Shown here in pieces: positions 1 to 64,000 of a stretch of 64,000 bases of DNA. The notes under the pieces are model-generated. The model made no database searches, had not been told where the DNA came from, and saw only the letters and a list, made by a program, of their open reading frames with translations. The translations under genes and the position numbers were made by a program. Within the stretch, counting starts at the first letter, position 1. Each line of letters opens with the position of its first letter. This stretch comes from Desulfovibrio mangrovi (lineage in GTDB: Bacteria > Desulfobacterota > Desulfovibrionia > Desulfovibrionales > Desulfovibrionaceae): positions 744,001 through 808,000 of the forward strand of contig NZ_CP104208.1 of NCBI RefSeq assembly GCF_026230175.1. The letters run 5' to 3'.

Positions 1-2050
1 GGGCATAGAGTTCGCGCACGGTGTCGTAGGCGCTCATCAGGCCCGCCTGCGAATAGAAGGGCGCTATCCACTTTCGCCACGCCTCGGGAAAGGCTTTTCG
101 GAATGCCGAGAAAAGCCGTCCTTCGCGTGGGGCGGCCAGCCAGTTGTCCAGATCAGTGGCCGAGAGGCCCGCAAGGTCGGCAAAGAGTCCCCTGCCGGAG
201 ACAAATTCCCAGAAGGCCATGTCGTCCGGCGGGTAATCAAGAAAACGCATAAAGGCCACGGTCTGCGTGACAAGCGGATGGTCGGCCAGCTTCAGGCTGT
301 TTTCCGTGATGACCGGCAGATTCAGGTTTACGAGCCATTCGGCCACCAGCGCTGCTTCATCATTGGTCCGCACCAGCACGGCAATGTCGCCGCAAGGTCT
401 GCGCGGAATCAGCTCGTCGCGGAACAGGGTCGTCAGGCGTTCTTCGACCTGTGCGAGCAGATCGTCCTTGCTCTCGGCGGAGATGTCGTAGAGGTGGACA
501 TATCCGCCGCTGTTTTTCTTGTGTTCGGGCACTTCCTGCGCTGCTCTGCTGAAGCCTTGAACTATATCGTCCACGGTAGCGTTCACGATCCGGTCCGGTG
601 CTCCGGAAAGGATTGCGGAGGCAAAGGCGCGGGCAACTTCCGGCTCTGCAAGCTGTGAGAAAATGCCGTTGTTGAATTCCACGATCTGCGCACGGCTGCG
701 CCAGTTGTTGGGCAGCGGGGTGCGTTTGGGGTTCGGGGCGATGGCCCGCAGTTCCGGATCGTTCAGGATGGATTCGAACAGGGCGGAGTCGCCGCCGCGC
801 CAGCCGTAGATGGCCTGCTTCACGTCGCCCACATAGGTGAGGGTGCCGTTCTTGGCGAGACATTCCACGGCAAGGGGCTGAATGGCCTCCCATTGCGGTA
901 CGGAGGTGTCCTGAAATTCGTCGATGAGCAGGTGTGTGAGCCGTGTTCCCATGCGGCAGAAGGCTTCCGAGGCACCGGTCTCGCCGGAAAGCACGTCGCG
1001 GGCATAGCTGGGCCACAGGGATGCAGGTACCTTGCCTTCGGTCTGCTGCATTTCGTGCACCATGCGGGAGAGCGGCTCTGCCAGCCGCACAAAGGGAACA
1101 AGGACGAGCGCTTTGCGCACCAGATGACCGGGGCCCGTCAGTGCTGCGTGAGCTTCGCGCAGGTCGCCGTATGCTGCGTCAAGGTCATCGGAAGCCTTGC
1201 CTTTGGAAGCCTTGAGCAGGCAGTCGTCGATGTGTGCCTTGGCAGTGTATGCCGAATCCGCCGGAGGCCTGAACGGATTGGAGGCAAGCGCCTTGTCGAG
1301 GTACTTGAGAAAGTTGGCCTGCGGGCCGAGTTTTTCCGCCTCCATCATGGCTTTTACGGCATTGGCGGCCGTAAGGTAGTCGCCGTGCATATTCACGAGC
1401 CAGCCGCGCAGAATATCGCCATCCGCATCGGGCAGGGAACCTTCCTGCAGGCTGCGGGTCATGAGTGCGAAGAGGCGGGTGCGCAGTGTTTCGCCCGGCA
1501 CAAAGCCTTCCTTGTCCGTGAGCATAAGCAGGGACCGGCAGGCATCTGCAAGCAGTTCGCGTTCGGGGCCACCGGCGCGGGCGGTATCCAGAAGCCTGTC
1601 GTAGAGCGGCTCGAACAATTCCCTTTCGTCGAAAACGGGTTCGAAGTCCGGCGGCAGCCCAAGCTCAAGTGCGGAAAGCCGCACCAGCATGTTCAGCAGG
1701 CTGTCTATGGTGCGCACGTTCAGCGAGGAGTAACGGCGCAGCAGAATGTCCACCCAGCGGGCCGCAGTGTCGGGGGCCCAGTCGGATGCGGCGTTGCGCG
1801 GTTCGATGTTCAGCGCGCGTTCCTTGAGGGAACGCACGATACGTTCGCGCATTTCCGTGGCGGCCTTGTTGGTGAAGGTGACCGCAAGAATCTCCGGCCA
1901 GCTGTGGCCGGTCTCTTCGTCGTTGTCCGCATGGCGTATGGCGCAGGCGGGGCGGGCGTCTTCCACGGCTTCCTTGAGCAGCGTAAGAAATTGCCGGGTC
2001 AGGGTATATGTTTTCCCGGACCCGGCAGAGGCTTTGATCTGTTGCAGCAT
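1..2050 (-). CDS. UvrD/AddA-like (RecB-type) helicase, C-terminus cut by window edge
   Basis: Superfamily 1 DNA helicase, probably the helicase-nuclease subunit of an AddAB/RecBCD-like repair system. The frame is open from the ATG at 2050 to the left edge, giving about 683 residues. Seen directly: Walker A ASAGSGKT at residues 8-15, motif Ia VTFTNKAATEMRER, motif II LLIDEFQDTS, and motif III YVGDVKQAIYGWRGG. These are the SF1A signatures. The start lies 3 bp after the stop of the phosphofructokinase gene on the same strand, so the two are probably co-transcribed. Whether it carries the C-terminal nuclease domain that separates AddA/RecB from plain UvrD cannot be seen, because that part is outside the window. 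The long insertion between motifs Ia and II favours AddA/RecB over UvrD. Confidence 0.85.
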   Translation of the reverse strand, partial: MLQQIKASAGSGKTYTLTRQFLTLLKEAVEDARPACAIRHADNDEETGHSWPEILAVTFTNKAATEMRERIVRSLKERALNIEPRNAASDWAPDTAARWVDILLRRYSSLNVRTIDSLLNMLVRLSALELGLPPDFEPVFDERELFEPLYDRLLDTARAGGPERELLADACRSLLMLTDKEGFVPGETLRTRLFALMTRSLQEGSLPDADGDILRGWLVNMHGDYLTAANAVKAMMEAEKLGPQANFLKYLDKALASNPFRPPADSAYTAKAHIDDCLLKASKGKASDDLDAAYGDLREAHAALTGPGHLVRKALVLVPFVRLAEPLSRMVHEMQQTEGKVPASLWPSYARDVLSGETGASEAFCRMGTRLTHLLIDEFQDTSVPQWEAIQPLAVECLAKNGTLTYVGDVKQAIYGWRGGDSALFESILNDPELRAIAPNPKRTPLPNNWRSRAQIVEFNNGIFSQLAEPEVARAFASAILSGAPDRIVNATVDDIVQGFSRAAQEVPEHKKNSGGYVHLYDISAESKDDLLAQVEERLTTLFRDELIPRRPCGDIAVLVRTNDEAALVAEWLVNLNLPVITENSLKLADHPLVTQTVAFMRFLDYPPDDMAFWEFVSGRGLFADLAGLSATDLDNWLAAPREGRLFSAFRKAFPEAWRKWIAPFYSQAGLMSAYDTVRELYA

Positions 2051-2053
2051 GAA

Positions 2054-3400
2054 TTACAGTTCGCAGTAGTTGTCGGGCACCATGCCGCGCAGGGCGGATT
2101 GGCCTGTTGATTCGAGAACGGCACGCCAGTAGTCCGAATGAATGTTCAGCGTGCGACGCTTGAGTGTGACGAGGTCGAGCGGAATGTGCACGTAGCGGTC
2201 CATGAGCTTGGATACCACCATGGAGGTCTTGCCCGCCATGGCGGCATGCACCGCGCTTTGTCCCAGCAGCCCGCAGTAGATGCGGTCGTTGGCGTTGGCC
2301 GGGATGGAGCGGATAATGTAGCTCGGGTCAATATACTTCAGCGTGTAGGGCATGCCGATGTTGTTCAGGTATTCCTTGATGCGGTCCCGCAGCAGGGTGG
2401 TGAAGTCGCCCAGAACAGGGTTGCCGGAGATGTCCGTTGCCTTGCTGGTGGACATGAGGTGCTGGCCTGCGCCTTCGGCCACCACGATAACGGCGTGTCT
2501 GCGTCTTTTCAGGCGGTCTGCCAGTGCGGGCAGCAGGCCGTTTTCCCCTTCCAGCTCAAACTGGGTTTCGGGAATGAGTACAAAGTTCACTTCCTTGATG
2601 GAGAAGGTCGCCTGCGCGGCAATGAAACCGGATTCGCGTCCCATCAGTTTGACAAGGCCGATGCCGTTCATGGCGCCCTGCGCTTCGGTATGGGCGCAGC
2701 TGATGGCCTCCGTGGCCTTGTCTACGGCCGTTTCAAAGCCGAATGACTGGGGAATGAAGCTGATGTCGTTATCAATGGTCTTGGGAATGCCGATGACGGC
2801 AATCTTGAGATTGCGCTTGGTGACTTCCGCCACAATGGATTTCACGGCCTTCATGGTGCCGTCGCCGCCGATCATGAACAGGCAGTTCACGTTCATGCGT
2901 TCAAGGGCGTCCACAATGTCTTCCGGATTCTGGGGCCCGCGGGAGGAGCCGAGCACCGTGCCGCCGAACTGGTGAATGCTGGATACGGAATCCGGTGTAA
3001 GCTCCACTATCTCATGGCCATACTTGGGGATGAAGCCTTCAAGCCCGTATTTGATGCCCATGACGCCCGCCACGCTGTAGTTGTGGTAGGCTTCCATGAC
3101 GATGGCGCGGATGACGTCGTTGATGCCGGGGCACAGGCCGCCGCATGTGACGATGGCACACTTGGTTTTGGCCGTGTCGAAGAACAGATGGCGGCGTGGT
3201 CCGGCGCTTTCAAAACGGATGGGAATGGGCGGCCCATCGCCGATTTCTTCAAGGAATTCCTTGTCGAGAAAGACGTTAAGCCCCTTTTTGTCATCCTCGA
3301 ACCGGCAGAAGGATATGGGCGAAGGAATCTTGGCATTCCCCAGCGTGAGGATAGTCGTATCAAGAGATAGGCTATCCTGGTCGGTTTTGCGTTTCGGCAT
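2054..3400 (-). CDS. pfkA: ATP-dependent 6-phosphofructokinase (trypanosome/plant-like group)
   Basis: Phosphorylates fructose 6-phosphate in glycolysis, cytoplasmic. The 448-residue protein starts at the ATG at 3400, which has AGGAG just upstream. The frame is open for 86 more codons upstream, but those have no ribosome site and no family resemblance. The phosphate-binding segment CGGLCPGIN is at about 86-94, GGDGT at 178-182, PKTIDND at 206-212, and MGRESGF at 253-259. The glycine in GGDGT is the residue typical of ATP users; PPi-dependent enzymes normally have aspartate there. The lysine in PKTIDND and the long N-terminal extension are typical of the long ATP-PFK group found in trypanosomes, plants and spirochaetes rather than of E. 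coli PfkA. The helicase gene follows 3 bp downstream. Confidence 0.88.
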   Translation of the reverse strand: MPKRKTDQDSLSLDTTILTLGNAKIPSPISFCRFEDDKKGLNVFLDKEFLEEIGDGPPIPIRFESAGPRRHLFFDTAKTKCAIVTCGGLCPGINDVIRAIVMEAYHNYSVAGVMGIKYGLEGFIPKYGHEIVELTPDSVSSIHQFGGTVLGSSRGPQNPEDIVDALERMNVNCLFMIGGDGTMKAVKSIVAEVTKRNLKIAVIGIPKTIDNDISFIPQSFGFETAVDKATEAISCAHTEAQGAMNGIGLVKLMGRESGFIAAQATFSIKEVNFVLIPETQFELEGENGLLPALADRLKRRRHAVIVVAEGAGQHLMSTSKATDISGNPVLGDFTTLLRDRIKEYLNNIGMPYTLKYIDPSYIIRSIPANANDRIYCGLLGQSAVHAAMAGKTSMVVSKLMDRYVHIPLDLVTLKRRTLNIHSDYWRAVLESTGQSALRGMVPDNYCEL

Positions 3401-3636
3401 GAAAGACTCCTGATGGCTCGTGACGGACGAACGCATCGTTCGTCCTTTCGGTTCGGGGTTTTCAAACAATACAGGCTTATTACCACAGGGTTCGCTGCAA
3501 CGCCAGAGCGCGTTGCGGGCTGCGGGCAAAATATCACGAACCGCGGGGCGCGGTTTCTCTTTACACCCCTTGCAAAACTGCATAGGTTCGTCGGATAGAA
3601 ATGAAATACAACAGGTTGTGTGGTGAAATTGTGACG

Positions 3637-4629
3637 ATGAAACCCCTACTCGTAACACTGGGCGATCCGAACGGGCTGGGCCCCGAACTGGCCTGCCGTC
3701 TTTTCGGGCTTGGCGGCAGCGGTTCCCTGCCGCTGGTGCCGCTTATTCTCGTGGGGCCGGAAGCGGCTCTGGAAATGCATGCGCGTCTGCTCGGTATTGC
3801 GCCTTTCTGGACGCGAATCGAAGATCCTGCACGGGTGAGCGGTGAAGAGCCGGGAATTTTCCTGTTTGAACCCATCGGGCTTGAAGGGCTCAGGCTGGAC
3901 ATGGGACAGGCCACCCCGCAGGGCGGCAAGGGGGCAGGGTACTCGCTTGAAGCTGCCTGCAAGCTCATCCGGTCCGGCGTGGCGGACGGTGTGGTCACCT
4001 TGCCGTTGCACAAGGCCATGCTTCAGGAAGCAGGTTTCAATTTCCCCGGGCACACGGAGTTTCTGGCGCGTTTTGCCGGATTACGGGACGAAGACGTGTG
4101 CATGCACCTGTGCGGCAGCAAGTTGCGGGTGAGCCTTGTCACCACGCACCCTCCGCTGCGTGAAGTGCCCGACCTCATCAGCCGCGAGCGTATCAAACGC
4201 TGTCTGGCCCTGACTGTGGACTTTGTCCGCAAGCTCGGCGTGAAGACTCCCGTTGCCGTGTGCGGTTTGAACCCGCATGCCGGGGAATCCGGCAAGATCG
4301 GGCATGAGGATTTGGAAATCGTGGCGCCTGCAGTGGAGGACGCTCGTAAGGCCGGTCTTAACGTTGTAGGCCCGCTGCCTGCGGATACGCTTTTCTACCG
4401 CGCTGCCAAGGGCGAATTTTCCGCAGTGCTGGCCATGTACCACGATCAGGGGCTGCCGCCTCTCAAATTGATGCATTTTTCCCGGGCCGTGAACGTGACG
4501 CTTGGTCTGCCTTTTGTGCGGACCTCGGTGGACCACGGAACTGGTTTTGATATTACGGGCAAGGGCGTTGCCGATACCGGCAGCTTTGAAGAGGCCCTTA
4601 CGCTTGCCGCCCGCTTGATCGAATTCTAG
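3637..4629 (+). CDS. pdxA: 4-hydroxythreonine-4-phosphate dehydrogenase
   Basis: NAD-dependent oxidation of 4-phosphohydroxy-L-threonine in pyridoxal phosphate synthesis. From the ATG at 3637 the protein has 330 residues, the normal PdxA length, and opens MKPLLVTLGDPNGLGPE as the family does. An upstream ATG at 3601 and a GTG at 3631 are in frame but add residues the family lacks. Conserved parts seen: GHTEFLA with a metal-binding histidine, NPHAGESGKIGHED, MYHDQGLPPLKLM with the second metal histidine, and the C-terminal VDHGTGFDI. Paralogues (PdxA2, 4-phosphothreonate dehydrogenase) share these motifs. It begins a plus-strand run with the HyuA-like and NagZ-like genes, and is divergent from pfkA. 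Confidence 0.88.
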   Translation: MKPLLVTLGDPNGLGPELACRLFGLGGSGSLPLVPLILVGPEAALEMHARLLGIAPFWTRIEDPARVSGEEPGIFLFEPIGLEGLRLDMGQATPQGGKGAGYSLEAACKLIRSGVADGVVTLPLHKAMLQEAGFNFPGHTEFLARFAGLRDEDVCMHLCGSKLRVSLVTTHPPLREVPDLISRERIKRCLALTVDFVRKLGVKTPVAVCGLNPHAGESGKIGHEDLEIVAPAVEDARKAGLNVVGPLPADTLFYRAAKGEFSAVLAMYHDQGLPPLKLMHFSRAVNVTLGLPFVRTSVDHGTGFDITGKGVADTGSFEEALTLAARLIEF

Positions 4630-4688
4630 CAGGGCTGTTGCGGAGTGTGACGGCTGCCGTTTCCGGCTGTGATTAACGGGAGGATAGT

Positions 4689-6353
4689 GTGCGTATCGGC
4701 ATTGACGTAGGGGGAACCCATACTGACGCGGTGGTGGTGGATGGCGGCAGGGTTGTCGCTTCGGCCAAGGTCGTGACCGATCACCATAACCTGCTGTCGT
4801 CCGTACAGAGTGCGCTGCAAGGTGTGCTGAAGGATATCGATCCCAAGGCGGTGTCGCGCCTGAACCTTTCCACCACCCTGTCTACGAACGCCATTGTGGA
4901 AGGCAGGACTGAGGATGTGGGGGTGCTCGTTTCCGCCGGCCCCGGCATTGATCCCGACGATTATCAGGTGGGGCCGTACTACTACACCGTCAGCGGTTCC
5001 ATCGATCACAGGGGTGAGGAAATTGCACCCCCTGATGTGCAGGAGGTGGATAGCCTCGCACGCAATTGTTGCGAGACGGGCCTCAAGGTCTACGCCGTGG
5101 TGGGCAAGTTTTCCACCCGTAACCCCGCCCACGAAATCATGCTGACGCAAGGGCTCATGGCCTGTGCCGACTTCGTCTCGCAGGGGCACCGTCTGTCCGG
5201 ACAGCTCAATTTCCCCCGCCGTATTGCAACCGCCTATTACAATTCCGCGGTCTGGCGCATCTACAACAAGTTTGCGGATGCCATCGAGGAGAGCGTGCGC
5301 GAGTACGGCATTTATGCCCCCGTGCATATTCTCAAGGCGGACGGCGGTACCATGCCTCTGGCCACTTCCCGCGAGCACCCCGTGGAATCCATTCTTTCCG
5401 GTCCTGCTGCGAGCGTCATGGGTATTATTGCCCTGTGCGACATTCAGCAAGACTCCATCATTCTCGATATTGGCGGCACCACCACGGACATCGCCATATT
5501 TGCCTCCGGTTCGCCGGTTATCGAGAATGACGGCATCGAGGTGGGCAGTTATCCGACGCTTGTTCGGGCTCTGCGTACCCGGTCCATCGGCATCGGCGGC
5601 GATTCGCGTCTGCACGTGCAGGCCGGAGCTGTGCGTGTGGGACCGGAACGCGTGGGACCATGCATGGCTGCGGGCGGCAAACAGCCTACACTCATTGATG
5701 CCCTCATCTACAAGGGGCTGGCAGAATTCGGTGACGTGGAAACTAGCAAGGCAGGTATCCGCAACCTTGCGTCCCTGTGGGACATGTTCCCGGATGCCCT
5801 TGCGGACGCCGCCATCGATGCCGCCGTCAACAGCATTGCCTCAGCCGTGGAAGGGCTGCTGGATGAGGTGAACTCCCGTCCCGTATACACCATCATGGAA
5901 TTGATCGAAGGGGCGAAGCTGGAACCGAGCCGCGTGTATGTCATGGGCGGGCCCGCAAAGGCCTTCAGCGGCCTGCTGACCAAAGCCTTGCAGCGCAGGG
6001 TGGAGGTGCCGGAGGAGCACGCCATAGCCAATGCCATCGGTGCTGCGTTGACCCGCACAACCTTTGAACTGGAATTGTTTGCGGATACTGAAAAGGGCGT
6101 TCGTTTCATTCCCACGTTGGGCATCCGTGATGTGGTGCAGCGCGGATACGTGCTGGAACATGCGCAGAAGGATGCCGTGAGCCTGCTCCTTGAGCATCTG
6201 GGCGAGCAGGGCGTGGCGGTGCATGAACGCGATGTGGATATTCTGGAGGCGAACAGTTTCAACATGGTGGGCGATTACGGCACGGTGGGACGCAATATCC
6301 GTGTGAAGTGTCAGGTGCGTCCCGGCGTTGCGGAGGCGTTTCGTCATGATTAA
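4689..6353 (+). CDS. HyuA-like hydantoinase/oxoprolinase family protein, stand-alone
   Basis: 554 residues with a GTG start at 4689 preceded by GGGAGG. The N-terminus MRIGIDVGGTHTDAVVV is the ASKHA-type phosphate loop of the HyuA/oxoprolinase A family. It is followed by NLSTTLSTNAIVEGR and later ILDIGGTTTDIAIF, the second nucleotide-binding loop, and a C-terminal VYVMGGPAKAF glycine motif. Family members hydrolyse ATP to open hydantoin or 5-oxoproline rings, usually with a partner HyuB subunit. No HyuB is present here; the neighbours are pdxA and a NagZ-like gene, whose start overlaps this stop by 8 bp. The substrate is therefore unknown. An N-acyl or lactam substrate from cell-wall recycling would fit the NagZ neighbour, but that is only inference. 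Confidence 0.8.
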   Translation: MRIGIDVGGTHTDAVVVDGGRVVASAKVVTDHHNLLSSVQSALQGVLKDIDPKAVSRLNLSTTLSTNAIVEGRTEDVGVLVSAGPGIDPDDYQVGPYYYTVSGSIDHRGEEIAPPDVQEVDSLARNCCETGLKVYAVVGKFSTRNPAHEIMLTQGLMACADFVSQGHRLSGQLNFPRRIATAYYNSAVWRIYNKFADAIEESVREYGIYAPVHILKADGGTMPLATSREHPVESILSGPAASVMGIIALCDIQQDSIILDIGGTTTDIAIFASGSPVIENDGIEVGSYPTLVRALRTRSIGIGGDSRLHVQAGAVRVGPERVGPCMAAGGKQPTLIDALIYKGLAEFGDVETSKAGIRNLASLWDMFPDALADAAIDAAVNSIASAVEGLLDEVNSRPVYTIMELIEGAKLEPSRVYVMGGPAKAFSGLLTKALQRRVEVPEEHAIANAIGAALTRTTFELELFADTEKGVRFIPTLGIRDVVQRGYVLEHAQKDAVSLLLEHLGEQGVAVHERDVDILEANSFNMVGDYGTVGRNIRVKCQVRPGVAEAFRHD

Positions 6354-7494
6354 GCGGTTGATCGCCTTTGTCTTGTTCTTTCTAGCGGCGGGGGCTTCTC
6401 CCGCCGTTTCTACGTGGGCACATGCGGCAGGCAAGGCTTCGCTGCATGATATGGCGGGACAGATGCTGCTGGTCGGTTTTCGCGGCATGGACGTTACGCC
6501 GGAAAGCCCGATCATACGCGACATCATGCAGTTCAACGTGGGCGGTGTGATCCTCTTTGACTACGATGTGGCTCTCAAGAGCAAGGGGCGGAACATCCGT
6601 GACCGCGCGCAGGTCAAGGCGCTGACGGACTCCCTGCAGCAGGCGGCGCGCATGCCGCTGTTCATTGCCATTGATCAGGAAGGGGGGCGTGTCGCCCGTT
6701 TGAAGCCGGAATACGGCTTTGCATCAACGCCGTCTGCCGCTGTTCTGGGCAACGGCACTGTGGACGAAACCCGCAAGGCGGGCGAGACGGTGGGGCGCAT
6801 GTTGGCCGACGTGGGGGTGAACTGGGACTATGCCCCCGTGCTGGATGTGAACGTGAACCCTGAATGTCCTGTCATCGGCAAGCTGGGCCGCAGTTTTTCA
6901 TCCGATCCTGATGTGGTTGCCAAGCACGGAGCCGCATTTGCCGAAGGCCTGAACAGGTACGGCGTCATAGCCTGTCTCAAGCATTTTCCGGGGCATGGCA
7001 GCGCTACGGCGGACTCGCACCTTGGCGTGACCGACATCACGGCCACATGGTCTCTCAAGGAATTGGCCCCGTTCAGAACGGTGCTGGAGCAAGGACCACG
7101 CAGCGGCCTGCGCACGGCGGTCATGACGGGGCACTTGTTCAATGCCCGGTTGGATGCCGAGTATCCGGCCACGCTGTCCCGCAGCACCATAACCGGTCTT
7201 CTTCGCGAGCAGTTGCGCTATGACGGGCTGGTCATCACCGACGATATGCAGATGAAGGCCATTGCCGATGTCTACGGGTTGAAAGAGGCCGTGGAACGGG
7301 CCATAAACGCCGGTGCGGACATGCTGCTTTTCGGCAACAACATCAGCTACGATCCTGACATCGTTCCAAAGGCGACGCGGATCATCATGAAGCTGGTGGA
7401 ATCGAAACGGATTTCGCGTCAGCGGGTTGAACGTTCCTACCAGCGCATTCAGGCTTTGAAAGCGGGAATACGAAAGAGGGACGGACAGAAGTAA
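6346..7494 (+). CDS. nagZ: Beta-N-acetylhexosaminidase-like protein, glycoside hydrolase family 3, exported
   Basis: Cleaves beta-linked N-acetylglucosamine, in peptidoglycan turnover by family analogy. 382 residues from the ATG at 6346, with GGAGG 7 bases upstream. The start overlaps the upstream gene by 8 bp. Residues 1-28 form a signal peptide (charged MIKR, a hydrophobic stretch, then an AHA-A type cleavage site), so it is exported, unlike the cytoplasmic NagZ of E. coli. The family loop KHFPGHG is at 212-218, DSH with the catalytic histidine at 223-225, and ITDDMQMKA with the nucleophile aspartate at 299. A terminator follows at 7512, closing the pdxA-hyuA-nagZ run. Confidence 0.85.
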   Translation: MIKRLIAFVLFFLAAGASPAVSTWAHAAGKASLHDMAGQMLLVGFRGMDVTPESPIIRDIMQFNVGGVILFDYDVALKSKGRNIRDRAQVKALTDSLQQAARMPLFIAIDQEGGRVARLKPEYGFASTPSAAVLGNGTVDETRKAGETVGRMLADVGVNWDYAPVLDVNVNPECPVIGKLGRSFSSDPDVVAKHGAAFAEGLNRYGVIACLKHFPGHGSATADSHLGVTDITATWSLKELAPFRTVLEQGPRSGLRTAVMTGHLFNARLDAEYPATLSRSTITGLLREQLRYDGLVITDDMQMKAIADVYGLKEAVERAINAGADMLLFGNNISYDPDIVPKATRIIMKLVESKRISRQRVERSYQRIQALKAGIRKRDGQK

Positions 7495-7511
7495 CCTGAT
7501 TGAAAGGAAAA

Positions 7512-7537
7512 GGCGGTGCAGGGCACCGTCTTTTTTG
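7512..7537 (+). terminator. Rho-independent terminator after nagZ-like gene
   Basis: An 8-bp GC-rich stem, GGCGGTGC paired with GCACCGTC around a 3-base loop, is followed by six T. It lies 18 bp past the stop codon. Confidence 0.75.
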
Positions 7538-7724
7538 TTTATGTGTGCATCACATGGACATTTTGTAAGGCCGTAAGATAATGTGGTATTGATTTGGCAA
7601 AGCGTAACCATCGGCAATTATTGCCTGAAATGCCTGCCAGGAAGCGGTCGTGCAACGTGGCGGATTGAGGCGACCTTTCTTGAAGAAGCGCGGGGAGCCT
7701 GCAACCATGCACCATTTTCACTGT

Positions 7725-7751
7725 TTGTAATCTCATGAAAAAAGGTATAGT
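7725..7751 (+). promoter_or_regulatory. Possible sigma-70 promoter of the chemoreceptor-like gene
   Basis: TTGTAA and TATAGT are separated by 15 bp, about 40 bp upstream of the start codon at 7790. The -10 is good, the -35 fair and the spacer short, so this is a weak call. Confidence 0.35.
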
Positions 7752-7789
7752 CGCTAAGTTCTGGAAAATGTCATTGTACGGAGTTCGTG

Positions 7790-10018
7790 ATGCGAATCGG
7801 CTTACGGCTTTTTATCGGATTTAGTTTCATGCTTCTCCTGCTGGCGGCAATGGTTGCCGTGGGGTGGGAAGGGCAGAGAAGAATGACAATTGCGCAGGGC
7901 GTGCTGGAGCGCAGGGCAATGCTTGAGGCGGAGTTGCGCACCATGCAGGCCGGAGCGTTGCAGTTCATGCTGGAGCCCAAACCAGGAGCTCTGGATGCTG
8001 TGCTTTCCCGCAGCGGTCAACTGGACCAGTCTTTCTCCGCCTTCAAGATGGCGGTGGAGCACGATGTTGCCGTGCGGCTTGATAAGGCCATGCGTGCGAA
8101 TATTGAGTTTCGTGGTGCGCTGGAGCGTTGGCAGTCCGTGTCTGATGGCAGGGCTACCCGCTTGCAGGAAGCCGAGAATGCCGCAGGGCAGTTTCTGACG
8201 TTGTTCGACGAGTTGGCAGGCAAGAAGCGCGATGCCGCTTTTCTGCATCCTGACGGATATGCCAGCGCGGATGTCGTGAATAACCGTCTTGCGGAACTGC
8301 GGTTGGTGAATGATGTGCAGCGGGAATTTTACGAAGCCCGCATGCTTTCCCGTGAGTGGATGCGTTCCGGTGATGCCAAGGTGCTGGAAGAAGTGCGTAC
8401 CCGTATGGGCAACGTGCTGACCCTGTTGGGAGATCTGAAGGGCACCATGACGGCGCTGGCTGACAAGGATTTTGCTGATACCCTGCTGGCGCACGGGCGC
8501 GACTACCTCGCCTCCCTGAGTGACCTTGAAGACTCCACGGGGCTCATGAACGATGTGCGATCCACACTGGCCTCTGCCGTGGCGGATATGCGCGACCCCA
8601 TGAAGGTGCTGGCCGACAAGTACGAGGCAGATCTCGACTATGTCCACGACATCGGCACGTTGACCGTTGGCGGTATTGTGGCTCTTGCGGTTTTTGTGGC
8701 GCTTATCTTTACACTCATAATCAGTTCAGGTGTGCGCAAGCGGCTGGCCAGAGCGCAGAAGGCTCTTGATGCGTTGGCAGCCGGGGAATGTCCTGTCCGT
8801 GATCCCAAGGATTCTGTGGAGGACATGGGCCTGCTGACAGACGCCATGCAACGTCTTGCCTTAAGCAGTACGGACATGGCCGAATGTGTTCAGGCCATGG
8901 CCCGGGGCGAGTGGGACGTGCAGGTTCCCGTGCGTTCCGAAAAGGACGTACTCGGAAATGCTCTGAGGCAACTGGCAGAGAATGGGCTGGTGGTTCGCAA
9001 GGTTCTGCAGCGTGGAGCCAACGGCGATTTCAATCAATCGATTCCCCCTCAATCCAAGGGCGATGCTGCGGTCGCAGCTCTGGACGGTTTACAGCAGTTT
9101 GTAAACGTCAAGGTCGGAACTGCCCGCAATGCGACTCTGGCTGTGCGGGATGCCGCAGGCAGGGCCATGGAGGCCCTGAAAAGCCTTGAATCGCGCATTG
9201 CGGAGAAAGGTGCAAGGCCTGAATCTTCCGGCGCGTTGAGCGATATGCTTCCCCGGCTCGAGTCTGTGAATGCGGCTCTGAAGGGCAACGCAGCAAGCCT
9301 GAAGGATGCCGACAAGGGCACAGACAGGCTGGCAGGAGCGGTGAAGCGGCTTGATGCGGAATTTCGCACCCTCATGGGTAAGGCCTCGTTTGCAGAAGAT
9401 GTGGCCAGACAGATCGAAACACTGGCCATCAACGTGAATATCGAAATGGGCAGGGTCGGTGACAACGCCGGAGGTCTGGCCGCCATCGTTACGGAACTCA
9501 AGGCAGTTGTAGACAGGTGCCGTGAGCATTCTGCAGCCATGAATGACTCCTTGTATGCGGGCCGCAGGGCTTCTGATGATACGGCAGCCCTGATCCGTGA
9601 CGTGCAGGAAGCCTTGGGTCACAGCGTTCAGGTTGTAGTAGCCGGAGCCGCTGTGCTTGAAGATGAAATGGCAGCATTGAGGACCATGGCTTCCTCCCGT
9701 GCCGCTCATGCCCGTGCGGGTGAGCGCGATGATGAATTGCGTGCGTTTGCTTCGCTCATGGGCAAGTCTTTCAGTGGTCTTGTCATGGAATTGAATACGT
9801 TGCGTTCGGCTCTTGATGCGTTCCGGATCGCAGGGGATCAGGGGCAGGCTGTACCGGCTCAAGGTGCGACAGGGCGTTTCCTTGCCGAAGACGGGAAAGG
9901 AAAGCCTCGAGATGCGCAGCTAAGCCAGGGGCAGCGACCTTCTGTCCGCTCCATGCCTCCTTTGCGATTGGGTAAGGGTAAGGAAGACTTTGCCGAGCTG
10001 GAAGGAGAAGATCTGTAA
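7790..10018 (+). CDS. Membrane HAMP sensor with degenerate chemoreceptor-like signalling domain
   Basis: 742 residues from the ATG at 7790. The GTG three bases earlier sits too close to the GGAG site. A membrane helix at about 8-26 and a second at about 291-313 enclose a 260-residue, all-helical periplasmic sensor. A HAMP-like segment follows, then a long alanine-rich coiled coil to about residue 680 and a charged tail. At about 541-575 the chain aligns with the chemoreceptor hairpin tip but is eroded: the sequence around LAINVNIEMGRVGDN stands where LALNAAVEAARAGEQ is usual, followed by GLAAIVTELK for [10 protein letters not shown]. The key N, E, R, G and E positions remain, but most flanking contact residues are changed. 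It may be a divergent receptor or a sensor no longer coupled to CheA. It ends at a terminator shared with the convergent EAL protein. Confidence 0.75.
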   Translation: MRIGLRLFIGFSFMLLLLAAMVAVGWEGQRRMTIAQGVLERRAMLEAELRTMQAGALQFMLEPKPGALDAVLSRSGQLDQSFSAFKMAVEHDVAVRLDKAMRANIEFRGALERWQSVSDGRATRLQEAENAAGQFLTLFDELAGKKRDAAFLHPDGYASADVVNNRLAELRLVNDVQREFYEARMLSREWMRSGDAKVLEEVRTRMGNVLTLLGDLKGTMTALADKDFADTLLAHGRDYLASLSDLEDSTGLMNDVRSTLASAVADMRDPMKVLADKYEADLDYVHDIGTLTVGGIVALAVFVALIFTLIISSGVRKRLARAQKALDALAAGECPVRDPKDSVEDMGLLTDAMQRLALSSTDMAECVQAMARGEWDVQVPVRSEKDVLGNALRQLAENGLVVRKVLQRGANGDFNQSIPPQSKGDAAVAALDGLQQFVNVKVGTARNATLAVRDAAGRAMEALKSLESRIAEKGARPESSGALSDMLPRLESVNAALKGNAASLKDADKGTDRLAGAVKRLDAEFRTLMGKASFAEDVARQIETLAINVNIEMGRVGDNAGGLAAIVTELKAVVDRCREHSAAMNDSLYAGRRASDDTAALIRDVQEALGHSVQVVVAGAAVLEDEMAALRTMASSRAAHARAGERDDELRAFASLMGKSFSGLVMELNTLRSALDAFRIAGDQGQAVPAQGATGRFLAEDGKGKPRDAQLSQGQRPSVRSMPPLRLGKGKEDFAELEGEDL

Positions 10019-10021
10019 TTG

Positions 10022-10050
10022 AAAAGCCGCCTGAAAAGGCGGCTTTTTTG
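10022..10050 (+). terminator. Bidirectional terminator between convergent genes
   Basis: An AAGCCGCC / GGCGGCTT stem is flanked by A-run and T-run. It works for the chemoreceptor-like gene on plus and for the EAL-GGDEF gene on minus. Confidence 0.85.
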
Positions 10051-10067
10051 TTTTGATGTCTGTGAAC

Positions 10068-12377
10068 TTACTGTTCCGCCTCGTGGCCTTCGCTATCGCT
10101 TTGGCTTCCGACGGGGCTGCGCCGGTCCACCACATACACATTGCCGGGAATGGATTTGGCAAAGTGTTTCATCTGTGCGGCCCGTTCCCCGATCTCCTGC
10201 AGGGAGCAACTGCCCTGGCAATCGATGACTGCCAGTGACACCGATACAAGGGGGAACTCCCTCTCGACTCCGTCCCGTCCGCGGGCCAGAATCCAGCCTT
10301 TCTCGCGGTCATGCGGACTGTAACAATTGCGCACCAGCCGTTTGAAACAGCGTGTTACAGCTCTGCAGATGCGTTCTGCCTTGTTGCGGTCGAGCACGCA
10401 AACGAAGTCGTCGCCGCCTATGTGGGCGGTAATATCGCCCCGGATGCCGTGTCTGCGGATGGCCCATGTCAGGATGTCTGCCAGCAGCAGTATTATCCGG
10501 TCTCCGTTTTTGAATCCGTAAGTATCGTTGTAGGCTTTGAAGTTATCCAGATCTGCGTAGATGAGTGCGAATCTGGCCTCACTTCTGAGGCGGCATTCGA
10601 TTTCATTCTCCAGCGCGACATTGCCGGGAAGACCGGTCAGCGGGTTTGTTCCCTTGGCAAGCTCAACCTGCGCCTGTGCGAGCACGTTGAGCAGTGTCTG
10701 CACCGTGACCAGTCCGAGAAGTTTGCCTTTTTTGGTGATGATCACATCGTCGTATGCCTGCAGTTGGCTTCGCTGCATGGCCATCTGGGCGGTGGCCTCA
10801 ACGGGGGTGTTTTCATCCACGATCAGGGGGGAGGCATCCATGACGGATTTTGCAGGCCGTTTGTAGTAGAGAGCAAGGCCGTACTGGGCAGAAAGCTGCC
10901 TGTTGAGATGATATTCCATGATCAGTCCGACAGGTTCGTCGTTGGCCGTCACGGCAATGCTGCTGTTAAGGTTGTTCTCTTCGAAATATTCTCGGATTTC
11001 ACTGACCAGCGTGTCCGGTGAGACAATGTTTACCGGTTTGGCGTAGCTGCCCACCGGAACGGAGTACCCCGTGCTTCGGAGCGCGATGGGCTGGTTTGCA
11101 GGACGGATGGCGGAGAGATCTATGGTTGTCTGCTGCTTTGGGTAAGTGGGCCTGCCAAGATAGTATCCCTGCCCGAAATGTGTGCCTATCTGCAGCAGGG
11201 TGGAGGCTTCTTCCTGCGTCTCGATTCCTTCGGCAATGACCTTGGAGTCAATCTTGTCGGCAAAGGCGACGATGGTTTCCAGCAAGGCGCGGCGCACGGG
11301 ATCTCGGTCTATGTTACGGATCAGCGACATGTCTATCTTGATGAAGTTGGGCTTCAGTTCGGCGATGGTGGAAAGGCCGGAATAGCCTGTTCCCGCGTCG
11401 TCAATGGCCACTTGGAAGCCTTGCCCCCGGTAATGATCGAGGGTTTTGTAGAACAGGCTGAAGTCCCTGATGGAGTGGCGTTCCGTAATTTCCAGAACGA
11501 TGTTTTCCGGCTTCAATCCAACCTTTTCGATGATTTCCCGGGTACTGCCGGGAGTGAATCCGGGGTCGGTGAGGGTGCGTGGATGGATGTTCAGAAACAG
11601 TTTCTGGTTTTCTGCAAGAGCATCCGCACGGACGATGGCGTTTTCACGGCATACCCGTTCAAGGGCAAAGAGCATGCCCATTTCTTCTGCAAGGTCGAAG
11701 AGGATGTCCGGGGACCGGAAAGGGGATTGCTCCGGGCCCCGGCTCAAAGCTTCCCACGCCATGATATCGCCGGAAGGAAAGCTGACAATGGGTTGGTACA
11801 AGGTTTGGATGCTGCGTGTCTGCAATACGGATTTGAACTCACGTGACAGGCGAAGGGTGTCCAGATCGAACCCCTTGCGGGCCAGTATGCGGCATTCGCG
11901 CATGGCAAGCATGAAGTCGTTTCCCTGTGTGCCGTCCTGCTTGTGACGATAGGTGGCGCAACCGACATTCAGATGTGGCTCTCTGCCTGTCAGGCGGAGC
12001 ATTTCACGTTTCAGGTGTTGTTGCACGCGCAGCTTCATGGTGAAGGCGACATCGGCAAGACGGTATTGCCGTGGACCGGCATCCGGCCATGTCAGCAGAT
12101 ATTCTCCGGCTTCCAGTGGAAAGAGCGTGTTGTTTGATAGCTCGGGAACCGTAAGCTCCCTCAGGGCGGCCTCAATGCCCTGTCGCAGCTGGGTGTTCAG
12201 GTTGGTGGCAACGTCATCCCCGTACAGCTCCCGCATGAGAATGTGATCACTGATCTTGAAGACAATGAGGTTGAGGCTGGTATGCCTTTGGAGTGATTCT
12301 CGAAGCTGGGTAGTATTGATTGGCATGGTGCTGGTGCCATGCAGGAATGGTGTGGCGTTGATGGAGCTGTCCGGCAT
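10068..12377 (-). CDS. EAL-CBS-GGDEF cyclic-di-GMP signalling protein
   Basis: 769 residues, soluble, from the ATG at 12377 with GAAGGGAA upstream. Order of domains: an N-terminal 150 residues resembling a worn GGDEF fold, an EAL phosphodiesterase domain at about 190-430, paired CBS motifs at about 440-580, and a GGDEF domain at about 600-760. The EAL part keeps the catalytic set: WEALSRGP, the metal-binding FLNIHPR, VLEITER, VAIDDAGTGYSG, IKIDMSLI, and VIAEGIET. The cyclase motif is GGDDF, which keeps two acidic residues, but the allosteric RxxD site five residues upstream is absent (IRGD). It probably degrades c-di-GMP, with the CBS pair sensing a nucleotide. Net activity (cyclase or phosphodiesterase) cannot be read from sequence. 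Confidence 0.87.
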   Translation of the reverse strand: MPDSSINATPFLHGTSTMPINTTQLRESLQRHTSLNLIVFKISDHILMRELYGDDVATNLNTQLRQGIEAALRELTVPELSNNTLFPLEAGEYLLTWPDAGPRQYRLADVAFTMKLRVQQHLKREMLRLTGREPHLNVGCATYRHKQDGTQGNDFMLAMRECRILARKGFDLDTLRLSREFKSVLQTRSIQTLYQPIVSFPSGDIMAWEALSRGPEQSPFRSPDILFDLAEEMGMLFALERVCRENAIVRADALAENQKLFLNIHPRTLTDPGFTPGSTREIIEKVGLKPENIVLEITERHSIRDFSLFYKTLDHYRGQGFQVAIDDAGTGYSGLSTIAELKPNFIKIDMSLIRNIDRDPVRRALLETIVAFADKIDSKVIAEGIETQEEASTLLQIGTHFGQGYYLGRPTYPKQQTTIDLSAIRPANQPIALRSTGYSVPVGSYAKPVNIVSPDTLVSEIREYFEENNLNSSIAVTANDEPVGLIMEYHLNRQLSAQYGLALYYKRPAKSVMDASPLIVDENTPVEATAQMAMQRSQLQAYDDVIITKKGKLLGLVTVQTLLNVLAQAQVELAKGTNPLTGLPGNVALENEIECRLRSEARFALIYADLDNFKAYNDTYGFKNGDRIILLLADILTWAIRRHGIRGDITAHIGGDDFVCVLDRNKAERICRAVTRCFKRLVRNCYSPHDREKGWILARGRDGVEREFPLVSVSLAVIDCQGSCSLQEIGERAAQMKHFAKSIPGNVYVVDRRSPVGSQSDSEGHEAEQ

Positions 12378-12703
12378 GCTGGATTCCCTTCTGTTAGCCT
12401 GCGCTGTGGCGAATTGTGTCAGTGAGTAACCGAGCCCTGAGGGAACTGCTTCCGTTCTGTGACATTGCAGGTTGCCGTCAGGATGGCAAATGATCTCGGT
12501 GTGTCCGTATGATTACGTACTCCCTTTGCGCGGACCAAGGTTACGGGGGGGTGACAATTAAGCGGAAAATGCGTGGTGGGTGATCCGCTGTGGGCTCATA
12601 ACGACTGGCGCAATCGGCTGCCGGTATGTAGAATGCGTACCGTCGGACTGAACGGGCGTTGCATTGAAGGCTACATGTTATTAGAGAATACCGTGGCTGG
12701 GAG
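12378..12703 (+). other. Intergenic region of 326 bp without a recognised gene
   Basis: It separates the divergent EAL-GGDEF (minus) and GT9 (plus) genes, so it should hold both promoters. I see no convincing -35/-10 pair. A 6-bp inverted repeat AGCGGA...TCCGCT lies near 12561-12590 and is too weak to interpret. Confidence 0.4.
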
Positions 12704-13846
12704 ATGTCCTTCTTGAAACTTCAGTCCATAGAGAGTATCTCCGCCATCTCGCGCACGGGTGCTCCTTGCGCAATGACTGCGAAACACAAGAGACAATTTT
12801 TGGGGCAGGAACAAGAATTGACCAAAGAACTACCGGATCACTGGCTGGTGATACGCCTCAGTGCGTTGGGCGATGTCGCTCTGACGACCGGCGTGCTTTC
12901 GCGCTGGCATCGGGAACGCGGCTGGCGTTTCACCTTTCTCACTCTGGAGCAGTGGGCTCCGGTGCTCAAGCATCATCCGGCCATTGACCGTGTTATCGGT
13001 ATCCGGCGTGAGGACGTGCGTGCGGCGAACATGATCCGGTTATTCAGGTCTCTTTCACGGGAGATGGCAGGCTGCGGCCTGCTGGATCTTCACGGCACCT
13101 TGCGTTCGGGAATGCTCGGCGCGTTCTGGAAGGGCCCCAAGGTCAGGTATCCCAAGTTCAGCCTTGAGCGCCGGATGTTCTTGCGGAGCAATGGGAGAAT
13201 CTTTCGTGACCGTCTGCTGGAATACAACGTGCCACAGCGTTATGCGCTGGCCATTGAACAGACGGCGCCACCCAGACGCGAGTTGCTGCCGGAGATTCAT
13301 CTGCTTGCCGAAGAGAAAGCACAGGCAGCCGAGAGCATTGCCTCCCTGCAGATGGGACCGGGCAAGCTCGTTGCCCTGCACCCCTATTCAACACATATCA
13401 ACAAGGCATGGCGGGCAGACTATTGGCAATCACTTGCAGCATCTCTTGTGGCCGCAGGGCACTCCGTTCTTGTTCTCGGGCGCGGAGAGAAGCTGGGATA
13501 TCCCATGCCCGCAGGCGTACATGATTTGACCAATGCCACTTCGTTGCGGGAAACATGCGCGCTGCTGGTCCAATGTGACATGCTGGTAACGGGCGATTCG
13601 GGCCCCATGCATCTCGCAGGTGCTGTCGGTACGCCGGTGGTCGCCCTGTTCGGGCCGACCCATGCCGTATGGGGTTTCTATCCTGAGGGTGAGCACGACA
13701 TTATTCTTGAAGCGGATGAAGCCTGTCGTCCATGTTCATTGCATGGAAGCAAGCCATGCCAGCACGATCAGGCATGCATGGCCTCCCTGTCTCCCGAGAG
13801 GGTGATGCAGGCAGTTGAGCGTATGCCGGTCAAGCAGAGGGCGTGA
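12704..13846 (+). CDS. Glycosyltransferase family 9 (ADP-heptose:LPS heptosyltransferase-like)
   Basis: Transfers heptose, by family, to the lipopolysaccharide core at the cytoplasmic face of the inner membrane. 380 residues from the first ATG. The family core begins only at about residue 49 (WLVIRLSALGDVALTTGVL), so the true start may be the ATG at 12773 or a TTG at about 12819 that has AGGA upstream. Other family features: HPYSTHINKAWRADYW, and the nucleotide-sugar site GDSGPMHLAGAVGTPVVALFG followed by four clustered cysteines (CRPC, CQHD, C) typical of this family's C-terminal region. No other LPS gene adjoins it. It ends at a terminator shared with the convergent TPR gene. Confidence 0.82.
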   Translation: MSFLKLQSIESISAISRTGAPCAMTAKHKRQFLGQEQELTKELPDHWLVIRLSALGDVALTTGVLSRWHRERGWRFTFLTLEQWAPVLKHHPAIDRVIGIRREDVRAANMIRLFRSLSREMAGCGLLDLHGTLRSGMLGAFWKGPKVRYPKFSLERRMFLRSNGRIFRDRLLEYNVPQRYALAIEQTAPPRRELLPEIHLLAEEKAQAAESIASLQMGPGKLVALHPYSTHINKAWRADYWQSLAASLVAAGHSVLVLGRGEKLGYPMPAGVHDLTNATSLRETCALLVQCDMLVTGDSGPMHLAGAVGTPVVALFGPTHAVWGFYPEGEHDIILEADEACRPCSLHGSKPCQHDQACMASLSPERVMQAVERMPVKQRA

Positions 13847-13888
13847 TAGGTTGAGGCGAAAGTCTCTTTGCAGATCCTGATACAAAAG

Positions 13889-13935
13889 AACCCCTGCTTC
13901 CGTTGGCCGAGTGGTCCGGAGCAGGGGATTTTTCG
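13889..13935 (+). terminator. Bidirectional terminator between GT9 and TPR genes
   Basis: A CCCCTGCTTCC stem pairs with GGAGCAGGGG around an 18-base loop, then ATTTTTC follows. An A-rich run on the other side serves the minus strand. Confidence 0.7.
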
Positions 13936-13947
13936 TGGGAGGGGCGT

Positions 13948-14775
13948 TTAGAAGATGCGGGCTTCAATCTCTTTCAATATTGCTTTGGCTTCCTTCATGT
14001 TCGGGTCTGCGGAGATGGCGCGCTTGGCATAATCATACGCCTGATCCAGTTTGCGCCAGCGCCTGTAGAGTTCGGCCATGTTGAACAATGTTTTGGGGTG
14101 CGCACCGAATTGCTTAAGTGCCTTGAGGTATACCTGCTCACATCTTTCGAATTCCTGCAGTTCCTTGTAGCAGCGAACGGCTCCGCCGTAAGCCTTGCTG
14201 TCGGAGGGAAACTGATCAATGACTGACTCAAACAGCTCAACTGCTTCAAAATACAGCTGGTGTTCCAGAAAGAGCATGGCAATTTCGGTTGTCAGGCCCT
14301 CTTCGTGTCCCCAGCCGTCTACAACCCTGCGGAGCACGCCTTTGCCTCGGGGGTAATCCTTCGCCTGCATGAGCGCCCTGCCTTTTTCCAGCAGTTCTTC
14401 CTTTTTGCAAACTTGCTTCTGCTCGCGGGCGATGTGCTTGCTTTGCTGTTCGTCCTTCATGCTGTGCAGAATGGACTCCAGCCGATCCAGCAGTTCTCTT
14501 TCCTGTCCACGTTGATATCGGACAAAGGGGGTGGCGTGGATTTTTCTTTTCTGAAAGAACTTTATAATGTCAGGGTGCTTGTTCAGTTCGGTTATGTATT
14601 CATGCACCAGCACTTCAACTTCATAACGGGCCTGACCTATGAGTCTGGAACCGAGAATGTCGCTTATGCCGCTGCATATGGCCTCGAGTGAACGGGGAAT
14701 GTCGTTGCGGCGCAGATATGAGCGGGCGCGTGAAAGGTTTTCGCGTGTGAGTTTGGGAACAGTGAAATTCATCAT
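13948..14775 (-). CDS. Tetratricopeptide repeat protein
   Basis: 275 residues, no signal peptide or membrane helix. The first 120 residues are basic and helical with no recognised motif (it opens MMNFTVPKLTRENLSRARS). Residues 130-270 form about four TPR units, clearest in LYLKALKQFGAHPKTLFNMA-type and YDYAKRAISADPNMKEA segments with the A-G-Y-P spacing of TPRs. It is presumably a scaffold or adaptor. It is divergent from the REC-PAS-GGDEF gene at 14952. No specific role can be given. Confidence 0.75.
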   Translation of the reverse strand: MMNFTVPKLTRENLSRARSYLRRNDIPRSLEAICSGISDILGSRLIGQARYEVEVLVHEYITELNKHPDIIKFFQKRKIHATPFVRYQRGQERELLDRLESILHSMKDEQQSKHIAREQKQVCKKEELLEKGRALMQAKDYPRGKGVLRRVVDGWGHEEGLTTEIAMLFLEHQLYFEAVELFESVIDQFPSDSKAYGGAVRCYKELQEFERCEQVYLKALKQFGAHPKTLFNMAELYRRWRKLDQAYDYAKRAISADPNMKEAKAILKEIEARIF

Positions 14776-14951
14776 GTTTTACGGGGCTCCGGTACGGGTC
14801 AAAGGTCTTGCACCGCTCATCCTATCTGTAGAGACTTGGGGAGTAAAGTCTTCAGAAATGTAAGGTCAGAATTGTGATGATGATGATTAAACTTGATTTA
14901 TAGACCAGATGAGTTATTAAGGTTACTTATTTTGTGCTAGGGGGACGCAGG

Positions 14952-16721
14952 ATGGTCAGTTCAACATCAGACGCGAAGCATTCCGGGGGGGACGCAGCGT
15001 TGGCTTATAGTGACGGAGCAGGCGAGGAATACTCTTCGTCGTCTCGAGTTCTCGTTATTGAAGATGGCGTCGTTTCTGCCAAGGCCCTGTGTCTGCAATT
15101 GACCCGTCTCGGCTATGTCGTTGTGGGGGTCTTTGCCAGTGGGGAGGAAGCGTTGGGGCAGGTCTGTGACCTTGCTCCGGACGTGGTTGTCATGGATATC
15201 GGCCTTGCCGGTAAAATGGATGGTGTGGATACCGCCGAAGAGATTCACCGGCTTTATGATGTGCCGGTAGTGTATCTTACTTCAGCCACAGACGACGCGA
15301 CCTTTCACAGAGCCAAACTGACCAATCCTCTTGCGTGGCTTGAGAAGCCTGTTTCCCTTGAAACGCTGCATCGCGGCTTGCGCATGGCTTTGTACAAGCG
15401 GGATTTGTACCGGAAGCTTCAGGTCAGCGAAGCCAAATATCGGCGCATCGTGGAAACCATGTCCGAAGGGTTGGTCATTCTGGACCCGCAATACCGTATC
15501 GTCTTTGCCAATTCCAGTTTTCAGCAATTGATATGCTGTGGCGAAAACGGTTGCAACAACGAGTCATTCCCCGCACTGCTAACCTCCAGAACCGTAGAGG
15601 CCCTTTTCGGTATGATTGATCGATTGGGCGATTCTGGCAAAATCGTTGCGGAAGGGCATATTGTTTCCCTGAAGGGAAGGGAGGTGCCGGTCCGCTTGTC
15701 CGTTGCGTCATGGTGGGGGAGTGGTGACGTCTCGTTTGGTGACCTGGGCGACGGGCGCGGCTATATTTGTGTTGTTAATGACATGACTGAGCAATTGGCT
15801 TCGGAACAGGCCCGTCGAGAAGCGGAGGACAGGTTCCGCACCCTGTTCGAGAACGTGCTGGACGGTGTGTACCAGAGCCTGCCCGATGGTCGCTTTATTG
15901 AAGTCAATCCGGCCATGGCTGCCATCTTCGGGTATGAATCCCCATCTTCCATGATTCGTGAGATCGTTGATATTAACAGCGATCTGTACGTCGACTCGAG
16001 CGACCGTAAACGGTTTCTTGAGGCTTTGCGCATCAATGACCGTGTGAACAGATATCAGGTTCGGATGAAGAGAAAGGGAGGCGACATCCTCTGGGTTGAA
16101 CTGTCGGCCCGGGCTGTCCGGGATGATTCCGGTGAGATTCTGTCAATTGAAGGAATGCTTTTCGACATCACAGAAAGAAAGCTGACTGAGCAGGACCTGC
16201 GTCGCCGGGCCTCCAGGGATGACCTGACGGGACTGTATAACAGGGTGTACTTCCGCGAGTGGTTTGACGGTGCCTTGGCCTTGGCTTCCCGAAATGCCAA
16301 CAGGCTCGGCCTGCTGTATGTTGACCTCAATGATTTCAAGAAGGTGAACGACATGCACGGGCATATGGCCGGTGATAAGGTGCTGCGGGAAATTGCCGGA
16401 AGACTGCGTGGTTGTGTGCGCGAATGTGACATGGTGGCCCGCATTGGGGGCGATGAGTTCTGCGTGGTTCTCGAAGGGCTCCACTCATCTGATGATGCCG
16501 TGCGGGTGGCTCGGGAGATTGGCAATGTCCTCTCCGATCCTTTGGTGTTGGCTGAGTTGGTGGTCAGTGTTGGAGTGAGTCTTGGTATTGCCATTTATCC
16601 GGATGACGGCAGCTATGCGGAAGAACTGCTCGGCAGGGCTGACGCCGCCATGTATCGGGCCAAGCAGGAGGGAAGTGGTGTGGTCTTCTGGCATACCTTG
16701 CAGGAGCGGAAGGCGGGCTAG
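14952..16721 (+). CDS. REC-PAS-PAS-GGDEF response regulator, diguanylate cyclase
   Basis: 589 residues, cytoplasmic. The ATG at 14952 is chosen because AGGGGG lies 7 bases upstream; a GTG at 14934 is in frame. Receiver domain at about 32-150 with IED for the acidic pair, phospho-acceptor D82 in VMDIGL, and the lysine in LEKPV. Two PAS domains follow (about 165-285 and 290-420), the second ending in a PAC-like FDITERK. The GGDEF domain spans about 425-585, with intact GGDEF, FKKVNDMHGH and the inhibitory RxxD site as RECD five residues before it. It should make c-di-GMP when phosphorylated, with product feedback. The cognate kinase is not adjacent. Confidence 0.88.
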   Translation: MVSSTSDAKHSGGDAALAYSDGAGEEYSSSSRVLVIEDGVVSAKALCLQLTRLGYVVVGVFASGEEALGQVCDLAPDVVVMDIGLAGKMDGVDTAEEIHRLYDVPVVYLTSATDDATFHRAKLTNPLAWLEKPVSLETLHRGLRMALYKRDLYRKLQVSEAKYRRIVETMSEGLVILDPQYRIVFANSSFQQLICCGENGCNNESFPALLTSRTVEALFGMIDRLGDSGKIVAEGHIVSLKGREVPVRLSVASWWGSGDVSFGDLGDGRGYICVVNDMTEQLASEQARREAEDRFRTLFENVLDGVYQSLPDGRFIEVNPAMAAIFGYESPSSMIREIVDINSDLYVDSSDRKRFLEALRINDRVNRYQVRMKRKGGDILWVELSARAVRDDSGEILSIEGMLFDITERKLTEQDLRRRASRDDLTGLYNRVYFREWFDGALALASRNANRLGLLYVDLNDFKKVNDMHGHMAGDKVLREIAGRLRGCVRECDMVARIGGDEFCVVLEGLHSSDDAVRVAREIGNVLSDPLVLAELVVSVGVSLGIAIYPDDGSYAEELLGRADAAMYRAKQEGSGVVFWHTLQERKAG

Positions 16722-16757
16722 CCGGAAATGGTGATAGCCTGATTGAATCCCCCCCTG

Positions 16758-17432
16758 TCAGCCGCGGCTCCAGCATGCTGTTATTGTTTCGCGATGCTCC
16801 AGCATGATGTCAAGAACAGCCCGCGGGACAAGATAGGTGACGTTTCTTCCGGCCAGCCAGCGTTCGCGTACCAGTGTTGCGCTGATATCCAGCCGCGGTT
16901 GCGGAAGGAAATGAATTTTATGCCCCGAAGGCAGCCGGTATACGGCAGCCAGAGGGGCTTTTTCTTGCTCTTTAACTGCATCGGGCCAGCTGTCGCGAAT
17001 GACGCTGTGGACCGTTTCCACATCTCTGCCGGAACGGGGGAGGACCACAAGATCGGCAAGGTTGGGAATCTGCATGCCCTTGTGCCAGTCCGGCAGGGTG
17101 ACGAGGTCTCCGGCTCCGAGGATGAAGAACAGGCTGCAGCCCGGATTGGATGCATGGTAAGCCGTCAGTGTATCATACGTGTACGAAGGGCCCGGGCGTT
17201 CGTTTTCTATGTGGCTGATCTGAAGATAGGGGAAGGGGGCCGCTGCGGCTGCCAGCATCTTGGCGCGCAGTTCAAAGGGCAGCAGATTGCTTTCTGCCTT
17301 GTGGGGTGGGGATGCGCATGGAATGAGATCGATGCGGTCGGGCTGCAAGGCTTCGAAAACCTCCACGGCAGGGCGTATGTGGCCAATGTGTACCGGATTG
17401 AATGTACCGCCCAGAATGCCGATGCGCTGCAT
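16758..17432 (-). CDS. nadD: Nicotinate-nucleotide adenylyltransferase
   Basis: Adenylates nicotinate mononucleotide in NAD synthesis. 224 residues. It starts MQRIGILGGTFNPVHIGH, which holds both the GGTFNP loop and the H-x-G-H motif (residues 15-18). The C-terminal ISATLVRER is the second nucleotidyltransferase signature. It lies downstream of proA on the same strand, an arrangement common for proA and nadD, but here a strong hairpin with a T-tract separates them by 165 bp. It converges on the GGDEF gene with only 36 bp between stops. Confidence 0.92.
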   Translation of the reverse strand: MQRIGILGGTFNPVHIGHIRPAVEVFEALQPDRIDLIPCASPPHKAESNLLPFELRAKMLAAAAAPFPYLQISHIENERPGPSYTYDTLTAYHASNPGCSLFFILGAGDLVTLPDWHKGMQIPNLADLVVLPRSGRDVETVHSVIRDSWPDAVKEQEKAPLAAVYRLPSGHKIHFLPQPRLDISATLVRERWLAGRNVTYLVPRAVLDIMLEHRETITACWSRG

Positions 17433-17520
17433 TTGATTCCCGAATGGCGTGAGTTTTTCTCACGGCTGACAGATGCTGCAGGGCCTGACCATGGCTGCAG
17501 TTCATCTTGGGTTGAATGGA

Positions 17521-17551
17521 AAACGGCAGGGGAGGGGGGCTCCCCTGCCGA
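17521..17551 (-). terminator. Terminator or attenuator between proA and nadD
   Basis: A perfect 11-bp stem CGGCAGGGGAG / CTCCCCTGCCG with a 5-base loop is followed by TTTT when read on the minus strand. It should reduce read-through from proA into nadD. Confidence 0.7.
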
Positions 17552-17596
17552 CATGACCTTATGGTCGGTGCCTGAAGCCTGAATAATGAAGGTTGA

Positions 17597-18856
17597 TCAG
17601 ACTCTGACCTGCCCTTTGCCGAAGACCACGAACTTGGTGGTCGTCAGTTCTTTCACGCCCATGACGCCGTAGGAGTGCAGCTTGGACGTGCTGATGCCGA
17701 TTTCAGCCCCAAGGCCCAGCTGTCCGCCGTCATTGAAACGGGATGAGGCGTTCACGGCCACCATGGAGGCATCCACCTCGCGGACAAAGCGCATGGCGCG
17801 GTCAAGGTCGCGCGTGCAGATCACTTCCGTATGATTGGAGCCGTATGCGGCAATGTAGTCCTGAGCCTCAAGCATGGAGTCCACAACCTTCACCAGCAGG
17901 ATGAGGGCGTGATATTCGGTGCCGGGGTCGCTGTCATTCATGGCGACGGCGGTTTTGCCAAGCAGAGGCAGAGAACGGTGGCAGGCGCGGAACTCCACAC
18001 CGGCAGCGCCGAGCTTTTCCGCCACCATGGGCAGAAAGGCTGCCGCTTCATCCTTATGGACCAGCAGCCCTTCAAGGGCGTTGCAGACGCCGGGGCGATG
18101 GGTCTTGGAGTTGAATACGACTGTCAGGGCTTCATCCAGATCGGCGCCGTTGTCGACGTAAGCATGGCAAACCCCCTCGTAGTGCTTGAGTACGGGCATG
18201 GTCGCCAGTTCCACAACCTTGCGGATGAGTGTTTCCCCTCCACGGGGAATGATGACGTCAATGTATTCTTCAAGCTTGCACAGGGCGTTGATGGCCTCGC
18301 GGTCCGTGGTGCTGACGACCTGTACTGCGTTGCGGGGCAAACCGGCGGCTTCCAATGCTTCATGCACAAGCGCAGCAAGCGCAAGGTTGGAGTGGATGGC
18401 CTCGCTGCCTCCGCGCAGGATGACCGCATTGCCCGCTTTGAGGCAGAGAATGCCGGAATCCACGGTAACATTGGGGCGGGATTCATAAATCATGGCGATG
18501 ACACCGAGGGGGATGCGCATTTTGCCCACCAGCAGTCCGTTGGGACGCTGCCACTGGGTTTCAATGGCGCCGATGGGGTCGGGCATTTCCGCAACCTGTC
18601 GGCAGGCATCGGACATTTCCCTGATGATTGCAGGCGTCAGGGTCAGTCGGTCCATCCGGGGGCCATCCAGACCGCGTTGGCGGGCCTCTTCAAGGTCCTT
18701 GCGGTTCGCTTCGGTGATGGCTTCTTCTTTCTGCAGCAGCAGGTTCGCCAGACGCACCAGTGCGTCAGCCTTGGCGGCAGGGCTCGCTGCACTGAGGATG
18801 CGGGCGGCCTCCTTGGCCTTTGCGCCCATGCTCTGCATTTCGGCTGTAATATTCAT
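17597..18856 (-). CDS. proA: Gamma-glutamyl phosphate reductase
   Basis: NADPH-dependent reduction of gamma-glutamyl phosphate to the semialdehyde, second step of proline synthesis. 419 residues, the family length. GGTGGAGG precedes the ATG at 18856. Signature segments: MIYESRPNVTVDSG, LKAGNAVILRGG, PRGGETLI, and the catalytic cysteine in HRPGVCNALE, followed by NASSRFNDGGQLGLGAEIGIST. proB is not in the window. nadD lies downstream beyond a hairpin. Confidence 0.95.
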   Translation of the reverse strand: MNITAEMQSMGAKAKEAARILSAASPAAKADALVRLANLLLQKEEAITEANRKDLEEARQRGLDGPRMDRLTLTPAIIREMSDACRQVAEMPDPIGAIETQWQRPNGLLVGKMRIPLGVIAMIYESRPNVTVDSGILCLKAGNAVILRGGSEAIHSNLALAALVHEALEAAGLPRNAVQVVSTTDREAINALCKLEEYIDVIIPRGGETLIRKVVELATMPVLKHYEGVCHAYVDNGADLDEALTVVFNSKTHRPGVCNALEGLLVHKDEAAAFLPMVAEKLGAAGVEFRACHRSLPLLGKTAVAMNDSDPGTEYHALILLVKVVDSMLEAQDYIAAYGSNHTEVICTRDLDRAMRFVREVDASMVAVNASSRFNDGGQLGLGAEIGISTSKLHSYGVMGVKELTTTKFVVFGKGQVRV

Positions 18857-19016
18857 GGAGCCTCCACCTTTGAGTGAGAATTGCGTAATCTGTTAAGAAT
18901 ATACATTTGGAGAGGGCTTCGCAAGTGCGGCACCGTGTTGCAAAGACAGGGTGGTTTTATGCGTAAATCATCGCAGGTCATTGTGTTGCAGAATGTCACA
19001 ATACACGAAAACCCTT

Positions 19017-19045
19017 TTGACATTTTCGTAATGCGAGCTTACAAC
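19017..19045 (+). promoter_or_regulatory. Sigma-70-type promoter of the YfgM-like gene
   Basis: A consensus TTGACA and TACAAC (4 of 6) are separated by 17 bp. It ends 70 bp upstream of the start codon at 19116. Confidence 0.6.
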
Positions 19046-19115
19046 GAGGTGCGTTTTTGCGCTGACTTTCGGCGTATTCCCATCTGGTACTCGACGCAAT
19101 AGGAGAAAAGACTGC

Positions 19116-19808
19116 ATGTCGGAAAAAAGAGAAACTGAACACCAGGTTGATGCCGCGAATATTGGAATCGTGGGTGAACTGCAACACGGCATTTCCGAAG
19201 AAGCCCAGCCGCTTCTCAAGTTTCTTGTGAACAATTTCAGAGCCATTCTGATCGGCCTTGGCGCCATTCTGGTGGTCATAGGCGGTTACGGCATCTATGA
19301 CTACAGCACCAAGAAGGCTCTTGCCTCGGCGCGCATGGAGCTGGGCGATATCCTCATCAACAAGGATGGCGCAGATCAGGTATCGACCCTTGAGGCGTTT
19401 ATTGCCAAGGCGCCCGAGAAGCTTCGCCCCGCGGCCCTGTTTGAGCTGGCCCGCCTGAGCCTTGAGAAAAAGGACTATGATAAGGCCGCCGGCGCCTGGG
19501 CATCGCTTGCCGGTATGACAGACGGCGAAATGGGCTTTGTTGCCCGCTTGGGCAAGGCACAGGCTCTCGCAGCTTCCGGCAAGATGGAAGAGGCATTCTC
19601 CGAACTGGAAACCGCTGAATCTGTGGCACCCGATGCCTTCAAGAATATCACCAAACTGCAGTTTGCCGTTGTTGCGGAACAGGCCGGCAAGCTCGACCGC
19701 GCCCTGGCAGCGTATGAAGCGCTTCAGGGTGAAGGCAACAATACGGATAAGGAACTCTTTGCGCACAAGATCAGCCAGCTCAAGGCCCGTCTGGGCAGCA
19801 AGGGCTAG
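19116..19808 (+). CDS. Membrane-anchored TPR protein, YfgM-like
   Basis: 230 residues. A cytoplasmic head of about 42 residues is followed by one membrane helix at about 43-63 (ILIGLGAILVVIGGYGIYDY), and the rest is an alpha-helical TPR-type periplasmic domain (FELARLSLEKKDYDKAAGAW, LGKAQALAASGKMEEA). This layout matches YfgM/DUF2133-like ancillary translocon chaperones. AGGAGA precedes the ATG. It is followed by iorA 75 bp downstream, with no terminator seen between, so co-transcription is possible. Confidence 0.75.
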   Translation: MSEKRETEHQVDAANIGIVGELQHGISEEAQPLLKFLVNNFRAILIGLGAILVVIGGYGIYDYSTKKALASARMELGDILINKDGADQVSTLEAFIAKAPEKLRPAALFELARLSLEKKDYDKAAGAWASLAGMTDGEMGFVARLGKAQALAASGKMEEAFSELETAESVAPDAFKNITKLQFAVVAEQAGKLDRALAAYEALQGEGNNTDKELFAHKISQLKARLGSKG

Positions 19809-19883
19809 ATCGCTCGCTACTTTTCCCGCTCAACTGTTTTGTAGTGCCGGTTTTATCCGGTCTTTTCAGGAGAATTATTCAAC

Positions 19884-21722
19884 ATGGCGCATCCTATTCT
19901 GGCCGGAGCCCCCGGCGAAAAGCACCTGTTGCTCGGTAACGAGGCAATAGTGCGTGGCGCGCTGGAAGCAGGCATCAACGTTGTCACCTGCTACCCCGGC
20001 ACACCGTCGTCCGAGGTTCCCGATACCTTCCACCGTCTCAAGGACGGCTCCTACTACTTCGAATACTCCGTTAACGAAAAGGTTGCCATGGAAGTGGCTG
20101 CCGGTGCAGCCCTTGGCGGTGCCCTGACGCTTGTGACCATGAAGCACGTCGGCGTGAACGTGGCTGCAGACCCGCTGCTGACCATGACCTACACCGGTCT
20201 GCCCGGTGGTCTTGTACTGCTGTCTGCTGACGACCCCGGCTGTCATTCCAGCCAGAACGAGCAGGACAACCGCTACTATGCGCGTCTTGCCGGCATGCCC
20301 TGCTTTGAGCCCGCTTCCGCGCAGGAAGCCAAGGACATGACCCGCGAAGCACTGCTGCTTGCCCGTAAAACCGAACAGCCCGTCATGCTGCGCACGACCA
20401 CCCGCGTGAACCACCTGCGTGGTCCCGTTGCTTTTGACGTGCGTCCCGAGCCCGCAAAGATCGTTGACTTCAATCGCGATCCCCGTCGCTTCGTTCCCGT
20501 ACCTGCGGTTGCCCGTGTGCGTCACGGTGAATTGCTCAAGTCCCTTGAAGCGATCCGTGAAGTGGCGGAAAACTCCCAGTGGAACGTGGTGCGCGGCGAA
20601 GGCAAGGTCGGCATCATCGCTTCCGGTATCGCCCGTTCCTACCTCTCCGACGTGCTGGCCGAACAGGGCTGGGCGGACAAGGTTTCCGTTCTCGAACTGG
20701 GAATGAGCTGGCCCCTGCCGGTGAAGCTCATCGGCGATTTCCTCAAGAGCGTGGAAAAGGTCATCGTTATCGAAGAGCTTGAGCCCATTCTTGAAAAGGA
20801 AGTCCGCGCCATGGTGCAGGAGATGGGGCTGAACGTGCCGGTGTTCGGCAAGTGCGAATACCTGACCGTGCAGGGTGAATACACCACCACCTCCATCCAG
20901 ATGGCTCTTGCAGGGCATCTGGGCGCCAACGCCGCTTCTCCCGTGTGCTTTGAAGGTGAAGAGGGCCTGCCGGTTCGCCCGCCGAACCTCTGTGCCGGTT
21001 GTTCGCACCGTGCCGTGTATTACACCGTGCGTCAGCTCTTTGGTGACGACGCATACTACTCCAGCGACATCGGTTGCTACACGCTGGGCATTCTGCCTCC
21101 GCTGAAGATGGCCGACTTCCTCTTCTGCATGGGGTCTTCCGTATCTTCCGGCTGCGGTTTCTCCCGTTCTTCCGGCAAGGATGTGCTGGCCTTCATCGGC
21201 GATTCCACCTTCTTCCACTCCGGCATAACCGGCCTTGTGAACGCCGTGTTCAACAAGCACGACGTATTGCTGGTGGTTCTGGATAACGGTACCACCGCCA
21301 TGACCGGTCATCAGCTGAACCCCGGCGTTGACGCCAATGTGCTGGGCGATGCCTGCGTGCATCTGGATATCGAATCCATCGTGCGTGGCTGTGGCGTGAG
21401 CGAAGTTGCCAAGGTGAAGCCTTTCAACCTCAAGGCAACCCTGAAGACCTTCGAGGAAATGAAGGCCAAATCAGGCGTTCGCGTCATTATTGCAGAAGAG
21501 CCCTGCATACTGTATGCACGTCGCGCGTTGAAGTTGAATCGCCCCCAGACTGCCTATGTGGCTGAGCAGGGGCCCGAAACCGACCGTGTTCTCAACGAAT
21601 TCGCCTGTCCCGCATTCTACCGTGACGAAGCCGGCGTGCAGGTTGACGAATCCCTGTGTTCCGGTTGCATGGTGTGCATGCAGATCAGCAAGAACTTCAA
21701 AGCCCGCAAAAGGAGCGCCTAG
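19884..21722 (+). CDS. iorA: Indolepyruvate ferredoxin oxidoreductase, alpha subunit
   Basis: Oxidative decarboxylation of aryl 2-oxoacids (from Phe, Tyr, Trp) to acyl-CoA, reducing ferredoxin; cytoplasmic. 612 residues. N-terminal pyrimidine-binding domain with CYPGTPSSEVPDTF. The C-terminal thiamine-diphosphate domain has CAGCSHRAVYY, GDSTFFHSGI and LDNGTTAMTGHQ. The end normally carries two 4Fe-4S motifs. Here only CPA (C575) and C592-x2-C595-x2-C598 remain; the first CxxCxxC and the second CP are missing. In a two-cluster ferredoxin fold, these four are the ligands of one cluster, so one cluster is kept and one lost. iorB starts on the base after the stop. Confidence 0.92.
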   Translation: MAHPILAGAPGEKHLLLGNEAIVRGALEAGINVVTCYPGTPSSEVPDTFHRLKDGSYYFEYSVNEKVAMEVAAGAALGGALTLVTMKHVGVNVAADPLLTMTYTGLPGGLVLLSADDPGCHSSQNEQDNRYYARLAGMPCFEPASAQEAKDMTREALLLARKTEQPVMLRTTTRVNHLRGPVAFDVRPEPAKIVDFNRDPRRFVPVPAVARVRHGELLKSLEAIREVAENSQWNVVRGEGKVGIIASGIARSYLSDVLAEQGWADKVSVLELGMSWPLPVKLIGDFLKSVEKVIVIEELEPILEKEVRAMVQEMGLNVPVFGKCEYLTVQGEYTTTSIQMALAGHLGANAASPVCFEGEEGLPVRPPNLCAGCSHRAVYYTVRQLFGDDAYYSSDIGCYTLGILPPLKMADFLFCMGSSVSSGCGFSRSSGKDVLAFIGDSTFFHSGITGLVNAVFNKHDVLLVVLDNGTTAMTGHQLNPGVDANVLGDACVHLDIESIVRGCGVSEVAKVKPFNLKATLKTFEEMKAKSGVRVIIAEEPCILYARRALKLNRPQTAYVAEQGPETDRVLNEFACPAFYRDEAGVQVDESLCSGCMVCMQISKNFKARKRSA

Positions 21723-22313
21723 ATGGAACGTATTCGCATCTATATGACCGGCGTGGGCGGGCAGGGTACTCTTACCGCCACCACCCTTCTGGCCCGCACC
21801 GCCCTTGATCAGGGACTGGATGTCGTATCCGGCGAGATTCACGGTATGGCACAACGCGGCGGCGTGGTGGAATCCACCGTGCTGCTCGGCGGTTGGAAGA
21901 GCCCCAAAATCAGTCATGGCGAAGCCGATATCGTACTCGGTTTCGAACCGTTGGAAACGCTGCGCGGCCTGCCGTATCTGGCAAAGGGCGGCAGTGTCAT
22001 CAGTAACACGGAACCGTTGCCTCCCGTTGGCGTTTCCTGTGGCCGCGATACCTATCCCGCCATGGAACACATCACGGAGCGGGTGAAGGGATGTTCCGCC
22101 AAGTGCTGGTTCCTGCCCTGCAGAACGCTGGGGCTGGAAGCCGGTTCCGTACAGGCGGGGAATATCGTGCTGCTCGGCGCGCTGTGCGCGTCCGGTCTGC
22201 TTCCCTTCGGCCCGGAGGCTCTGGAATCCGCAATCAGGAAATATCTGAAGCCCACGCTGGTTGATATGAACCTCAAGGCCGTTGCGCTAGGGGTTTCCAA
22301 GCTGGCGGGCTAG
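21723..22313 (+). CDS. iorB: Indolepyruvate ferredoxin oxidoreductase, beta subunit
   Basis: 196-residue gamma-domain partner of IorA. It opens MERIRIYMTGVGGQGT and has GEIHGMAQRGGVVESTV, both hallmarks of the 2-oxoacid oxidoreductase gamma fold that binds CoA. The start codon abuts the iorA stop, so translation is coupled. The sigma-54 activator follows 15 bp later. Confidence 0.92.
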   Translation: MERIRIYMTGVGGQGTLTATTLLARTALDQGLDVVSGEIHGMAQRGGVVESTVLLGGWKSPKISHGEADIVLGFEPLETLRGLPYLAKGGSVISNTEPLPPVGVSCGRDTYPAMEHITERVKGCSAKCWFLPCRTLGLEAGSVQAGNIVLLGALCASGLLPFGPEALESAIRKYLKPTLVDMNLKAVALGVSKLAG

Positions 22314-22328
22314 GAAAACACAAATCCT

Positions 22329-23909
22329 ATGAGTGTAACCAACCTACAAGACGAGAGTCTACAGCCGTATCTGGGAACGCTTCAGCGCATCGTGTCTGAG
22401 ATGGGACCCCAGCGTCCCTTCCAGTCCACGCTGAAGTCTCTGCTCAAGACACTGGCGGAGAATCATGACTTCCAGCGGCCTCATCTGGTCATCTTCGACC
22501 CCGAGACCCGCACGCTCAAGCTCAGCCTTGCGCATACGCCGACAAAGGCGGCGCATGTGGAATATGAGCCCGGCGTCGGTGTGACGGGGCAGGTGTTCTC
22601 CAGCGGGCAGCCTGTCATCGTGCCTCGCATGAAGGATCATCCAGCCTTCCTCAACCGCGCTTTCGGGCGTACCGAGGAAGAACTGATGAGTCTTGCCTTC
22701 ATCTGCGTGCCGGTGCTCGGCCCCGGTGAAGATGATGAAGGGCGCGAAGTCATCGGCACCCTCAGCGTGGATACGCCCACGAGCGATATGTCCAAGCTGC
22801 TGGGACAGTCGAAGTTCCTTGCCGTTGTTGCGGGCATGATTGCCAACCAGGCTGCATACTTGCAGGAGGAAATGGCACGGCAGAAGCACCTGATGTCGCA
22901 GGGGCTCATTGCCGGAGACAATGTGGAGACGGGATTCATCCCCCCCAACATTGTCGCCGCTTCCAAATCCATGCGTCTTGTATTGAATCAGGCTGCTCAG
23001 GTCGGTCCCAGCCGTGCCACCGCGCTGCTGCGCGGCGAATCCGGTACGGGTAAGGAGCTGCTGGCGGAAGCCATCCATCAGGCCAGCCCCCGCCGCGAGC
23101 AACCCCTGATCAAGCTTAACTGCGCCGCGCTTCCTTCCGAACTGGTGGAGAGCGAACTCTTCGGTTACCAGAAGGGTGCTTTTACCGGTGCGGTGCAGGA
23201 CAAGAAAGGCCTTTTCGAACTGGCGAACAAGGGTACCTTGTTCCTTGATGAGGTGGGCGAACTCAGCCCCACGGCGCAGGCCAAGGTGCTGCGCGCCATT
23301 CAGGAGCAGGAGATTCAGCGCCTCGGCAGCGAAAAGACCATTACCGTTGATGTGCGTCTTATCTGTGCCACGCATCAGCCTCTGGAAGAGCTGGTGGAAA
23401 AGGGGCACTTCCGTGAAGACCTCTATTACCGCATCAACGTGTTCCCCGTATTCATTCCGCCGCTGCGCGAGCGTCGGGAAGACATTCTGCCTCTGGCGGA
23501 ACACTTCCTCAGTCTGTATGCGGAAGAATACACTCGTGACATCAAGCGTATCTCCACGCCCGCGATTGACCTGCTCACGCAGTATCACTGGCCCGGGAAC
23601 ATACGTGAACTGAAGAACTGCATTGAGCGTGCGGTGCTGGTGTGTGACGAGCACGTTATCCGTACCTACCATCTGCCGCCTTCGCTGCAGACGGCGGAAA
23701 GTACCGCAACCGATTCCAACCTTTCGTTCTGCGAAGCCGTGGCCAAGTTCGAACAGGAGCTGCTGGTGGACGCGCTCAAGAAGGCCCGCGGCAATATGCT
23801 GCAGGCAGCGCGCGATCTGCGGGTGAGCTACCGTATCGTGAACTACAAGGTGAAGAAATACGGTTTGGACGCCAAGAAATTCGCCGTGGCGAAGGGGCGT
23901 CCGCGTTAA
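22329..23909 (+). CDS. GAF-domain sigma-54-dependent transcriptional activator
   Basis: Activates sigma-54 RNA polymerase at an enhancer. 526 residues. GAF sensor domain at about 20-190, AAA+ domain at about 205-440, Fis-type helix-turn-helix at about 475-515. Seen: Walker A GESGTGKE, the sigma-54 contact loop GAFTGA (GYQKGAFTGAV), Walker B LFLDEVGEL, and FREDLYYRINVF. There is no receiver domain, so it responds to a ligand rather than to a kinase, as NifA does. It sits 15 bp after iorB, so it is probably in the same transcript and may regulate iorAB or another amino-acid catabolic set. I found no sigma-54 promoter within the 75 bp before iorA. Confidence 0.88.
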   Translation: MSVTNLQDESLQPYLGTLQRIVSEMGPQRPFQSTLKSLLKTLAENHDFQRPHLVIFDPETRTLKLSLAHTPTKAAHVEYEPGVGVTGQVFSSGQPVIVPRMKDHPAFLNRAFGRTEEELMSLAFICVPVLGPGEDDEGREVIGTLSVDTPTSDMSKLLGQSKFLAVVAGMIANQAAYLQEEMARQKHLMSQGLIAGDNVETGFIPPNIVAASKSMRLVLNQAAQVGPSRATALLRGESGTGKELLAEAIHQASPRREQPLIKLNCAALPSELVESELFGYQKGAFTGAVQDKKGLFELANKGTLFLDEVGELSPTAQAKVLRAIQEQEIQRLGSEKTITVDVRLICATHQPLEELVEKGHFREDLYYRINVFPVFIPPLRERREDILPLAEHFLSLYAEEYTRDIKRISTPAIDLLTQYHWPGNIRELKNCIERAVLVCDEHVIRTYHLPPSLQTAESTATDSNLSFCEAVAKFEQELLVDALKKARGNMLQAARDLRVSYRIVNYKVKKYGLDAKKFAVAKGRPR

Positions 23910-23933
23910 CAGCGCAGTTGTCATGTAATGATG

Positions 23934-23965
23934 AAGGCGGCTTCCGAAAGGGAGCCGCCTTTTTG
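23934..23965 (+). terminator. Terminator of the iorAB-activator operon
   Basis: A 12-bp stem AAGGCGGCTTCC / GGGAGCCGCCTT with a GAAA tetraloop is followed by five T. Confidence 0.85.
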
Positions 23966-24059
23966 CTGTATGCCAGACTTCCGGCGGGACTGATGGACTA
24001 CTTTGGGAAAGAATGGGGCTGCGGAGCGCAAGATACATGCGCCCGCTTGCTGCAAAGGC

Positions 24060-25874
24060 CTATTGCACGATGCCGCGAACCTTGTAGTTGAATTCGTAGC
24101 TCAGTGCCCCGCCCCAGTCGGAGAGCAGCGCATCGCGGAAGCGGGTGCCGTCTTCAGGTCCCACCGGTTTGCCATAGGTGTAGTACCAGTTGAGAATGGG
24201 ATCCCCCGTGTAACCGAGTCCTATCCAGTATCGGCCTGGCTTCAGGATGGTCTCCTTGGGGTTGAAGGGGAAGCGTTCCCAGCGGTAGCCCGGACGCAGA
24301 GAAATTTGGGCAACGGGCATGAAGTCGCTGGTGGCTATGAGCTCTCCCGGTTTGCCCCCTGCATCCTCCATAAGGTCGATCCAGACCGATCCCCCGCCGC
24401 CATAGCGGTGCAGGGCAAGGCTGATATCTCTGACAGCTACAGGACGGGACAGCTCAAAGACCTGTGCATACTGCCTGAGGTGCGTGGTGACGTATTCGGC
24501 TGTTTCCACCATGAACGAGCGGGTCATGGTGACAACCCCGCCTTCTGTTTCCGGTTCCTCCGAGTAGGTGGAGAAGTCTATGTTTTCGGGGAAATCCAGA
24601 TTGCCGAAGCTGTATGTCGCGCCCTTTTTCAACTTGGGAGCAGGGGGCTTGGCGGTCGCCACCGGTTTGGTTTTGGTCGGGGGCTTTGCGGCAGGCGTCG
24701 TCTTGGGTTGCGGTTTGATTTTCACCGGTTTTTGGGCGTCTTTGGGAGGCTGGACTGCGGGCATTTTCTGATCTGGCTTGGCGACAGCGGCTGTTTCAAC
24801 CACAGGCAGCATCAGTCGTTTAAGCGGGCCGTCGGCAGCTTCCTTGCCGGCGAGCGAAACCGCGTCCCTGCCGAAATTGGAGACGAAAAGCTCCTGTACG
24901 CTTGGCCTGCGTGTGCTGCCCTTGCGCGGAATCCATTTTACCTTGCTGTCGTTTACTGTCTCCCTGTTATCCAGCCCCACCTCCACCCTGATGAACCGGT
25001 TGGCGATGAACATGGCTGTGCTTTGTGGATTGTAGGGAGTCCATCCGAGATCCGGAAACCAGACTTCAATCCATGAATGCCTGCCCAGACCCATGCGTGA
25101 GCGCACCACGTCGCCTGAAAGGGTTATGTCGAAGGGTTCATCAAGCGTGATGCCGTTAACGACGCGGACGGGAATGCCTGCGGAACGCATGATGGCCGCA
25201 GCAAGATGGGAATAGTTCTGGCAGTTGCCGGTACCGGTATCAATCGAGAAGAGGGCGTCAAAGCGTTGCGGCGGGTTCACGTAGCGCACATTGTCCACTA
25301 CCCATTCGGAAATGCGTTGTACCGCCTCATACTGTGTGGAAGCTCCGGCCGTAAGCGTTTGGGCAAGTTCGCGTATGCGTGGGTCATCCAGTTGCACCTG
25401 TTCAGTCCCTAGAAGGTATTCGGCCTCTTCGCGGGGGATGGCCCGCATGGGGAAGGGAGCCGTGGAGCGTAACGTGGTCAATTCCGTGGTGTTGGCAGCC
25501 TTGAAGCTGACCTGCGCGACTACGGCTGAGGGCGGGCTGTTCCAGCGGCCTTCTATGACCTCGTTGCCGCGTTTATCCGTGAAGGTTCTGCGGTCGTCGG
25601 GTTGGGGATTGAACCGCAGATTGAAGTCGCTGACGACCTGACTGAAGGTGGGGGAATTGTATGTCTTGGGTACGACAAAGCTCAGATAGAATGTGTTCGT
25701 GGAATCCACGTCGGTAACAGTTTTGGAGACCTCGAAGCTGATCAGCGAGTCCATATTGCCGCGAACACGCACGTTGCGGGCCCAGACATCGGGCGACAGC
25801 ATGCAGAAGGTGCTCAGAAGCAGAATTGTCAGCAGTGTTGTCCTGAAGGATATGCCGGGCGTATGCAGGATCAT
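24060..25874 (-). CDS. Secreted transglutaminase-like domain protein
   Basis: 604 residues. Signal peptide at about 1-32 (hydrophobic 12-25, cleavage after VWA). Transglutaminase-like (cysteine protease fold) domain at about 150-290: the nucleophile is C218 in TGNCQNYSHLAAA, the histidine H266 in GRHSWIEVWFPDLGW. The third triad position is N282 (TPYNPQS), where aspartate is usual. A lysine/proline-rich linker spans about 365-425, followed by a C-terminal beta-rich domain with many aromatic residues. The protein is periplasmic or secreted. It may be a protease, an amidase or a non-catalytic binder. It follows the Ggt-like gene on the same strand after 119 bp. Confidence 0.78.
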   Translation of the reverse strand: MILHTPGISFRTTLLTILLLSTFCMLSPDVWARNVRVRGNMDSLISFEVSKTVTDVDSTNTFYLSFVVPKTYNSPTFSQVVSDFNLRFNPQPDDRRTFTDKRGNEVIEGRWNSPPSAVVAQVSFKAANTTELTTLRSTAPFPMRAIPREEAEYLLGTEQVQLDDPRIRELAQTLTAGASTQYEAVQRISEWVVDNVRYVNPPQRFDALFSIDTGTGNCQNYSHLAAAIMRSAGIPVRVVNGITLDEPFDITLSGDVVRSRMGLGRHSWIEVWFPDLGWTPYNPQSTAMFIANRFIRVEVGLDNRETVNDSKVKWIPRKGSTRRPSVQELFVSNFGRDAVSLAGKEAADGPLKRLMLPVVETAAVAKPDQKMPAVQPPKDAQKPVKIKPQPKTTPAAKPPTKTKPVATAKPPAPKLKKGATYSFGNLDFPENIDFSTYSEEPETEGGVVTMTRSFMVETAEYVTTHLRQYAQVFELSRPVAVRDISLALHRYGGGGSVWIDLMEDAGGKPGELIATSDFMPVAQISLRPGYRWERFPFNPKETILKPGRYWIGLGYTGDPILNWYYTYGKPVGPEDGTRFRDALLSDWGGALSYEFNYKVRGIVQ

Positions 25875-25993
25875 GTGGCACCTCCGTGGCCGTATGCCGA
25901 AGCATCATGCATCATAGCAGCTTCAGGCGGGGCGAGACAATACCGCAGGTTCATAGGTAAGTTGTCCTGAGCAATCTGAAGCATCTGTCCGTT

Positions 25994-27625
25994 TCATATG
26001 CCAAAAGCGCAGCCGTCAGCGCGGGCATCGCTGCCTGCGGCATAGAACCCTTCTTCCATACGAAGGATGATCTGGCCTCTGCCGAAAAGCTTGCGGTCAT
26101 GGCCCGAGCAGACGGAAACGGGGTGTCGCAGGGCGGTAAGTGCTTCGATTGTTTCTTCGGGCATGCCTTCTTCCAGTGCTACCGAACCGTCAGGGTTGAT
26201 GCAGAAACGCAGCCTGTCCAGCGCGCTTTGCGGGTCGCAGCCGTCATCCAGCATGGCGCTGATGACCTGTACATGGCCCTGCGGCTGCATGAAGCCGCCC
26301 ATGACACCCATGGCCGAGTGGAGCGTTCCATCCGGCATGGTGGTCATGCAGGGGATGATGGTGTGGTATGGACGTTTCGAGGGGCCTATGCAGTTGGGGT
26401 GCCCTTCAACGAGTGTGAAATTGCAGCCGCGGTTTTGCAGGACGAAGCCAAGGCCTTCCGGCACGATGCCGCTACCGAAATTCATGTATACGGAATTGAC
26501 CATGGAGATGGCGTTGCCGTTGCGGTCTGCCACGCAGAATTGCACGGTGTCGCTGCAGCTCTCCGGTGTGCCGTGCATCATGGCGGCATTACGTCTGTCC
26601 GGCTGAATGCGTTTGGCGCGCAGGGCGGTGTAGTCTGCTGAAAGCAATTCGCTGTAATCCAGTTCGGCATGTGCCGGATCACAGACATAGCGGCGGGCAT
26701 CTGCAAACGACAGCCTCAGCGCTTCGATTTGCCGGTGCAGGCGTTCCGGAGAGAGTGGGGCGTGGTCAGCGTGGTCGGTATGGCTGAGGATGCCCAGAGC
26801 GCCAAGGGCCACAATGCCTTGCCCGTTGGGCGGGCATTCATGGACGCGGATGCCCCGATACTTTGTCGAGAGTGGCGTTACCCAGTCAGCTGAGCAGGCT
26901 GCAAAGTCCTTCACCGTTAGCACGCCTCCCGCAGCCTGAACCGCCGTTGCCATGCGCTGGGCCATGGCCCCTTCATAGAACGCCGATTTGCCGTGGGATG
27001 CCACCGCAGAAAGCACTTCGGCCAGTTGCGGATTGGTGATGCGTTCTCCCGGTAGCGGCGCTCTGCCATGGGGAAGCAGGGGAGAGCTGATTGTATGTTT
27101 GCGCAGGGCTTCTGCATGGGACCACAGCTCGCTGGTTACAGGGCCGATGCAGAAGCCGTTTTGAGCGAGACGGATGGCAGGGGCGAGAACCTGTTCAAGC
27201 TCCAGTGAGCCGAATCTTTCATGCAGTGCGCACCATGCGGCGCAGGCACCGGGAACAGTGACGGATATGCCGTGGAATTTCGGCATGTCTTCCACGCCGA
27301 GAGCGGCAACCGCTTCAGGTGTCAGACCTGCACCGCTTTTACCGGAACCGTTCAGGGCGTGCACGGTGGACGTTGCTGCAACGTAGCACAGGGCGAAGGC
27401 GTCGCCGCCTATTCCGGTGGAGCAGGGCTCAACCACGGCCAGAACCGCAGCTACGGCAACGGCGGCGTCTGCCGCAGTGCCTCCGGCCCGCAGCATGTCC
27501 AGTCCTGCTGCTACTGCCAAGGGTTGTGACGCCGCAACCATACCGTGTTCTGCAAAGACGGGAGAGCGACGGGAATGGAAACCGAAGGGAGGAACGCTGA
27601 AACTGGTGCAGGAGTGACTAAGCAT
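25994..27625 (-). CDS. ggt: Gamma-glutamyltransferase-like protein, no signal peptide
   Basis: Ntn-hydrolase that cleaves gamma-glutamyl bonds, for example in glutathione. 543 residues from the ATG at 27625 with GAGG 6 bases upstream. Autoprocessing Thr360 in CSDTVQFCVAD starts the small subunit. Downstream conserved parts are LQNRGCNF and the oxyanion-like SKRPYHTI. The large-subunit GGTAADAAVAVAAVLAVVEP and STGIGGDAF are the other hallmark. There is no export signal, so it is probably cytoplasmic, as in the YwrD-type branch; acylases of this fold are an alternative. It is divergent from korD. Confidence 0.85.
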   Translation of the reverse strand: MLSHSCTSFSVPPFGFHSRRSPVFAEHGMVAASQPLAVAAGLDMLRAGGTAADAAVAVAAVLAVVEPCSTGIGGDAFALCYVAATSTVHALNGSGKSGAGLTPEAVAALGVEDMPKFHGISVTVPGACAAWCALHERFGSLELEQVLAPAIRLAQNGFCIGPVTSELWSHAEALRKHTISSPLLPHGRAPLPGERITNPQLAEVLSAVASHGKSAFYEGAMAQRMATAVQAAGGVLTVKDFAACSADWVTPLSTKYRGIRVHECPPNGQGIVALGALGILSHTDHADHAPLSPERLHRQIEALRLSFADARRYVCDPAHAELDYSELLSADYTALRAKRIQPDRRNAAMMHGTPESCSDTVQFCVADRNGNAISMVNSVYMNFGSGIVPEGLGFVLQNRGCNFTLVEGHPNCIGPSKRPYHTIIPCMTTMPDGTLHSAMGVMGGFMQPQGHVQVISAMLDDGCDPQSALDRLRFCINPDGSVALEEGMPEETIEALTALRHPVSVCSGHDRKLFGRGQIILRMEEGFYAAGSDARADGCAFGI

Positions 27626-27825
27626 TGACGCCTCATGATATTGTTCAATCGCACAACAATGGGAATTTTTTGCAAAAATTCTCTGTTTGGGGTTGCGGGG
27701 CTGGTGCTCTCATTGTAACAGGGTAACCAGAGAACCTGCAGGCCCCAATGTCGACAGTTGACATTGGAAGTTACTATTTACCTACGGCAGCTCGCTGCCA
27801 CAAGCAACAGGTATCCGGTACGGTA
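27626..27825 (+). promoter_or_regulatory. Divergent ggt-korD regulatory region
   Basis: A 200-bp region between the divergent genes. A consensus TTGACA occurs at 27758-27763, inside the possible N-terminal extension of korD, but no good -10 follows at 16-18 bp. Confidence 0.3.
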
Positions 27826-28095
27826 ATGCCAAAGAAAAAGAAAGGGCAGACACTGGTTTGTGTGTACCCGGATTGGTGTAAGGGATGCGGCATCTGCGTC
27901 GCGTTCTGTCCGGGGAAAGTGCTGGAAATGAGCGCATTGGGCAAGGCGGAGCCCGTGCGTCCGGAAGACTGCATTAACTGTGGCTTCTGTGAACTGCACT
28001 GTCCAGATTTCGCAATCTCCATCCGGCCACGGGAAGACGGCGCAAGCTGCCCCACATTCCCTTCCGGCCCTCCAACCAACGGTGAGGCTTGCTGA
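27826..28095 (+). CDS. korD: 2-oxoglutarate:ferredoxin oxidoreductase, ferredoxin-like delta subunit
   Basis: 89-residue electron-transfer subunit. Two full 4Fe-4S motifs: CKGCGICVAFCP and CINCGFCELHCP. The ATG at 27826 (MPKKKKGQT) is preferred because homologous subunits begin near this point. An in-frame ATG at 27748 would add 26 residues with no family counterpart; neither start has a strong ribosome site. It is the first gene of the korDABC cluster; korA starts 2 bp after the stop. Confidence 0.85.
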   Translation: MPKKKKGQTLVCVYPDWCKGCGICVAFCPGKVLEMSALGKAEPVRPEDCINCGFCELHCPDFAISIRPREDGASCPTFPSGPPTNGEAC

Positions 28096-28097
28096 TC

Positions 28098-29246
28098 ATG
28101 GCTACAATCAGAAAGAAACGGAAAAAGGTCGAGGTGTTTGCGCAGGGCAACGAGGCCATAGCCGAAGGCGCTCTGCTTGCCGGATGTTCTTTTTTTGGCG
28201 GCTATCCCATCACGCCGTCCACTGAAATCATGGAAGTGATGTCTCATCGTCTGCCGAAGACCGAAGACGGCGTCTTCATCCAGATGGAAGACGAAATCGC
28301 CAGCATGGGCGCCATCATCGGCGCTTCTCTTGCCGGCCGCAAGTCCATGACCGCAACATCCGGTCCGGGGTTTTCGCTCATGCAGGAGCACATCGGTTAT
28401 GCCTGCATGGTTGAAGCGCCGCTGGTAGTGGTTAACGTCATGCGCGGCGGTCCCAGCACCGGTCTTCCGACCAGCCCTGCACAAGGCGATGTGCAGATGG
28501 CCCGCTGGGGTACGCATGGCGATCATTCCATCATCGTGCTTTCTGCCTCCACCGTGCAGGAATGCCTTGAAATGACCGTGATTGCCTTTAACATGGCGGA
28601 AAAGTATCGCACGCCCGTCATCCTGTTGGTGGATGAAGTAACCGCGCACACCCGTGAAAAGATTTCCATTCCCGATCCTGATGATCTGGAAATCCTTTCC
28701 CGTATGACGCCTACCGTGCCGCCGGAATGGTTCAAGCCTTATGCCGAGGCAACCCGCGCGGTGCCTGCCATGGCCCCCATCGGTTCCGGCTACCGCATTC
28801 ATGTTACCGGTCTTACCCACGACAACATGGGCTTCCCCACTTCTCGTCCCGACGAAGTGAATGAAGCCATGAAGCGCATGTTCCGCAAGATTGACCAGTT
28901 CTACGGCGACATCATGATGGTGGACGAATTCATGTGCGACGACGCCGAAGTGGCCGTTGTTGCCTATGGCAGCGTGGCCCGTTCCGCCCATTATGCCGTT
29001 GAGCAGGCTCGTGAGCGTGGCGTGAAGGCAGGTCTTCTTACCCTGAAGACCCTGTTCCCCTTCGCCCGCCCGGCTGTTGAAAAGCTCTGCCGCCGTTGCC
29101 GGCATATTCTGGTTCCCGAAATGAACATGGGGCAGATTTCCCGCGAAGTGAAGCGCGTGAACAACGGCATTACCCGCGTGCGTACGCTGAACCGTGTGGA
29201 CGGCCAGATCATTACACCTTCCGAAATCCTCAAAGCAATACTGTAG
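28098..29246 (+). CDS. korA: 2-oxoglutarate:ferredoxin oxidoreductase, alpha subunit
   Basis: Pyrimidine-binding and CoA-positioning subunit of the ferredoxin-dependent 2-oxoacid dehydrogenase. 382 residues. It has GGYPITPSTEIMEVM, the EDEIASMGAIIGAS segment, TSGPGFSLM, and the RGGPSTGLPT motif typical of KorA/VorA. GGTGAGG precedes the ATG at 28098. The 2-oxoglutarate assignment is by subunit architecture. Branched-chain 2-oxoacid (Vor) specificity cannot be excluded. Confidence 0.9.
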   Translation: MATIRKKRKKVEVFAQGNEAIAEGALLAGCSFFGGYPITPSTEIMEVMSHRLPKTEDGVFIQMEDEIASMGAIIGASLAGRKSMTATSGPGFSLMQEHIGYACMVEAPLVVVNVMRGGPSTGLPTSPAQGDVQMARWGTHGDHSIIVLSASTVQECLEMTVIAFNMAEKYRTPVILLVDEVTAHTREKISIPDPDDLEILSRMTPTVPPEWFKPYAEATRAVPAMAPIGSGYRIHVTGLTHDNMGFPTSRPDEVNEAMKRMFRKIDQFYGDIMMVDEFMCDDAEVAVVAYGSVARSAHYAVEQARERGVKAGLLTLKTLFPFARPAVEKLCRRCRHILVPEMNMGQISREVKRVNNGITRVRTLNRVDGQIITPSEILKAIL

Positions 29247-29253
29247 GTGTGCC

Positions 29254-30159
29254 ATGGCAGAAGTAACACAACTTATCCACGACTACCTGCGGCATAACAA
29301 GAAATTCCCGCACGTGTTCTGTCCCGGTTGCGGGCACGGCATTGTTCTCGGTTCCCTTATCCGCAGTGTGCATGCATTGCAGTTGCCCAAGGATGACGTT
29401 GTCATCGTCGCCGGTATCGGCTGTTCCGGCCGCATGGCCGTGTATGTCGATTTCAACACCGTGCACACCACCCACGGCCGTGCATTGACCTTTGCAACGG
29501 GCATCAAGATGGCCAACCCCAAGCTCAAGGTCATCTGTGTCATGGGTGACGGTGATGCGCTGTCCATCGGCGGCAACCACCTCATTCATGCCGCCCGCCG
29601 CAACGTGGGCGTCACTGCGCTTATTCTGAATAACTACATTTACGGTATGACCGGCGGACAGTGTTCACCGGCAACGCCTTTCGGCGATACCTCCATGACC
29701 ACGCCGCACGGCTCTCTGGAGCAGCCTTTTGATACGGTTGACCTAGTGACTGCGGCAGGGGCCAACTATGTTGCGCGCGGCACCTCGTTCCACGCCAATA
29801 TGCTGGATACCCTGATCAAGGATGCCATCATGCACCCCGGGTTCTCCGTGGTGGAGGCCCTTTCTCCCTGTCCCACCCAGTATGGGCGCAAGAACAAGTT
29901 CAAGGGCGCAGTGAGCATGTATGAGTGGCTCAAGAAGAACACGGTGAAGGTTGAAAACCGCAAGGAAGGGGACACCCGCATTCCCATCGGCGTGTTTCGC
30001 GATGTGGACCAGCCCGGCCTTGAGGATCGCTATGCCGCTCTGAAGGCCCAGATTGCGAAGAAAGACCTTCCGGCTCCCAAGGAAGCACCGGTTCCTGCCG
30101 GAGAGTGTGCTCCTTTGGAAGTCCCCGTAGAAAAGGCTGAGACAAAGGAGCAGGCATAA
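29254..30159 (+). CDS. korB: 2-oxoglutarate:ferredoxin oxidoreductase, beta (TPP) subunit
   Basis: Thiamine-diphosphate subunit, 301 residues from the ATG at 29254. It has FCPGCGHGIV, GIGCSGRMAVY, and the TPP/Mg motif GDGDALSIGGNH with NNYIYGMTGGQ. The last 35 residues (after about 265) are an unusual proline, lysine and glutamate-rich tail beyond the normal end. The stop overlaps korC by one base (TAATG). Confidence 0.92.
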   Translation: MAEVTQLIHDYLRHNKKFPHVFCPGCGHGIVLGSLIRSVHALQLPKDDVVIVAGIGCSGRMAVYVDFNTVHTTHGRALTFATGIKMANPKLKVICVMGDGDALSIGGNHLIHAARRNVGVTALILNNYIYGMTGGQCSPATPFGDTSMTTPHGSLEQPFDTVDLVTAAGANYVARGTSFHANMLDTLIKDAIMHPGFSVVEALSPCPTQYGRKNKFKGAVSMYEWLKKNTVKVENRKEGDTRIPIGVFRDVDQPGLEDRYAALKAQIAKKDLPAPKEAPVPAGECAPLEVPVEKAETKEQA

Positions 30160-30779
30160 TGAAGAAGCTCCAGCATATTGAACGGTTTGAAATGCGCCTT
30201 TCCGGCACCGGTGGTCAGGGGCTTATCACCCTTGGCAGAATGCTCGGCTATGCCCTTGCCATCGGGCACGGGTACTACGCCACCCAGACGCAGAGCTATG
30301 GTCCTGAAGCGCGGGGCGGCTCCAGCCGTGCAGACGTGGTGGTGAGTAGCAAGCCCATCAGCTATCCCAAGACCGAGAACCTGGACCTGCTTGTGGCGCT
30401 GTCGCAGCAGGCATGTAACTCCTATTACCATTACATGAAGCGTTCCGGTATTCTGCTTGTGGATTCGCAACTGGTGCAGCAGCCACCCACGAACGTCTAT
30501 CTCGGGCTTCCGTTCACGGAAATGGCGACCAAGAAGATCGGCAATCCCATGACGCTGAACACCATTGTACTTGGGGCTGTTACGCACCTTCTGCCTTTTG
30601 CTGATGTAAAGGCAATGCGCACCGCGTTGCTTGAGAACCTGCCCAAGAAGATTCATGAGGTGAACCTCAAGGCCTTCAACCTCGGACTGAAGCAGGCCAA
30701 GCAGAAGTTCGGCGATGCTCCTAATCTGTGGCAGAGCGCCGAGGCCGGTGCAGAAGCTGAAGCGGATTTCTCCGACTAG
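30159..30779 (+). CDS. korC: 2-oxoglutarate:ferredoxin oxidoreductase, gamma subunit
   Basis: 206 residues. The gamma fold is seen in FEMRLSGTGGQGLITLGRML and SYGPEARGGSSRADVVVS. It completes the korDABC set, and translation is coupled to korB through TAATG. A strong terminator follows 27 bp on. Confidence 0.92.
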   Translation: MKKLQHIERFEMRLSGTGGQGLITLGRMLGYALAIGHGYYATQTQSYGPEARGGSSRADVVVSSKPISYPKTENLDLLVALSQQACNSYYHYMKRSGILLVDSQLVQQPPTNVYLGLPFTEMATKKIGNPMTLNTIVLGAVTHLLPFADVKAMRTALLENLPKKIHEVNLKAFNLGLKQAKQKFGDAPNLWQSAEAGAEAEADFSD

Positions 30780-30806
30780 AGGCTCAGTATACAGATAGCG
30801 TGACAA

Positions 30807-30837
30807 GGCGGGAGCGTTCTGGCTCCCGCCTTTTTCT
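30807..30837 (+). terminator. Terminator of korDABC
   Basis: A GGCGGGAGC / GCTCCCGCC stem with a 6-base loop is followed by TTTTTCTTT. Confidence 0.88.
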
Positions 30838-31057
30838 TTGGGAAAAATGAGTGGATTTCACGACTTGCCATGCAGGGAAGGGCGTAGTACCTGTGACCGG
30901 ACGCCGTAATCGAGCTGGGGAACGTTGGCTTTGTCGGGTTTGGAATGTCCGGGGGGCGAGGCCGGTAACCCGAATAGGCATTCTATCATGTCGCAAAGCC
31001 TTGCGTTTTACTATTTCTGGATTGACGGCATGACACAATACACGCACGAGGGATGTT

Positions 31058-31348
31058 ATGAGTACGACTGTTGACGAACTTACCGTTGATTATGAGGAAG
31101 ACGGCCACCTTGTCGTCAAGGAACTGGATAAGGCTATTCTTTCCAAGGGGGCATGGGCAACGGTCATGTTCCGCTACAAGCAGTGGGACAACAAGCTTGA
31201 GGATTACGGTCCGGACAAGTACATCATTCGTCGTTACCAGAAGGTTTCAGGCGAGTACCGTGCCAAGTCCAAGTTCAATATTTCCAGTGCCGATCAGGCC
31301 AGGAAGATTGTGGATACCCTGCAGCAGTGGCTTGCAGAAGTAGAATAG
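31058..31348 (+). CDS. Conserved hypothetical protein, possibly PC4-like DNA-binding fold
   Basis: 96 residues, soluble. Acidic N-terminus, then alternating hydrophobic beta-like strands rich in basic and aromatic residues (ATVMFRYKQWDNKL, YIIRRYQKVSGEYRAKSKFNI), ending in an amphipathic helix (ARKIVDTLQQWLAEVE). This beta-sheet-then-helix layout is like the PC4/YdbC single-strand DNA-binding fold, but that is a pattern impression only. A ribosome site GAGGG precedes the ATG and a terminator follows, so it is a monocistronic gene. Confidence 0.7.
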   Translation: MSTTVDELTVDYEEDGHLVVKELDKAILSKGAWATVMFRYKQWDNKLEDYGPDKYIIRRYQKVSGEYRAKSKFNISSADQARKIVDTLQQWLAEVE

Positions 31349-31370
31349 CCTTGGCTTCGCAAGAAAAAGG

Positions 31371-31395
31371 AAAGCCCCCGTCAGGGGGCTTTTTC
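31371..31395 (+). terminator. Bidirectional terminator
   Basis: An AGCCCCC / GGGGGCT stem with GTCA loop, flanked by AAA and TTTTT, lies between the convergent 96-residue and 77-residue genes. Confidence 0.82.
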
Positions 31396-31411
31396 ATTGC
31401 ATTGGGGGGGG

Positions 31412-31645
31412 TCAGATATTCATGTTGGTGAACAGGCCAAGCAGATAGTCTGGGAGCTGTGTTTGTGCTTCTGCAGTCATCACCTTGGTGGGATACTGCT
31501 CCGTGATTCGCAGGGACATGAAGTACTGCATGAGAATATCGTCCGTCACCGTGATGCGTCGTCCGGTACGAATCTGCTGGGCGAATGCCTCCTGCAGCAT
31601 GCGCCGCCCTTCAAATTTGATAAGGTCTGATCGGATGATAGCCAT
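31412..31645 (-). CDS. Small hypothetical protein, 77 residues
   Basis: Not recognised. The gene is supported by a strong GAGGAGC ribosome site 7 bases before the ATG, by a terminator after it, and by a sensible soluble composition. Predicted mostly helical (FEGRRMLQEAFAQQIRTGRR, DDILMQYFMSLRI). Position and strand suggest a short transcript of its own or a 5' neighbour relation with the AMIN-like gene, whose stop is 71 bp upstream. Confidence 0.65.
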   Translation of the reverse strand: MAIIRSDLIKFEGRRMLQEAFAQQIRTGRRITVTDDILMQYFMSLRITEQYPTKVMTAEAQTQLPDYLLGLFTNMNI

Positions 31646-31716
31646 GTCTTGCTCCTCATCAGTATAGTCTTACTGTAAGACGTTGGAGGAGAAAAGGAAA
31701 CCCGCAAGGGTAAATA

Positions 31717-32157
31717 TTATTTCCGGACGGAGCGGGCGGATATGGCTATGCAGAACAGGTTGTATCGATCATCGTAGGACGGTTCGATATTGTAGTTGTA
31801 CACGGGGTTCAGGTCCAGAACAACGCGCAGCTTTTTGCTTTCGGCATTATATCCGGTTCTGACCTGTTTGATCATTGCTCCCTTGATATCATACGACTTC
31901 TGCCCTTTCCATTCCTTTACCTCGATGACATCAAAGAACAGACGTGGTTTTTTCTCGTCATCAATGGTTTCAAGGTCCGGAATGCGCGGGTCGCTGAAAT
32001 CCAGGCAGAAAAGCTCTGCATCTCCGTCTTTGGTTACCCCCATGTTCTTGATGACCGCGGGAGCGAGTTTGCCTTCCTTTTTTGTCTTATCGGCATGGGC
32101 GGGCAAAACCATCAGGGTGCATATCATGACAAGGGCTGCAATAAACTTGTTACACAT
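31717..32157 (-). CDS. Exported AMIN-domain-like protein
   Basis: 146 residues from the ATG at 32157, chosen because a signal peptide (MCNKFIAALVMICTLMVLPAHA) begins there. The frame extends 28 codons further without a ribosome site. The mature domain has the beta-strand pattern of AMIN domains (RLFFDVIEV, IKQVRTGYNAESKKLRVVLDL, NLFCIAI), which bind envelope polymers such as peptidoglycan in amidases and secretins. No enzymatic domain is attached. It is probably periplasmic. Confidence 0.68.
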   Translation of the reverse strand: MCNKFIAALVMICTLMVLPAHADKTKKEGKLAPAVIKNMGVTKDGDAELFCLDFSDPRIPDLETIDDEKKPRLFFDVIEVKEWKGQKSYDIKGAMIKQVRTGYNAESKKLRVVLDLNPVYNYNIEPSYDDRYNLFCIAISARSVRK

Positions 32158-32292
32158 TCTCCGTGCACTCTCCATCTGTTGTGTTGCATGCACTATGAAG
32201 CAAAATGCCGGAAAATGCAAAGATGTATGGCAGATGAGCAAGCATGTCCGCAGTCATTCCCCTTGCTGCGTGGTTGCAGGTCCCGCTGTTGG

Positions 32293-34125
32293 CTAGGCTT
32301 CCTTAACCTTCGGTGACATGAGCATGGATACGGCGCATGCGCCGGGCCCGCTATGGCAGCCGAGAACCGGAGATGCCTGCATGATGTAGAGCGGGGCAAC
32401 GCCGAGTTCTTTTTCCATGCGTTTGGCGTAGCGTTCCGCCACCTTGGGCACGTTGACGTGGGTGATGGCAAACTGCAGGTCACAGTCACCCTTGGCCTGC
32501 ATGTCGCGGGCAAGCATGGCGAAGAGTTTGTCTTCACTGCGCTGTGTGCCAAGCGCTTTGGCCACCACATTAACCTTGCCCTGTTCACGGGAATTGAATT
32601 CAAGCACGGGCTTGATGCGCAGCAGGCGGGCAAGCATGCCTTGGCTGCGAGTCATGCGGCCGCCACGGACGGCGAAATCCAGCGTGTCCATGGAAACGAA
32701 CACCCGCACGTTCTGGCTCTCTTCTTCCGCAATGCGGACGATGTCTGCGGCGGTCATGCCTTCTCTGGCCCGTTGGGCTGCCCTGAGCACGACAAGGCCC
32801 AGGCCGCCTGTCAGGGTATTGGTATCCAGCATGGTCAGATTGTCGTTCCAGACCATCGAGCCCACAGCCTTGGAAGACTGCATGGTGCCGCTGTAGCGGG
32901 CCATGACGTGCAGCGCCGCCACTTCCTGATAATGATCCTGCATTTCCTCGTAAAGGCGCTTGAAGTCGCCGGGGGCGGGCTGCGAGGTGCGGGCCGAAGT
33001 GGAAGAGGCCAGTCGGGAGTTGAAATCTTCCGTGGAGATGGTGATCTTGTCTACGAACTCTTCATCGTTGAGGAAAAGACGCAACGGGGCCACCCGAATA
33101 CCGTATTCATTCAGAAGCTGTTCGGGCAGGTCGCAGGTGGAGTCAGTGATGATGCCGGTCTGCTGCTGTACGTCTGCCAGCAGTCTTCTGTGCTGTTCCA
33201 GCATGTTTTCCGCCTTCTGCGCGGAAACTGTGCCGAACGTGGCGGCTATGGCAAACGCGGTCTCCGGTTCGTTGGTATGAACGTGCACGCGGACTTTTTC
33301 GGGCGTGCCGGCAACGATGAGGCTGTCGCCAAGGGGGGAAAGTTGCTTGCGCAGGGCATTTGCGTCTATGGCTTGGCCTGTTACGAGACACTCGGTGCAG
33401 TAGAGGAACTCCAGCGAATCAACGCTGACCCGATCCTGTACCGGAGAATAGGAGTTCACCACAACGTAGTCTTCGGCATTGTCCCGCAATGAGCCACGTT
33501 CGGTGAATTCTACTATGCCTTCAAGCAGGTAGACGAAACCCAGTCCGCCGGCATCCACGACGTCGGCTTTTTTCAGCGAGGCCAGCTTGTCCGTGGTGGA
33601 GCGTACGGAGAGCTTGGCTTGCTCAAGCGAATCGTGCAGCAGTTCGTGGAAGTTCTGGTAGTTGTGGCAGTTGGCTTTCAGATGATCTGCCCAGTCGTTG
33701 ATAACCGTGAGAATGGTGCCTTCGCGCGGGTCAGAGATGGACTCCATGGCGCGGCGTGCCGCAGTTGAGGCGGCGTTGGAAAAATCTGACGGCGTGATGC
33801 GCTTGAGACCCTTTACCCCTTCTGAAAAACCGCAAAGGAACTGGGCAAGAATGACGCCGGAATTTCCCCGTGCGCTCATTAGGGCCGATTCGGCAATGAC
33901 GTTGCTCATCTTGCCGATGGAGCGTTCAATGCTCTTGGTGGAAGTGGTGACGATATTGCGCATGGTGCCGGCCATGTTGCTGCCGGTGTCACCGTCTGGA
34001 ACAGGGAACACGTTTATGTCATTGAGGTGTCCGTGTTTTTCTACCAGCCGCTTGGTTGCCGCCTGTATCACACGCATGAAGCGCGTTCCGTCAAGGTATT
34101 GGATTTTATTGGGGGTATTCTTCAA
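32293..34125 (-). CDS. DhaL-DegV fusion, fatty-acid kinase (FakA-FakB-like)
   Basis: 610 residues from a TTG at 34125 that has AAGGA 8 bases upstream. An ATG 36 codons further up (34233) lacks a ribosome site, and the next internal ATG is 16 codons in. N-terminal DhaL/DAK2 nucleotide-binding domain with NVFPVPDGDTGSNMAGT and SARGNSGVILAQF. A middle FakA-type region follows. From about residue 315 a DegV domain opens GIITDSTCDLPEQLL and continues with SQPAPGDF and MDTLDFAVRGGRM. In Firmicutes FakA (kinase) and FakB (fatty-acid binder) are separate; here they form one chain. It probably phosphorylates bound fatty acids for phospholipid synthesis. Confidence 0.82.
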   Translation of the reverse strand: MKNTPNKIQYLDGTRFMRVIQAATKRLVEKHGHLNDINVFPVPDGDTGSNMAGTMRNIVTTSTKSIERSIGKMSNVIAESALMSARGNSGVILAQFLCGFSEGVKGLKRITPSDFSNAASTAARRAMESISDPREGTILTVINDWADHLKANCHNYQNFHELLHDSLEQAKLSVRSTTDKLASLKKADVVDAGGLGFVYLLEGIVEFTERGSLRDNAEDYVVVNSYSPVQDRVSVDSLEFLYCTECLVTGQAIDANALRKQLSPLGDSLIVAGTPEKVRVHVHTNEPETAFAIAATFGTVSAQKAENMLEQHRRLLADVQQQTGIITDSTCDLPEQLLNEYGIRVAPLRLFLNDEEFVDKITISTEDFNSRLASSTSARTSQPAPGDFKRLYEEMQDHYQEVAALHVMARYSGTMQSSKAVGSMVWNDNLTMLDTNTLTGGLGLVVLRAAQRAREGMTAADIVRIAEEESQNVRVFVSMDTLDFAVRGGRMTRSQGMLARLLRIKPVLEFNSREQGKVNVVAKALGTQRSEDKLFAMLARDMQAKGDCDLQFAITHVNVPKVAERYAKRMEKELGVAPLYIMQASPVLGCHSGPGACAVSMLMSPKVKEA

Positions 34126-34273
34126 GTGTGGCGTCCTTGTCTGGGGCTTGGAATGCGTGCGATGCGGGTGCAAAGCGGCTTTGCCGCGCTTGCGCGGCAG
34201 AGAACATATAAAGAAGAAGACGCCGTAGTGCAAGGCGCTGTTTTGTGGAGTGGGAGTGCGGTTTGTGGAGTGA

Positions 34274-35443
34274 TTAGTGGTGAAGCGTGGAGCTTACCCT
34301 TGCAAGGGTGATGTAGAGCATGAATGCTGAAAGAGCTGCACCGGCATAATACACGGCACTCAGGTCTCCGATCCAGAATACGAGCGTGAAGAACATGGGC
34401 GAGATGGTTTGGGCCAGCCGGAGTACGGTGCCATTTACTGCCATGACGGCAGCCCGTTGTTCAATGGGGGCGAGGCTGGTGAGCAGGGTGGTCAGGTTGG
34501 GGAAGTTGAACCCTTGCGCGAGGCCGAAGGTGCAGATGGGGATGAACATCCACCAGTAGTGAGGGGTGAGGGGGATGAGGATCATGGAGATGATGTACAG
34601 AACATGCCCAACGCACAGCATGGTGCGTTCGCTGAACCAGCGTGAAAGCTTGCCGATGAGGGCAGAGGCAAGGGCCGTAGCCAGTGAAGAGGCGCCGAAA
34701 AGTCCGCCGATGGCTGAAGGGGGAACATCAAAGGATGTATCCGCAAGTACGGGGAAAAAGGTGACTATAGGGCCGTACAGGATGAAGAATGTAAGCAGGG
34801 TGACAGCAAAGAGGGCAACAGCCTGTTTGCTCTGAACAATCTCTTTTGCTGATTTGAAGTAGCTCTTGAGATCCTGTTTTGATTCAGGTTCAGGCAGGTT
34901 CAGATGTTTGAGAACGGCATAGCACAACGGCAGGGCAACCAGTGGGAGGAAGAAGGGCCAGTGCCAGCCAAGCTCGCCGAGCAGTCCCCCAAGGGCGGGG
35001 AATATGGCGGTGCCCATGCCGAGCACGCCCGCATTGAGTCCCATGATGCGGGTGCGTTCCTTGCCTTTGTACAGGTCCCCGATGATGGTGGTGTAGAGCA
35101 CGCCCAGAGGTGCTGCGCCGATGCCCTGAATGAAGCGGAGTATGAGCAGGTCAGACAGGGTTTGTGCCAGCCCGCATGCTGCACCTGCAAGGCCGAAAAT
35201 GATAAGGCTGGGGATGAGTACTTTCTTTCTGCCGTAGCGGTCTGCCAGAATGCCCGCTACCGGAGCGAGAAAAATGCCCGGAAGAGTGAAGCCTGTCAGC
35301 ACAAGGCCTATGGTTTCCACAGGGGCTTGAAGCTCCCGCGCCAGAAGCGGCAGCACCGGCATGATGCTGGATACCCCCATGACGACCATGAGTGTCAGGC
35401 CGAAGATGATGGGGAGGTTTGAATTTTGGGGCGTGGATGACAA
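34274..35443 (-). CDS. MFS transporter
   Basis: 389 residues, about 12 membrane helices. Major facilitator signatures are GILADRYGRKKVLIPSL between helices 2 and 3 and RFIQGIGAAPLGVLY in helix 4. The layout resembles drug/H+ antiporters of the DHA1 group. The substrate is unknown. The DhaL-DegV gene follows 149 bp downstream on the same strand. Confidence 0.85.
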   Translation of the reverse strand: MSSTPQNSNLPIIFGLTLMVVMGVSSIMPVLPLLARELQAPVETIGLVLTGFTLPGIFLAPVAGILADRYGRKKVLIPSLIIFGLAGAACGLAQTLSDLLILRFIQGIGAAPLGVLYTTIIGDLYKGKERTRIMGLNAGVLGMGTAIFPALGGLLGELGWHWPFFLPLVALPLCYAVLKHLNLPEPESKQDLKSYFKSAKEIVQSKQAVALFAVTLLTFFILYGPIVTFFPVLADTSFDVPPSAIGGLFGASSLATALASALIGKLSRWFSERTMLCVGHVLYIISMILIPLTPHYWWMFIPICTFGLAQGFNFPNLTTLLTSLAPIEQRAAVMAVNGTVLRLAQTISPMFFTLVFWIGDLSAVYYAGAALSAFMLYITLARVSSTLHH

Positions 35444-35651
35444 TGCGGGCTCGCTGGCAAATAATTTAAAGCACTTCCGGTCTACTAGTTCCGTGCGCCG
35501 TGAACGTCAAGCCGCCTGGAGACCAATTCGTGCGTCATGATACGGTTGCCATTGTGGTGGCTACAGGCTATGTTCAAGAGTATTGCTGCTGACAACAAGT
35601 CGAAATGAAACGTTTCTTTCACTATAGAGCTCTACCGCGTCCGGAGATATT

Positions 35652-35813
35652 ATGACTGATGAAAAGAGAATTCGGTGTCCATATTGCCAGAAGGTGTTCA
35701 AGCTGAAAGTGAAGCCCATGCGGGATGATCAGAAGACCGTAAACCTACAGTGTCCTTACTGTAAGGAGAGTCTGGCGTTGACCAGAGAGATGATTTATTC
35801 GTCGCAGTCCTGA
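35652..35813 (+). CDS. Small zinc-ribbon protein, 53 residues
   Basis: A short gene: ATG at 35652 with GGAG 5 bases upstream. It encodes two CPYC knuckles about 24 residues apart (IRCPYCQKVFKL and LQCPYCKESLAL), the pattern of a zinc ribbon. It is basic and soluble, probably binding nucleic acid or protein. It is divergent from the MFS gene and ends before a good terminator, so it is a complete transcription unit. Partner unknown. Confidence 0.75.
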   Translation: MTDEKRIRCPYCQKVFKLKVKPMRDDQKTVNLQCPYCKESLALTREMIYSSQS

Positions 35814-35848
35814 TTGCCGGCCTGACCGGAGTTGAACGTGTCCAGATT

Positions 35849-35878
35849 AGCCTCTTCGTAACCGGAGAGGCTTTTTTA
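35849..35878 (+). terminator. Bidirectional terminator between zinc-ribbon gene and hybrid kinase
   Basis: An AGCCTCTTC / GGAGAGGCT stem (one G-T pair) is followed by six T. It ends at the stop codon of the minus-strand kinase-like gene. Confidence 0.75.
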
Positions 35879-38800
35879 TTACAGGGGCACGCCTGAACGG
35901 TTGGAGTAGAGGGCGCTCAGTTTTTCAATGTCGTTTATGAGTTCGCTCCAGTTTTCCTGCTCAAGGTGCAGCTCCATTGCCGTTGAGATGGGGGAGGATT
36001 CTGCCGCGATGGCTGATGGCAGGCTCCGCAGCATGGCAGGAAGCATGCGTTTTACAGATGCCTGTTTTTTCAGGGTTGAGGCTCGCCGCAACAACTCGAG
36101 CCGACCAGCAAGCGGGTTGAACTGCTGAGTGCTGTTTTGTTTCTGCGTGTCAGATTTCGAGATGGCGCATGCCATGACAGATGAAAGGGAGCTGTTGCTC
36201 TGCGCGTTACGAATGGTTGTTTCAAGCTTCGTGGCTGTAACGGGTTTCGTGATCATCCCCTGAATTCCGGCCTCGCGACATGGTTTTTCCACTTGTTCTC
36301 TGGGGTGCAGGGAGATTGCGATGATGGGGGGAGGCGGGATTGCCCTTCCTGCCAATTCGCTTCTGATTCTTCTGGCTACCATGAAGCCGTTTGTTACTTG
36401 CATCTCCAGATCAAGGAAGATGATTTCCGGCCGGAGGGTTCGGGCGCTGGCGATGGCGTCCTCGACTATGGAAAAAGTCAGGCACTCCATGGAAAGCTGG
36501 TTCAGCAGCAGGCCCATCAAGCGTGCATCGTTTGGATCAGGGCATAGGGCGATGGCTCTGCGGGTTGCCTGTTCGTAGTTGTGTTGAGCGTCATTCTCAG
36601 GCGTGGAAGGTTGTAGTTGATCATGGTGAATGCGATGATCTCTGCTGCCGTCAAAGGTGATGGTGTCGATACGTCCGGTGCCTGTCCCGTGCTTATTATC
36701 GCGTGTCTGGTTGTCGTTTCCGGGTAAGCTTCGGGGGAGGCGGTGTGTATGAAATGGGATGATGAATGAAGTTATGCCGCACGATGGAGAAGCCAGGGAG
36801 ACTATGTTGCCCTGGAAGAGGTTAATCAGAGAGGAGAAAAATTGGCGTTGCACACCTGAATAGTCCAGGTCCGCAGAGTCGGTCGGCGGCAGGGCCAGGC
36901 GTTTATCGTTACCGGAGTCCGTAAACGAGAAGAGCAGGTGTAGGGTGGCATCCTCTGTTCCGAGTGCCTGATTAAGAATGTCTGACTCCGTCGGGGGGGC
37001 GGCGGAAGTGACTGATAAATGGATTGCCGTGCTTGCGTTGTGCTGCAGGTGGACTTTGGCTGCCATTTGCAGCAGTTGTCTTAAGCGGTTCTGGTCTGTG
37101 GTTACAATTACAGGGAGTTCCGGAGCTATCTCGTGCGTGATGGTGGAGCTGTTCTCCTGTTCGTGCGCAAGAGCTTCCGAGGCGATCTGAATGGCCTTGC
37201 GGATATCGTAAAGTCCCTCATGCAGGTACATCCTGCCCGATTCGGCTCGCGCAAAGTCAAGAAGACAGCTGGAGAAGTGCTGTATCTTGTGGCAGGCATG
37301 TTTGATTTTTAGAGCGATATTCTGTCTTGAGGTTTCGGGTTCTGCGCTTGCAATACTTTTGCATGCCAAGATTATTTCACTGCAGGGGGGCATCATGGCA
37401 GAGCCGACTTCTTCAAGCAGGGCCGTTCTGGAAAGGCGGGTTCTGTTTTCCGCTTCCTTGTCACATTCCTGCTGTATTTTGCATTTCTGGTCGTCAATAT
37501 TGATGATGCAACCTTCAAAGAGCAAGCCGCCGTCGGTGTCGGTTACGCAACGAACCGACACAAGTCCCCAGAATGTACTTCTGTCCTTCTTCCGGAATTC
37601 AGCTTCAAAGTTCCGCACCTGTCCGTAGGTGGAAAGGAGCTGCTTCAGCTCGTCCCGTCTGGCCGGGTCCACATAGGCACCAGTGTCGACGGTGAGCTTG
37701 GTGTCCAGAATGTCTTCCATGTTGTAGTAACCGAACATGCTGATGAGGGCTGGGTTGGCATCGAGGAGCTGGCCCTCTGGTGAGGTGACAAAGATGCCTT
37801 CCAGCGCGTTTTCGAAGATGCTCTGATACTTGCGTTTGATGGTAATTGATTCCTGTTCGTGTTTGTTGAACCTCTCTGTCATCTCGTCGTATTCTTTCAT
37901 AATTAATGGGGGAATGTCTGCTGATGCGCTGCTTGCATCGCGTAGCCTGAGTGGTGAGAAGTTTCGTAATAGTTGGGCAATGGCAATATGCCTGGCCTTG
38001 AGGCGCAGGTCCTGCTTTCGTGTGATGTGGAGGTTGTATCCGGCGAAAATAGCCAGCAGCAATATGAAGAGGGCGAATGAATTCAGGCTCAGGTTTATCA
38101 GTGGGGCTGAGCTGATTACTGCACCTAGTGCTGCTACGACATTCCCCATTTTGTCCCTTATGAAGGTGTATTCTGCCAGATAGTATGTTTCGTCGGATAG
38201 TATGAATCTGGGGAATATGGATGGGGTACCGGATGATTGGGCATAGGTCCATTCTTCCGTGGTCGAAAGCGAGATGCTCGCGTTGAGTGATGATGCGGTT
38301 TGTGTCGGGGTTCCCCAGATAAGCAGCAGTTCAGTATCCTCGTGCTTGTTCAGCTTATGAAGCAACGCTGAGTCTATTGGCGTGCTGACGATGATTTTGC
38401 CAACCGGGGCGTTGTTGTTGCGGACGATGTCTGCAGCATACAGGTAGAGCACCCCGTCTGCGACCATGATGTCGGAGGAAGGGGAGGGCTTGATGGTGGC
38501 TTGCATGAGGATGCGTTTGCGCAACGACGCGGGCAATGGGGGGGAGGTGGCGGAGGAGGGCAATATGGCTACCCTTACGTTGTCATTGTCGAATACCTCG
38601 ATTGTTCGCCATGGTAAGGGGGTGATGCCGGGGATGTTGTTGTCTGTCTCTGAAGTGGATTCATTCTGGAGTTGCAGAAAATGCAGCAGCTGTGCGGACA
38701 TGCAGAGAGCAGCTGCCTGATTTTGCAAGGCCTGCTGCATGGCCAGCAGCTCTATTCTGGTTTCCTTGAGATTCTTTGAGATGATGATGTTCAGGTGATG

Positions 38801-38911
38801 CCATTCCCTGTAGATGACCATGCTCATGAAAATGGTCAGGCACAAGGCAAAGGGGATGAGCGGAGTCCAAAACCGTCTCCATGTTGAGGGGGGGGGTAGG
38901 CGATGAGACAT
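35879..38911 (-). CDS. Membrane hybrid histidine-kinase-like protein with lost phospho-acceptor histidine
   Basis: 1010 residues. Membrane helices at about 14-34 and 273-295 enclose a 240-residue periplasmic sensor. PAS domain at about 355-475. The kinase region (495-720) has LLEEVGSAMMPPCSEII where a canonical chain has MSHEIRTPLN, so A505 replaces histidine. The N-box reads RQLLQMAAKV, without its asparagine, and the glycine boxes are also eroded. Receiver domain at about 785-905 keeps D834 (IFLDLEM) and K889 (ITKPV). The acidic pair is weak. A C-terminal Hpt-like helical stretch lacks the HxLKG histidine. Predicted to be a pseudokinase that senses or docks rather than phosphorylates. Confidence 0.8.
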   Translation of the reverse strand: MSHRLPPPSTWRRFWTPLIPFALCLTIFMSMVIYREWHHLNIIISKNLKETRIELLAMQQALQNQAAALCMSAQLLHFLQLQNESTSETDNNIPGITPLPWRTIEVFDNDNVRVAILPSSATSPPLPASLRKRILMQATIKPSPSSDIMVADGVLYLYAADIVRNNNAPVGKIIVSTPIDSALLHKLNKHEDTELLLIWGTPTQTASSLNASISLSTTEEWTYAQSSGTPSIFPRFILSDETYYLAEYTFIRDKMGNVVAALGAVISSAPLINLSLNSFALFILLLAIFAGYNLHITRKQDLRLKARHIAIAQLLRNFSPLRLRDASSASADIPPLIMKEYDEMTERFNKHEQESITIKRKYQSIFENALEGIFVTSPEGQLLDANPALISMFGYYNMEDILDTKLTVDTGAYVDPARRDELKQLLSTYGQVRNFEAEFRKKDRSTFWGLVSVRCVTDTDGGLLFEGCIINIDDQKCKIQQECDKEAENRTRLSRTALLEEVGSAMMPPCSEIILACKSIASAEPETSRQNIALKIKHACHKIQHFSSCLLDFARAESGRMYLHEGLYDIRKAIQIASEALAHEQENSSTITHEIAPELPVIVTTDQNRLRQLLQMAAKVHLQHNASTAIHLSVTSAAPPTESDILNQALGTEDATLHLLFSFTDSGNDKRLALPPTDSADLDYSGVQRQFFSSLINLFQGNIVSLASPSCGITSFIIPFHTHRLPRSLPGNDNQTRDNKHGTGTGRIDTITFDGSRDHRIHHDQLQPSTPENDAQHNYEQATRRAIALCPDPNDARLMGLLLNQLSMECLTFSIVEDAIASARTLRPEIIFLDLEMQVTNGFMVARRIRSELAGRAIPPPPIIAISLHPREQVEKPCREAGIQGMITKPVTATKLETTIRNAQSNSSLSSVMACAISKSDTQKQNSTQQFNPLAGRLELLRRASTLKKQASVKRMLPAMLRSLPSAIAAESSPISTAMELHLEQENWSELINDIEKLSALYSNRSGVPL

Positions 38912-38982
38912 GCGGCTCTCCTCCGAAAAGAGTCAGAGAAGAGACTATAGACGCTCTTTGAGGCTTTGGAAATTATTCTGTC

Positions 38983-39558
38983 TTACTTCATGGAATACAT
39001 TGAGTTGGTGCGATGGCTTACGATCTCATTCTCGGGACAACTGGACGACTCGGAAACAAGGAGGTGAACTTCCATGGTACGTTTGCCGAAGTGGAGTGCG
39101 CGTTCCGTGTCAAACATGAATATGTCGATCTGGTTTCTTTTTGATTCAGCCATCAGATCATCAATGGTGAATATGCCCATCTGTTTGATGTAGATTTTTC
39201 GTCCGAAAACCCACCCTTGATCGAACAGGTCGCGGGAAACGGCCACGATACCGTGACGTACCTTGCGGTTTGAGGCGGTGGTGAACGGCGTGTTGTCGGT
39301 TTCGTCTTCTCGTGGGCTGTACGCCGTAACCCGCACAGTTTTTTTGCGTTGTATAGCCTGTATGCTTCCCTTGTTTGCCATAGTCATTTTCAAGGCGAGG
39401 AGGCTTCTGACGTATCCTGCCGTGATATCAGACTGAATCTCTGTAATATCTTTCTGTTGCGCTCTCAATTGTTCTGAAAGGGCAATAATGTCCTGGTTTT
39501 GAACAAAAATGACTGCTGTAAGAGCAATGAATATTGTAATACATATTGCGTTTTTCAT
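38983..39558 (-). CDS. Membrane-anchored 3D (double-psi barrel) domain protein
   Basis: 191 residues from the ATG at 39558. An N-terminal membrane anchor (AICITIFIALTAVIFV) precedes a short coiled coil and a 3D domain at about 75-165. Matches to the domain: VRVTAYSP, TDNTPFTTASNRKV, GIVAVSRDL, FGRKIYI, and the acidic IDDLM and IDIFMFD positions. This fold occurs in MltA/RlpA-like peptidoglycan-active proteins, so a cell-wall role is likely. It is followed by the pseudokinase gene after 71 bp on the same strand. Confidence 0.7.
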   Translation of the reverse strand: MKNAICITIFIALTAVIFVQNQDIIALSEQLRAQQKDITEIQSDITAGYVRSLLALKMTMANKGSIQAIQRKKTVRVTAYSPREDETDNTPFTTASNRKVRHGIVAVSRDLFDQGWVFGRKIYIKQMGIFTIDDLMAESKRNQIDIFMFDTERALHFGKRTMEVHLLVSESSSCPENEIVSHRTNSMYSMK

Positions 39559-39850
39559 GTTATACCGCAATGGTTGTTGTTGTAGAGTGTTGGTGTGGTG
39601 ATTTTTGCTATGCTATGGTTAAGATCGTATTGATTTTTGTTCAATGATAAGTTTGTTGCACGGTATTATGTGCATGTAGTGTGGATTTTTGCTGTGTTGT
39701 AACATTGTTGTAACCTGTTTTCATAAGAATATCTGAGGCCGCACAACTGTCGATAATCCTTAACGCAATCGTAACAGCAGATAGCCATAACTCGGTGCTG
39801 AAGCTGGTCGCCATGTCGGTTGACCGGAATATGATTGTAATGAGGAAGTT
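39559..39850 (+). other. AT-rich divergent regulatory region
   Basis: 292 bp, clearly more AT-rich than the flanking genes, between the 3D-domain gene (minus) and the chemoreceptor gene (plus). It should hold both promoters. A GTCGATAA core like the flagellar-sigma -10 occurs at 39749-39756, but no TAAA is present at the right distance. Confidence 0.4.
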
Positions 39851-42274
39851 ATGTTGCTGCGCACAAAAATATTGGCATTTTGTTTGGTTATCGGGCTGGT
39901 TCCTTTGTTCGTGATGGGTGTTTACAGTGTGCAGACCGCATCGACGAGTCTGAAGAATTCGGCTTTCGATCAGCTGCGGGCCGTCAGCGACGTGCAGCAG
40001 GACAGCCTGCAGGGGCTGATGGATCAGTGGAAGCATGCCACGGTCATCTATTCGCAGGTCAAGGAGGTTTACAATGCCATTGGCATGATACGGGACACCC
40101 TTTATGGCAAAGCCAAAGAGGGCGAGAAGATGCCCCTTGATGAGGAATATGAAGGCATTTACGACTTCGTGAAGGCGGCGTTCGTCCCGTTTGTGAAGGA
40201 GTTCGGATTCGAGGATGCCCTGCTGTTGGATGACTACGGCAGGGTTGTTTTTTCCGTGGCCCGGGGCAATGACCTTGGAGAGGATTTTGTCAACGGACCC
40301 TATCGCAATACGAATCTCGCCCGCGCCTGGCAAAAGGCGGTCAAGGGCGAGTTCGCATTTGTGGATGTAGAGGCGTATGCCCCGCTCGGCGGCAAGCCTG
40401 CTGCCTTCATGGCTGCGCCGGTGTACAGTTACACCGGAGACATTCTGGGGGTTGCCGCGCTCAGGCTGCCTCTTGAGCATGTCAAACACATCGTATCCCA
40501 GCGCGCCGGCATGGGAGAAACCGGCGAGTCATATCTTGTCAATCAGGACAAGGTGATACGCTCCGATTCCCGAAGGGATTTGAAGAGGCATTCGCTTGCC
40601 GCCGCTGTTGCAGACCCGAAGGGTGGCATGGCGGATACGGATGCCGTGAACCGGGCTCTTGCAGGGGAGCGGGGCGTGATGGTCGGCGCAAGCTATGACG
40701 GTGCGGAATATCTGACAGCATTCGCTCCGGTTGAACTGGGAAATGTATCCTGGGTGCTTGTTACGGAAATAACCACGGAAGAGGCATTCAGGCCGGTTAC
40801 CCGTCTGCGAATGGTAACATTGGGGCTGGGGGTGGCGACAGCCCTGCTGGTGATGGGAGGAACGTGGTGGTTCCTGCGGCGTTCCATTGCGGATCCTTTC
40901 AGGCGTATCATTGCCTATGTTCAGGCCGTGGCGGGGGGCAACCTCCATGCCGCGCCCGAAGGAGTCTTCAAGGGCGAGATTGGGCAGGTAACGGACGCGG
41001 TGGCTCTGATGGTCGGCCAACTCAAGGTAAAGCTGGGCTTCTCGGAGGGGATTCTCACCGGTATGACTATGCCTGCTGTGGTGGTGGATGAGAATAACAA
41101 TGTATCTTTTGTTAACCGCTATTTTCTCGACATGATGGAGTTTGACGGCAGTCCCGATATCTATTTCGGCAAACCCGCCGCCCTTCTTCTGCAGCATCAG
41201 GAGGGAGGCAGGGGCTCAACGTCGCTGGCCATGCGCGAGCAGAAGGCGGTCTTCAATGTCGAACGGCACTGGACAACGGACAAGGGGAATGCGCGCACCG
41301 TGCGGATTGATTGCGCGCCTCTCTATGATCTGGACAAACAGCTTATCGGGGCCATCGCTCTGGTGACCGACCTGACGGATATTCGTATCAAGGAGGCACA
41401 GATCAGCGAGCAGAACTCCATGATGCTGGAGGTAGCGGAGCAGGCTGAAGTGATTGCCGAGAATCTTTCAACGGAGGCGGAGGAACTTTCCCGGCAGGTG
41501 GAGCATGTGGGGGAAGGTGCCCGTATGCAGGTAGACAAGCTGGGACAGACTGCCGCCATTATCGAGGAGATGAATCAGGAGCTTCAGGAGGCTGCCCGGT
41601 ATGCGGAAGCTGCCGTAACGGATGCTGATTCCGCCATGCGCAAGGCTGAAGAGGGGACCGAGGTCATGGGCCGGACAACGGCTGCCATGAACCGTGTGCA
41701 GGCGCTTTCGGAGAATCTGCGGGAGAGCATGCATCATCTCGGAGCGCAGGCAGATGCCATTGGCGGCATATTGGAAGTAATCAGCGACATTGCCGACCAG
41801 ACCAATCTGCTTGCCCTGAACGCTGCCATTGAGGCTGCGCGGGCTGGTGAGGCGGGGAGAGGGTTTGCCGTGGTTGCGGACGAAGTGCGCAAGCTGGCCG
41901 AACGAACCATGGCGGCAACCGGTGAAGTGAACAAGAGTGTCCGGAGCATTCAGAACACGGCCCACGAGAATATCAAACACACGGACGCCGCCGTTGCGGC
42001 CGTATCGGAAGGCAACGAGCTCGTCGTTGCGTCTGAACGTTCATTAAACGAGATCGCGCAGCTTTCCGTTTCCATGGGCGAGCAGATTCAACGTATTGCG
42101 GAACTCTCCCGCGAGCATTCGGATCAGCATGGTTCCATCATCAAGGCTGTTGAGGATATCCGGACCATTGCAACAGAGACCGGCACGGGCATGACGGAGT
42201 CGGAGCAGGTGGTCAACGGGCTGGCAGGCAACGCGCATGAACTGAATGATCTGATCGGCAGGCTGAAGCAGTAG
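39851..42274 (+). CDS. Methyl-accepting chemotaxis protein, Cache-HAMP-PAS-signalling
   Basis: 807 residues. Membrane helices at about 8-28 and 325-345 enclose a periplasmic double-Cache type sensor. HAMP domain follows, then a PAS domain at about 400-520 and a long coiled-coil signalling domain with an intact tip ([37 protein letters not shown]). It should couple to CheA/CheW. Start [10 protein letters not shown] with GGAAGT upstream. The double-Cache fold suggests amino-acid or organic-acid ligands. Ends near a hairpin shared with ybeY. Confidence 0.92.
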
Positions 42275-42297
42275 GCCTGTGAAGTAGCTTTAAGGGA

Positions 42298-42320
42298 CGG
42301 GAGAGGGGGTTCCTCTCCCG
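42298..42320 (+). terminator. Hairpin between convergent chemoreceptor and ybeY genes
   Basis: A perfect 9-bp stem CGGGAGAGG / CCTCTCCCG with a 5-base loop. The T-tract is poor on both strands, so termination may be weak or Rho-assisted. Confidence 0.45.
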
Positions 42321-42344
42321 GATGGCGCAATGGACGGAAGAGAA

Positions 42345-42791
42345 TCAGGCGGTGGCAAGTGCTGCAAGGGCGCTTGCCGCCGCTTTTTCCGTGAGGTCGA
42401 ACATCTCTTCGCTGTGGTCGTAGCCTGCCAGATGGAGCGTGCCATGGGCAATGAGCCGTAAGGCATGCTCCGTCACATCCTGATGGTAGAGCAGGGCTTC
42501 GCGTATTGTCGTGTCCAGCGAGAGGGCAAGCCAGCCCATGTGCCAGCCTGCGGGCATGTCCGAAATGGAGTCCGCATCGGTGGACGGAAATGAGAGTATG
42601 TTCGTGGGGCCGTCGCAGCCCAGAAACGTCCTGTTCAGTTCGGCAACCTCAGCGTCGCTTACGAGGTTCAGGTCCAGCGAGGCGCCTTCGTGTCCGATGG
42701 CGGTGCAGATGGTTTCCACGCACAGGCGCAGCTCGGAGCGGGTCAGGGGCAGCAGCCACGAGATGCCTTCAGCTTTCTTGATCTGTATCAT
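42345..42791 (-). CDS. ybeY: Endoribonuclease YbeY
   Basis: Zinc-dependent RNase for 16S rRNA 3'-end maturation and ribosome quality control. 148 residues. The signature HGTLHLAGYDH carries the three metal-binding histidines. The upstream LNRTFLGCDGPTNILSF also fits. It is the last gene of phoH-pgpH-ybeY, 6 bp after pgpH. Confidence 0.93.
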   Translation of the reverse strand: MIQIKKAEGISWLLPLTRSELRLCVETICTAIGHEGASLDLNLVSDAEVAELNRTFLGCDGPTNILSFPSTDADSISDMPAGWHMGWLALSLDTTIREALLYHQDVTEHALRLIAHGTLHLAGYDHSEEMFDLTEKAAASALAALATA

Positions 42792-42797
42792 GCAGCG

Positions 42798-45236
42798 TTA
42801 TTGCAGCGGGTTTGATGTTTTCTTGTCCGAACCGGAAGCCGAAAGGCTGTCCTTGGCTTCGGAAGAGGAGGCAGCAGGAGTTTCCTTGGTGTCCTTGGTG
42901 TCTTTGGAATCCTTGGAATCCTTGCTTGCGCCGTTCTTCTGTCCCTGCTTTGTTTCCTGTTTGTCTTCGCCCTTCTTGGCGGAGCCGCTTTTGTCTTTCT
43001 TGTCGTCAGGATATTCAATGCGGCGATGGAATATGCCTGTCAGGATGCGGTGGAAGCTGTCACTCAGGGTGTGCAGGTCCCGCAGGGTGAGTTCGGACTC
43101 GTCAAGCTGACCTTCGGCAAAGATGGTCTTGATGATGGTGTCTATATGACCACGTATTCTGCTGGGAGTGGGGTCGGCAAGCACGCGGCTGGATGCCTCC
43201 ACGGCGTCTGCCAGCATGACGATGGCGGCCTCGCGGGTTTGCGGTTTAGGGCCGGGATAGCTGTAATCCTCTTCCCGCGGATTGTCGCCGGCCTCCTTGG
43301 CCTTGTTGAAGAAATAGCGGATGAGGGAGGTGCCATGGTGCTGTTCGATGATGTCCGCAATTTCGTCGCCCAACCTGTGCTGGCGGGCCATTTCCACACC
43401 GCGTTTCACATGGGTGCTGATGACCAGCGTGCTCATGGACGGGGCAATCTTGTCGTGCGGATTCTTGGCGCGTCCCTGATTTTCTATGAAGTATTCCGGT
43501 TTGGAGAGCTTGCCCATGTCATGGTACAGGGCGGCAACCTTGCAGAGCAGGCTGTTTGCGCCGATGGATTTGGCCCCGGCTTCCACCATGTTCGCCACGA
43601 TAAGCGAGTGATGATAGGTGCCCGGTGCCTCCAGCATCAGTTCCTGCAGCATGGGCTGTTCCAGATTCATGAGCTCCATGAGGCGGAAGCGTGTGGTGTA
43701 GCTGAACACCATTTCAATGAGCGGACTCACGGCGAACTGCACGAGAAGTGAAAGCAGGCCGTTGCCGAGCACGTAGAGGCAGCCCAGCCAAATCTGTGAG
43801 GCCTCGAACCGCTGGAACATGGCCACGCCCATCCACGTGAATATCAGGCCGGCAATGTGCGGGAAGATACTGAGAGCGATGTCGCTTCTCGTCTGGGCGC
43901 GTTTCACCAGCAGTACATAGAGCATGGAGCCGATGAAATAGAACAGGAAGAGCCACATGCCGCCGCCCGTCATCACTGCGCACATGAAGGAAAGGATGAG
44001 GGAGGTGACGCTGCAGCGTTTGAAGCCGAAGATCATAGCCACAAGCCCCATGCCGCCGGAAACGGGGAACAGCAGGGGGAGCAGCTCGCCCCGCATCTCA
44101 GTGGGGGCCTGATCGATGAGGGAGCCGTTTGCCAGCATGAGCATCTTCGCACCGATGCCGAAGAGCAGAAGCAGCAGGCCGGTAAAATAGAGGTCCTTGT
44201 TCTTCACGTCAGAGATGCGTCTGCCGGGTTTGGCAAAGGCCAGACCGCCGCCAAGCATGAGGGATACAATGAAGAGGCCGGCAATGCGCATGGGGAAGAC
44301 TGTCTGCCGCTTGTGGCTGAGCAGGGTCTGCAGCTGCATCTGATCTTCTTCCGTTACCCGTTCGCCCTGACGTACAATGATTTCGCCCTTCTTGATGTGA
44401 TTGTAGACGGGATCTATCGATTCCGTGGCCATCTTGATGCGCTGGTTGGTCGCCTCTCTGTTCAGCGTCAGCGTGGGTGACAGAAGGGGGGTGAGCAGCG
44501 CTGTGATGGAGCGGCGCATATGCAGGGGGAGCTTGAGGGGGCCCTTGATGTAGTTGGCAAGGTCAAGGCGCAGATCCTTGATGTCGGGAATGCCTTCCAG
44601 TTCGAGTCTGATGGTTTCGGTTTCCGTGGTCAGGTCGCGGATGACGATGCCATGGCGGTATTGCAACAGCAGGGTCTTGTCCGCGGTAACCCCGGAGATA
44701 AGGCGTTCGACAAGCCATGGCAGCACATCTTCCCGCATGGTTTTGCGGAAAATGCCCTGCTGCCAGTCCTTGACCGTGGTGGCCGAGATTTCGGTGTTGA
44801 GGGCCTCGGATATCTGCCAGCGCAGTTGATCCGGGTCCGAGTTGTCGCTTTCAGGCGCATCAATGGTGGTGAAGATTTCGGCCACACGGGACTGAAGGTG
44901 TTCTATGGGCGTGAGGCTCAGGTCGAAAACGGGCGGTTGCAACTCGGCGACCTGTTTTCGCTTCGCAAGAGTGGAGACTGTGTCTTCCACAAGAAGATTC
45001 TGATCCGCCGTGACATCCTGAGTCGCAATCTCTCCGGCTACGAAGAGTATTGTCTGCGGACGGAACTGCACACCGCCCAGAACTGAAAGCGCGGCAAGGA
45101 CGAAAATGAAGAACGCCAGGCCGTATACGGGGCGGCTGGAGTGCTTTTTCGGCTTGCGCGGCTTGAACAGTGACGGCAGAAAGCGGCTTGTGCCGTTAGT
45201 CTTTTTTCCTGAAATCAGTTGTTTGGCTGCGTTCAT
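42798..45236 (-). CDS. pgpH: Cyclic-di-AMP phosphodiesterase PgpH-like (7TMR-HD family)
   Basis: 812 residues. One N-terminal helix, a large extracytoplasmic domain, a seven-helix membrane region at about 310-520, and a cytoplasmic HD domain: YHHSLIVANMVEAG, then LYHDMGKLSKPEYF, which gives the HD pair. In Gram-positives this protein hydrolyses c-di-AMP. The last 65 residues are a lysine, serine, aspartate and threonine-rich tail encoded by imperfect 9-bp repeats. The start codon lies inside the end of phoH (41-bp overlap). Known phoH-yqfF-ybeY order is conserved in many bacteria. Confidence 0.88.
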   Translation of the reverse strand: MNAAKQLISGKKTNGTSRFLPSLFKPRKPKKHSSRPVYGLAFFIFVLAALSVLGGVQFRPQTILFVAGEIATQDVTADQNLLVEDTVSTLAKRKQVAELQPPVFDLSLTPIEHLQSRVAEIFTTIDAPESDNSDPDQLRWQISEALNTEISATTVKDWQQGIFRKTMREDVLPWLVERLISGVTADKTLLLQYRHGIVIRDLTTETETIRLELEGIPDIKDLRLDLANYIKGPLKLPLHMRRSITALLTPLLSPTLTLNREATNQRIKMATESIDPVYNHIKKGEIIVRQGERVTEEDQMQLQTLLSHKRQTVFPMRIAGLFIVSLMLGGGLAFAKPGRRISDVKNKDLYFTGLLLLLFGIGAKMLMLANGSLIDQAPTEMRGELLPLLFPVSGGMGLVAMIFGFKRCSVTSLILSFMCAVMTGGGMWLFLFYFIGSMLYVLLVKRAQTRSDIALSIFPHIAGLIFTWMGVAMFQRFEASQIWLGCLYVLGNGLLSLLVQFAVSPLIEMVFSYTTRFRLMELMNLEQPMLQELMLEAPGTYHHSLIVANMVEAGAKSIGANSLLCKVAALYHDMGKLSKPEYFIENQGRAKNPHDKIAPSMSTLVISTHVKRGVEMARQHRLGDEIADIIEQHHGTSLIRYFFNKAKEAGDNPREEDYSYPGPKPQTREAAIVMLADAVEASSRVLADPTPSRIRGHIDTIIKTIFAEGQLDESELTLRDLHTLSDSFHRILTGIFHRRIEYPDDKKDKSGSAKKGEDKQETKQGQKNGASKDSKDSKDTKDTKETPAASSSEAKDSLSASGSDKKTSNPLQ
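42868..42940 (+). repeat. Imperfect 9-bp tandem repeats in the pgpH tail
   Basis: Repeated units of the form TCCTTGGTG / TCTTTGGAA / TCCTTGGAA encode KDT/KDS repeats. The units are diverged but in register with codons, so length changes would keep the frame. Confidence 0.55.
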
Positions 45237-46200
45237 AGGCTTGTACTATCCGTCCCACCAGGGGGTGACGGATAACGTCATCTTCATGGAATGAGAGGAA
45301 GCGGATTCCCTTGACGCCGTCGAGGATGCGTTGAGCATCCACCAGTCCCGAACGGGGGAGGCTTCTTCCCCTGTCTCCGGCCGGCAGGTCGATCTGGGTG
45401 ATATCACCCGTGATCACTGCACGTGAACCGAAACCGAGACGGGTCAGAAACATCTTCATCTGCTCGGGAGTTGTGTTCTGCGCTTCATCCAGAATGATGA
45501 ATGCGTCGTTGAGTGTCCTTCCGCGCATGAATGCGAGCGGAGCGATCTCTATGACACCGGTTTCCAGCATTTCGGAAACTTTTTCGAAATCAAGCATATC
45601 ATGCAGAGCATCATACAGTGGGCGGAGGTAGGGATTGACCTTTTCCACCATGTCGCCGGGAAGGAAGCCGAGTTTTTCTCCTGCTTCCACGGCAGGACGG
45701 GTCAGGATGATGCGTTTGACCTGTTTGGAGAGCAGTTTGGAAAGCGCCATGGCAACGGCGAGATAGGTCTTGCCGGTGCCTGCGGGGCCCACGGCGAATA
45801 CCATGTCGTTTTCGCGCAGGGCGGCAACGTAATCACGCTGGCTCAGGGTCTTGGGGGTGATGGTCTTCTTGGGGGAAGCCACGAAAACGGCTTCCTTGAA
45901 GATGGTTTTGAGGTCTGTTGCGGGTTCTCTGGCAATCATGCCGTACGCATAGACCACATCGCGGGGGAACAAGGGGCTGCCTGATTTCAGCAGTCCATAG
46001 AGCTGTGTCATCAGGTTGAGAACGGTGTGCAGTTCCTTCTCGTCTTCCGAAGAGGCAAGAAGGGTTGCACCGCGTGTGTTCAGTGTGACGCCGCTTTTTT
46101 CCGCTATAAGGGCCAGGTTGCTGTTCTGCGGGCCGAACAGCTCGTTGGCGAGGCGGGCATCATCGAACTCAAGCGCTCGTGTAGTAGGTTGTGCTGACAT
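45196..46200 (-). CDS. phoH: PhoH-like ATPase
   Basis: 334 residues from the ATG at 46200 (MSAQPTTRALEF); the frame opens 13 codons further up. AAA-like nucleotide-binding protein with Walker A GPAGTGKTYLAV, Walker B FIILDEAQNT, and the PhoH-specific LTRPAVEAGEKLGFLPGD. Function probably linked to RNA or ribosome maturation through YbeY. First gene of the phoH-pgpH-ybeY operon. Confidence 0.9.
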   Translation of the reverse strand: MSAQPTTRALEFDDARLANELFGPQNSNLALIAEKSGVTLNTRGATLLASSEDEKELHTVLNLMTQLYGLLKSGSPLFPRDVVYAYGMIAREPATDLKTIFKEAVFVASPKKTITPKTLSQRDYVAALRENDMVFAVGPAGTGKTYLAVAMALSKLLSKQVKRIILTRPAVEAGEKLGFLPGDMVEKVNPYLRPLYDALHDMLDFEKVSEMLETGVIEIAPLAFMRGRTLNDAFIILDEAQNTTPEQMKMFLTRLGFGSRAVITGDITQIDLPAGDRGRSLPRSGLVDAQRILDGVKGIRFLSFHEDDVIRHPLVGRIVQAYERSQTTDFRKKD

Positions 46201-46288
46201 AATCTGGCAGTGCCTGGCGGCGGTACCATTACTCCTCAATGAATCAGGATTTGGCAGAAACTACCTTTTTTTGTCCCCAGCGTCCAAC

Positions 46289-46317
46289 ACTTTGCGGTAT
46301 GTACAACGTCCTGTCAA
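46289..46317 (-). promoter_or_regulatory. Possible promoter of phoH-pgpH-ybeY
   Basis: A consensus TTGACA on the minus strand is followed after 17 bp by a poor -10 (CAAAGT), about 90 bp upstream of the phoH start. Confidence 0.35.
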
Positions 46318-46449
46318 TATTAGTGAAAGTCTAGAAAATGACAGTATCGGTGTATGCGTGGATGTATAGGGTATTTGGTATGATTCCTGCTAGATAGAAG
46401 GCAGGCGGCATTCCTTGCCGCAAGGAACTGACAGGCAGGAGACGAGCGA

Positions 46450-47091
46450 ATGTACACTTCAAGCATAGATAGAGTTGATGGTCTTTCCTATACCGGATTG
46501 CGTACGGATACCCGCGCCGCCGAGAATAATTCTGCGCAGGAAACCGAAAAGCCCCGTGCGCAGCTTCGCAGAGCGAGCATGTATACGGGCAATAATACCA
46601 TGTCCGGTATTGCCCGCGAGGTGGAAGCGGCTCTTGCGGGAGTTGAGCCGGATGCCAACGGCCGTATCACCTTCAAGCAGCTGGAGGAGCACAAGAAGAC
46701 CAAGGAAGCGGAGTTCGCCGAGAAGGTGAAGTCCGACCTGCGTGCACTGGGAGTGGATGAGAAGATTGAGTTTCGTCTCGTTTCCGATAACAACGGCGGC
46801 GTCTCCGTTATTTCCGATCATAAGGAAGCAGCGCTTATCGAGCGGTATTTCAAGGCTAATCCGAAGATGGTGGAAGAGTTCAACAAGATTCAGATGATCG
46901 GCAACTTTGACCGTGCCCGCCAGTTTCAGGACAGGCCCATTACCGACATGCGCAAGGAAATTCAGATGCAGGGGGCTGCGCTGTTCATGAGTTCTGCAAT
47001 GACAAACGGCATGTCTCTGGCGTCTGAACTCATGGATTTCAGCGAAGCTGGGTTCACCGCAGGTATGTACGGTCTGAGCAGGACGATCTAG
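46450..47091 (+). CDS. Hypothetical protein with one EF-hand-like loop
   Basis: 213 residues, soluble, no signal peptide. AGGAG precedes the ATG. Unrecognised family. One segment, EPDANGRITFKQLEE at about 78-92, looks like a short calcium-binding EF-hand loop. The first 40 residues are disordered (many S, T, D, R), the C-terminus is methionine and alanine-rich and helical. The short N-terminal repeats MYTSSID and MYTGNNT (residues 1 and 44) may mark an internal start. Terminator follows at 47186. Confidence 0.6.
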   Translation: MYTSSIDRVDGLSYTGLRTDTRAAENNSAQETEKPRAQLRRASMYTGNNTMSGIAREVEAALAGVEPDANGRITFKQLEEHKKTKEAEFAEKVKSDLRALGVDEKIEFRLVSDNNGGVSVISDHKEAALIERYFKANPKMVEEFNKIQMIGNFDRARQFQDRPITDMRKEIQMQGAALFMSSAMTNGMSLASELMDFSEAGFTAGMYGLSRTI

Positions 47092-47185
47092 AGCGCGCCC
47101 ACAGGAATTGGTTCATTTCCGGGTATGCAGAAAGGGCCTTTTCTTCCTGCAATGAGATAGGACCAATTAGGATGACGTGCAATAC

Positions 47186-47211
47186 AGGCAGCCATACCGG
47201 CTGCCTTTTTC
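47186..47211 (+). terminator. Terminator after the EF-hand-like gene
   Basis: An AGGCAGCC / GGCTGCCT stem with a 5-base loop is followed by TTTTTC. Confidence 0.75.
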
Positions 47212-47283
47212 ATTTTGTGAAGTGTTAAGCTGCAGCGCTCCGGATTTACACATGGCGGCTTGTTTTTTGGGTTGGTTGCTGTC

Positions 47284-48414
47284 ATGAATTCCCCCATGCG
47301 AACTCTTCAGATAATCAACGTGCGCTGGTTCAATGCCACGGCATGGTATGGCCTGTACCTCGGAACGCTGCTGCAGCGAGCCGGTCATGAGACCCGCATC
47401 ATTGTCCTGCAGAACACGCCTGGGGCGACAAAGACCCGCGAGTGGGGCATGCAGGGCATTCATATGGACCTCAACACGGCCCAGCCCGTCAGGCTGCTGC
47501 GCACCTACGGCCAGATGCACCGTCTGGTGACCGGCTTCAAGCCGGACATCGTGAACTGTCATCGGGGCGAAGGGTTCATGCTCTGGGGGTTGCTCAAGAA
47601 GCAGCTCGCGGGCGGCCCCAATGCCTTCAAGCTTGTTCGCACGCGCGGTGACCAACGCCTGCCGAAGAACAACGCCATAAACCGCTGGCTGCATACCGAT
47701 GTGGCCGATGCCGTGGTGGCGACGAACTCCGTCATGGCGCGTCATTTCACCGATGTGTTGCATGTGCCGGCGTCCAAGGTGCACACCATCTTCGGCGGGG
47801 TGGATGCCGAACGCTTCACCTTTGAAGCTGATGGTCGAGCCCGCGTGCGAGCCGAGTTCGGTTACCGCGAGGACGATTTTGTCGTTGGCCTGCTGGGCCG
47901 TTTTGACGAGGTCAAGGGCCAGCGGGAAACCATTGAAGCCGTTGCGTCTTTGCGCAGGCAGGGCATGACCAATATCCGGCTGATGCTGCTCGGGTTTGAC
48001 AGTGCAACGCCGCAAAAGGTGGTGCAGGACTGGATACGCGAAAACGGCGTTGAGGATATCTCCGTCATCACCGGAAAGCGCGATGATGTGGTTGCCTGCC
48101 TCTCTGCGCTTGATGCTGGCGTCATTGCATCCAAGTGGTCCGAGACCATAGCCCGTGCCGCGCTGGAAATCATGGCCTGCGAACGTCCTCTTATCTCCAC
48201 GGATGTGGGGGTTATGCCCGACCTGCTGGAGCCCGACGCCCTGTTCCGTCCTGCCGATGTCGAGGCGCTTGCCGCGGCCATCCGCCGCGTGGCTACGGAC
48301 GCGGACTATCGACGCACGTTGCTTGAACAGCAGCAGCTCCGCATTCGTTCCCTCAGCGGGCAGCATTTTCTCGATCAGACGCTCTCCCTCTACAACGCTC
48401 TTTTGCAGAAATAA
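47284..48414 (+). CDS. Glycosyltransferase family 4
   Basis: 376 residues from the ATG at 47284; another ATG at 47296 (MRTLQIINV) is equally possible. GT-B fold: N-terminal Rossmann domain RTLQIINVRWFNATAWYGLY, and C-terminal donor domain with VGLLGRFDEVKGQRETIEA, LLGFDSATPQKVV and the E-x7-E motif at ETIARAALEIMACERPLIST. It probably adds a sugar to a surface polymer. Acceptor unknown. Threonine aldolase follows 8 bp later on the same strand. Confidence 0.85.
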   Translation: MNSPMRTLQIINVRWFNATAWYGLYLGTLLQRAGHETRIIVLQNTPGATKTREWGMQGIHMDLNTAQPVRLLRTYGQMHRLVTGFKPDIVNCHRGEGFMLWGLLKKQLAGGPNAFKLVRTRGDQRLPKNNAINRWLHTDVADAVVATNSVMARHFTDVLHVPASKVHTIFGGVDAERFTFEADGRARVRAEFGYREDDFVVGLLGRFDEVKGQRETIEAVASLRRQGMTNIRLMLLGFDSATPQKVVQDWIRENGVEDISVITGKRDDVVACLSALDAGVIASKWSETIARAALEIMACERPLISTDVGVMPDLLEPDALFRPADVEALAAAIRRVATDADYRRTLLEQQQLRIRSLSGQHFLDQTLSLYNALLQK

Positions 48415-48422
48415 GGTGCCAC

Positions 48423-49451
48423 GTGATAAATTTTGCCAGTGATAACGCCTCGGGCGTTCATCCCCGTGTTCTTGCGGCCCTTGGCCGTGCCAATGAAGGT
48501 TTTGCCCGTGCCTACGGAGACGACAGACATACCGCAGAGGCGGATGCAGTCTTCAAGACCCTGTTCGGCGACGATATTGCCGTGTTCTATGCGATCAACG
48601 GCACCGGTGCCAACGTGCTGGGGCTGAAGAGCCTTGTACGCTCCTACCATGCGGTGATCTGTTCGCAGATGGCGCATATCAATGTGGATGAGACCGGAGC
48701 ACCTGAAGCATCCATCGGGTGCAAGCTGCTCACCCTGCCTTCACCCAACGGCAAGATTACGCCTGAGCAGGTGAAGCCTCTGCTGGCTGCGCAGGGCGTT
48801 GTGCATCATAGCCAGCCCAAGGCCATTTCCATTACGCAGGCCACGGAGTTCGGTGAAGTGTATACGCCTGATGAAGTGCGGGCTCTTGCCGATCTTGCCC
48901 ATGCACACGGCATGTTCCTCCATATGGACGGTGCCCGCATCGCCAACGCTGCCGCATTTCTTGGTGTGGATGTGAACGCGTTTACCCGCGACGCAGGAGT
49001 GGACGTCCTCTCCTTCGGCGGCACAAAGAACGGCATGATGTTCGGTGAAGCGGTGGTGTTTTTCAACGTATCCGCCAATCCGGTTCCGAGCTCGGATTTT
49101 CCCTATCTGCGCAAGCAGAACCTGCAGTTGCTTTCCAAGATGCGCTACGTTTCCTGCCAGTTTGCGGAAATGCTTCGGGACGGCCTGTGGTTGGAGAGCG
49201 CCCGTCATGCCAATGCCATGGCGCAGCGCCTTGCACGCGGGCTTGAGGCCGTTTCCGGCATGACCGTGGTGAACAGGGTGGAGGCGAATGAAGTATTCGT
49301 CGCAATGTCCCCCGAGCGTATTGATGTCTTGCAGGAGCAGTTCTATTTCTATGTGTGGGATGCATCCCTGCATCAGGCGCGTCTGGTCTGTTCCTTTAAC
49401 ACCACAGAGGCAGAAGTGGACGCTTTTATCGCGGCTGCCGCCACGGCATAG
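48423..49451 (+). CDS. ltaE: Low-specificity L-threonine aldolase
   Basis: PLP enzyme that cleaves L-threonine to glycine and acetaldehyde. 342 residues with a GTG start at 48423 (AAGGTG upstream). The cofactor lysine is K202 in SFGGTKNGMM, with D169 (HMDGAR) for the pyridine nitrogen and R172. The N-terminal MINFASDNASG motif is typical. Adjacent to a glycosyltransferase with short spacing but no functional link evident. Confidence 0.9.
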   Translation: MINFASDNASGVHPRVLAALGRANEGFARAYGDDRHTAEADAVFKTLFGDDIAVFYAINGTGANVLGLKSLVRSYHAVICSQMAHINVDETGAPEASIGCKLLTLPSPNGKITPEQVKPLLAAQGVVHHSQPKAISITQATEFGEVYTPDEVRALADLAHAHGMFLHMDGARIANAAAFLGVDVNAFTRDAGVDVLSFGGTKNGMMFGEAVVFFNVSANPVPSSDFPYLRKQNLQLLSKMRYVSCQFAEMLRDGLWLESARHANAMAQRLARGLEAVSGMTVVNRVEANEVFVAMSPERIDVLQEQFYFYVWDASLHQARLVCSFNTTEAEVDAFIAAAATA

Positions 49452-49506
49452 ACGGAAATACGCACGGAGCGGAGCGTTCCGATCTTTTAATCCGGAAAAG
49501 AGTCAG

Positions 49507-49541
49507 AAGGCCGGGAACCAACAGGTTCCCGGCCTTCTTGT
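49507..49541 (+). terminator. Bidirectional terminator between ltaE and arrD
   Basis: A 13-bp perfect stem AAGGCCGGGAACC / GGTTCCCGGCCTT with an AACA loop, then TCTTGTTTG. Serves both convergent genes. Confidence 0.8.
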
Positions 49542-49550
49542 TTGTGTTTG

Positions 49551-50177
49551 CTATAGAGAGAGGATTTCGGGGCTGAATGTTTGCAGTGTCGTTCGGGTCA
49601 GTGATGCAAGTGTATGGTAGAACGGTGTGGCGGCACTTTCCTGTACAGCTGTGCAGAATGGGTCGATCCATCGTGCCGGATGGTTGTTCACGAAAGCCGT
49701 CAGTTGCGAACGGCATCGGGCTGAGCCTTGCATGTCGTTCTGAACCCGGGCCTGCATTTCCTTGTGCAGCAGGTAGTACATGAACTCCAGTTCTGCCGAG
49801 AGGTGGTCGGGTGGATTGCCGAAATCCGCGCTGACCTCAAGCCCCGCAGCCTGATAGTGGTGCAGGGCATCATAGGTTGTTTCACCCATGATGCGTCTGC
49901 CTTCTTCCAGATAGACTGAACCGAAGGGCGCGGCGAACAGTTCGAACGGGCCTATGAAAAGACGGGCATAGTCCCGCAGCAGCTCGGCGGGCTCTGTGTC
50001 GGTCAGGCTTTGGTGCAGAGGGGCGGGTACTGTTTGGGATATTGCCAGCGCGTTCAATGATTCATCCAGCATGGTTACGTAGGCAGGGAACGAGTCGCCC
50101 GGCTCCCTGTAACAATGCGCCAAGGCGAACAGGGCGTTACACCATGCTGCAATTCTGCTTTCACTTCCGCTTTTCAT
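49551..50177 (-). CDS. arrD: TorD-family chaperone of the arsenate reductase (ArrD-like)
   Basis: 208 residues from the ATG at 50177, preceded by GGAGA; a GTG four codons up is in frame. All-helical Mo-enzyme maturation chaperone, seen in YARLFIGPFELFAAPFGSVYLEE and NPPDHLSAELEFMYYLL, the TorD signature. It should bind the Tat signal of ArrA and hold it until the molybdopterin cofactor is inserted. Last gene of the arr operon, 57 bp after arrC. Confidence 0.82.
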   Translation of the reverse strand: MKSGSESRIAAWCNALFALAHCYREPGDSFPAYVTMLDESLNALAISQTVPAPLHQSLTDTEPAELLRDYARLFIGPFELFAAPFGSVYLEEGRRIMGETTYDALHHYQAAGLEVSADFGNPPDHLSAELEFMYYLLHKEMQARVQNDMQGSARCRSQLTAFVNNHPARWIDPFCTAVQESAATPFYHTLASLTRTTLQTFSPEILSL

Positions 50178-50234
50178 ATGAGTCTCCACAGGCGGCAGGG
50201 GCTGGTATGTCCGGCCCCTGCCTGTAGCTTGCAG

Positions 50235-51335
50235 TTAGGAAGCATTATCAAGTCTGAGTTTGCTCTCTCCCCATGTGTACAGGAGCAGCATGACACATAC
50301 TGCGAAGTCGACCACAAGCAGTTCCCAGAGGTTGGGGGTGTAGCTGAGCAGGGCTGGAAGTCCTTCGCCCTTGGGACCTACAGGCTGCAGTTGGCCGGAG
50401 AGTATGACCTGAAACAGGATGGAGAAAGCGCCCGCCAGCGCCGTTGCCGGTGCAAATATCCGGGCCCACGAAGTCTGGCGCAGGTTTGATTCCGCCATCA
50501 AGGCAAATGGAACGGCGAGCCATATTGCTGAACCAATGCCGATAGAGTTGGTTAGTGCAGGCACGGTGGCGGCTGATTCCAGAAGTATTTTCAGAACGAG
50601 CAGCAACAGGGCTGCGCCGGAAGAGAGGTACAGCAGCCTGCCGAGATAGTTCATGCTGCTGGTGACGGCTGCGGAAGGCCTGCCGGATGAGATGGATTGG
50701 AGAATGGATTGATGGAAGAGAATGGCTGAGACGCCGCCCATGAAGGCAAGGGAGAGGAAGAGCACGGAGATGAAGGGGCCGAAGTAGGTCGGGCGTGCTT
50801 CCGTGAGTCCGAAAACCGCGCCGAGCATCAGAGCTGCAAAAAGGCTGCAGAACATGGAAAGAAGGCTGAGCAGCTTGCCTGAACCATCAGCGGTGCCCTT
50901 GGTTCGCATCTGGGCGAATTTGATGATGAGCAGAACAAGCTCGAGGCTGTAAAGCGCACCCATGTACCAGATGGGGGATGACAGGTTGGGGGAAAGAAGA
51001 AGCTGATACATGTGCCCCAGAGAACCCAGTTCAAGGCCGATGGCTATGAAGGCGGCCGCAAGGGTGGCTATGGCAAGAAATGTCAGCCTCTTGGCCTGCG
51101 GCATCAATTCCTTGACGCCGAAGACCAGCGGCATGGATGCCACAAGAGCCAGCCCTGTGCTGGTAAGGGCAAAGAACACGTATGCCACAAGCGGCAATGT
51201 CCAGACGATGACATCGTTGGCCTTGAACAGAGCGTGCCCTTCGCTGAACAACTGGGCCGCCGTATAGAGGCCAGTCAGGACGCCTGCTCCGAGAAGAGCA
51301 AGCCACGGAACTCGCAAGGTGTTTGCCAAACTCAT
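50235..51335 (-). CDS. arrC: NrfD/PsrC-like membrane anchor (ArrC-like)
   Basis: 366 residues with about ten membrane helices. The start is ATG at 51335, preceded by a strong AAAGGAGG; it overlaps the arrB stop as ATGA. It has the NrfD-type pattern of hydrophobic helices with polar gaps (AQLFSEGHALF, LGSLGHMYQLLLSPNLSSPIWYMG). The family oxidises membrane quinol and passes electrons to the FeS subunit. The Shewanella-type arr operon lacks such an anchor, so this enzyme should not need a separate CymA quinol oxidase. Confidence 0.82.
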   Translation of the reverse strand: MSLANTLRVPWLALLGAGVLTGLYTAAQLFSEGHALFKANDVIVWTLPLVAYVFFALTSTGLALVASMPLVFGVKELMPQAKRLTFLAIATLAAAFIAIGLELGSLGHMYQLLLSPNLSSPIWYMGALYSLELVLLIIKFAQMRTKGTADGSGKLLSLLSMFCSLFAALMLGAVFGLTEARPTYFGPFISVLFLSLAFMGGVSAILFHQSILQSISSGRPSAAVTSSMNYLGRLLYLSSGAALLLLVLKILLESAATVPALTNSIGIGSAIWLAVPFALMAESNLRQTSWARIFAPATALAGAFSILFQVILSGQLQPVGPKGEGLPALLSYTPNLWELLVVDFAVCVMLLLYTWGESKLRLDNAS

Positions 51336-52060
51336 TTGAGGCCTCCTTTCGTCTGGATATACGTGCCGGGGTTGAAACTGCGGATGTAAAAGATCTTGGG
51401 CTCCGTACCCAGTTCTTCTTTCAACCGGTACGGACGGTATTTCCCGAGCAGTTTGCTTACTTCGCTTTCCGGATCGTCCAGATCGCCGAAGATGCGTGCA
51501 TCGGCAGGGCACGCCTCTACGCAGTAAGGCAGTTGCCCCTTCTTGAGCCGGTGGTCGCAGAAGGTGCATTTTTCGACGACGCCTCTGGGCCTTAACCCGG
51601 GCAGAGTCGCATCCCGGTCAGGATTTAAGAAAGGCGTTCCCTGGGTTTTCAGTTTTGCCAGATCCGCTGCAGGCGACGAGGTGCAGTTCGGTATCAGCTC
51701 GCCCTGCTTGTTCTGCTGGCTGAACGGGTCTCGCCAGTTGAAGTAGATGACCCCATAGGGGCAGTTGAACATGCAGTATTTGCATCCTATGCACTTATCC
51801 GGATCGTGCATGGTTATGCCGCCCTCTGCCTTGTGCATGGCCTGTGTCGGGCAGCCCTGCACGCAGGGGGCGTTCTCACAGTGGTTGCAGAGCGTGGGGG
51901 TGTAGTGGAAGCGTACATTTGGGAAGGTTCCCACAGTCTCGGTGATCTTGTTGGACCATGAGATGCCTTCCGGCGTGTTGTTCTCGTTTTTGCAAGCTAT
52001 GATGCAGCCGCCGCATCCAACGCACCGTTGGTGATCGATAACCATCGCGTATCTTGTCAT
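51332..52060 (-). CDS. arrB: Arsenate reductase iron-sulfur subunit (ArrB-like)
   Basis: 242 residues with four 4Fe-4S motifs: CVGCGGCIIAC, CNHCENAPCVQGCP, CIGCKYCMFNCP, and CTFCDHRLKKG...CVEACP. Electron wire between ArrC and ArrA. Several segments (VGTFPNVRF, YTPTLCNHC, PTQAMHK, KIFYIRSF) match my memory of ArrB more closely than of DmsB or PhsB. No signal peptide, so it is presumably exported with ArrA. 13 bp after arrA. Confidence 0.86.
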   Translation of the reverse strand: MTRYAMVIDHQRCVGCGGCIIACKNENNTPEGISWSNKITETVGTFPNVRFHYTPTLCNHCENAPCVQGCPTQAMHKAEGGITMHDPDKCIGCKYCMFNCPYGVIYFNWRDPFSQQNKQGELIPNCTSSPAADLAKLKTQGTPFLNPDRDATLPGLRPRGVVEKCTFCDHRLKKGQLPYCVEACPADARIFGDLDDPESEVSKLLGKYRPYRLKEELGTEPKIFYIRSFNPGTYIQTKGGLK

Positions 52061-52073
52061 GTCATCTACCTCC

Positions 52074-54644
52074 TTACGCCTTCACTATCTTGACGCGCAC
52101 GGTGCTGTAGTAGGCGGTGGAACCGCTGAGCCGTTCAAAGTCCGCAGGAATGATCATGTTGTTATTCCCGCCGCGGGGCTCCTTGCCGAATACCTTTGAT
52201 GCCAGCCTGCCATAGACCCAATGACCTTGCCCGTAGCATTTGGCCACGGTGCCGGGGCGGACGCCTTCCCAGAGTTTTGCGGTGCAGGAAAGTTCTCCGG
52301 TCGGAGAGACCAGCTTGATGGCATCGCCGTTTTTGATGCCCATGGCTTCGGCGTCCACGGGATTGATCTTGGCGACGTCGTCATATTTTTCATCGCCGGG
52401 ATCCAGATCCTTCAACTCATAGTACCAGGCGCAGTTCGCGGAACGTCCTTCGCGGTTCAGGCGGGACTTGTGGTCGACGAAGACGAAGGGGTGGTCAGTC
52501 GGATTGCCATGCACGAAGGGTTCTTCAAAATGTGGCACAAAGGCTCTTTCACCGCGCGCAAGATATTTGCTGGCTTCAAGCACGGCATCCACGTCCGTTT
52601 CATGCTTTTCGGCGTGGGCTCCCAGCGCTTTCTTCAGTGTCTCACTGTAGAACTCGAACTTCTTGGTATCGGTCTTCATCTCAGACCAGCGTTTTTTGTA
52701 CGGGTAGGGATCGGAGTTCCATACGCCTATTTTGCGGAAGTGCTCCCAGCCCTCAAACTTGTCGCCCCCCTTGTGCAGGGCGGGATCCCACAGAGGTTGG
52801 GTTGCATACTTCAACGCGTAGAGTGCGAATTCCTTTTCATTGGAAGGGGGAACGCCGGTTTCCGGATCCTTGTATTCGGTGCGGAAGTAGTCGAGCAGGT
52901 TGGTGAAACCTCGCTGTGCAAGCTTTTCTGCCAGCAGCCAGGGGATTTCAGTTTCGTCGATCTTGTAATCCCAGAGAGGTTCGATAACGGGCTGCATGAT
53001 GGTGACATGCCTGTAGCCGTTACCTATGGACTTCACGTATCCCCACTTTTCGAAGAGATGGTGCGTGTCCGGCAGAAGGATGTCCGAGAACCATGAGAAT
53101 TCGGACGCATTGGTGGTGATGTGGGTGATGAAGGGAATTTTGCTCAGTGCTTCTTCCCAGCGCTGACCTTGCGGAGCGGAGAAGGGGAAGTTGTTCATGT
53201 AGGCAATGACGACCTTGATATCATAGGGGTCTTCATTGATAACGCCGGTAGGAACGTTGTTTGTGATGACGGCACTGCCCGGTTTGCCGGCGTTGATGGC
53301 CGGAAACTCCAGTCTTCCGCGTTGATCGATCTTCTCGTGCTTCTTGCCCTTCTTGGCGATGTCATCGAAATAGTGATCCGGCTTCGGGAACTTGTTGGTA
53401 TATTCCTTGTTGGCAACAAGCGTACCGCCTACGTTGTCGCAGGCGCCCACCAGACCGTTGAGCGCGTGGCAGGCCATGCTGGTATAGCCGCCGCGTACCT
53501 GCATGACGGGGCCGCCGCCGACCCACGACATGACGTGGGGAGCCAGAGAGCCGAACTCGGTGGCAACGCGCCGTATCTGTTCGGCTGAAACGCCTGCAAG
53601 CTCCGCTGCCCATTCCGGCGTCTTGTCTTTGAGTTCCAGGTTCCACCAGCGCACGAGTCCGTGCGTGTGCACCTCTGCAAACGTGGTTTCATCCACTTCC
53701 TGTCCGACGACGAATCTGTTTACGCCATCCGTAAAGTCGCCGACGAACTCCTTGCTCCACAAGCCCGAGGTGAGAATGACGTGTGCCATGGCAACGGCGA
53801 TGGCCCCATCGTAACCGGGCTTTGCTGCAATCCATTCATCAGCCTTGGCAGCCGTGGCGGAGAGTCTGGGTTCAACAATCGCCACCTTGGCGTTGCCTAT
53901 GGCTTCGCCCCATGCCTTGGAGTAGTAGGATACCTGTCGGTTTGCAGCCAGCGGATCGGCTCCCCAGAGAAGAATGTAGCGCGTGTTCAGCACATCGTAC
54001 TGACGGTAGTCCCAGTAGCCTTCCGTGTAGTATGGGCCGAACTTTTCCGCTTCCGCACACAGTGCGCTGTGGGAGATGTTGTTGGGCGACCCGATGATCT
54101 TCGTTGTAAAGTCATAGAGAATGTCGCGCATATAGGTGTATCTGCCACGCAGAAGCATGTACTTATGCGTTTCATGTGCGTTGCGCAGTTCCATTATCTT
54201 GTCGGCAATGGTGTCCAGCGCTTCATCCCATGTAATGGGGACAAAGCCGGGGTCCTCATTTCTGCCTTTCTTGGGATTGGTGCGTTTCATGGGGGTCTTG
54301 ATCCGGTCGGGATCATACACCTGCTGCAGACCCATGTGGCCCCTTGGACAAGAAGCGCCCAAGTTGACCTTGGAATGGGGATTGCCGCGAACTTTTACCG
54401 CACGCCCTTCAACAACGTAGACTTGTTTGGAACACCATGAAGTGCAGCCTTGGCATGTGGAGGCCAGCCATTCTCCCTGCGGCGTTTCACGTACTGCCGC
54501 TTTGGCCTCAGTGAGTGCACTCAGCGCAGGCTTGGTAAAAACGCCTCCAGACAGTGCGGCGCATGTAATAGCTGCGCCTTTAACAAAGTTACGCCTGGAT
54601 TGGTTCTGGTTCTTCCTTCGGGCACTTTGCGTTTTGGGCGACAT
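52074..54644 (-). CDS. arrA: Respiratory arsenate reductase catalytic subunit (ArrA-like)
   Basis: Periplasmic molybdopterin enzyme that reduces arsenate to arsenite as terminal acceptor. 856 residues, ArrA length; TtrA is longer, PsrA/PhsA shorter. GGAGGTT precedes the ATG. Tat signal SRRNFVKG at 17-24. A 4Fe-4S site is formed by C64, C67, C71 and C99. The Mo ligand is Cys196 in NISHSALCAEAEKFG. Residues R168, Y169, H192, C196, K201 and Y213 have the same spacing as the arsenate-binding set I recall for Shewanella ArrA (R165, Y166, H189, C193, K198, Y210). YYTEGYWDY is a further ArrA hallmark. Polysulfide or thiosulfate reductases lack this set. An arsenite-oxidising Arx enzyme is less likely. 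Confidence 0.86.
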   Translation of the reverse strand: MSPKTQSARRKNQNQSRRNFVKGAAITCAALSGGVFTKPALSALTEAKAAVRETPQGEWLASTCQGCTSWCSKQVYVVEGRAVKVRGNPHSKVNLGASCPRGHMGLQQVYDPDRIKTPMKRTNPKKGRNEDPGFVPITWDEALDTIADKIMELRNAHETHKYMLLRGRYTYMRDILYDFTTKIIGSPNNISHSALCAEAEKFGPYYTEGYWDYRQYDVLNTRYILLWGADPLAANRQVSYYSKAWGEAIGNAKVAIVEPRLSATAAKADEWIAAKPGYDGAIAVAMAHVILTSGLWSKEFVGDFTDGVNRFVVGQEVDETTFAEVHTHGLVRWWNLELKDKTPEWAAELAGVSAEQIRRVATEFGSLAPHVMSWVGGGPVMQVRGGYTSMACHALNGLVGACDNVGGTLVANKEYTNKFPKPDHYFDDIAKKGKKHEKIDQRGRLEFPAINAGKPGSAVITNNVPTGVINEDPYDIKVVIAYMNNFPFSAPQGQRWEEALSKIPFITHITTNASEFSWFSDILLPDTHHLFEKWGYVKSIGNGYRHVTIMQPVIEPLWDYKIDETEIPWLLAEKLAQRGFTNLLDYFRTEYKDPETGVPPSNEKEFALYALKYATQPLWDPALHKGGDKFEGWEHFRKIGVWNSDPYPYKKRWSEMKTDTKKFEFYSETLKKALGAHAEKHETDVDAVLEASKYLARGERAFVPHFEEPFVHGNPTDHPFVFVDHKSRLNREGRSANCAWYYELKDLDPGDEKYDDVAKINPVDAEAMGIKNGDAIKLVSPTGELSCTAKLWEGVRPGTVAKCYGQGHWVYGRLASKVFGKEPRGGNNNMIIPADFERLSGSTAYYSTVRVKIVKA

Positions 54645-54677
54645 ACAACCTCCGGATTGCTTCTAGCTGTAAGAAAA

Positions 54678-54708
54678 AACACAATGAGATAGTTTGTGTT
54701 GTATAGTA
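54678..54708 (-). promoter_or_regulatory. Inverted-repeat operator candidate upstream of arrA
   Basis: A perfect 7-bp repeat AACACAA / TTGTGTT with a 9-base spacer (54678-54700) sits 33 bp before the arrA start. On the minus strand a TACTAT -10 candidate (54703-54708) is directly upstream, which would put the transcription start inside the repeat, as expected for a repressor site. No good -35 is seen. Confidence 0.5.
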
Positions 54709-54826
54709 GCAGAAAGAGCGATGATTGCCGTTATATATTGAGAACCATGCAGGTTGTCTTTTGGCGTCGTGGAGCGGCTTGCTGTTGAAGGGCAAGGGGA
54801 CGTGGTGAGTGAGGTGATAACAAGAT

Positions 54827-54856
54827 AAAGGCGCCCCGGTTGGGAGGCGCCTTTCG
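54827..54856 (-). terminator. Terminator of the deacetylase gene, insulating the arr promoter
   Basis: An AAAGGCGCC / GGCGCCTTT stem, followed on minus by TTTATC. It lies between the deacetylase stop and the arrA promoter region. Confidence 0.72.
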
Positions 54857-54928
54857 TGTTGCAATGGGTATTGCGGTGAGGATGAAGCTGGGCAGCTACC
54901 TCTACGGCAGCTTGGGAGGTGGGCTAGC

Positions 54929-56029
54929 CTACAGGCGTATGGACGAATACAGGTTGGCAAGCCACGGGCGGGAGTAAATCTGCAGCCGCATCATCATCCA
55001 TGAGGCAGGTTTGTCCTTTGCTTTGAAGCGGTGCACGTGATCAGCGCAGCCGCCGGGGTTTGCGCCCATGTTCGTGGTAAAGAAACACTGGTACCCCAAG
55101 TCCTTGCCTATGGACAAGGCGTCGGGAGAGAACGCGCCCCACGGCCAGCACAGCGAACGTTCGGGCCTTCCGAGTTTCTGTTCTACGGTCGCCTTGGCTT
55201 CAGCCAGTTCCTGCCGAAGAGCGCCTTGCATGGCCATGTCGTCTTCATATGTGCCCAGTTCTTCCTTGGAGAAGCCTTCAACCAGCGTCTTCAGCCTTTC
55301 CACGTTGTCCGCCTCGGCGAAAAAGGCGTAGGCGGCTTCTTTCTCCTGCGGCACCAGATCGCGGATGGCGTCCATCAGGCGGGAGGAGGGAATGAATGCA
55401 CGATTGGAAAGACGCGGACGATTCTTGAAGCGGGGAAGCCCCCATATGACTTCGGCATCCACACGGTCGAAGGTGCGGCTGCGTTTGCCGGGCTGGAAGA
55501 ATCCGTCATATTCGGGACTCACGAAAACGGTCTTGTGCCATGCGGAGTGAGATGATACCCGCACCACGCCGCTTTTTTCCATGAGCCTTGCCTCTTCCCA
55601 GCTTATGAAGTGATCCGTGCGTTCGTCAAAGCCGAGCGCATGCGGTACATAGGGCTGGTCAACACGGGGCAGGGCATCGGCGGAGCATTCGTTGTTCCAC
55701 ACCTGCTTAAGGGTATTACGGGGCGTTTCGCCGGTTTCAATCTTGCCGGTTACGGCAAAGATCGTCCCCTTGTGCCCGTATTTTTCAAGAATGGGAAAGG
55801 CATAGACGTAGTTGTCCAGAAAGCCGTCGTCAAAGGTGATGAGCACGGATTTATCCGGCAGCGGCTTGCCCTGAATGAAAAAGTCTTCCGCCTCGTCCAG
55901 CCCGATGCCGCGCCACCCCTTGCGGGCCATTGTTGCGCAGTGTTCTTCGAATAGTTCGGGGGAGACGGCAATGGGGTTTTTCCAGCGTGATATATAGTGG
56001 TACATAAGTACCGGAACGGATCTGGTCAT
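54929..56029 (-). CDS. Polysaccharide deacetylase family protein (NodB-like fold)
   Basis: 366 residues, no signal peptide. Motif 1 ITFDDGF at 64-70 (catalytic base and metal aspartates), motif 2 SSHSAWH for the metal histidines, and a variant third motif SLCWPWGAFS in place of RPPYG. It removes acetyl groups from N-acetyl sugars in surface polymers. The family also includes WbmS-like proteins. Divergent from cbpA. Confidence 0.82.
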   Translation of the reverse strand: MTRSVPVLMYHYISRWKNPIAVSPELFEEHCATMARKGWRGIGLDEAEDFFIQGKPLPDKSVLITFDDGFLDNYVYAFPILEKYGHKGTIFAVTGKIETGETPRNTLKQVWNNECSADALPRVDQPYVPHALGFDERTDHFISWEEARLMEKSGVVRVSSHSAWHKTVFVSPEYDGFFQPGKRSRTFDRVDAEVIWGLPRFKNRPRLSNRAFIPSSRLMDAIRDLVPQEKEAAYAFFAEADNVERLKTLVEGFSKEELGTYEDDMAMQGALRQELAEAKATVEQKLGRPERSLCWPWGAFSPDALSIGKDLGYQCFFTTNMGANPGGCADHVHRFKAKDKPASWMMMRLQIYSRPWLANLYSSIRL

Positions 56030-56051
56030 GATGCTTTGAAGGGGAGTGCGG

Positions 56052-56079
56052 TTGACTATGAATTATGGTGCGTTATGTT
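56052..56079 (+). promoter_or_regulatory. Sigma-70-type promoter candidate of cbpA
   Basis: TTGACT and TATGTT are separated by 16 bp, 80 bp upstream of the cbpA start. A GCATT-CGAA-AATGC inverted repeat follows. No CIRCE element is present. Confidence 0.45.
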
Positions 56080-56161
56080 AGCATTCGAAAATGCAGAACG
56101 CTCGTCTGCATTGCAAACGGCGGGATTCCGCCAGTCGTCTTACTGAGGAGAGCTATACGAG

Positions 56162-57094
56162 ATGGGAGTTGAATACAAGGATTATTATAAATTGTTGGGC
56201 GTATCCAGAAGCTCATCAAAAGACGATATCGCAAAAGCATTCAAGAAGCTGGCGCGTCAGTATCATCCTGACCTCAATCCGAACAACAAGGACGCGGAAG
56301 CCAAGTTCAAGGAGATAAACGAGGCGTACGAGGTGCTCAAGGATGACGAAAAGCGCAAGCTGTATGACCAGCTTGGGCCAAACTGGCAGCATGGCCAGAA
56401 CTTCCAGCGCCCCCCCGGATTTGAGAATATGAATTTCGGAGGTTTTCAGGGCGGTGGGGATTTCAGCGATTTCTTTGAAACCATTTTTGGTGGCGGAGGG
56501 TTCCGACGTTCCGGTGGCGGCTTCGGTGCTGATCCCTTCGGCAATTATTCCAACAGGCCGCGTCGCGGGCGTGATGTGGAGGCGACCCTCGGCCTGACGC
56601 TGGAAGAAGCCTATCATGGAGGCCGCAAGGCCGTGACCATTCAGGATGCCGGTGCCAGCAAGACCCTTGAAGTGAACATTCCCGCCGGCGTCAAGGACGG
56701 GGCGAAGATCCGTCTCTCCGGTCAGGGAGACCGGGGGATGGCGGGCGGCCCCAGCGGGGATCTGTATCTCAAGGTGGTTATCAAGCCCCACAACCGCTTC
56801 CAGCTGGATGGCGTGAACGTGGTGCTCGATCTGCCGCTCGCCCCGTGGGAGGCCGTTCTTGGTGCCACGGTGCGTGTTCCCACATTGGATGGCGATATTG
56901 AGCTCAATATACCTGCCGGAACGGGTAGCGGCCGGAAGCTGCGCCTGCGCGGCAAGGGCCTTGGCAGCGCATCGGCACGTGGCGATCAGTTCGTCCGTGT
57001 CATGGTCAGGGTACCGGATTCGTTGACCGAAAAGGAACGGGGCCTGTGGGAGAGCTTGCGTGAAGTTTCCGGCTTTTCGCCCCGGGATTTCTAG
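56162..57094 (+). CDS. cbpA: DnaJ-class co-chaperone CbpA
   Basis: 310 residues. J-domain at 1-70 with the HPD tripeptide at 35-37, Gly/Phe-rich linker at about 85-135, and C-terminal peptide-binding domains ([38 protein letters not shown]). No zinc-finger cysteines, which distinguishes CbpA from DnaJ. It stimulates DnaK. Followed by cbpM and clpB on the same strand, a proteostasis cluster. Confidence 0.92.
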
Positions 57095-57147
57095 TTCCGT
57101 TCCGGAAATTAGCGAAAGGGATACGTGCATTCATATAGGTATCTGAG

Positions 57148-57170
57148 GGCAGGAGCCGCCGGCTCCTGCC
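57148..57170 (+). terminator. Strong hairpin between cbpA and cbpM
   Basis: A perfect 10-bp stem GGCAGGAGCC / GGCTCCTGCC with a 3-base loop, no T-tract. More likely an attenuator or RNA-stability element than a full terminator. Confidence 0.5.
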
Positions 57171-57232
57171 TCCTGAAACCGGAAAGCACAACAGCAACAA
57201 ACTGCACATGAAACACGCCTGCGGAGGCCATG

Positions 57233-57550
57233 ATGGATATGTATCGTTATGACGAAGACCTGCCCATTCAGTCCGACTACATCGCATGGGCGGAGTTTAT
57301 CGAACTTGCCGCGGTGCACCCCACGCGGCTTGGCGAACTGCTGGAACTGGGGTGGCTGCATCCTGCGCGCACCGCACAGGAAGAATATCTTTTCACGCGC
57401 AAAGACGTATACCGCATCCGTAAGCTTGAGCGCATTTGCGCCGATTTCAATCTGAACGCGCTCGGCGGTTCCATCATTGTGGATCTGCTGGATCGTATCG
57501 ATCAACTGGAGCGCAAGGTGCAGGAACTGGAACTGCTGATACGCGACTGA
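57233..57550 (+). CDS. cbpM: CbpM-like chaperone modulator, MerR-type fold
   Basis: 105 residues from the second of two adjacent ATGs (57233), which has correct spacing to GGAGG. Helical, with a winged-helix-like part (FIELAAVHPTRLGELLELGWL, LFTRKDVYRIRKLERI) and a C-terminal coiled coil. CbpM inhibits the J-domain of CbpA, and the gene position after cbpA supports this. Confidence 0.8.
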   Translation: MDMYRYDEDLPIQSDYIAWAEFIELAAVHPTRLGELLELGWLHPARTAQEEYLFTRKDVYRIRKLERICADFNLNALGGSIIVDLLDRIDQLERKVQELELLIRD

Positions 57551-57590
57551 TAATTCTCATTCATACTGCTTATTGCGGGAGAGATGACGC

Positions 57591-60188
57591 ATGAATCTGA
57601 ACCAATTCACCGAAAAATCACAACTTGCCATCAGCGAGGCGCAGAACGTTGCCATCCGTCTGGGACACCAGCAGGTGGACGTTGAGCATCTTGTGCAGGC
57701 GCTGGTGGAGCAGGAAAACGGACTTGTGAGCCGTTTGCTGGAACAGATGGGGCACAAGCCCAAGGCGTATCTTGAGGCTCTGGGCAAGGAATTGCGCAGA
57801 CGGCCTTCCGTGAGCGGTCCCGGTGTGGGACCCGATTCCATCTATGTTACCCCGCGGCTTAATCGTATGCTGGTGCGGGCGCAGGATTTTGCCAAGCGTC
57901 TGCAGGACGAATACGTGAGTGTGGAACACCTGTTCTGTGCGGCGCTGGATGAGCCTGCCTCGTCCGAAGTGGGGCGTGTTAACAAGGAGTTCGGTCTCAA
58001 TCAGGATAAGGTGCTCGCCGCATTGACCCACGTGCGAGGTGCGCAGCGTGTTACCTCGCCCAATCCCGAAGACACCTACGAGGCGCTCAGGAAATACGGG
58101 CGCGATCTCGTTGAGGAAGCCCGCAAGGGCAAGCTGGACCCCGTGATCGGACGCGATGCGGAGATACGTCGTACCATCCGTATCCTTTCCCGTCGCACCA
58201 AGAACAACCCCGTGCTCATCGGCGAGGCTGGCGTGGGCAAGACCGCCATCGTGGAGGGCCTTGCGCACCGCATTCTCAACGGGGATGTACCGGAAAGCCT
58301 GAAGGACAAAAGTCTCTTTGCGCTGGATATGGGGGCGCTCATTGCCGGTGCCAAGTACCGCGGCGAGTTCGAGGAACGCCTGAAGGCTGTGCTCAAGGAA
58401 GTGGAGAAGGCCGAAGGCCGCATCCTCATGTTCATTGACGAACTGCACATCATTGTGGGGGCGGGCAAGACGGACGGCGCCATGGATGCGAGCAACCTGC
58501 TCAAGCCCATGCTGGCCCGTGGCGAACTGCACTGCATAGGCGCGACGACGCTGGATGAGTACCGCAAGTACATAGAAAAGGACCCTGCGTTCGAGCGCCG
58601 GTTCCAGCCCATCGTGGTGGAGGAACCCACCGTTGAGGATACGATTTCCATTCTGCGTGGTCTGAAGGAACGTTTTGAAGTGCATCATGGCGTGCGCATC
58701 AGCGACTCCTCCATCGTGGAGGCCGTGACCCTTTCGGACAGGTACATTTCCGACAGGCAATTGCCGGACAAGGCCATTGACCTGATCGATGAAGCTGCCG
58801 CCATGATCCGCACGGAGATTGACTCCCTGCCGTCGGAACTGGATGAAGCCAACCGCAAGATCATGCAGCTTGAGATTGAACGCGAAGCTCTGCGCCGCGA
58901 AAGCGACGAAGGTTCCCGCGAACGTCTGCGCAAGCTTGAAAACGAGCTTGCGGGGCTGCGTGAGAATCAGGCCACCCTCATGTCCCAGTGGGAACGTGAA
59001 AAGGGCACCATCAACTCCGAGCGCAATCTCAAGGAAGAGATTGAGCGTACCCGCCGCGCCATTGAGGAGGCGGAACGCAACTATGATCTTAATCGCGCGG
59101 CGGAACTCAAGTATTCCACACTGCTCAATCTGGAAAAACAACTGGCCGAGTATCAGGCCGGTGAAGACAAGGATGGCAGGCTCCTCAAGGAGGAAGTGCA
59201 TCCCGACGACATCGCCGAGATAGTGGCGCGCTGGACGGGCATTCCCGTATCCAAGCTGCTGGAAGCCGAACGGGAGAAACTGCTGCGTCTGGGTGAAGAG
59301 CTGCACAAGCGTGTTGTCGGGCAGGATGAGGCCGTGAATGCCGTGGCGGAAGCGGTGTTGCGCTCCCGCGCGGGGCTTTCAGACCCCAACCGGCCTATCG
59401 GGTCCTTCATCTTCCTCGGCCCCACCGGGGTGGGCAAGACCGAGCTGTGCAAGACGTTGGCTGCCGCGCTGTTTGATTCGGAAGAGAACATCGTTCGTCT
59501 GGACATGAGCGAGTACATGGAAAAGCACACCGTGGCGCGACTCATCGGTGCGCCTCCCGGCTACGTGGGGTACGACGAGGGCGGTCAGCTGACCGAGGCC
59601 GTGCGCCGCAAGCAATACAGCGTGGTGCTCTTTGACGAGATCGAAAAGGCGCATCCCGACGTGTTCAACGCCCTGCTCCAGATTCTGGACGACGGGCGGC
59701 TCACGGACAGTCATGGACGTACCGTGAACTTCAAGAATACCATCATCATCATGACCTCCAACGTCGGGGCTCCGCTCATGCTTGAGGGCATTACCGATGA
59801 TGGAGAGTTCAAGCCCGGTGTGCGTGGTTCCGTCATGCGGGAGCTGAGGAACAACTTCAGGCCCGAGTTCCTGAACCGTGTGGACGAAACGGTGCTGTTC
59901 AGGCCGCTGATGCTTGATCAGATCAAGCAAATAGTGGGCCTGCTCATGCAACGGCTGCAGGCGCGCCTTGATGAGCGTTCCATTACTGTTGAGCTTGATG
60001 AGGCCGCTGCCGACCACATTGCACGGGTTGCGTACAACCCCGTATATGGTGCCCGTCCGCTCCGCCGGTACCTGCAACAGCATGTGGAGACGCCCCTTGC
60101 CCGCATGATCATTGGCGGGGAGCTGCAGGATGGCAGGCAGGTACGCATAGGCTTGGAGCAGGAAAAGCTGGTTTTTGAAATATTGTAG
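57591..60188 (+). CDS. clpB: ATP-dependent chaperone ClpB
   Basis: Hexameric disaggregase working with DnaK. 865 residues. N-domain at 1-145; first AAA+ with Walker A GEAGVGKT and [15 protein letters not shown]; coiled-coil M-domain at about 405-525; second AAA+ with [29 protein letters not shown] and the sensor region [11 protein letters not shown]. No ClpP-binding IGF loop, so it is a disaggregase and not a protease subunit. 40 bp after cbpM. Confidence 0.95.
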
Positions 60189-60212
60189 ATAATTGCGTAA
60201 AATAGCTTGAGA

Positions 60213-60249
60213 AGCGCGCTTTCCGTCATGGGAGGCGCGCTTTTTTCAT
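60213..60249 (+). terminator. Terminator of cbpA-cbpM-clpB
   Basis: An AAGCGCGC / GCGCGCTT stem with a 15-base loop is followed by TTTTTTC counting the stem-end T. Confidence 0.8.
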
Positions 60250-60340
60250 GTATTCACCATTGTTTGTGGGGGTGTGGTGGTGTATGAGCGCAAGTGGTCT
60301 CCTTGACGACTCCATTGGGGCTGTGACAACACTTCTTCGG

Positions 60341-60369
60341 TTGAACGAAATTGTTATTGTCATGATAAT
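60341..60369 (+). promoter_or_regulatory. Sigma-70-type promoter of the TRAP transporter
   Basis: TTGAAC and GATAAT (5 of 6 each) are separated by exactly 17 bp, 31 bp upstream of the permease ATG. Confidence 0.65.
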
Positions 60370-60400
60370 GTCAGGTCTTACGCGGTATTAAGGAGTTTGT

Positions 60401-62278
60401 ATGAGAGAGTTGTCCGGATGGATGCGCCGAATGGTGTATGTGTATATTGTTCTGATCGGTGTGTTCCACCTGTATACCGCTGTGTTCGGAGCCTTTGAGG
60501 CTTACCTGCAACGTATCGCCCATCTGAGTCTGGTGTTTCCGCTGGCGTTCTGGCTGTATCCGGCCACTAAGCGTTCTCCCAAAGACAGGGTGACAGTGCC
60601 AGACTGGATTCTGTCTCTGCTTTCAGTCATACCGGGCCTGTATGCCGCATGGCAGCATGACGCCATTACCGCACGTATAGTCAGCGTTGACCCTTTGACC
60701 ACGGTTCAGCTTGTTCTCGGCATTTTGCTTGTGTTCATGCTTATGGAAGCGACCCGGCGGGTGGTGGGGCTGCCGCTCATGCTCGTATCAGCCTTCTTTG
60801 CAGGCTACATGTATTTCGGACATTATTTCCCCGGGCCCATGCGCGGGTTATCCTTTTCGCCTGAAGAGATTGTGGAGCACCTGTTCCTGACGGATGAGGG
60901 AGTGTTCTCCATACCGCTGGGGGTATCCGCCACCTTCGTCATGGTGTTTCTGATATTCGGCGGTTTTCTTGATAAGAGCGGCATCGGCGAATACTTCATG
61001 AAGTTTGCCCAATCCATGGCGGGCACAACCGCTGGCGGTCCCGCCAAGATTGCCGTGCTCTGTTCGTGCCTGTTCGGCTCCATTTCCGGTTCTGCCGTGG
61101 CAAACGTCTACGGAACCGGCACCTTTACCATTCCGCTGATGAAGCGTCTGGGGTATTCGGGGCTGTTTGCCGGAGCCGTTGAAGCCGTGGCAAGTTCCGG
61201 TGGTCAGATCATGCCGCCCATTATGGGGGCAGGGGCCTTCATCATGGCCTCGTTGCTCGGGCTGCCGTACCGCGACATCATCATCGCGGCACTGCTGCCT
61301 GCTCTCATGTATTATGGAGCCCTGTTCCTCATGGTGCATCTGCGGGCCAAAAAGCGTGGACTGCGCAGTCTGACACGCGAAGAATTGCCCCCGCGCCGCG
61401 AGGTGCTCTCCAAACTTTGGATGCTTGCTCCCATTGTGGTGCTGGTAACGCTGCTGCTTTCCGGTTTTACCGCCATGCTTGCAGCGGTGGTGGGTATTGT
61501 GGGGGCGTGGGGTGTGGCTTTGCCGGATGCGCGCTACCGCATGGGGCCCAAGCGTATATGTGACGCCATTTACTGCGGTGCCAAGAATATTCCCGTGGTC
61601 GCCATTGCCTGTGCCAGTGCCGGTATCATCGTCGGGGCCGTTTCCCTGACCGGTATCGGCTTCAAGTTTGTCACCATGGTCTCATCCCTCGCCAACGGCG
61701 TGGGGTTCATAGCCCTTGTGCTCATCATGATTGTGGCGCTTGTTCTCGGCATGGGGCTGCCTACCGTCGGGGCCTATATCCTTGCTGCGGCCTTGGGCGT
61801 TCCGGTGCTGGTCAAGCTGGGCTTTGCACCTCTTGCGGCACACCTTTTCGTTTTCTACTTCGCTATTGTATCGGCCATTACTCCCCCCGTGGCGCTGGCG
61901 GCCTATGCGGCAAGTTCGCTATCGGGGGCGTCTCCCAATGCGACCGGTTTTCAGGCCATGCAGCTGGGAATTCTGGCCTTTATCGTGCCCTTTGCCTTCT
62001 GTTATGATCCCGGCATTATTCTCAGCGGATCGTTGTTCCTGAACTGTGCGGCGATCATCGGAGGTATTGCTGCAGTCTTCGCCTTCGGTCATGCGGTAGA
62101 AGGCTATGCTGCGGGACCTCTTGCCTTGTGGCAGAAGTTTGCTTTGGTGGCGGGCGGAGGGCTCAGCCTTACACCGCATCTTTACGGCAAGGCAGCAGGG
62201 GTACTGGTTGTAACCGGCCTGCTGTTCACTTGGTACAAGGCTGCTCAATTCAAGGAAACTGCCTGCGAGCAGGCGTAA
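60401..62278 (+). CDS. TRAP transporter fused permease (DctQ-DctM), TAXI type
   Basis: 625 residues with about 16 membrane helices. The first 120 residues are a DctQ-like four-helix part; the rest is the large DctM permease, with FGSISGSAVANVYGTGTFTIPLM and SSGGQIMPPIMGAGAF, the fused TAXI-TRAP signature. AAGGAG before the ATG. Imports an organic anion with sodium or protons. The binding-protein gene follows 38 bp later. Confidence 0.9.
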   Translation: MRELSGWMRRMVYVYIVLIGVFHLYTAVFGAFEAYLQRIAHLSLVFPLAFWLYPATKRSPKDRVTVPDWILSLLSVIPGLYAAWQHDAITARIVSVDPLTTVQLVLGILLVFMLMEATRRVVGLPLMLVSAFFAGYMYFGHYFPGPMRGLSFSPEEIVEHLFLTDEGVFSIPLGVSATFVMVFLIFGGFLDKSGIGEYFMKFAQSMAGTTAGGPAKIAVLCSCLFGSISGSAVANVYGTGTFTIPLMKRLGYSGLFAGAVEAVASSGGQIMPPIMGAGAFIMASLLGLPYRDIIIAALLPALMYYGALFLMVHLRAKKRGLRSLTREELPPRREVLSKLWMLAPIVVLVTLLLSGFTAMLAAVVGIVGAWGVALPDARYRMGPKRICDAIYCGAKNIPVVAIACASAGIIVGAVSLTGIGFKFVTMVSSLANGVGFIALVLIMIVALVLGMGLPTVGAYILAAALGVPVLVKLGFAPLAAHLFVFYFAIVSAITPPVALAAYAASSLSGASPNATGFQAMQLGILAFIVPFAFCYDPGIILSGSLFLNCAAIIGGIAAVFAFGHAVEGYAAGPLALWQKFALVAGGGLSLTPHLYGKAAGVLVVTGLLFTWYKAAQFKETACEQA

Positions 62279-62316
62279 TATTTTATACGTCATACTGAAC
62301 CTGAGGAGGTAAGAGC

Positions 62317-63318
62317 GTGAAACGGATTATTCTGATGTTTGTCCTGTGTGTAATGACAGTGATTGGTTCTGCAACTGCCGGTACGGCCGGTGACAATGTG
62401 GATAAGAGCCAGTGGCCTGATCAGCTCAGATTCATGGCGGGCCCTCCCGGCGGAACGTGGTTTGCTTTGGGCGGTGTGGTTTCCGAAATGTGGACGCGTG
62501 AAGTGGCTCCCGCGACCAGCGGCACGGGCGGCGGCGTTTCCAACATCGTCAACGTGGACCGCATGAAGGGAGACATGGGGCTTACTGTGGCCTCGGTGCT
62601 CGGTGCCGCACGTGCTGGCGAGGAGCCTTTCAAGTCCCAGATGCAGAATGCTGTGCTGCTTGCAAACCTGTATCGCCAGTATACCTACTTCATCGTGCGC
62701 AAGGATTACGCCGAGAAGAACGGCATTACCTCCGTGGGCGATATCGTGCGTAAAAAGCTGCCCATCCGTATGGCTACTCTCAAGCCCGGCACCTCTTCCG
62801 AGTTTGTGATCCGTTCCATCTTTGAAAAGGGCTTCCATTCCGGTTGGGATGCCGTGAAGTCCTGGGGCGGCAGTGTGGAATTTGCCTCCTACAGCGACGG
62901 TGCAAACCTGCTGGCGGACAACCACATTGACATGTTCGCCTTTGCCGTGGGCCGCAAGGCTTCCATCGTCATGAAGATTGAATCCCAGACTGATGTGGTC
63001 ATTCTGCCTGTTGATGAAGAAGCCCGCGTTGCCATGAGCAAGGCGCTGGGCACCACTACCTTCACGATCGACAAGGAAGTCTACTCCTCCGTAACCGGTG
63101 ATGTGCCCGTTGTCGGCGACTACACCTGCATCGTCATGCGCGGTGACCTGCCTGAGTCTCTTGCCGGTGCCCTTGCCAAGTCCCTGTGGGACAAGCGTGA
63201 GGAGCTTGGTGCTGCCGTGAGCGACCTGAAGGAAATGACTGCAGCAGAAGCCGTTTCCGAAGGTATTCCCGCACATCCGGGTGCTGCCGCTTTCTGGAAA
63301 ACCGTTTCCGGCAAGTAG
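62317..63318 (+). CDS. TAXI family TRAP solute-binding protein
   Basis: 333 residues, GTG start with GAGGAGG upstream. Signal peptide at 1-22 (MKRIILMFVLCVMTVIGSATAG). Mature protein opens with FMAGPPGGTWFALGGVVSEMW, the TAXI signature, then TSGTGGGVSNIVNVDRMKGDMGL. It delivers ligand to the permease. TAXI ligands known include glutamate, 2-oxoglutarate and other acids; the ligand here is unknown. Confidence 0.9.
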   Translation: MKRIILMFVLCVMTVIGSATAGTAGDNVDKSQWPDQLRFMAGPPGGTWFALGGVVSEMWTREVAPATSGTGGGVSNIVNVDRMKGDMGLTVASVLGAARAGEEPFKSQMQNAVLLANLYRQYTYFIVRKDYAEKNGITSVGDIVRKKLPIRMATLKPGTSSEFVIRSIFEKGFHSGWDAVKSWGGSVEFASYSDGANLLADNHIDMFAFAVGRKASIVMKIESQTDVVILPVDEEARVAMSKALGTTTFTIDKEVYSSVTGDVPVVGDYTCIVMRGDLPESLAGALAKSLWDKREELGAAVSDLKEMTAAEAVSEGIPAHPGAAAFWKTVSGK

Positions 63319-63353
63319 CTTTGGGCCGCTTGGCGGTTTGACCAATTCTAATG

Positions 63354-63381
63354 AACGCGCACCTGATTTCGGGTGCGCGTT
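63354..63381 (+). terminator. Terminator of the TRAP operon
   Basis: A 10-bp AACGCGCACC / GGTGCGCGTT stem, followed by ATTATTT. Confidence 0.72.
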
Positions 63382-63549
63382 ATTATTTGGTAATCATTAC
63401 AGAAATGGTGTATGGGATGTTTGCGCGATGCGCGGAGGCGGACTGCGCAATGTTGTTAAGGCGGGGCGTGGTTGATCATACGCATAACTTTTGGTACAGC
63501 ACTGTTCGCCTTGGAATAGGCTGCGTACCGCTAACAGGGAGTGTATCTC

Positions 63550-64000
63550 ATGCGGATTTTTTGGATGTGCGTTCTCGCACTTGCTCTTATAACCGTGACT
63601 GCCGGCTCCGCGCTGGCTCAAGGGGGACATCCCGTGATCAAGCTTGAAACCTCCATGGGTGATATTGTGCTGGAACTGGACGCTGAAAAGGCTCCCAAGA
63701 CTGCTGCCAACTTCGTGCAGTATGTTGAGGAAGGCCACTACGATGGCACCATTTTCCATCGCGTTATCGACGGTTTCATGGTTCAGGGTGGCGGTTTTGA
63801 TGCACAGATGGTGCAGAAGCCCACCCGTGAAGAAATCGAGAACGAGGCGGACAACGGCCTTCAGAACCTCAAGTACACCATCGCCATGGCCCGTACCATG
63901 GCTCCCCATTCCGCAAGCTCCCAGTTCTTCATCAACGTGAACGATAACCACTTCCTCAACCATTCCGGCAAGACCATGCAGGGCTGGGGATACTGTGTAT
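63550..64000 (+). CDS. Exported cyclophilin-type peptidyl-prolyl isomerase, C-terminus cut by window edge
   Basis: At least 150 residues from the ATG at 63550 (AGGGAG upstream). Signal peptide at 1-23 (MRIFWMCVLALALITVTAG, cleavage after ALA), so periplasmic. The active site is FHRVIDGFMVQGGGF and MARTMAPHSASSQFFIN with the catalytic arginine. The usual QGGD reads QGGG. PpiA-like. Confidence 0.88.
   Translation, partial: MRIFWMCVLALALITVTAGSALAQGGHPVIKLETSMGDIVLELDAEKAPKTAANFVQYVEEGHYDGTIFHRVIDGFMVQGGGFDAQMVQKPTREEIENEADNGLQNLKYTIAMARTMAPHSASSQFFINVNDNHFLNHSGKTMQGWGYCV

Follow-up and report, generated by a model that had tools for sequence, protein, structure and literature searches.

Can a sulfate reducer of the Desulfovibrionaceae breathe arsenate by means of a compact four-gene operon on its chromosome? 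The window (the whole stretch of DNA analysed, 64,000 nucleotides at positions 744001-808000 of the Desulfovibrio mangrovi chromosome) raises this question, and an earlier note on the same DNA had described a minus-strand operon of four closely spaced or overlapping genes at 49551-54644, all of which were recovered at these coordinates. The first gene, arrA (52074..54644, minus strand), encodes a molybdoenzyme catalytic subunit of 856 residues, Tat-exported by motif (SRRNFVK) and carrying a [4Fe-4S] motif, CX2CX3CX27C, that starts at residue 64. Located 13 nt past arrA and preceded by AGGAGG, the start of arrB (51332..52060, minus strand) opens a polyferredoxin subunit of 242 residues with 17 cysteines, enough for four [4Fe-4S] clusters. 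The third gene encodes an NrfD/PsrC-type membrane anchor of 366 residues; because its ATG overlaps the arrB stop codon (ATGA), arrC was delimited at 50235..51335 (minus strand), shorter than the mechanical open reading frame. The last gene, arrD (49551..50177, minus strand), has an ATG preceded by GGAG, 57 nt past arrC, and specifies a TorD/DmsD-like chaperone of 208 residues. An unstranded hairpin terminator of 15 pairs (49505..49538) separates arrD from the threonine-aldolase-like gene, which converges on it. At the other end, the arrA leader or promoter region (54645..54826, minus strand) is limited upstream by the terminator-like hairpin of a deacetylase gene (54827-54854).

Its sequence marks the catalytic subunit as a true ArrA. 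The NCBIfam ArrA model scores it at 1300 bits, the next-best model, PhsA, at 267 bits and TtrA at 68 bits, and the ArrA of PDB entry 6cz7 matches it with 1137 bits, being homologous nearly end to end; the high scores of the ArrA family lie well outside what chance would give. The earlier note had called for a phylogeny of ArrA against its relatives and held that its reading would fall if ArrA clustered with reductases of polysulfide, thiosulfate or tetrathionate. In trees of 75 and 38 rows, the ArrA rows, the D. mangrovi protein included, form one side of a branch (support 100 and 100/100, respectively), and such clustering is seen in neither. ArxA is the nearest group outside ArrA, with a joint support of 85 (75 rows) and 97/94 (38 rows), and the D. 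mangrovi ArrA sits in a set of nine rows, all from its own order (99/98 in the 38-row tree). Residues 166-169 read RGRY, a form of the (R/K)GRY motif ascribed to ArrA in the available parts of two papers (PMC6549141, PMC11283718); RGRY occurs in 103 of 103 ArrA rows, a count that includes the D. mangrovi protein and a few duplicates, and in neither of the two ArxA rows. The protein agrees at 156 of the 158 columns whose constancy across these 103 rows reaches 98% or more, and at 48 of the 49 near-constant ArrA columns that also differ from both ArxA. Cys196, which we take to be the molybdenum ligand from family knowledge, is constant in all 103 rows. On motif and trees, an ArxA identity for the catalytic subunit was rejected.

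The reference rows of the trees comprised two ArxA, one annotated PhsA and five Phs/Psr-like proteins (two of these in the 38-row tree); three TtrA rows, all below the TtrA cut-off, rooted the 75-row tree only, and proven PsrA was absent. The named ArrA loci number 80; the alignment took in 79 of them and the 75-row tree 32. L048, whose ArrA frame is interrupted, was left out of the trees and motif counts. Also left out were L001 and L138 (the window itself), L140 (a fragment), five of the rows labelled 'unk' (L145, L156, L157, L159, L160) and, among the TtrA loci, L133, L134 and L136. Two pairs of rows are duplicate sequences (L006 = L076; L003 = L054). Genome G013, from the same family as the host, has an ArrA identical to that of L076, which places Pseudodesulfovibrio pelocollis in this family. 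A variant-motif group (L148-L153, L158 and L161, with KGRG in seven and NGRG in one), considered as a separate and maybe antimonate-type set, was rejected because KGRG or NGRG is another stretch further upstream and all eight proteins have RGRY in the aligned columns.

Membership of the ArrA clade might still go with another main oxyanion substrate, such as antimonate, arsenate reduction being a side activity. According to the accessible portion of PMC13284237, ArrA is reportedly used for Sb(V) too, and the Sb-specific reductases AnrA and SbrA exist; moreover, the Shewanella-type ArrA (L083) shares only some 61% identity with the D. mangrovi protein, and its function is therefore not carried over automatically. 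We hold such a specificity to be unlikely: the ArrA motif and the near-constant columns are kept, and the protein falls inside the ArrA group of a reference set that lacks AnrA.

The curated NCBIfam cut-offs are missed by both ArrA (NF041714, 1300 of 1600 bits) and ArrB (NF041715, 326 of 450 bits). The same ArrA model passes Shewanella ArrA (1659.9 bits), fails the ArrA of Mesobacillus selenatarsenatis SF-1 (1117.5) and Tepidibacillus (1146.8), which score below the D. mangrovi protein, and gives 435 and 438 bits to two ArxA. Not all of the enzyme family falls within the NF041714 cut-off. For ArrB, the next model is DsrO at 199 bits, and the ArrB of the 6cz7 system matches with 297 bits, homologous nearly end to end. 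The NCBIfam chaperone models all score ArrD below their own cut-offs.

The kind of enzyme is already known. The operon itself is an additional block: it separates two genes that stand side by side in all three close congeners having both (3/3), and the stretch that fails to align with congener G006 (49436..54926, unstranded), with similar limits in G003 and G004, is occupied in these three genomes by a spacer of about 60-250 bp. None of the nine sampled congeners has ArrA, so that the genus name would not predict the trait. The earlier suggestion that few relatives are known to respire arsenate has to be softened: Arr occurs in 15 of 99 sampled genomes of the order, a patchy distribution but not a rare one. 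Published sources, as far as their accessible text goes, describe arrA from eight Desulfobacterota MAGs (PMC10060404) and count 370 GTDB assemblies with arr (PMC11283718); the available parts of papers on electron transfer in Desulfovibrionaceae (PMC11434368) and on respiration (PMC12481199) contain nothing on arr in the family.

Such a block could be a silent passenger, recently arrived or decaying. Its absence from the sampled congeners is consistent with this, as are the lack of an arsenic regulator adjoining the operon and the lack of a sigma-70-like consensus in the arrA leader (54645-54826). The scan for such sites carries no information, as it gave one site in the region and 2.7 in shuffles. 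Against it stand four intact frames, their ribosome-binding sites, a terminator in place and the conservation of the near-constant ArrA columns, and we consider silence or decay quite improbable.

The host's dsrA, which scores over its cut-off, confirms the sulfate-reducer context proposed at the outset. Elsewhere, the chromosome carries an arsR-like gene paired with acr3, and also an arsC-like gene. Genome-wide matches to ACR3 (1), LMWPc (1) and ArsR-type HTH_5 (6) all fall outside the window, and the earlier statement that it holds no other ars gene is borne out for these three families.

ArrC matches Pfam NrfD with 50.7 bits and no NCBIfam model. A search of PDB sequences with a 20-sequence profile gave no match at E 0.01, and for this reason the fold was predicted: the AlphaFold model (pLDDT 83.8) best matches chain C of alternative complex III (E 3.9e-09) and also chain C of menaquinone-bound polysulfide reductase (E 1.0e-05). 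By family and predicted fold, ArrC belongs to the NrfD/PsrC membrane anchors. A profile of the anchor, made with ArxC left out, gives 181 and 168 bits to two ArxC proteins and 35-85 bits to 14 anchors from CABD, CBAD, BCAD and CAB loci; on these profile scores, the D. mangrovi ArrC resembles ArxC more closely than it does classical ArrC. The classical arr order is CAB or AB in the available part of PMC2500031, with the anchor upstream of arrA or missing. This order was not found in the window, where the anchor lies downstream of arrB. The A-B-C-D set and order recur in 42 of the 80 named ArrA loci.

Order and anchor, both Arx-like, could suggest an arsenite oxidase working from arsenite toward quinone. 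The catalytic subunit carries RGRY and not XGRGWG and groups with ArrA and not with ArxA, and sulfate reducers in general have no obvious high-potential electron acceptor to offer; we regard this direction as very unlikely. Polysulfide, thiosulfate or tetrathionate reductases are common in anaerobes and share the same subunit plan, but the low PhsA and TtrA scores and the branches of support 98 to 100 that separate ArrA rows from Phs/Psr-like and TtrA rows leave almost no room for mistaken identity, which the trees refute within a reference set holding no proven PsrA.

The operon thus probably encodes a quinol:arsenate oxidoreductase, ArrABCD, a reading to which we give a probability of about 0.86 on sequence grounds, and the sulfate reducer most likely breathes arsenate through it. 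To gene content, family, motifs, the predicted ArrC fold and the position of the block, all read from sequence and models, the following scheme adds the inferred cofactor, complex formation, quinol coupling and arsenate as physiological acceptor. The operon would have entered the lineage, or been retained in it, as a unit complete in itself, placed between two genes unrelated to it. ArrD would assist the maturation of ArrA, which would bind the molybdenum cofactor and be exported together with ArrB through the Tat system. ArrC would take electrons from the membrane quinol pool and pass them to the iron-sulfur chain of ArrB, from which periplasmic ArrA would reduce arsenate to arsenite. The Acr3 pump, encoded apart from the operon, probably removes the arsenite from the cell. 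A dsr-bearing Desulfovibrionaceae strain is accordingly predicted to mobilise arsenic through arsenate respiration.

Comparison with known systems places the operon among several relatives. In Shewanella and Ferrimonas arrAB (PDB 6cz7), ArrA and ArrB are homologous to those of D. mangrovi over nearly their full length and share the same motifs; in contrast to the window, where genes for an NrfD anchor and for a TorD-like chaperone accompany arrAB, none of six such loci has an anchor gene beside arrAB. In Shewanella, electrons reach Arr through CymA, as stated in the available part of PMC2500031, and the anchor-bearing ArrABC would offer a system for testing quinol coupling without CymA. Classical arrCAB with a downstream chaperone gene (M. 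selenatarsenatis SF-1, Tepidibacillus decaturensis) provides the same four functions, but there the anchor gene precedes arrA, and the anchors are distant NrfD relatives (42 and 58 bits to the D. mangrovi anchor's profile). The arrABCD loci of Desulfobacula (L022), Desulfosarcina (L033), Desulfoluna (L045) and Pseudodesulfovibrio (L042) have the same gene order as the window, and among named loci identity to the D. mangrovi proteins reaches 75% for ArrA and 53% for full-length ArrC (L054). ArxABCD of the Cereibacter azotoformans ORIO plasmid (L101), named ArxA from motif and gene order since the record gives only a molybdopterin-dependent oxidoreductase, shares the A-B-C-D order and anchor type; its catalytic subunit is 33% identical, carries YGRGWG and belongs to a separate group, and its locus adjoins ars genes and a sensor-kinase system. 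We tentatively raise the possibility, itself rather doubtful, that these sulfate reducers have an Arr complex of a distinct sort, in which an Arx-type quinone module was kept or captured. If so, arrABCD may be an old layout common to arx from which CAB and AB derived, and menaquinone coupling, perhaps with ion movement, may differ from that of the Shewanella and Bacillota enzymes.

A minus-strand arrABCD operon had been claimed at 49551-54644, and four intact, closely packed genes are found there. The product of the catalytic subunit gene arrA (52074-54644, minus strand) bears SRRNFVK as its Tat signal, and its Fe-S motif reads CX2CX3CX27C. arrA is followed after 13 nt by arrB (51332-52060, minus strand), which is preceded by AGGAGG and encodes an Fe-S subunit with 17 Cys. 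The start ATG of arrC (50235-51335, minus strand), the NrfD-type membrane anchor gene, overlaps the arrB stop and therefore gives a product of 366 amino acids, while arrD (49551-50177, minus strand), encoding the TorD-like chaperone, lies 57 nt past arrC. The unit closes with a 15-pair hairpin at 49505-49538. At 54827-54854, the deacetylase gene upstream has a terminator-like hairpin of its own, and a scan of the arrA leader returned no sigma-70-like site. On paper, the arr block appears to be a self-contained transcription unit.

ArrA scores 1300 bits with the NCBIfam ArrA model (PhsA next, 267) and, over residues 46-855, 1137 bits with the PDB ArrA structure 6cz7 (thiosulfate/polysulfide reductase 2vpw next, 153). 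ArrB obtains 326 bits with NCBIfam ArrB (DsrO next, 199) and 297 bits with 6cz7 chain B. Both proteins miss the curated NCBIfam cut-offs of 1600 and 450 bits, respectively. For ArrA this cut-off is a narrow one, with the window protein well on the ArrA side, since ArrA from the arsenate respirer Mesobacillus selenatarsenatis SF-1 and from Tepidibacillus decaturensis score 1117.5 and 1146.8 bits and two ArxA proteins 435 and 438; Shewanella ArrA reaches 1659.9. Queried as the longer ORF, ArrC matches Pfam NrfD (50.7 bits) and nothing in NCBIfam. ArrD matches Pfam Nitrate_red_del (107.9 bits) and, under cut-off, NCBIfam DmsD (66) and TorD (64). The predicted ArrC structure (pLDDT 83.8, pTM 0.88) resembles alternative complex III chain C and menaquinone-bound polysulfide reductase chain C. 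The subunit identities are thus established at the level of sequence and the ArrC fold at that of a structural model.

Two ArrA trees were computed, one of 75 rows and one of 38 rows with a mixture model and bootstraps, and in neither does ArrA group with polysulfide, thiosulfate or tetrathionate reductases, the outcome that the earlier note had named as fatal to its reading. Whatever the root, the ArrA rows form one side of one branch (support 100 and 100/100, respectively). Their nearest group is ArxA, with joint support of only 85 and 97/94; according to a warning from the tree program, both the ArxA and the ArrA branch are long and may have been joined falsely. Beyond ArxA come one further group, then Phs/Psr-like rows in both trees and, in the 75-row tree, the TtrA rows used as its root. 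The references comprise two ArxA, one of which, from a named plasmid, was called by motif and gene order; L102, annotated as PhsA, plus five Phs/Psr-like rows, L018 being the only one with a score (562.8 bits with the PhsA model, under cut-off); and TtrA rows L131, L132 and L135 (1138-1162 bits, under the TtrA model cut-off). The window falls in a set of nine rows, all from its own order, in the 38-row tree (99/98); the matching set of the 75-row tree holds 19 rows (98), one of which (L139) belongs to the same phylum but to a different order or class. Inside the own-order set, the window ArrA takes no firm branching position.

The ArrA motif is given as (R/K)GRY (PMC6549141, PMC11283718) and that of ArxA as XGRGWG (PMC6549141). 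All 103 aligned ArrA rows, a number that counts the window and a few duplicates, carry RGRY, and the two ArxA rows have YGRG and FGRG there. The window retains 156 of 158 near-constant ArrA columns, including 48 of the 49 that also differ from both ArxA. Trees, motif and columns together support, as far as protein sequence can, the interpretation of the operon as one for arsenate respiration.

Molybdoenzymes from genomes of family f13 (L141-L147, L154-L157, L159 and L160), with up to three copies per genome, branch beside ArxA plus ArrA (three rows in the 38-row tree, support 90/85); in the eight that were aligned, the columns of the ArrA motif read GGRY, GGRS or SGLN. In the Olavius algarvensis Delta 4 endosymbiont (L048), a single in-frame TGA at 9324 interrupts an arrA whose remainder is 72% identical to the window ArrA; this may reflect a pseudogene, a sequence error or recoding.

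On the chromosome, a single ACR3 gene occupies 2984289-2985278, and an ArsR-type gene lies immediately upstream of it at 2985515. A single gene of the low-molecular-weight phosphatase/arsC-like type, its arsC likeness judged by eye, lies near 1812.2 kb and has the CX5R sequence CTGNSCR. In the proposed pathway, ArrC would draw electrons from menaquinol, periplasmic ArrAB would use them to reduce arsenate, ArrD would act as maturation chaperone and Acr3 would expel arsenite. The cofactor, the coupling to quinol, the assembly of the complex and the substrate are here those expected from the protein families, and the main rival to arsenate is another oxyanion, such as antimonate, as physiological acceptor.

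The host genome, a single contig of 3,947,083 bases, has dsrA, which scores above the cut-off, at 2485285 and a related frame beside it; its description as sulfate-reducer-like therefore holds. ArrA-level matches (E = 0 and at least 59% identity; incomplete genomes may conceal some) were found in 15 of 99 genomes sampled from the order: 3 of 59 in the same family (the window's genome, G013 and G051), 12 of 40 in other families and none among nine congeners. According to PMC11283718, arr is present in 370 GTDB reference assemblies and arrA is frequently transferred; cold-seep MAGs yielded 17 arrA, 8 from Desulfobacterota, in a study which also states that arrC and arrD often accompany arrA (PMC10060404). 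Given these genomes and reports, arr in such organisms is already known. An arrABCD of the same type (L059, ArrA 71% identical) comes from a contig assigned to Candidatus Methanoperedenaceae by binning; either an archaeon acquired it or the bin is wrong.

ACR3 is over cut-off in six of the nine congeners, all six devoid of arr; arsenite efflux is therefore widespread in the genus, with arr added on top of it. The operon is flanked by Pfam-assigned genes for a threonine-aldolase-like beta-eliminating lyase (48423-49451) and a polysaccharide deacetylase (54929-56029). A search for both across the ten genomes from this genus, the window's included, found the lyase in every one and the deacetylase in four, the window's among them; the two genes are adjacent in all three others (G003, G004 and G006). 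G006 DNA is collinear with the window over 48001-49435 and 54927-56997 and skips the intervening part, as do G003 and G004; where the window has the operon, these genomes have some 60-250 bp of spacer without alignment to the window. Three losses may also have produced these arr-free pairs; gain in the window's lineage is the simplest explanation. The operon has a G+C of about 0.56, like its surroundings, and Pfam detected no integrase or transposase among nine neighbouring genes, one of which had no match. Past the deacetylase, dnaJ-like, small MerR-type and clpB-like genes lie side by side as a heat-shock cluster (56162-60188).

No arsenic regulator adjoins the window's arr operon, whereas in G051 (L128, 9579-12701 and 568-1776) receiver-like and sensor-kinase-like frames were recognized by eye directly upstream of arrA, with a PhnD-like binding-protein frame nearby. 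This suggests that the G051 arr is under dedicated regulation absent from the window.

Published arr operons are described as CAB or AB (PMC2500031). With an Alkalilimnicola gene serving as model, PMC8076601 counted no more than nine genes for ArrC, which were from Gamma- and Betaproteobacteria and Euryarchaeota. Among 80 named loci, the order was ABCD in 42, AB in 10, CABD in 7, CBAD in 6, ABD in 5, BAD in 3, A alone in 3, BCAD in 2 and ABC in 2; three AB loci (L025, L047, L072) have a short arrB match that may reflect assembly damage. The 54 loci with enough flank on both sides gave ABCD 31, AB 9, CABD 5, CBAD 4, ABD 4 and BAD 1. Eight loci (L061, L062, L064, L067, L070, L071, L073, L085), in records named Omnitrophota, Planctomycetota, Bacteroidetes, Actinomycetota and Chloroflexi, have both arrB and arrC upstream of arrA (CBAD, BCAD), a rearranged layout with a distant anchor. 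A profile of 49 anchors picked for likeness to the window's, excluding ArxC and including three copies of the window anchor, scored two ArxC proteins (one clipped by the locus end) at 181 and 168 bits and 14 other anchors (CABD 7, CBAD 3 of 6, BCAD 2, CAB 2) at 35-85 bits. By this one profile measure, the window anchor therefore appears nearer to ArxC. On this likeness, a limited literature search returned nothing further than the remark in PMC10060404 that arr and arx are similarly arranged. The window operon is a well-formed arr of known type; its insertion site is clean, and its anchor belongs to a type that is somewhat under-described.
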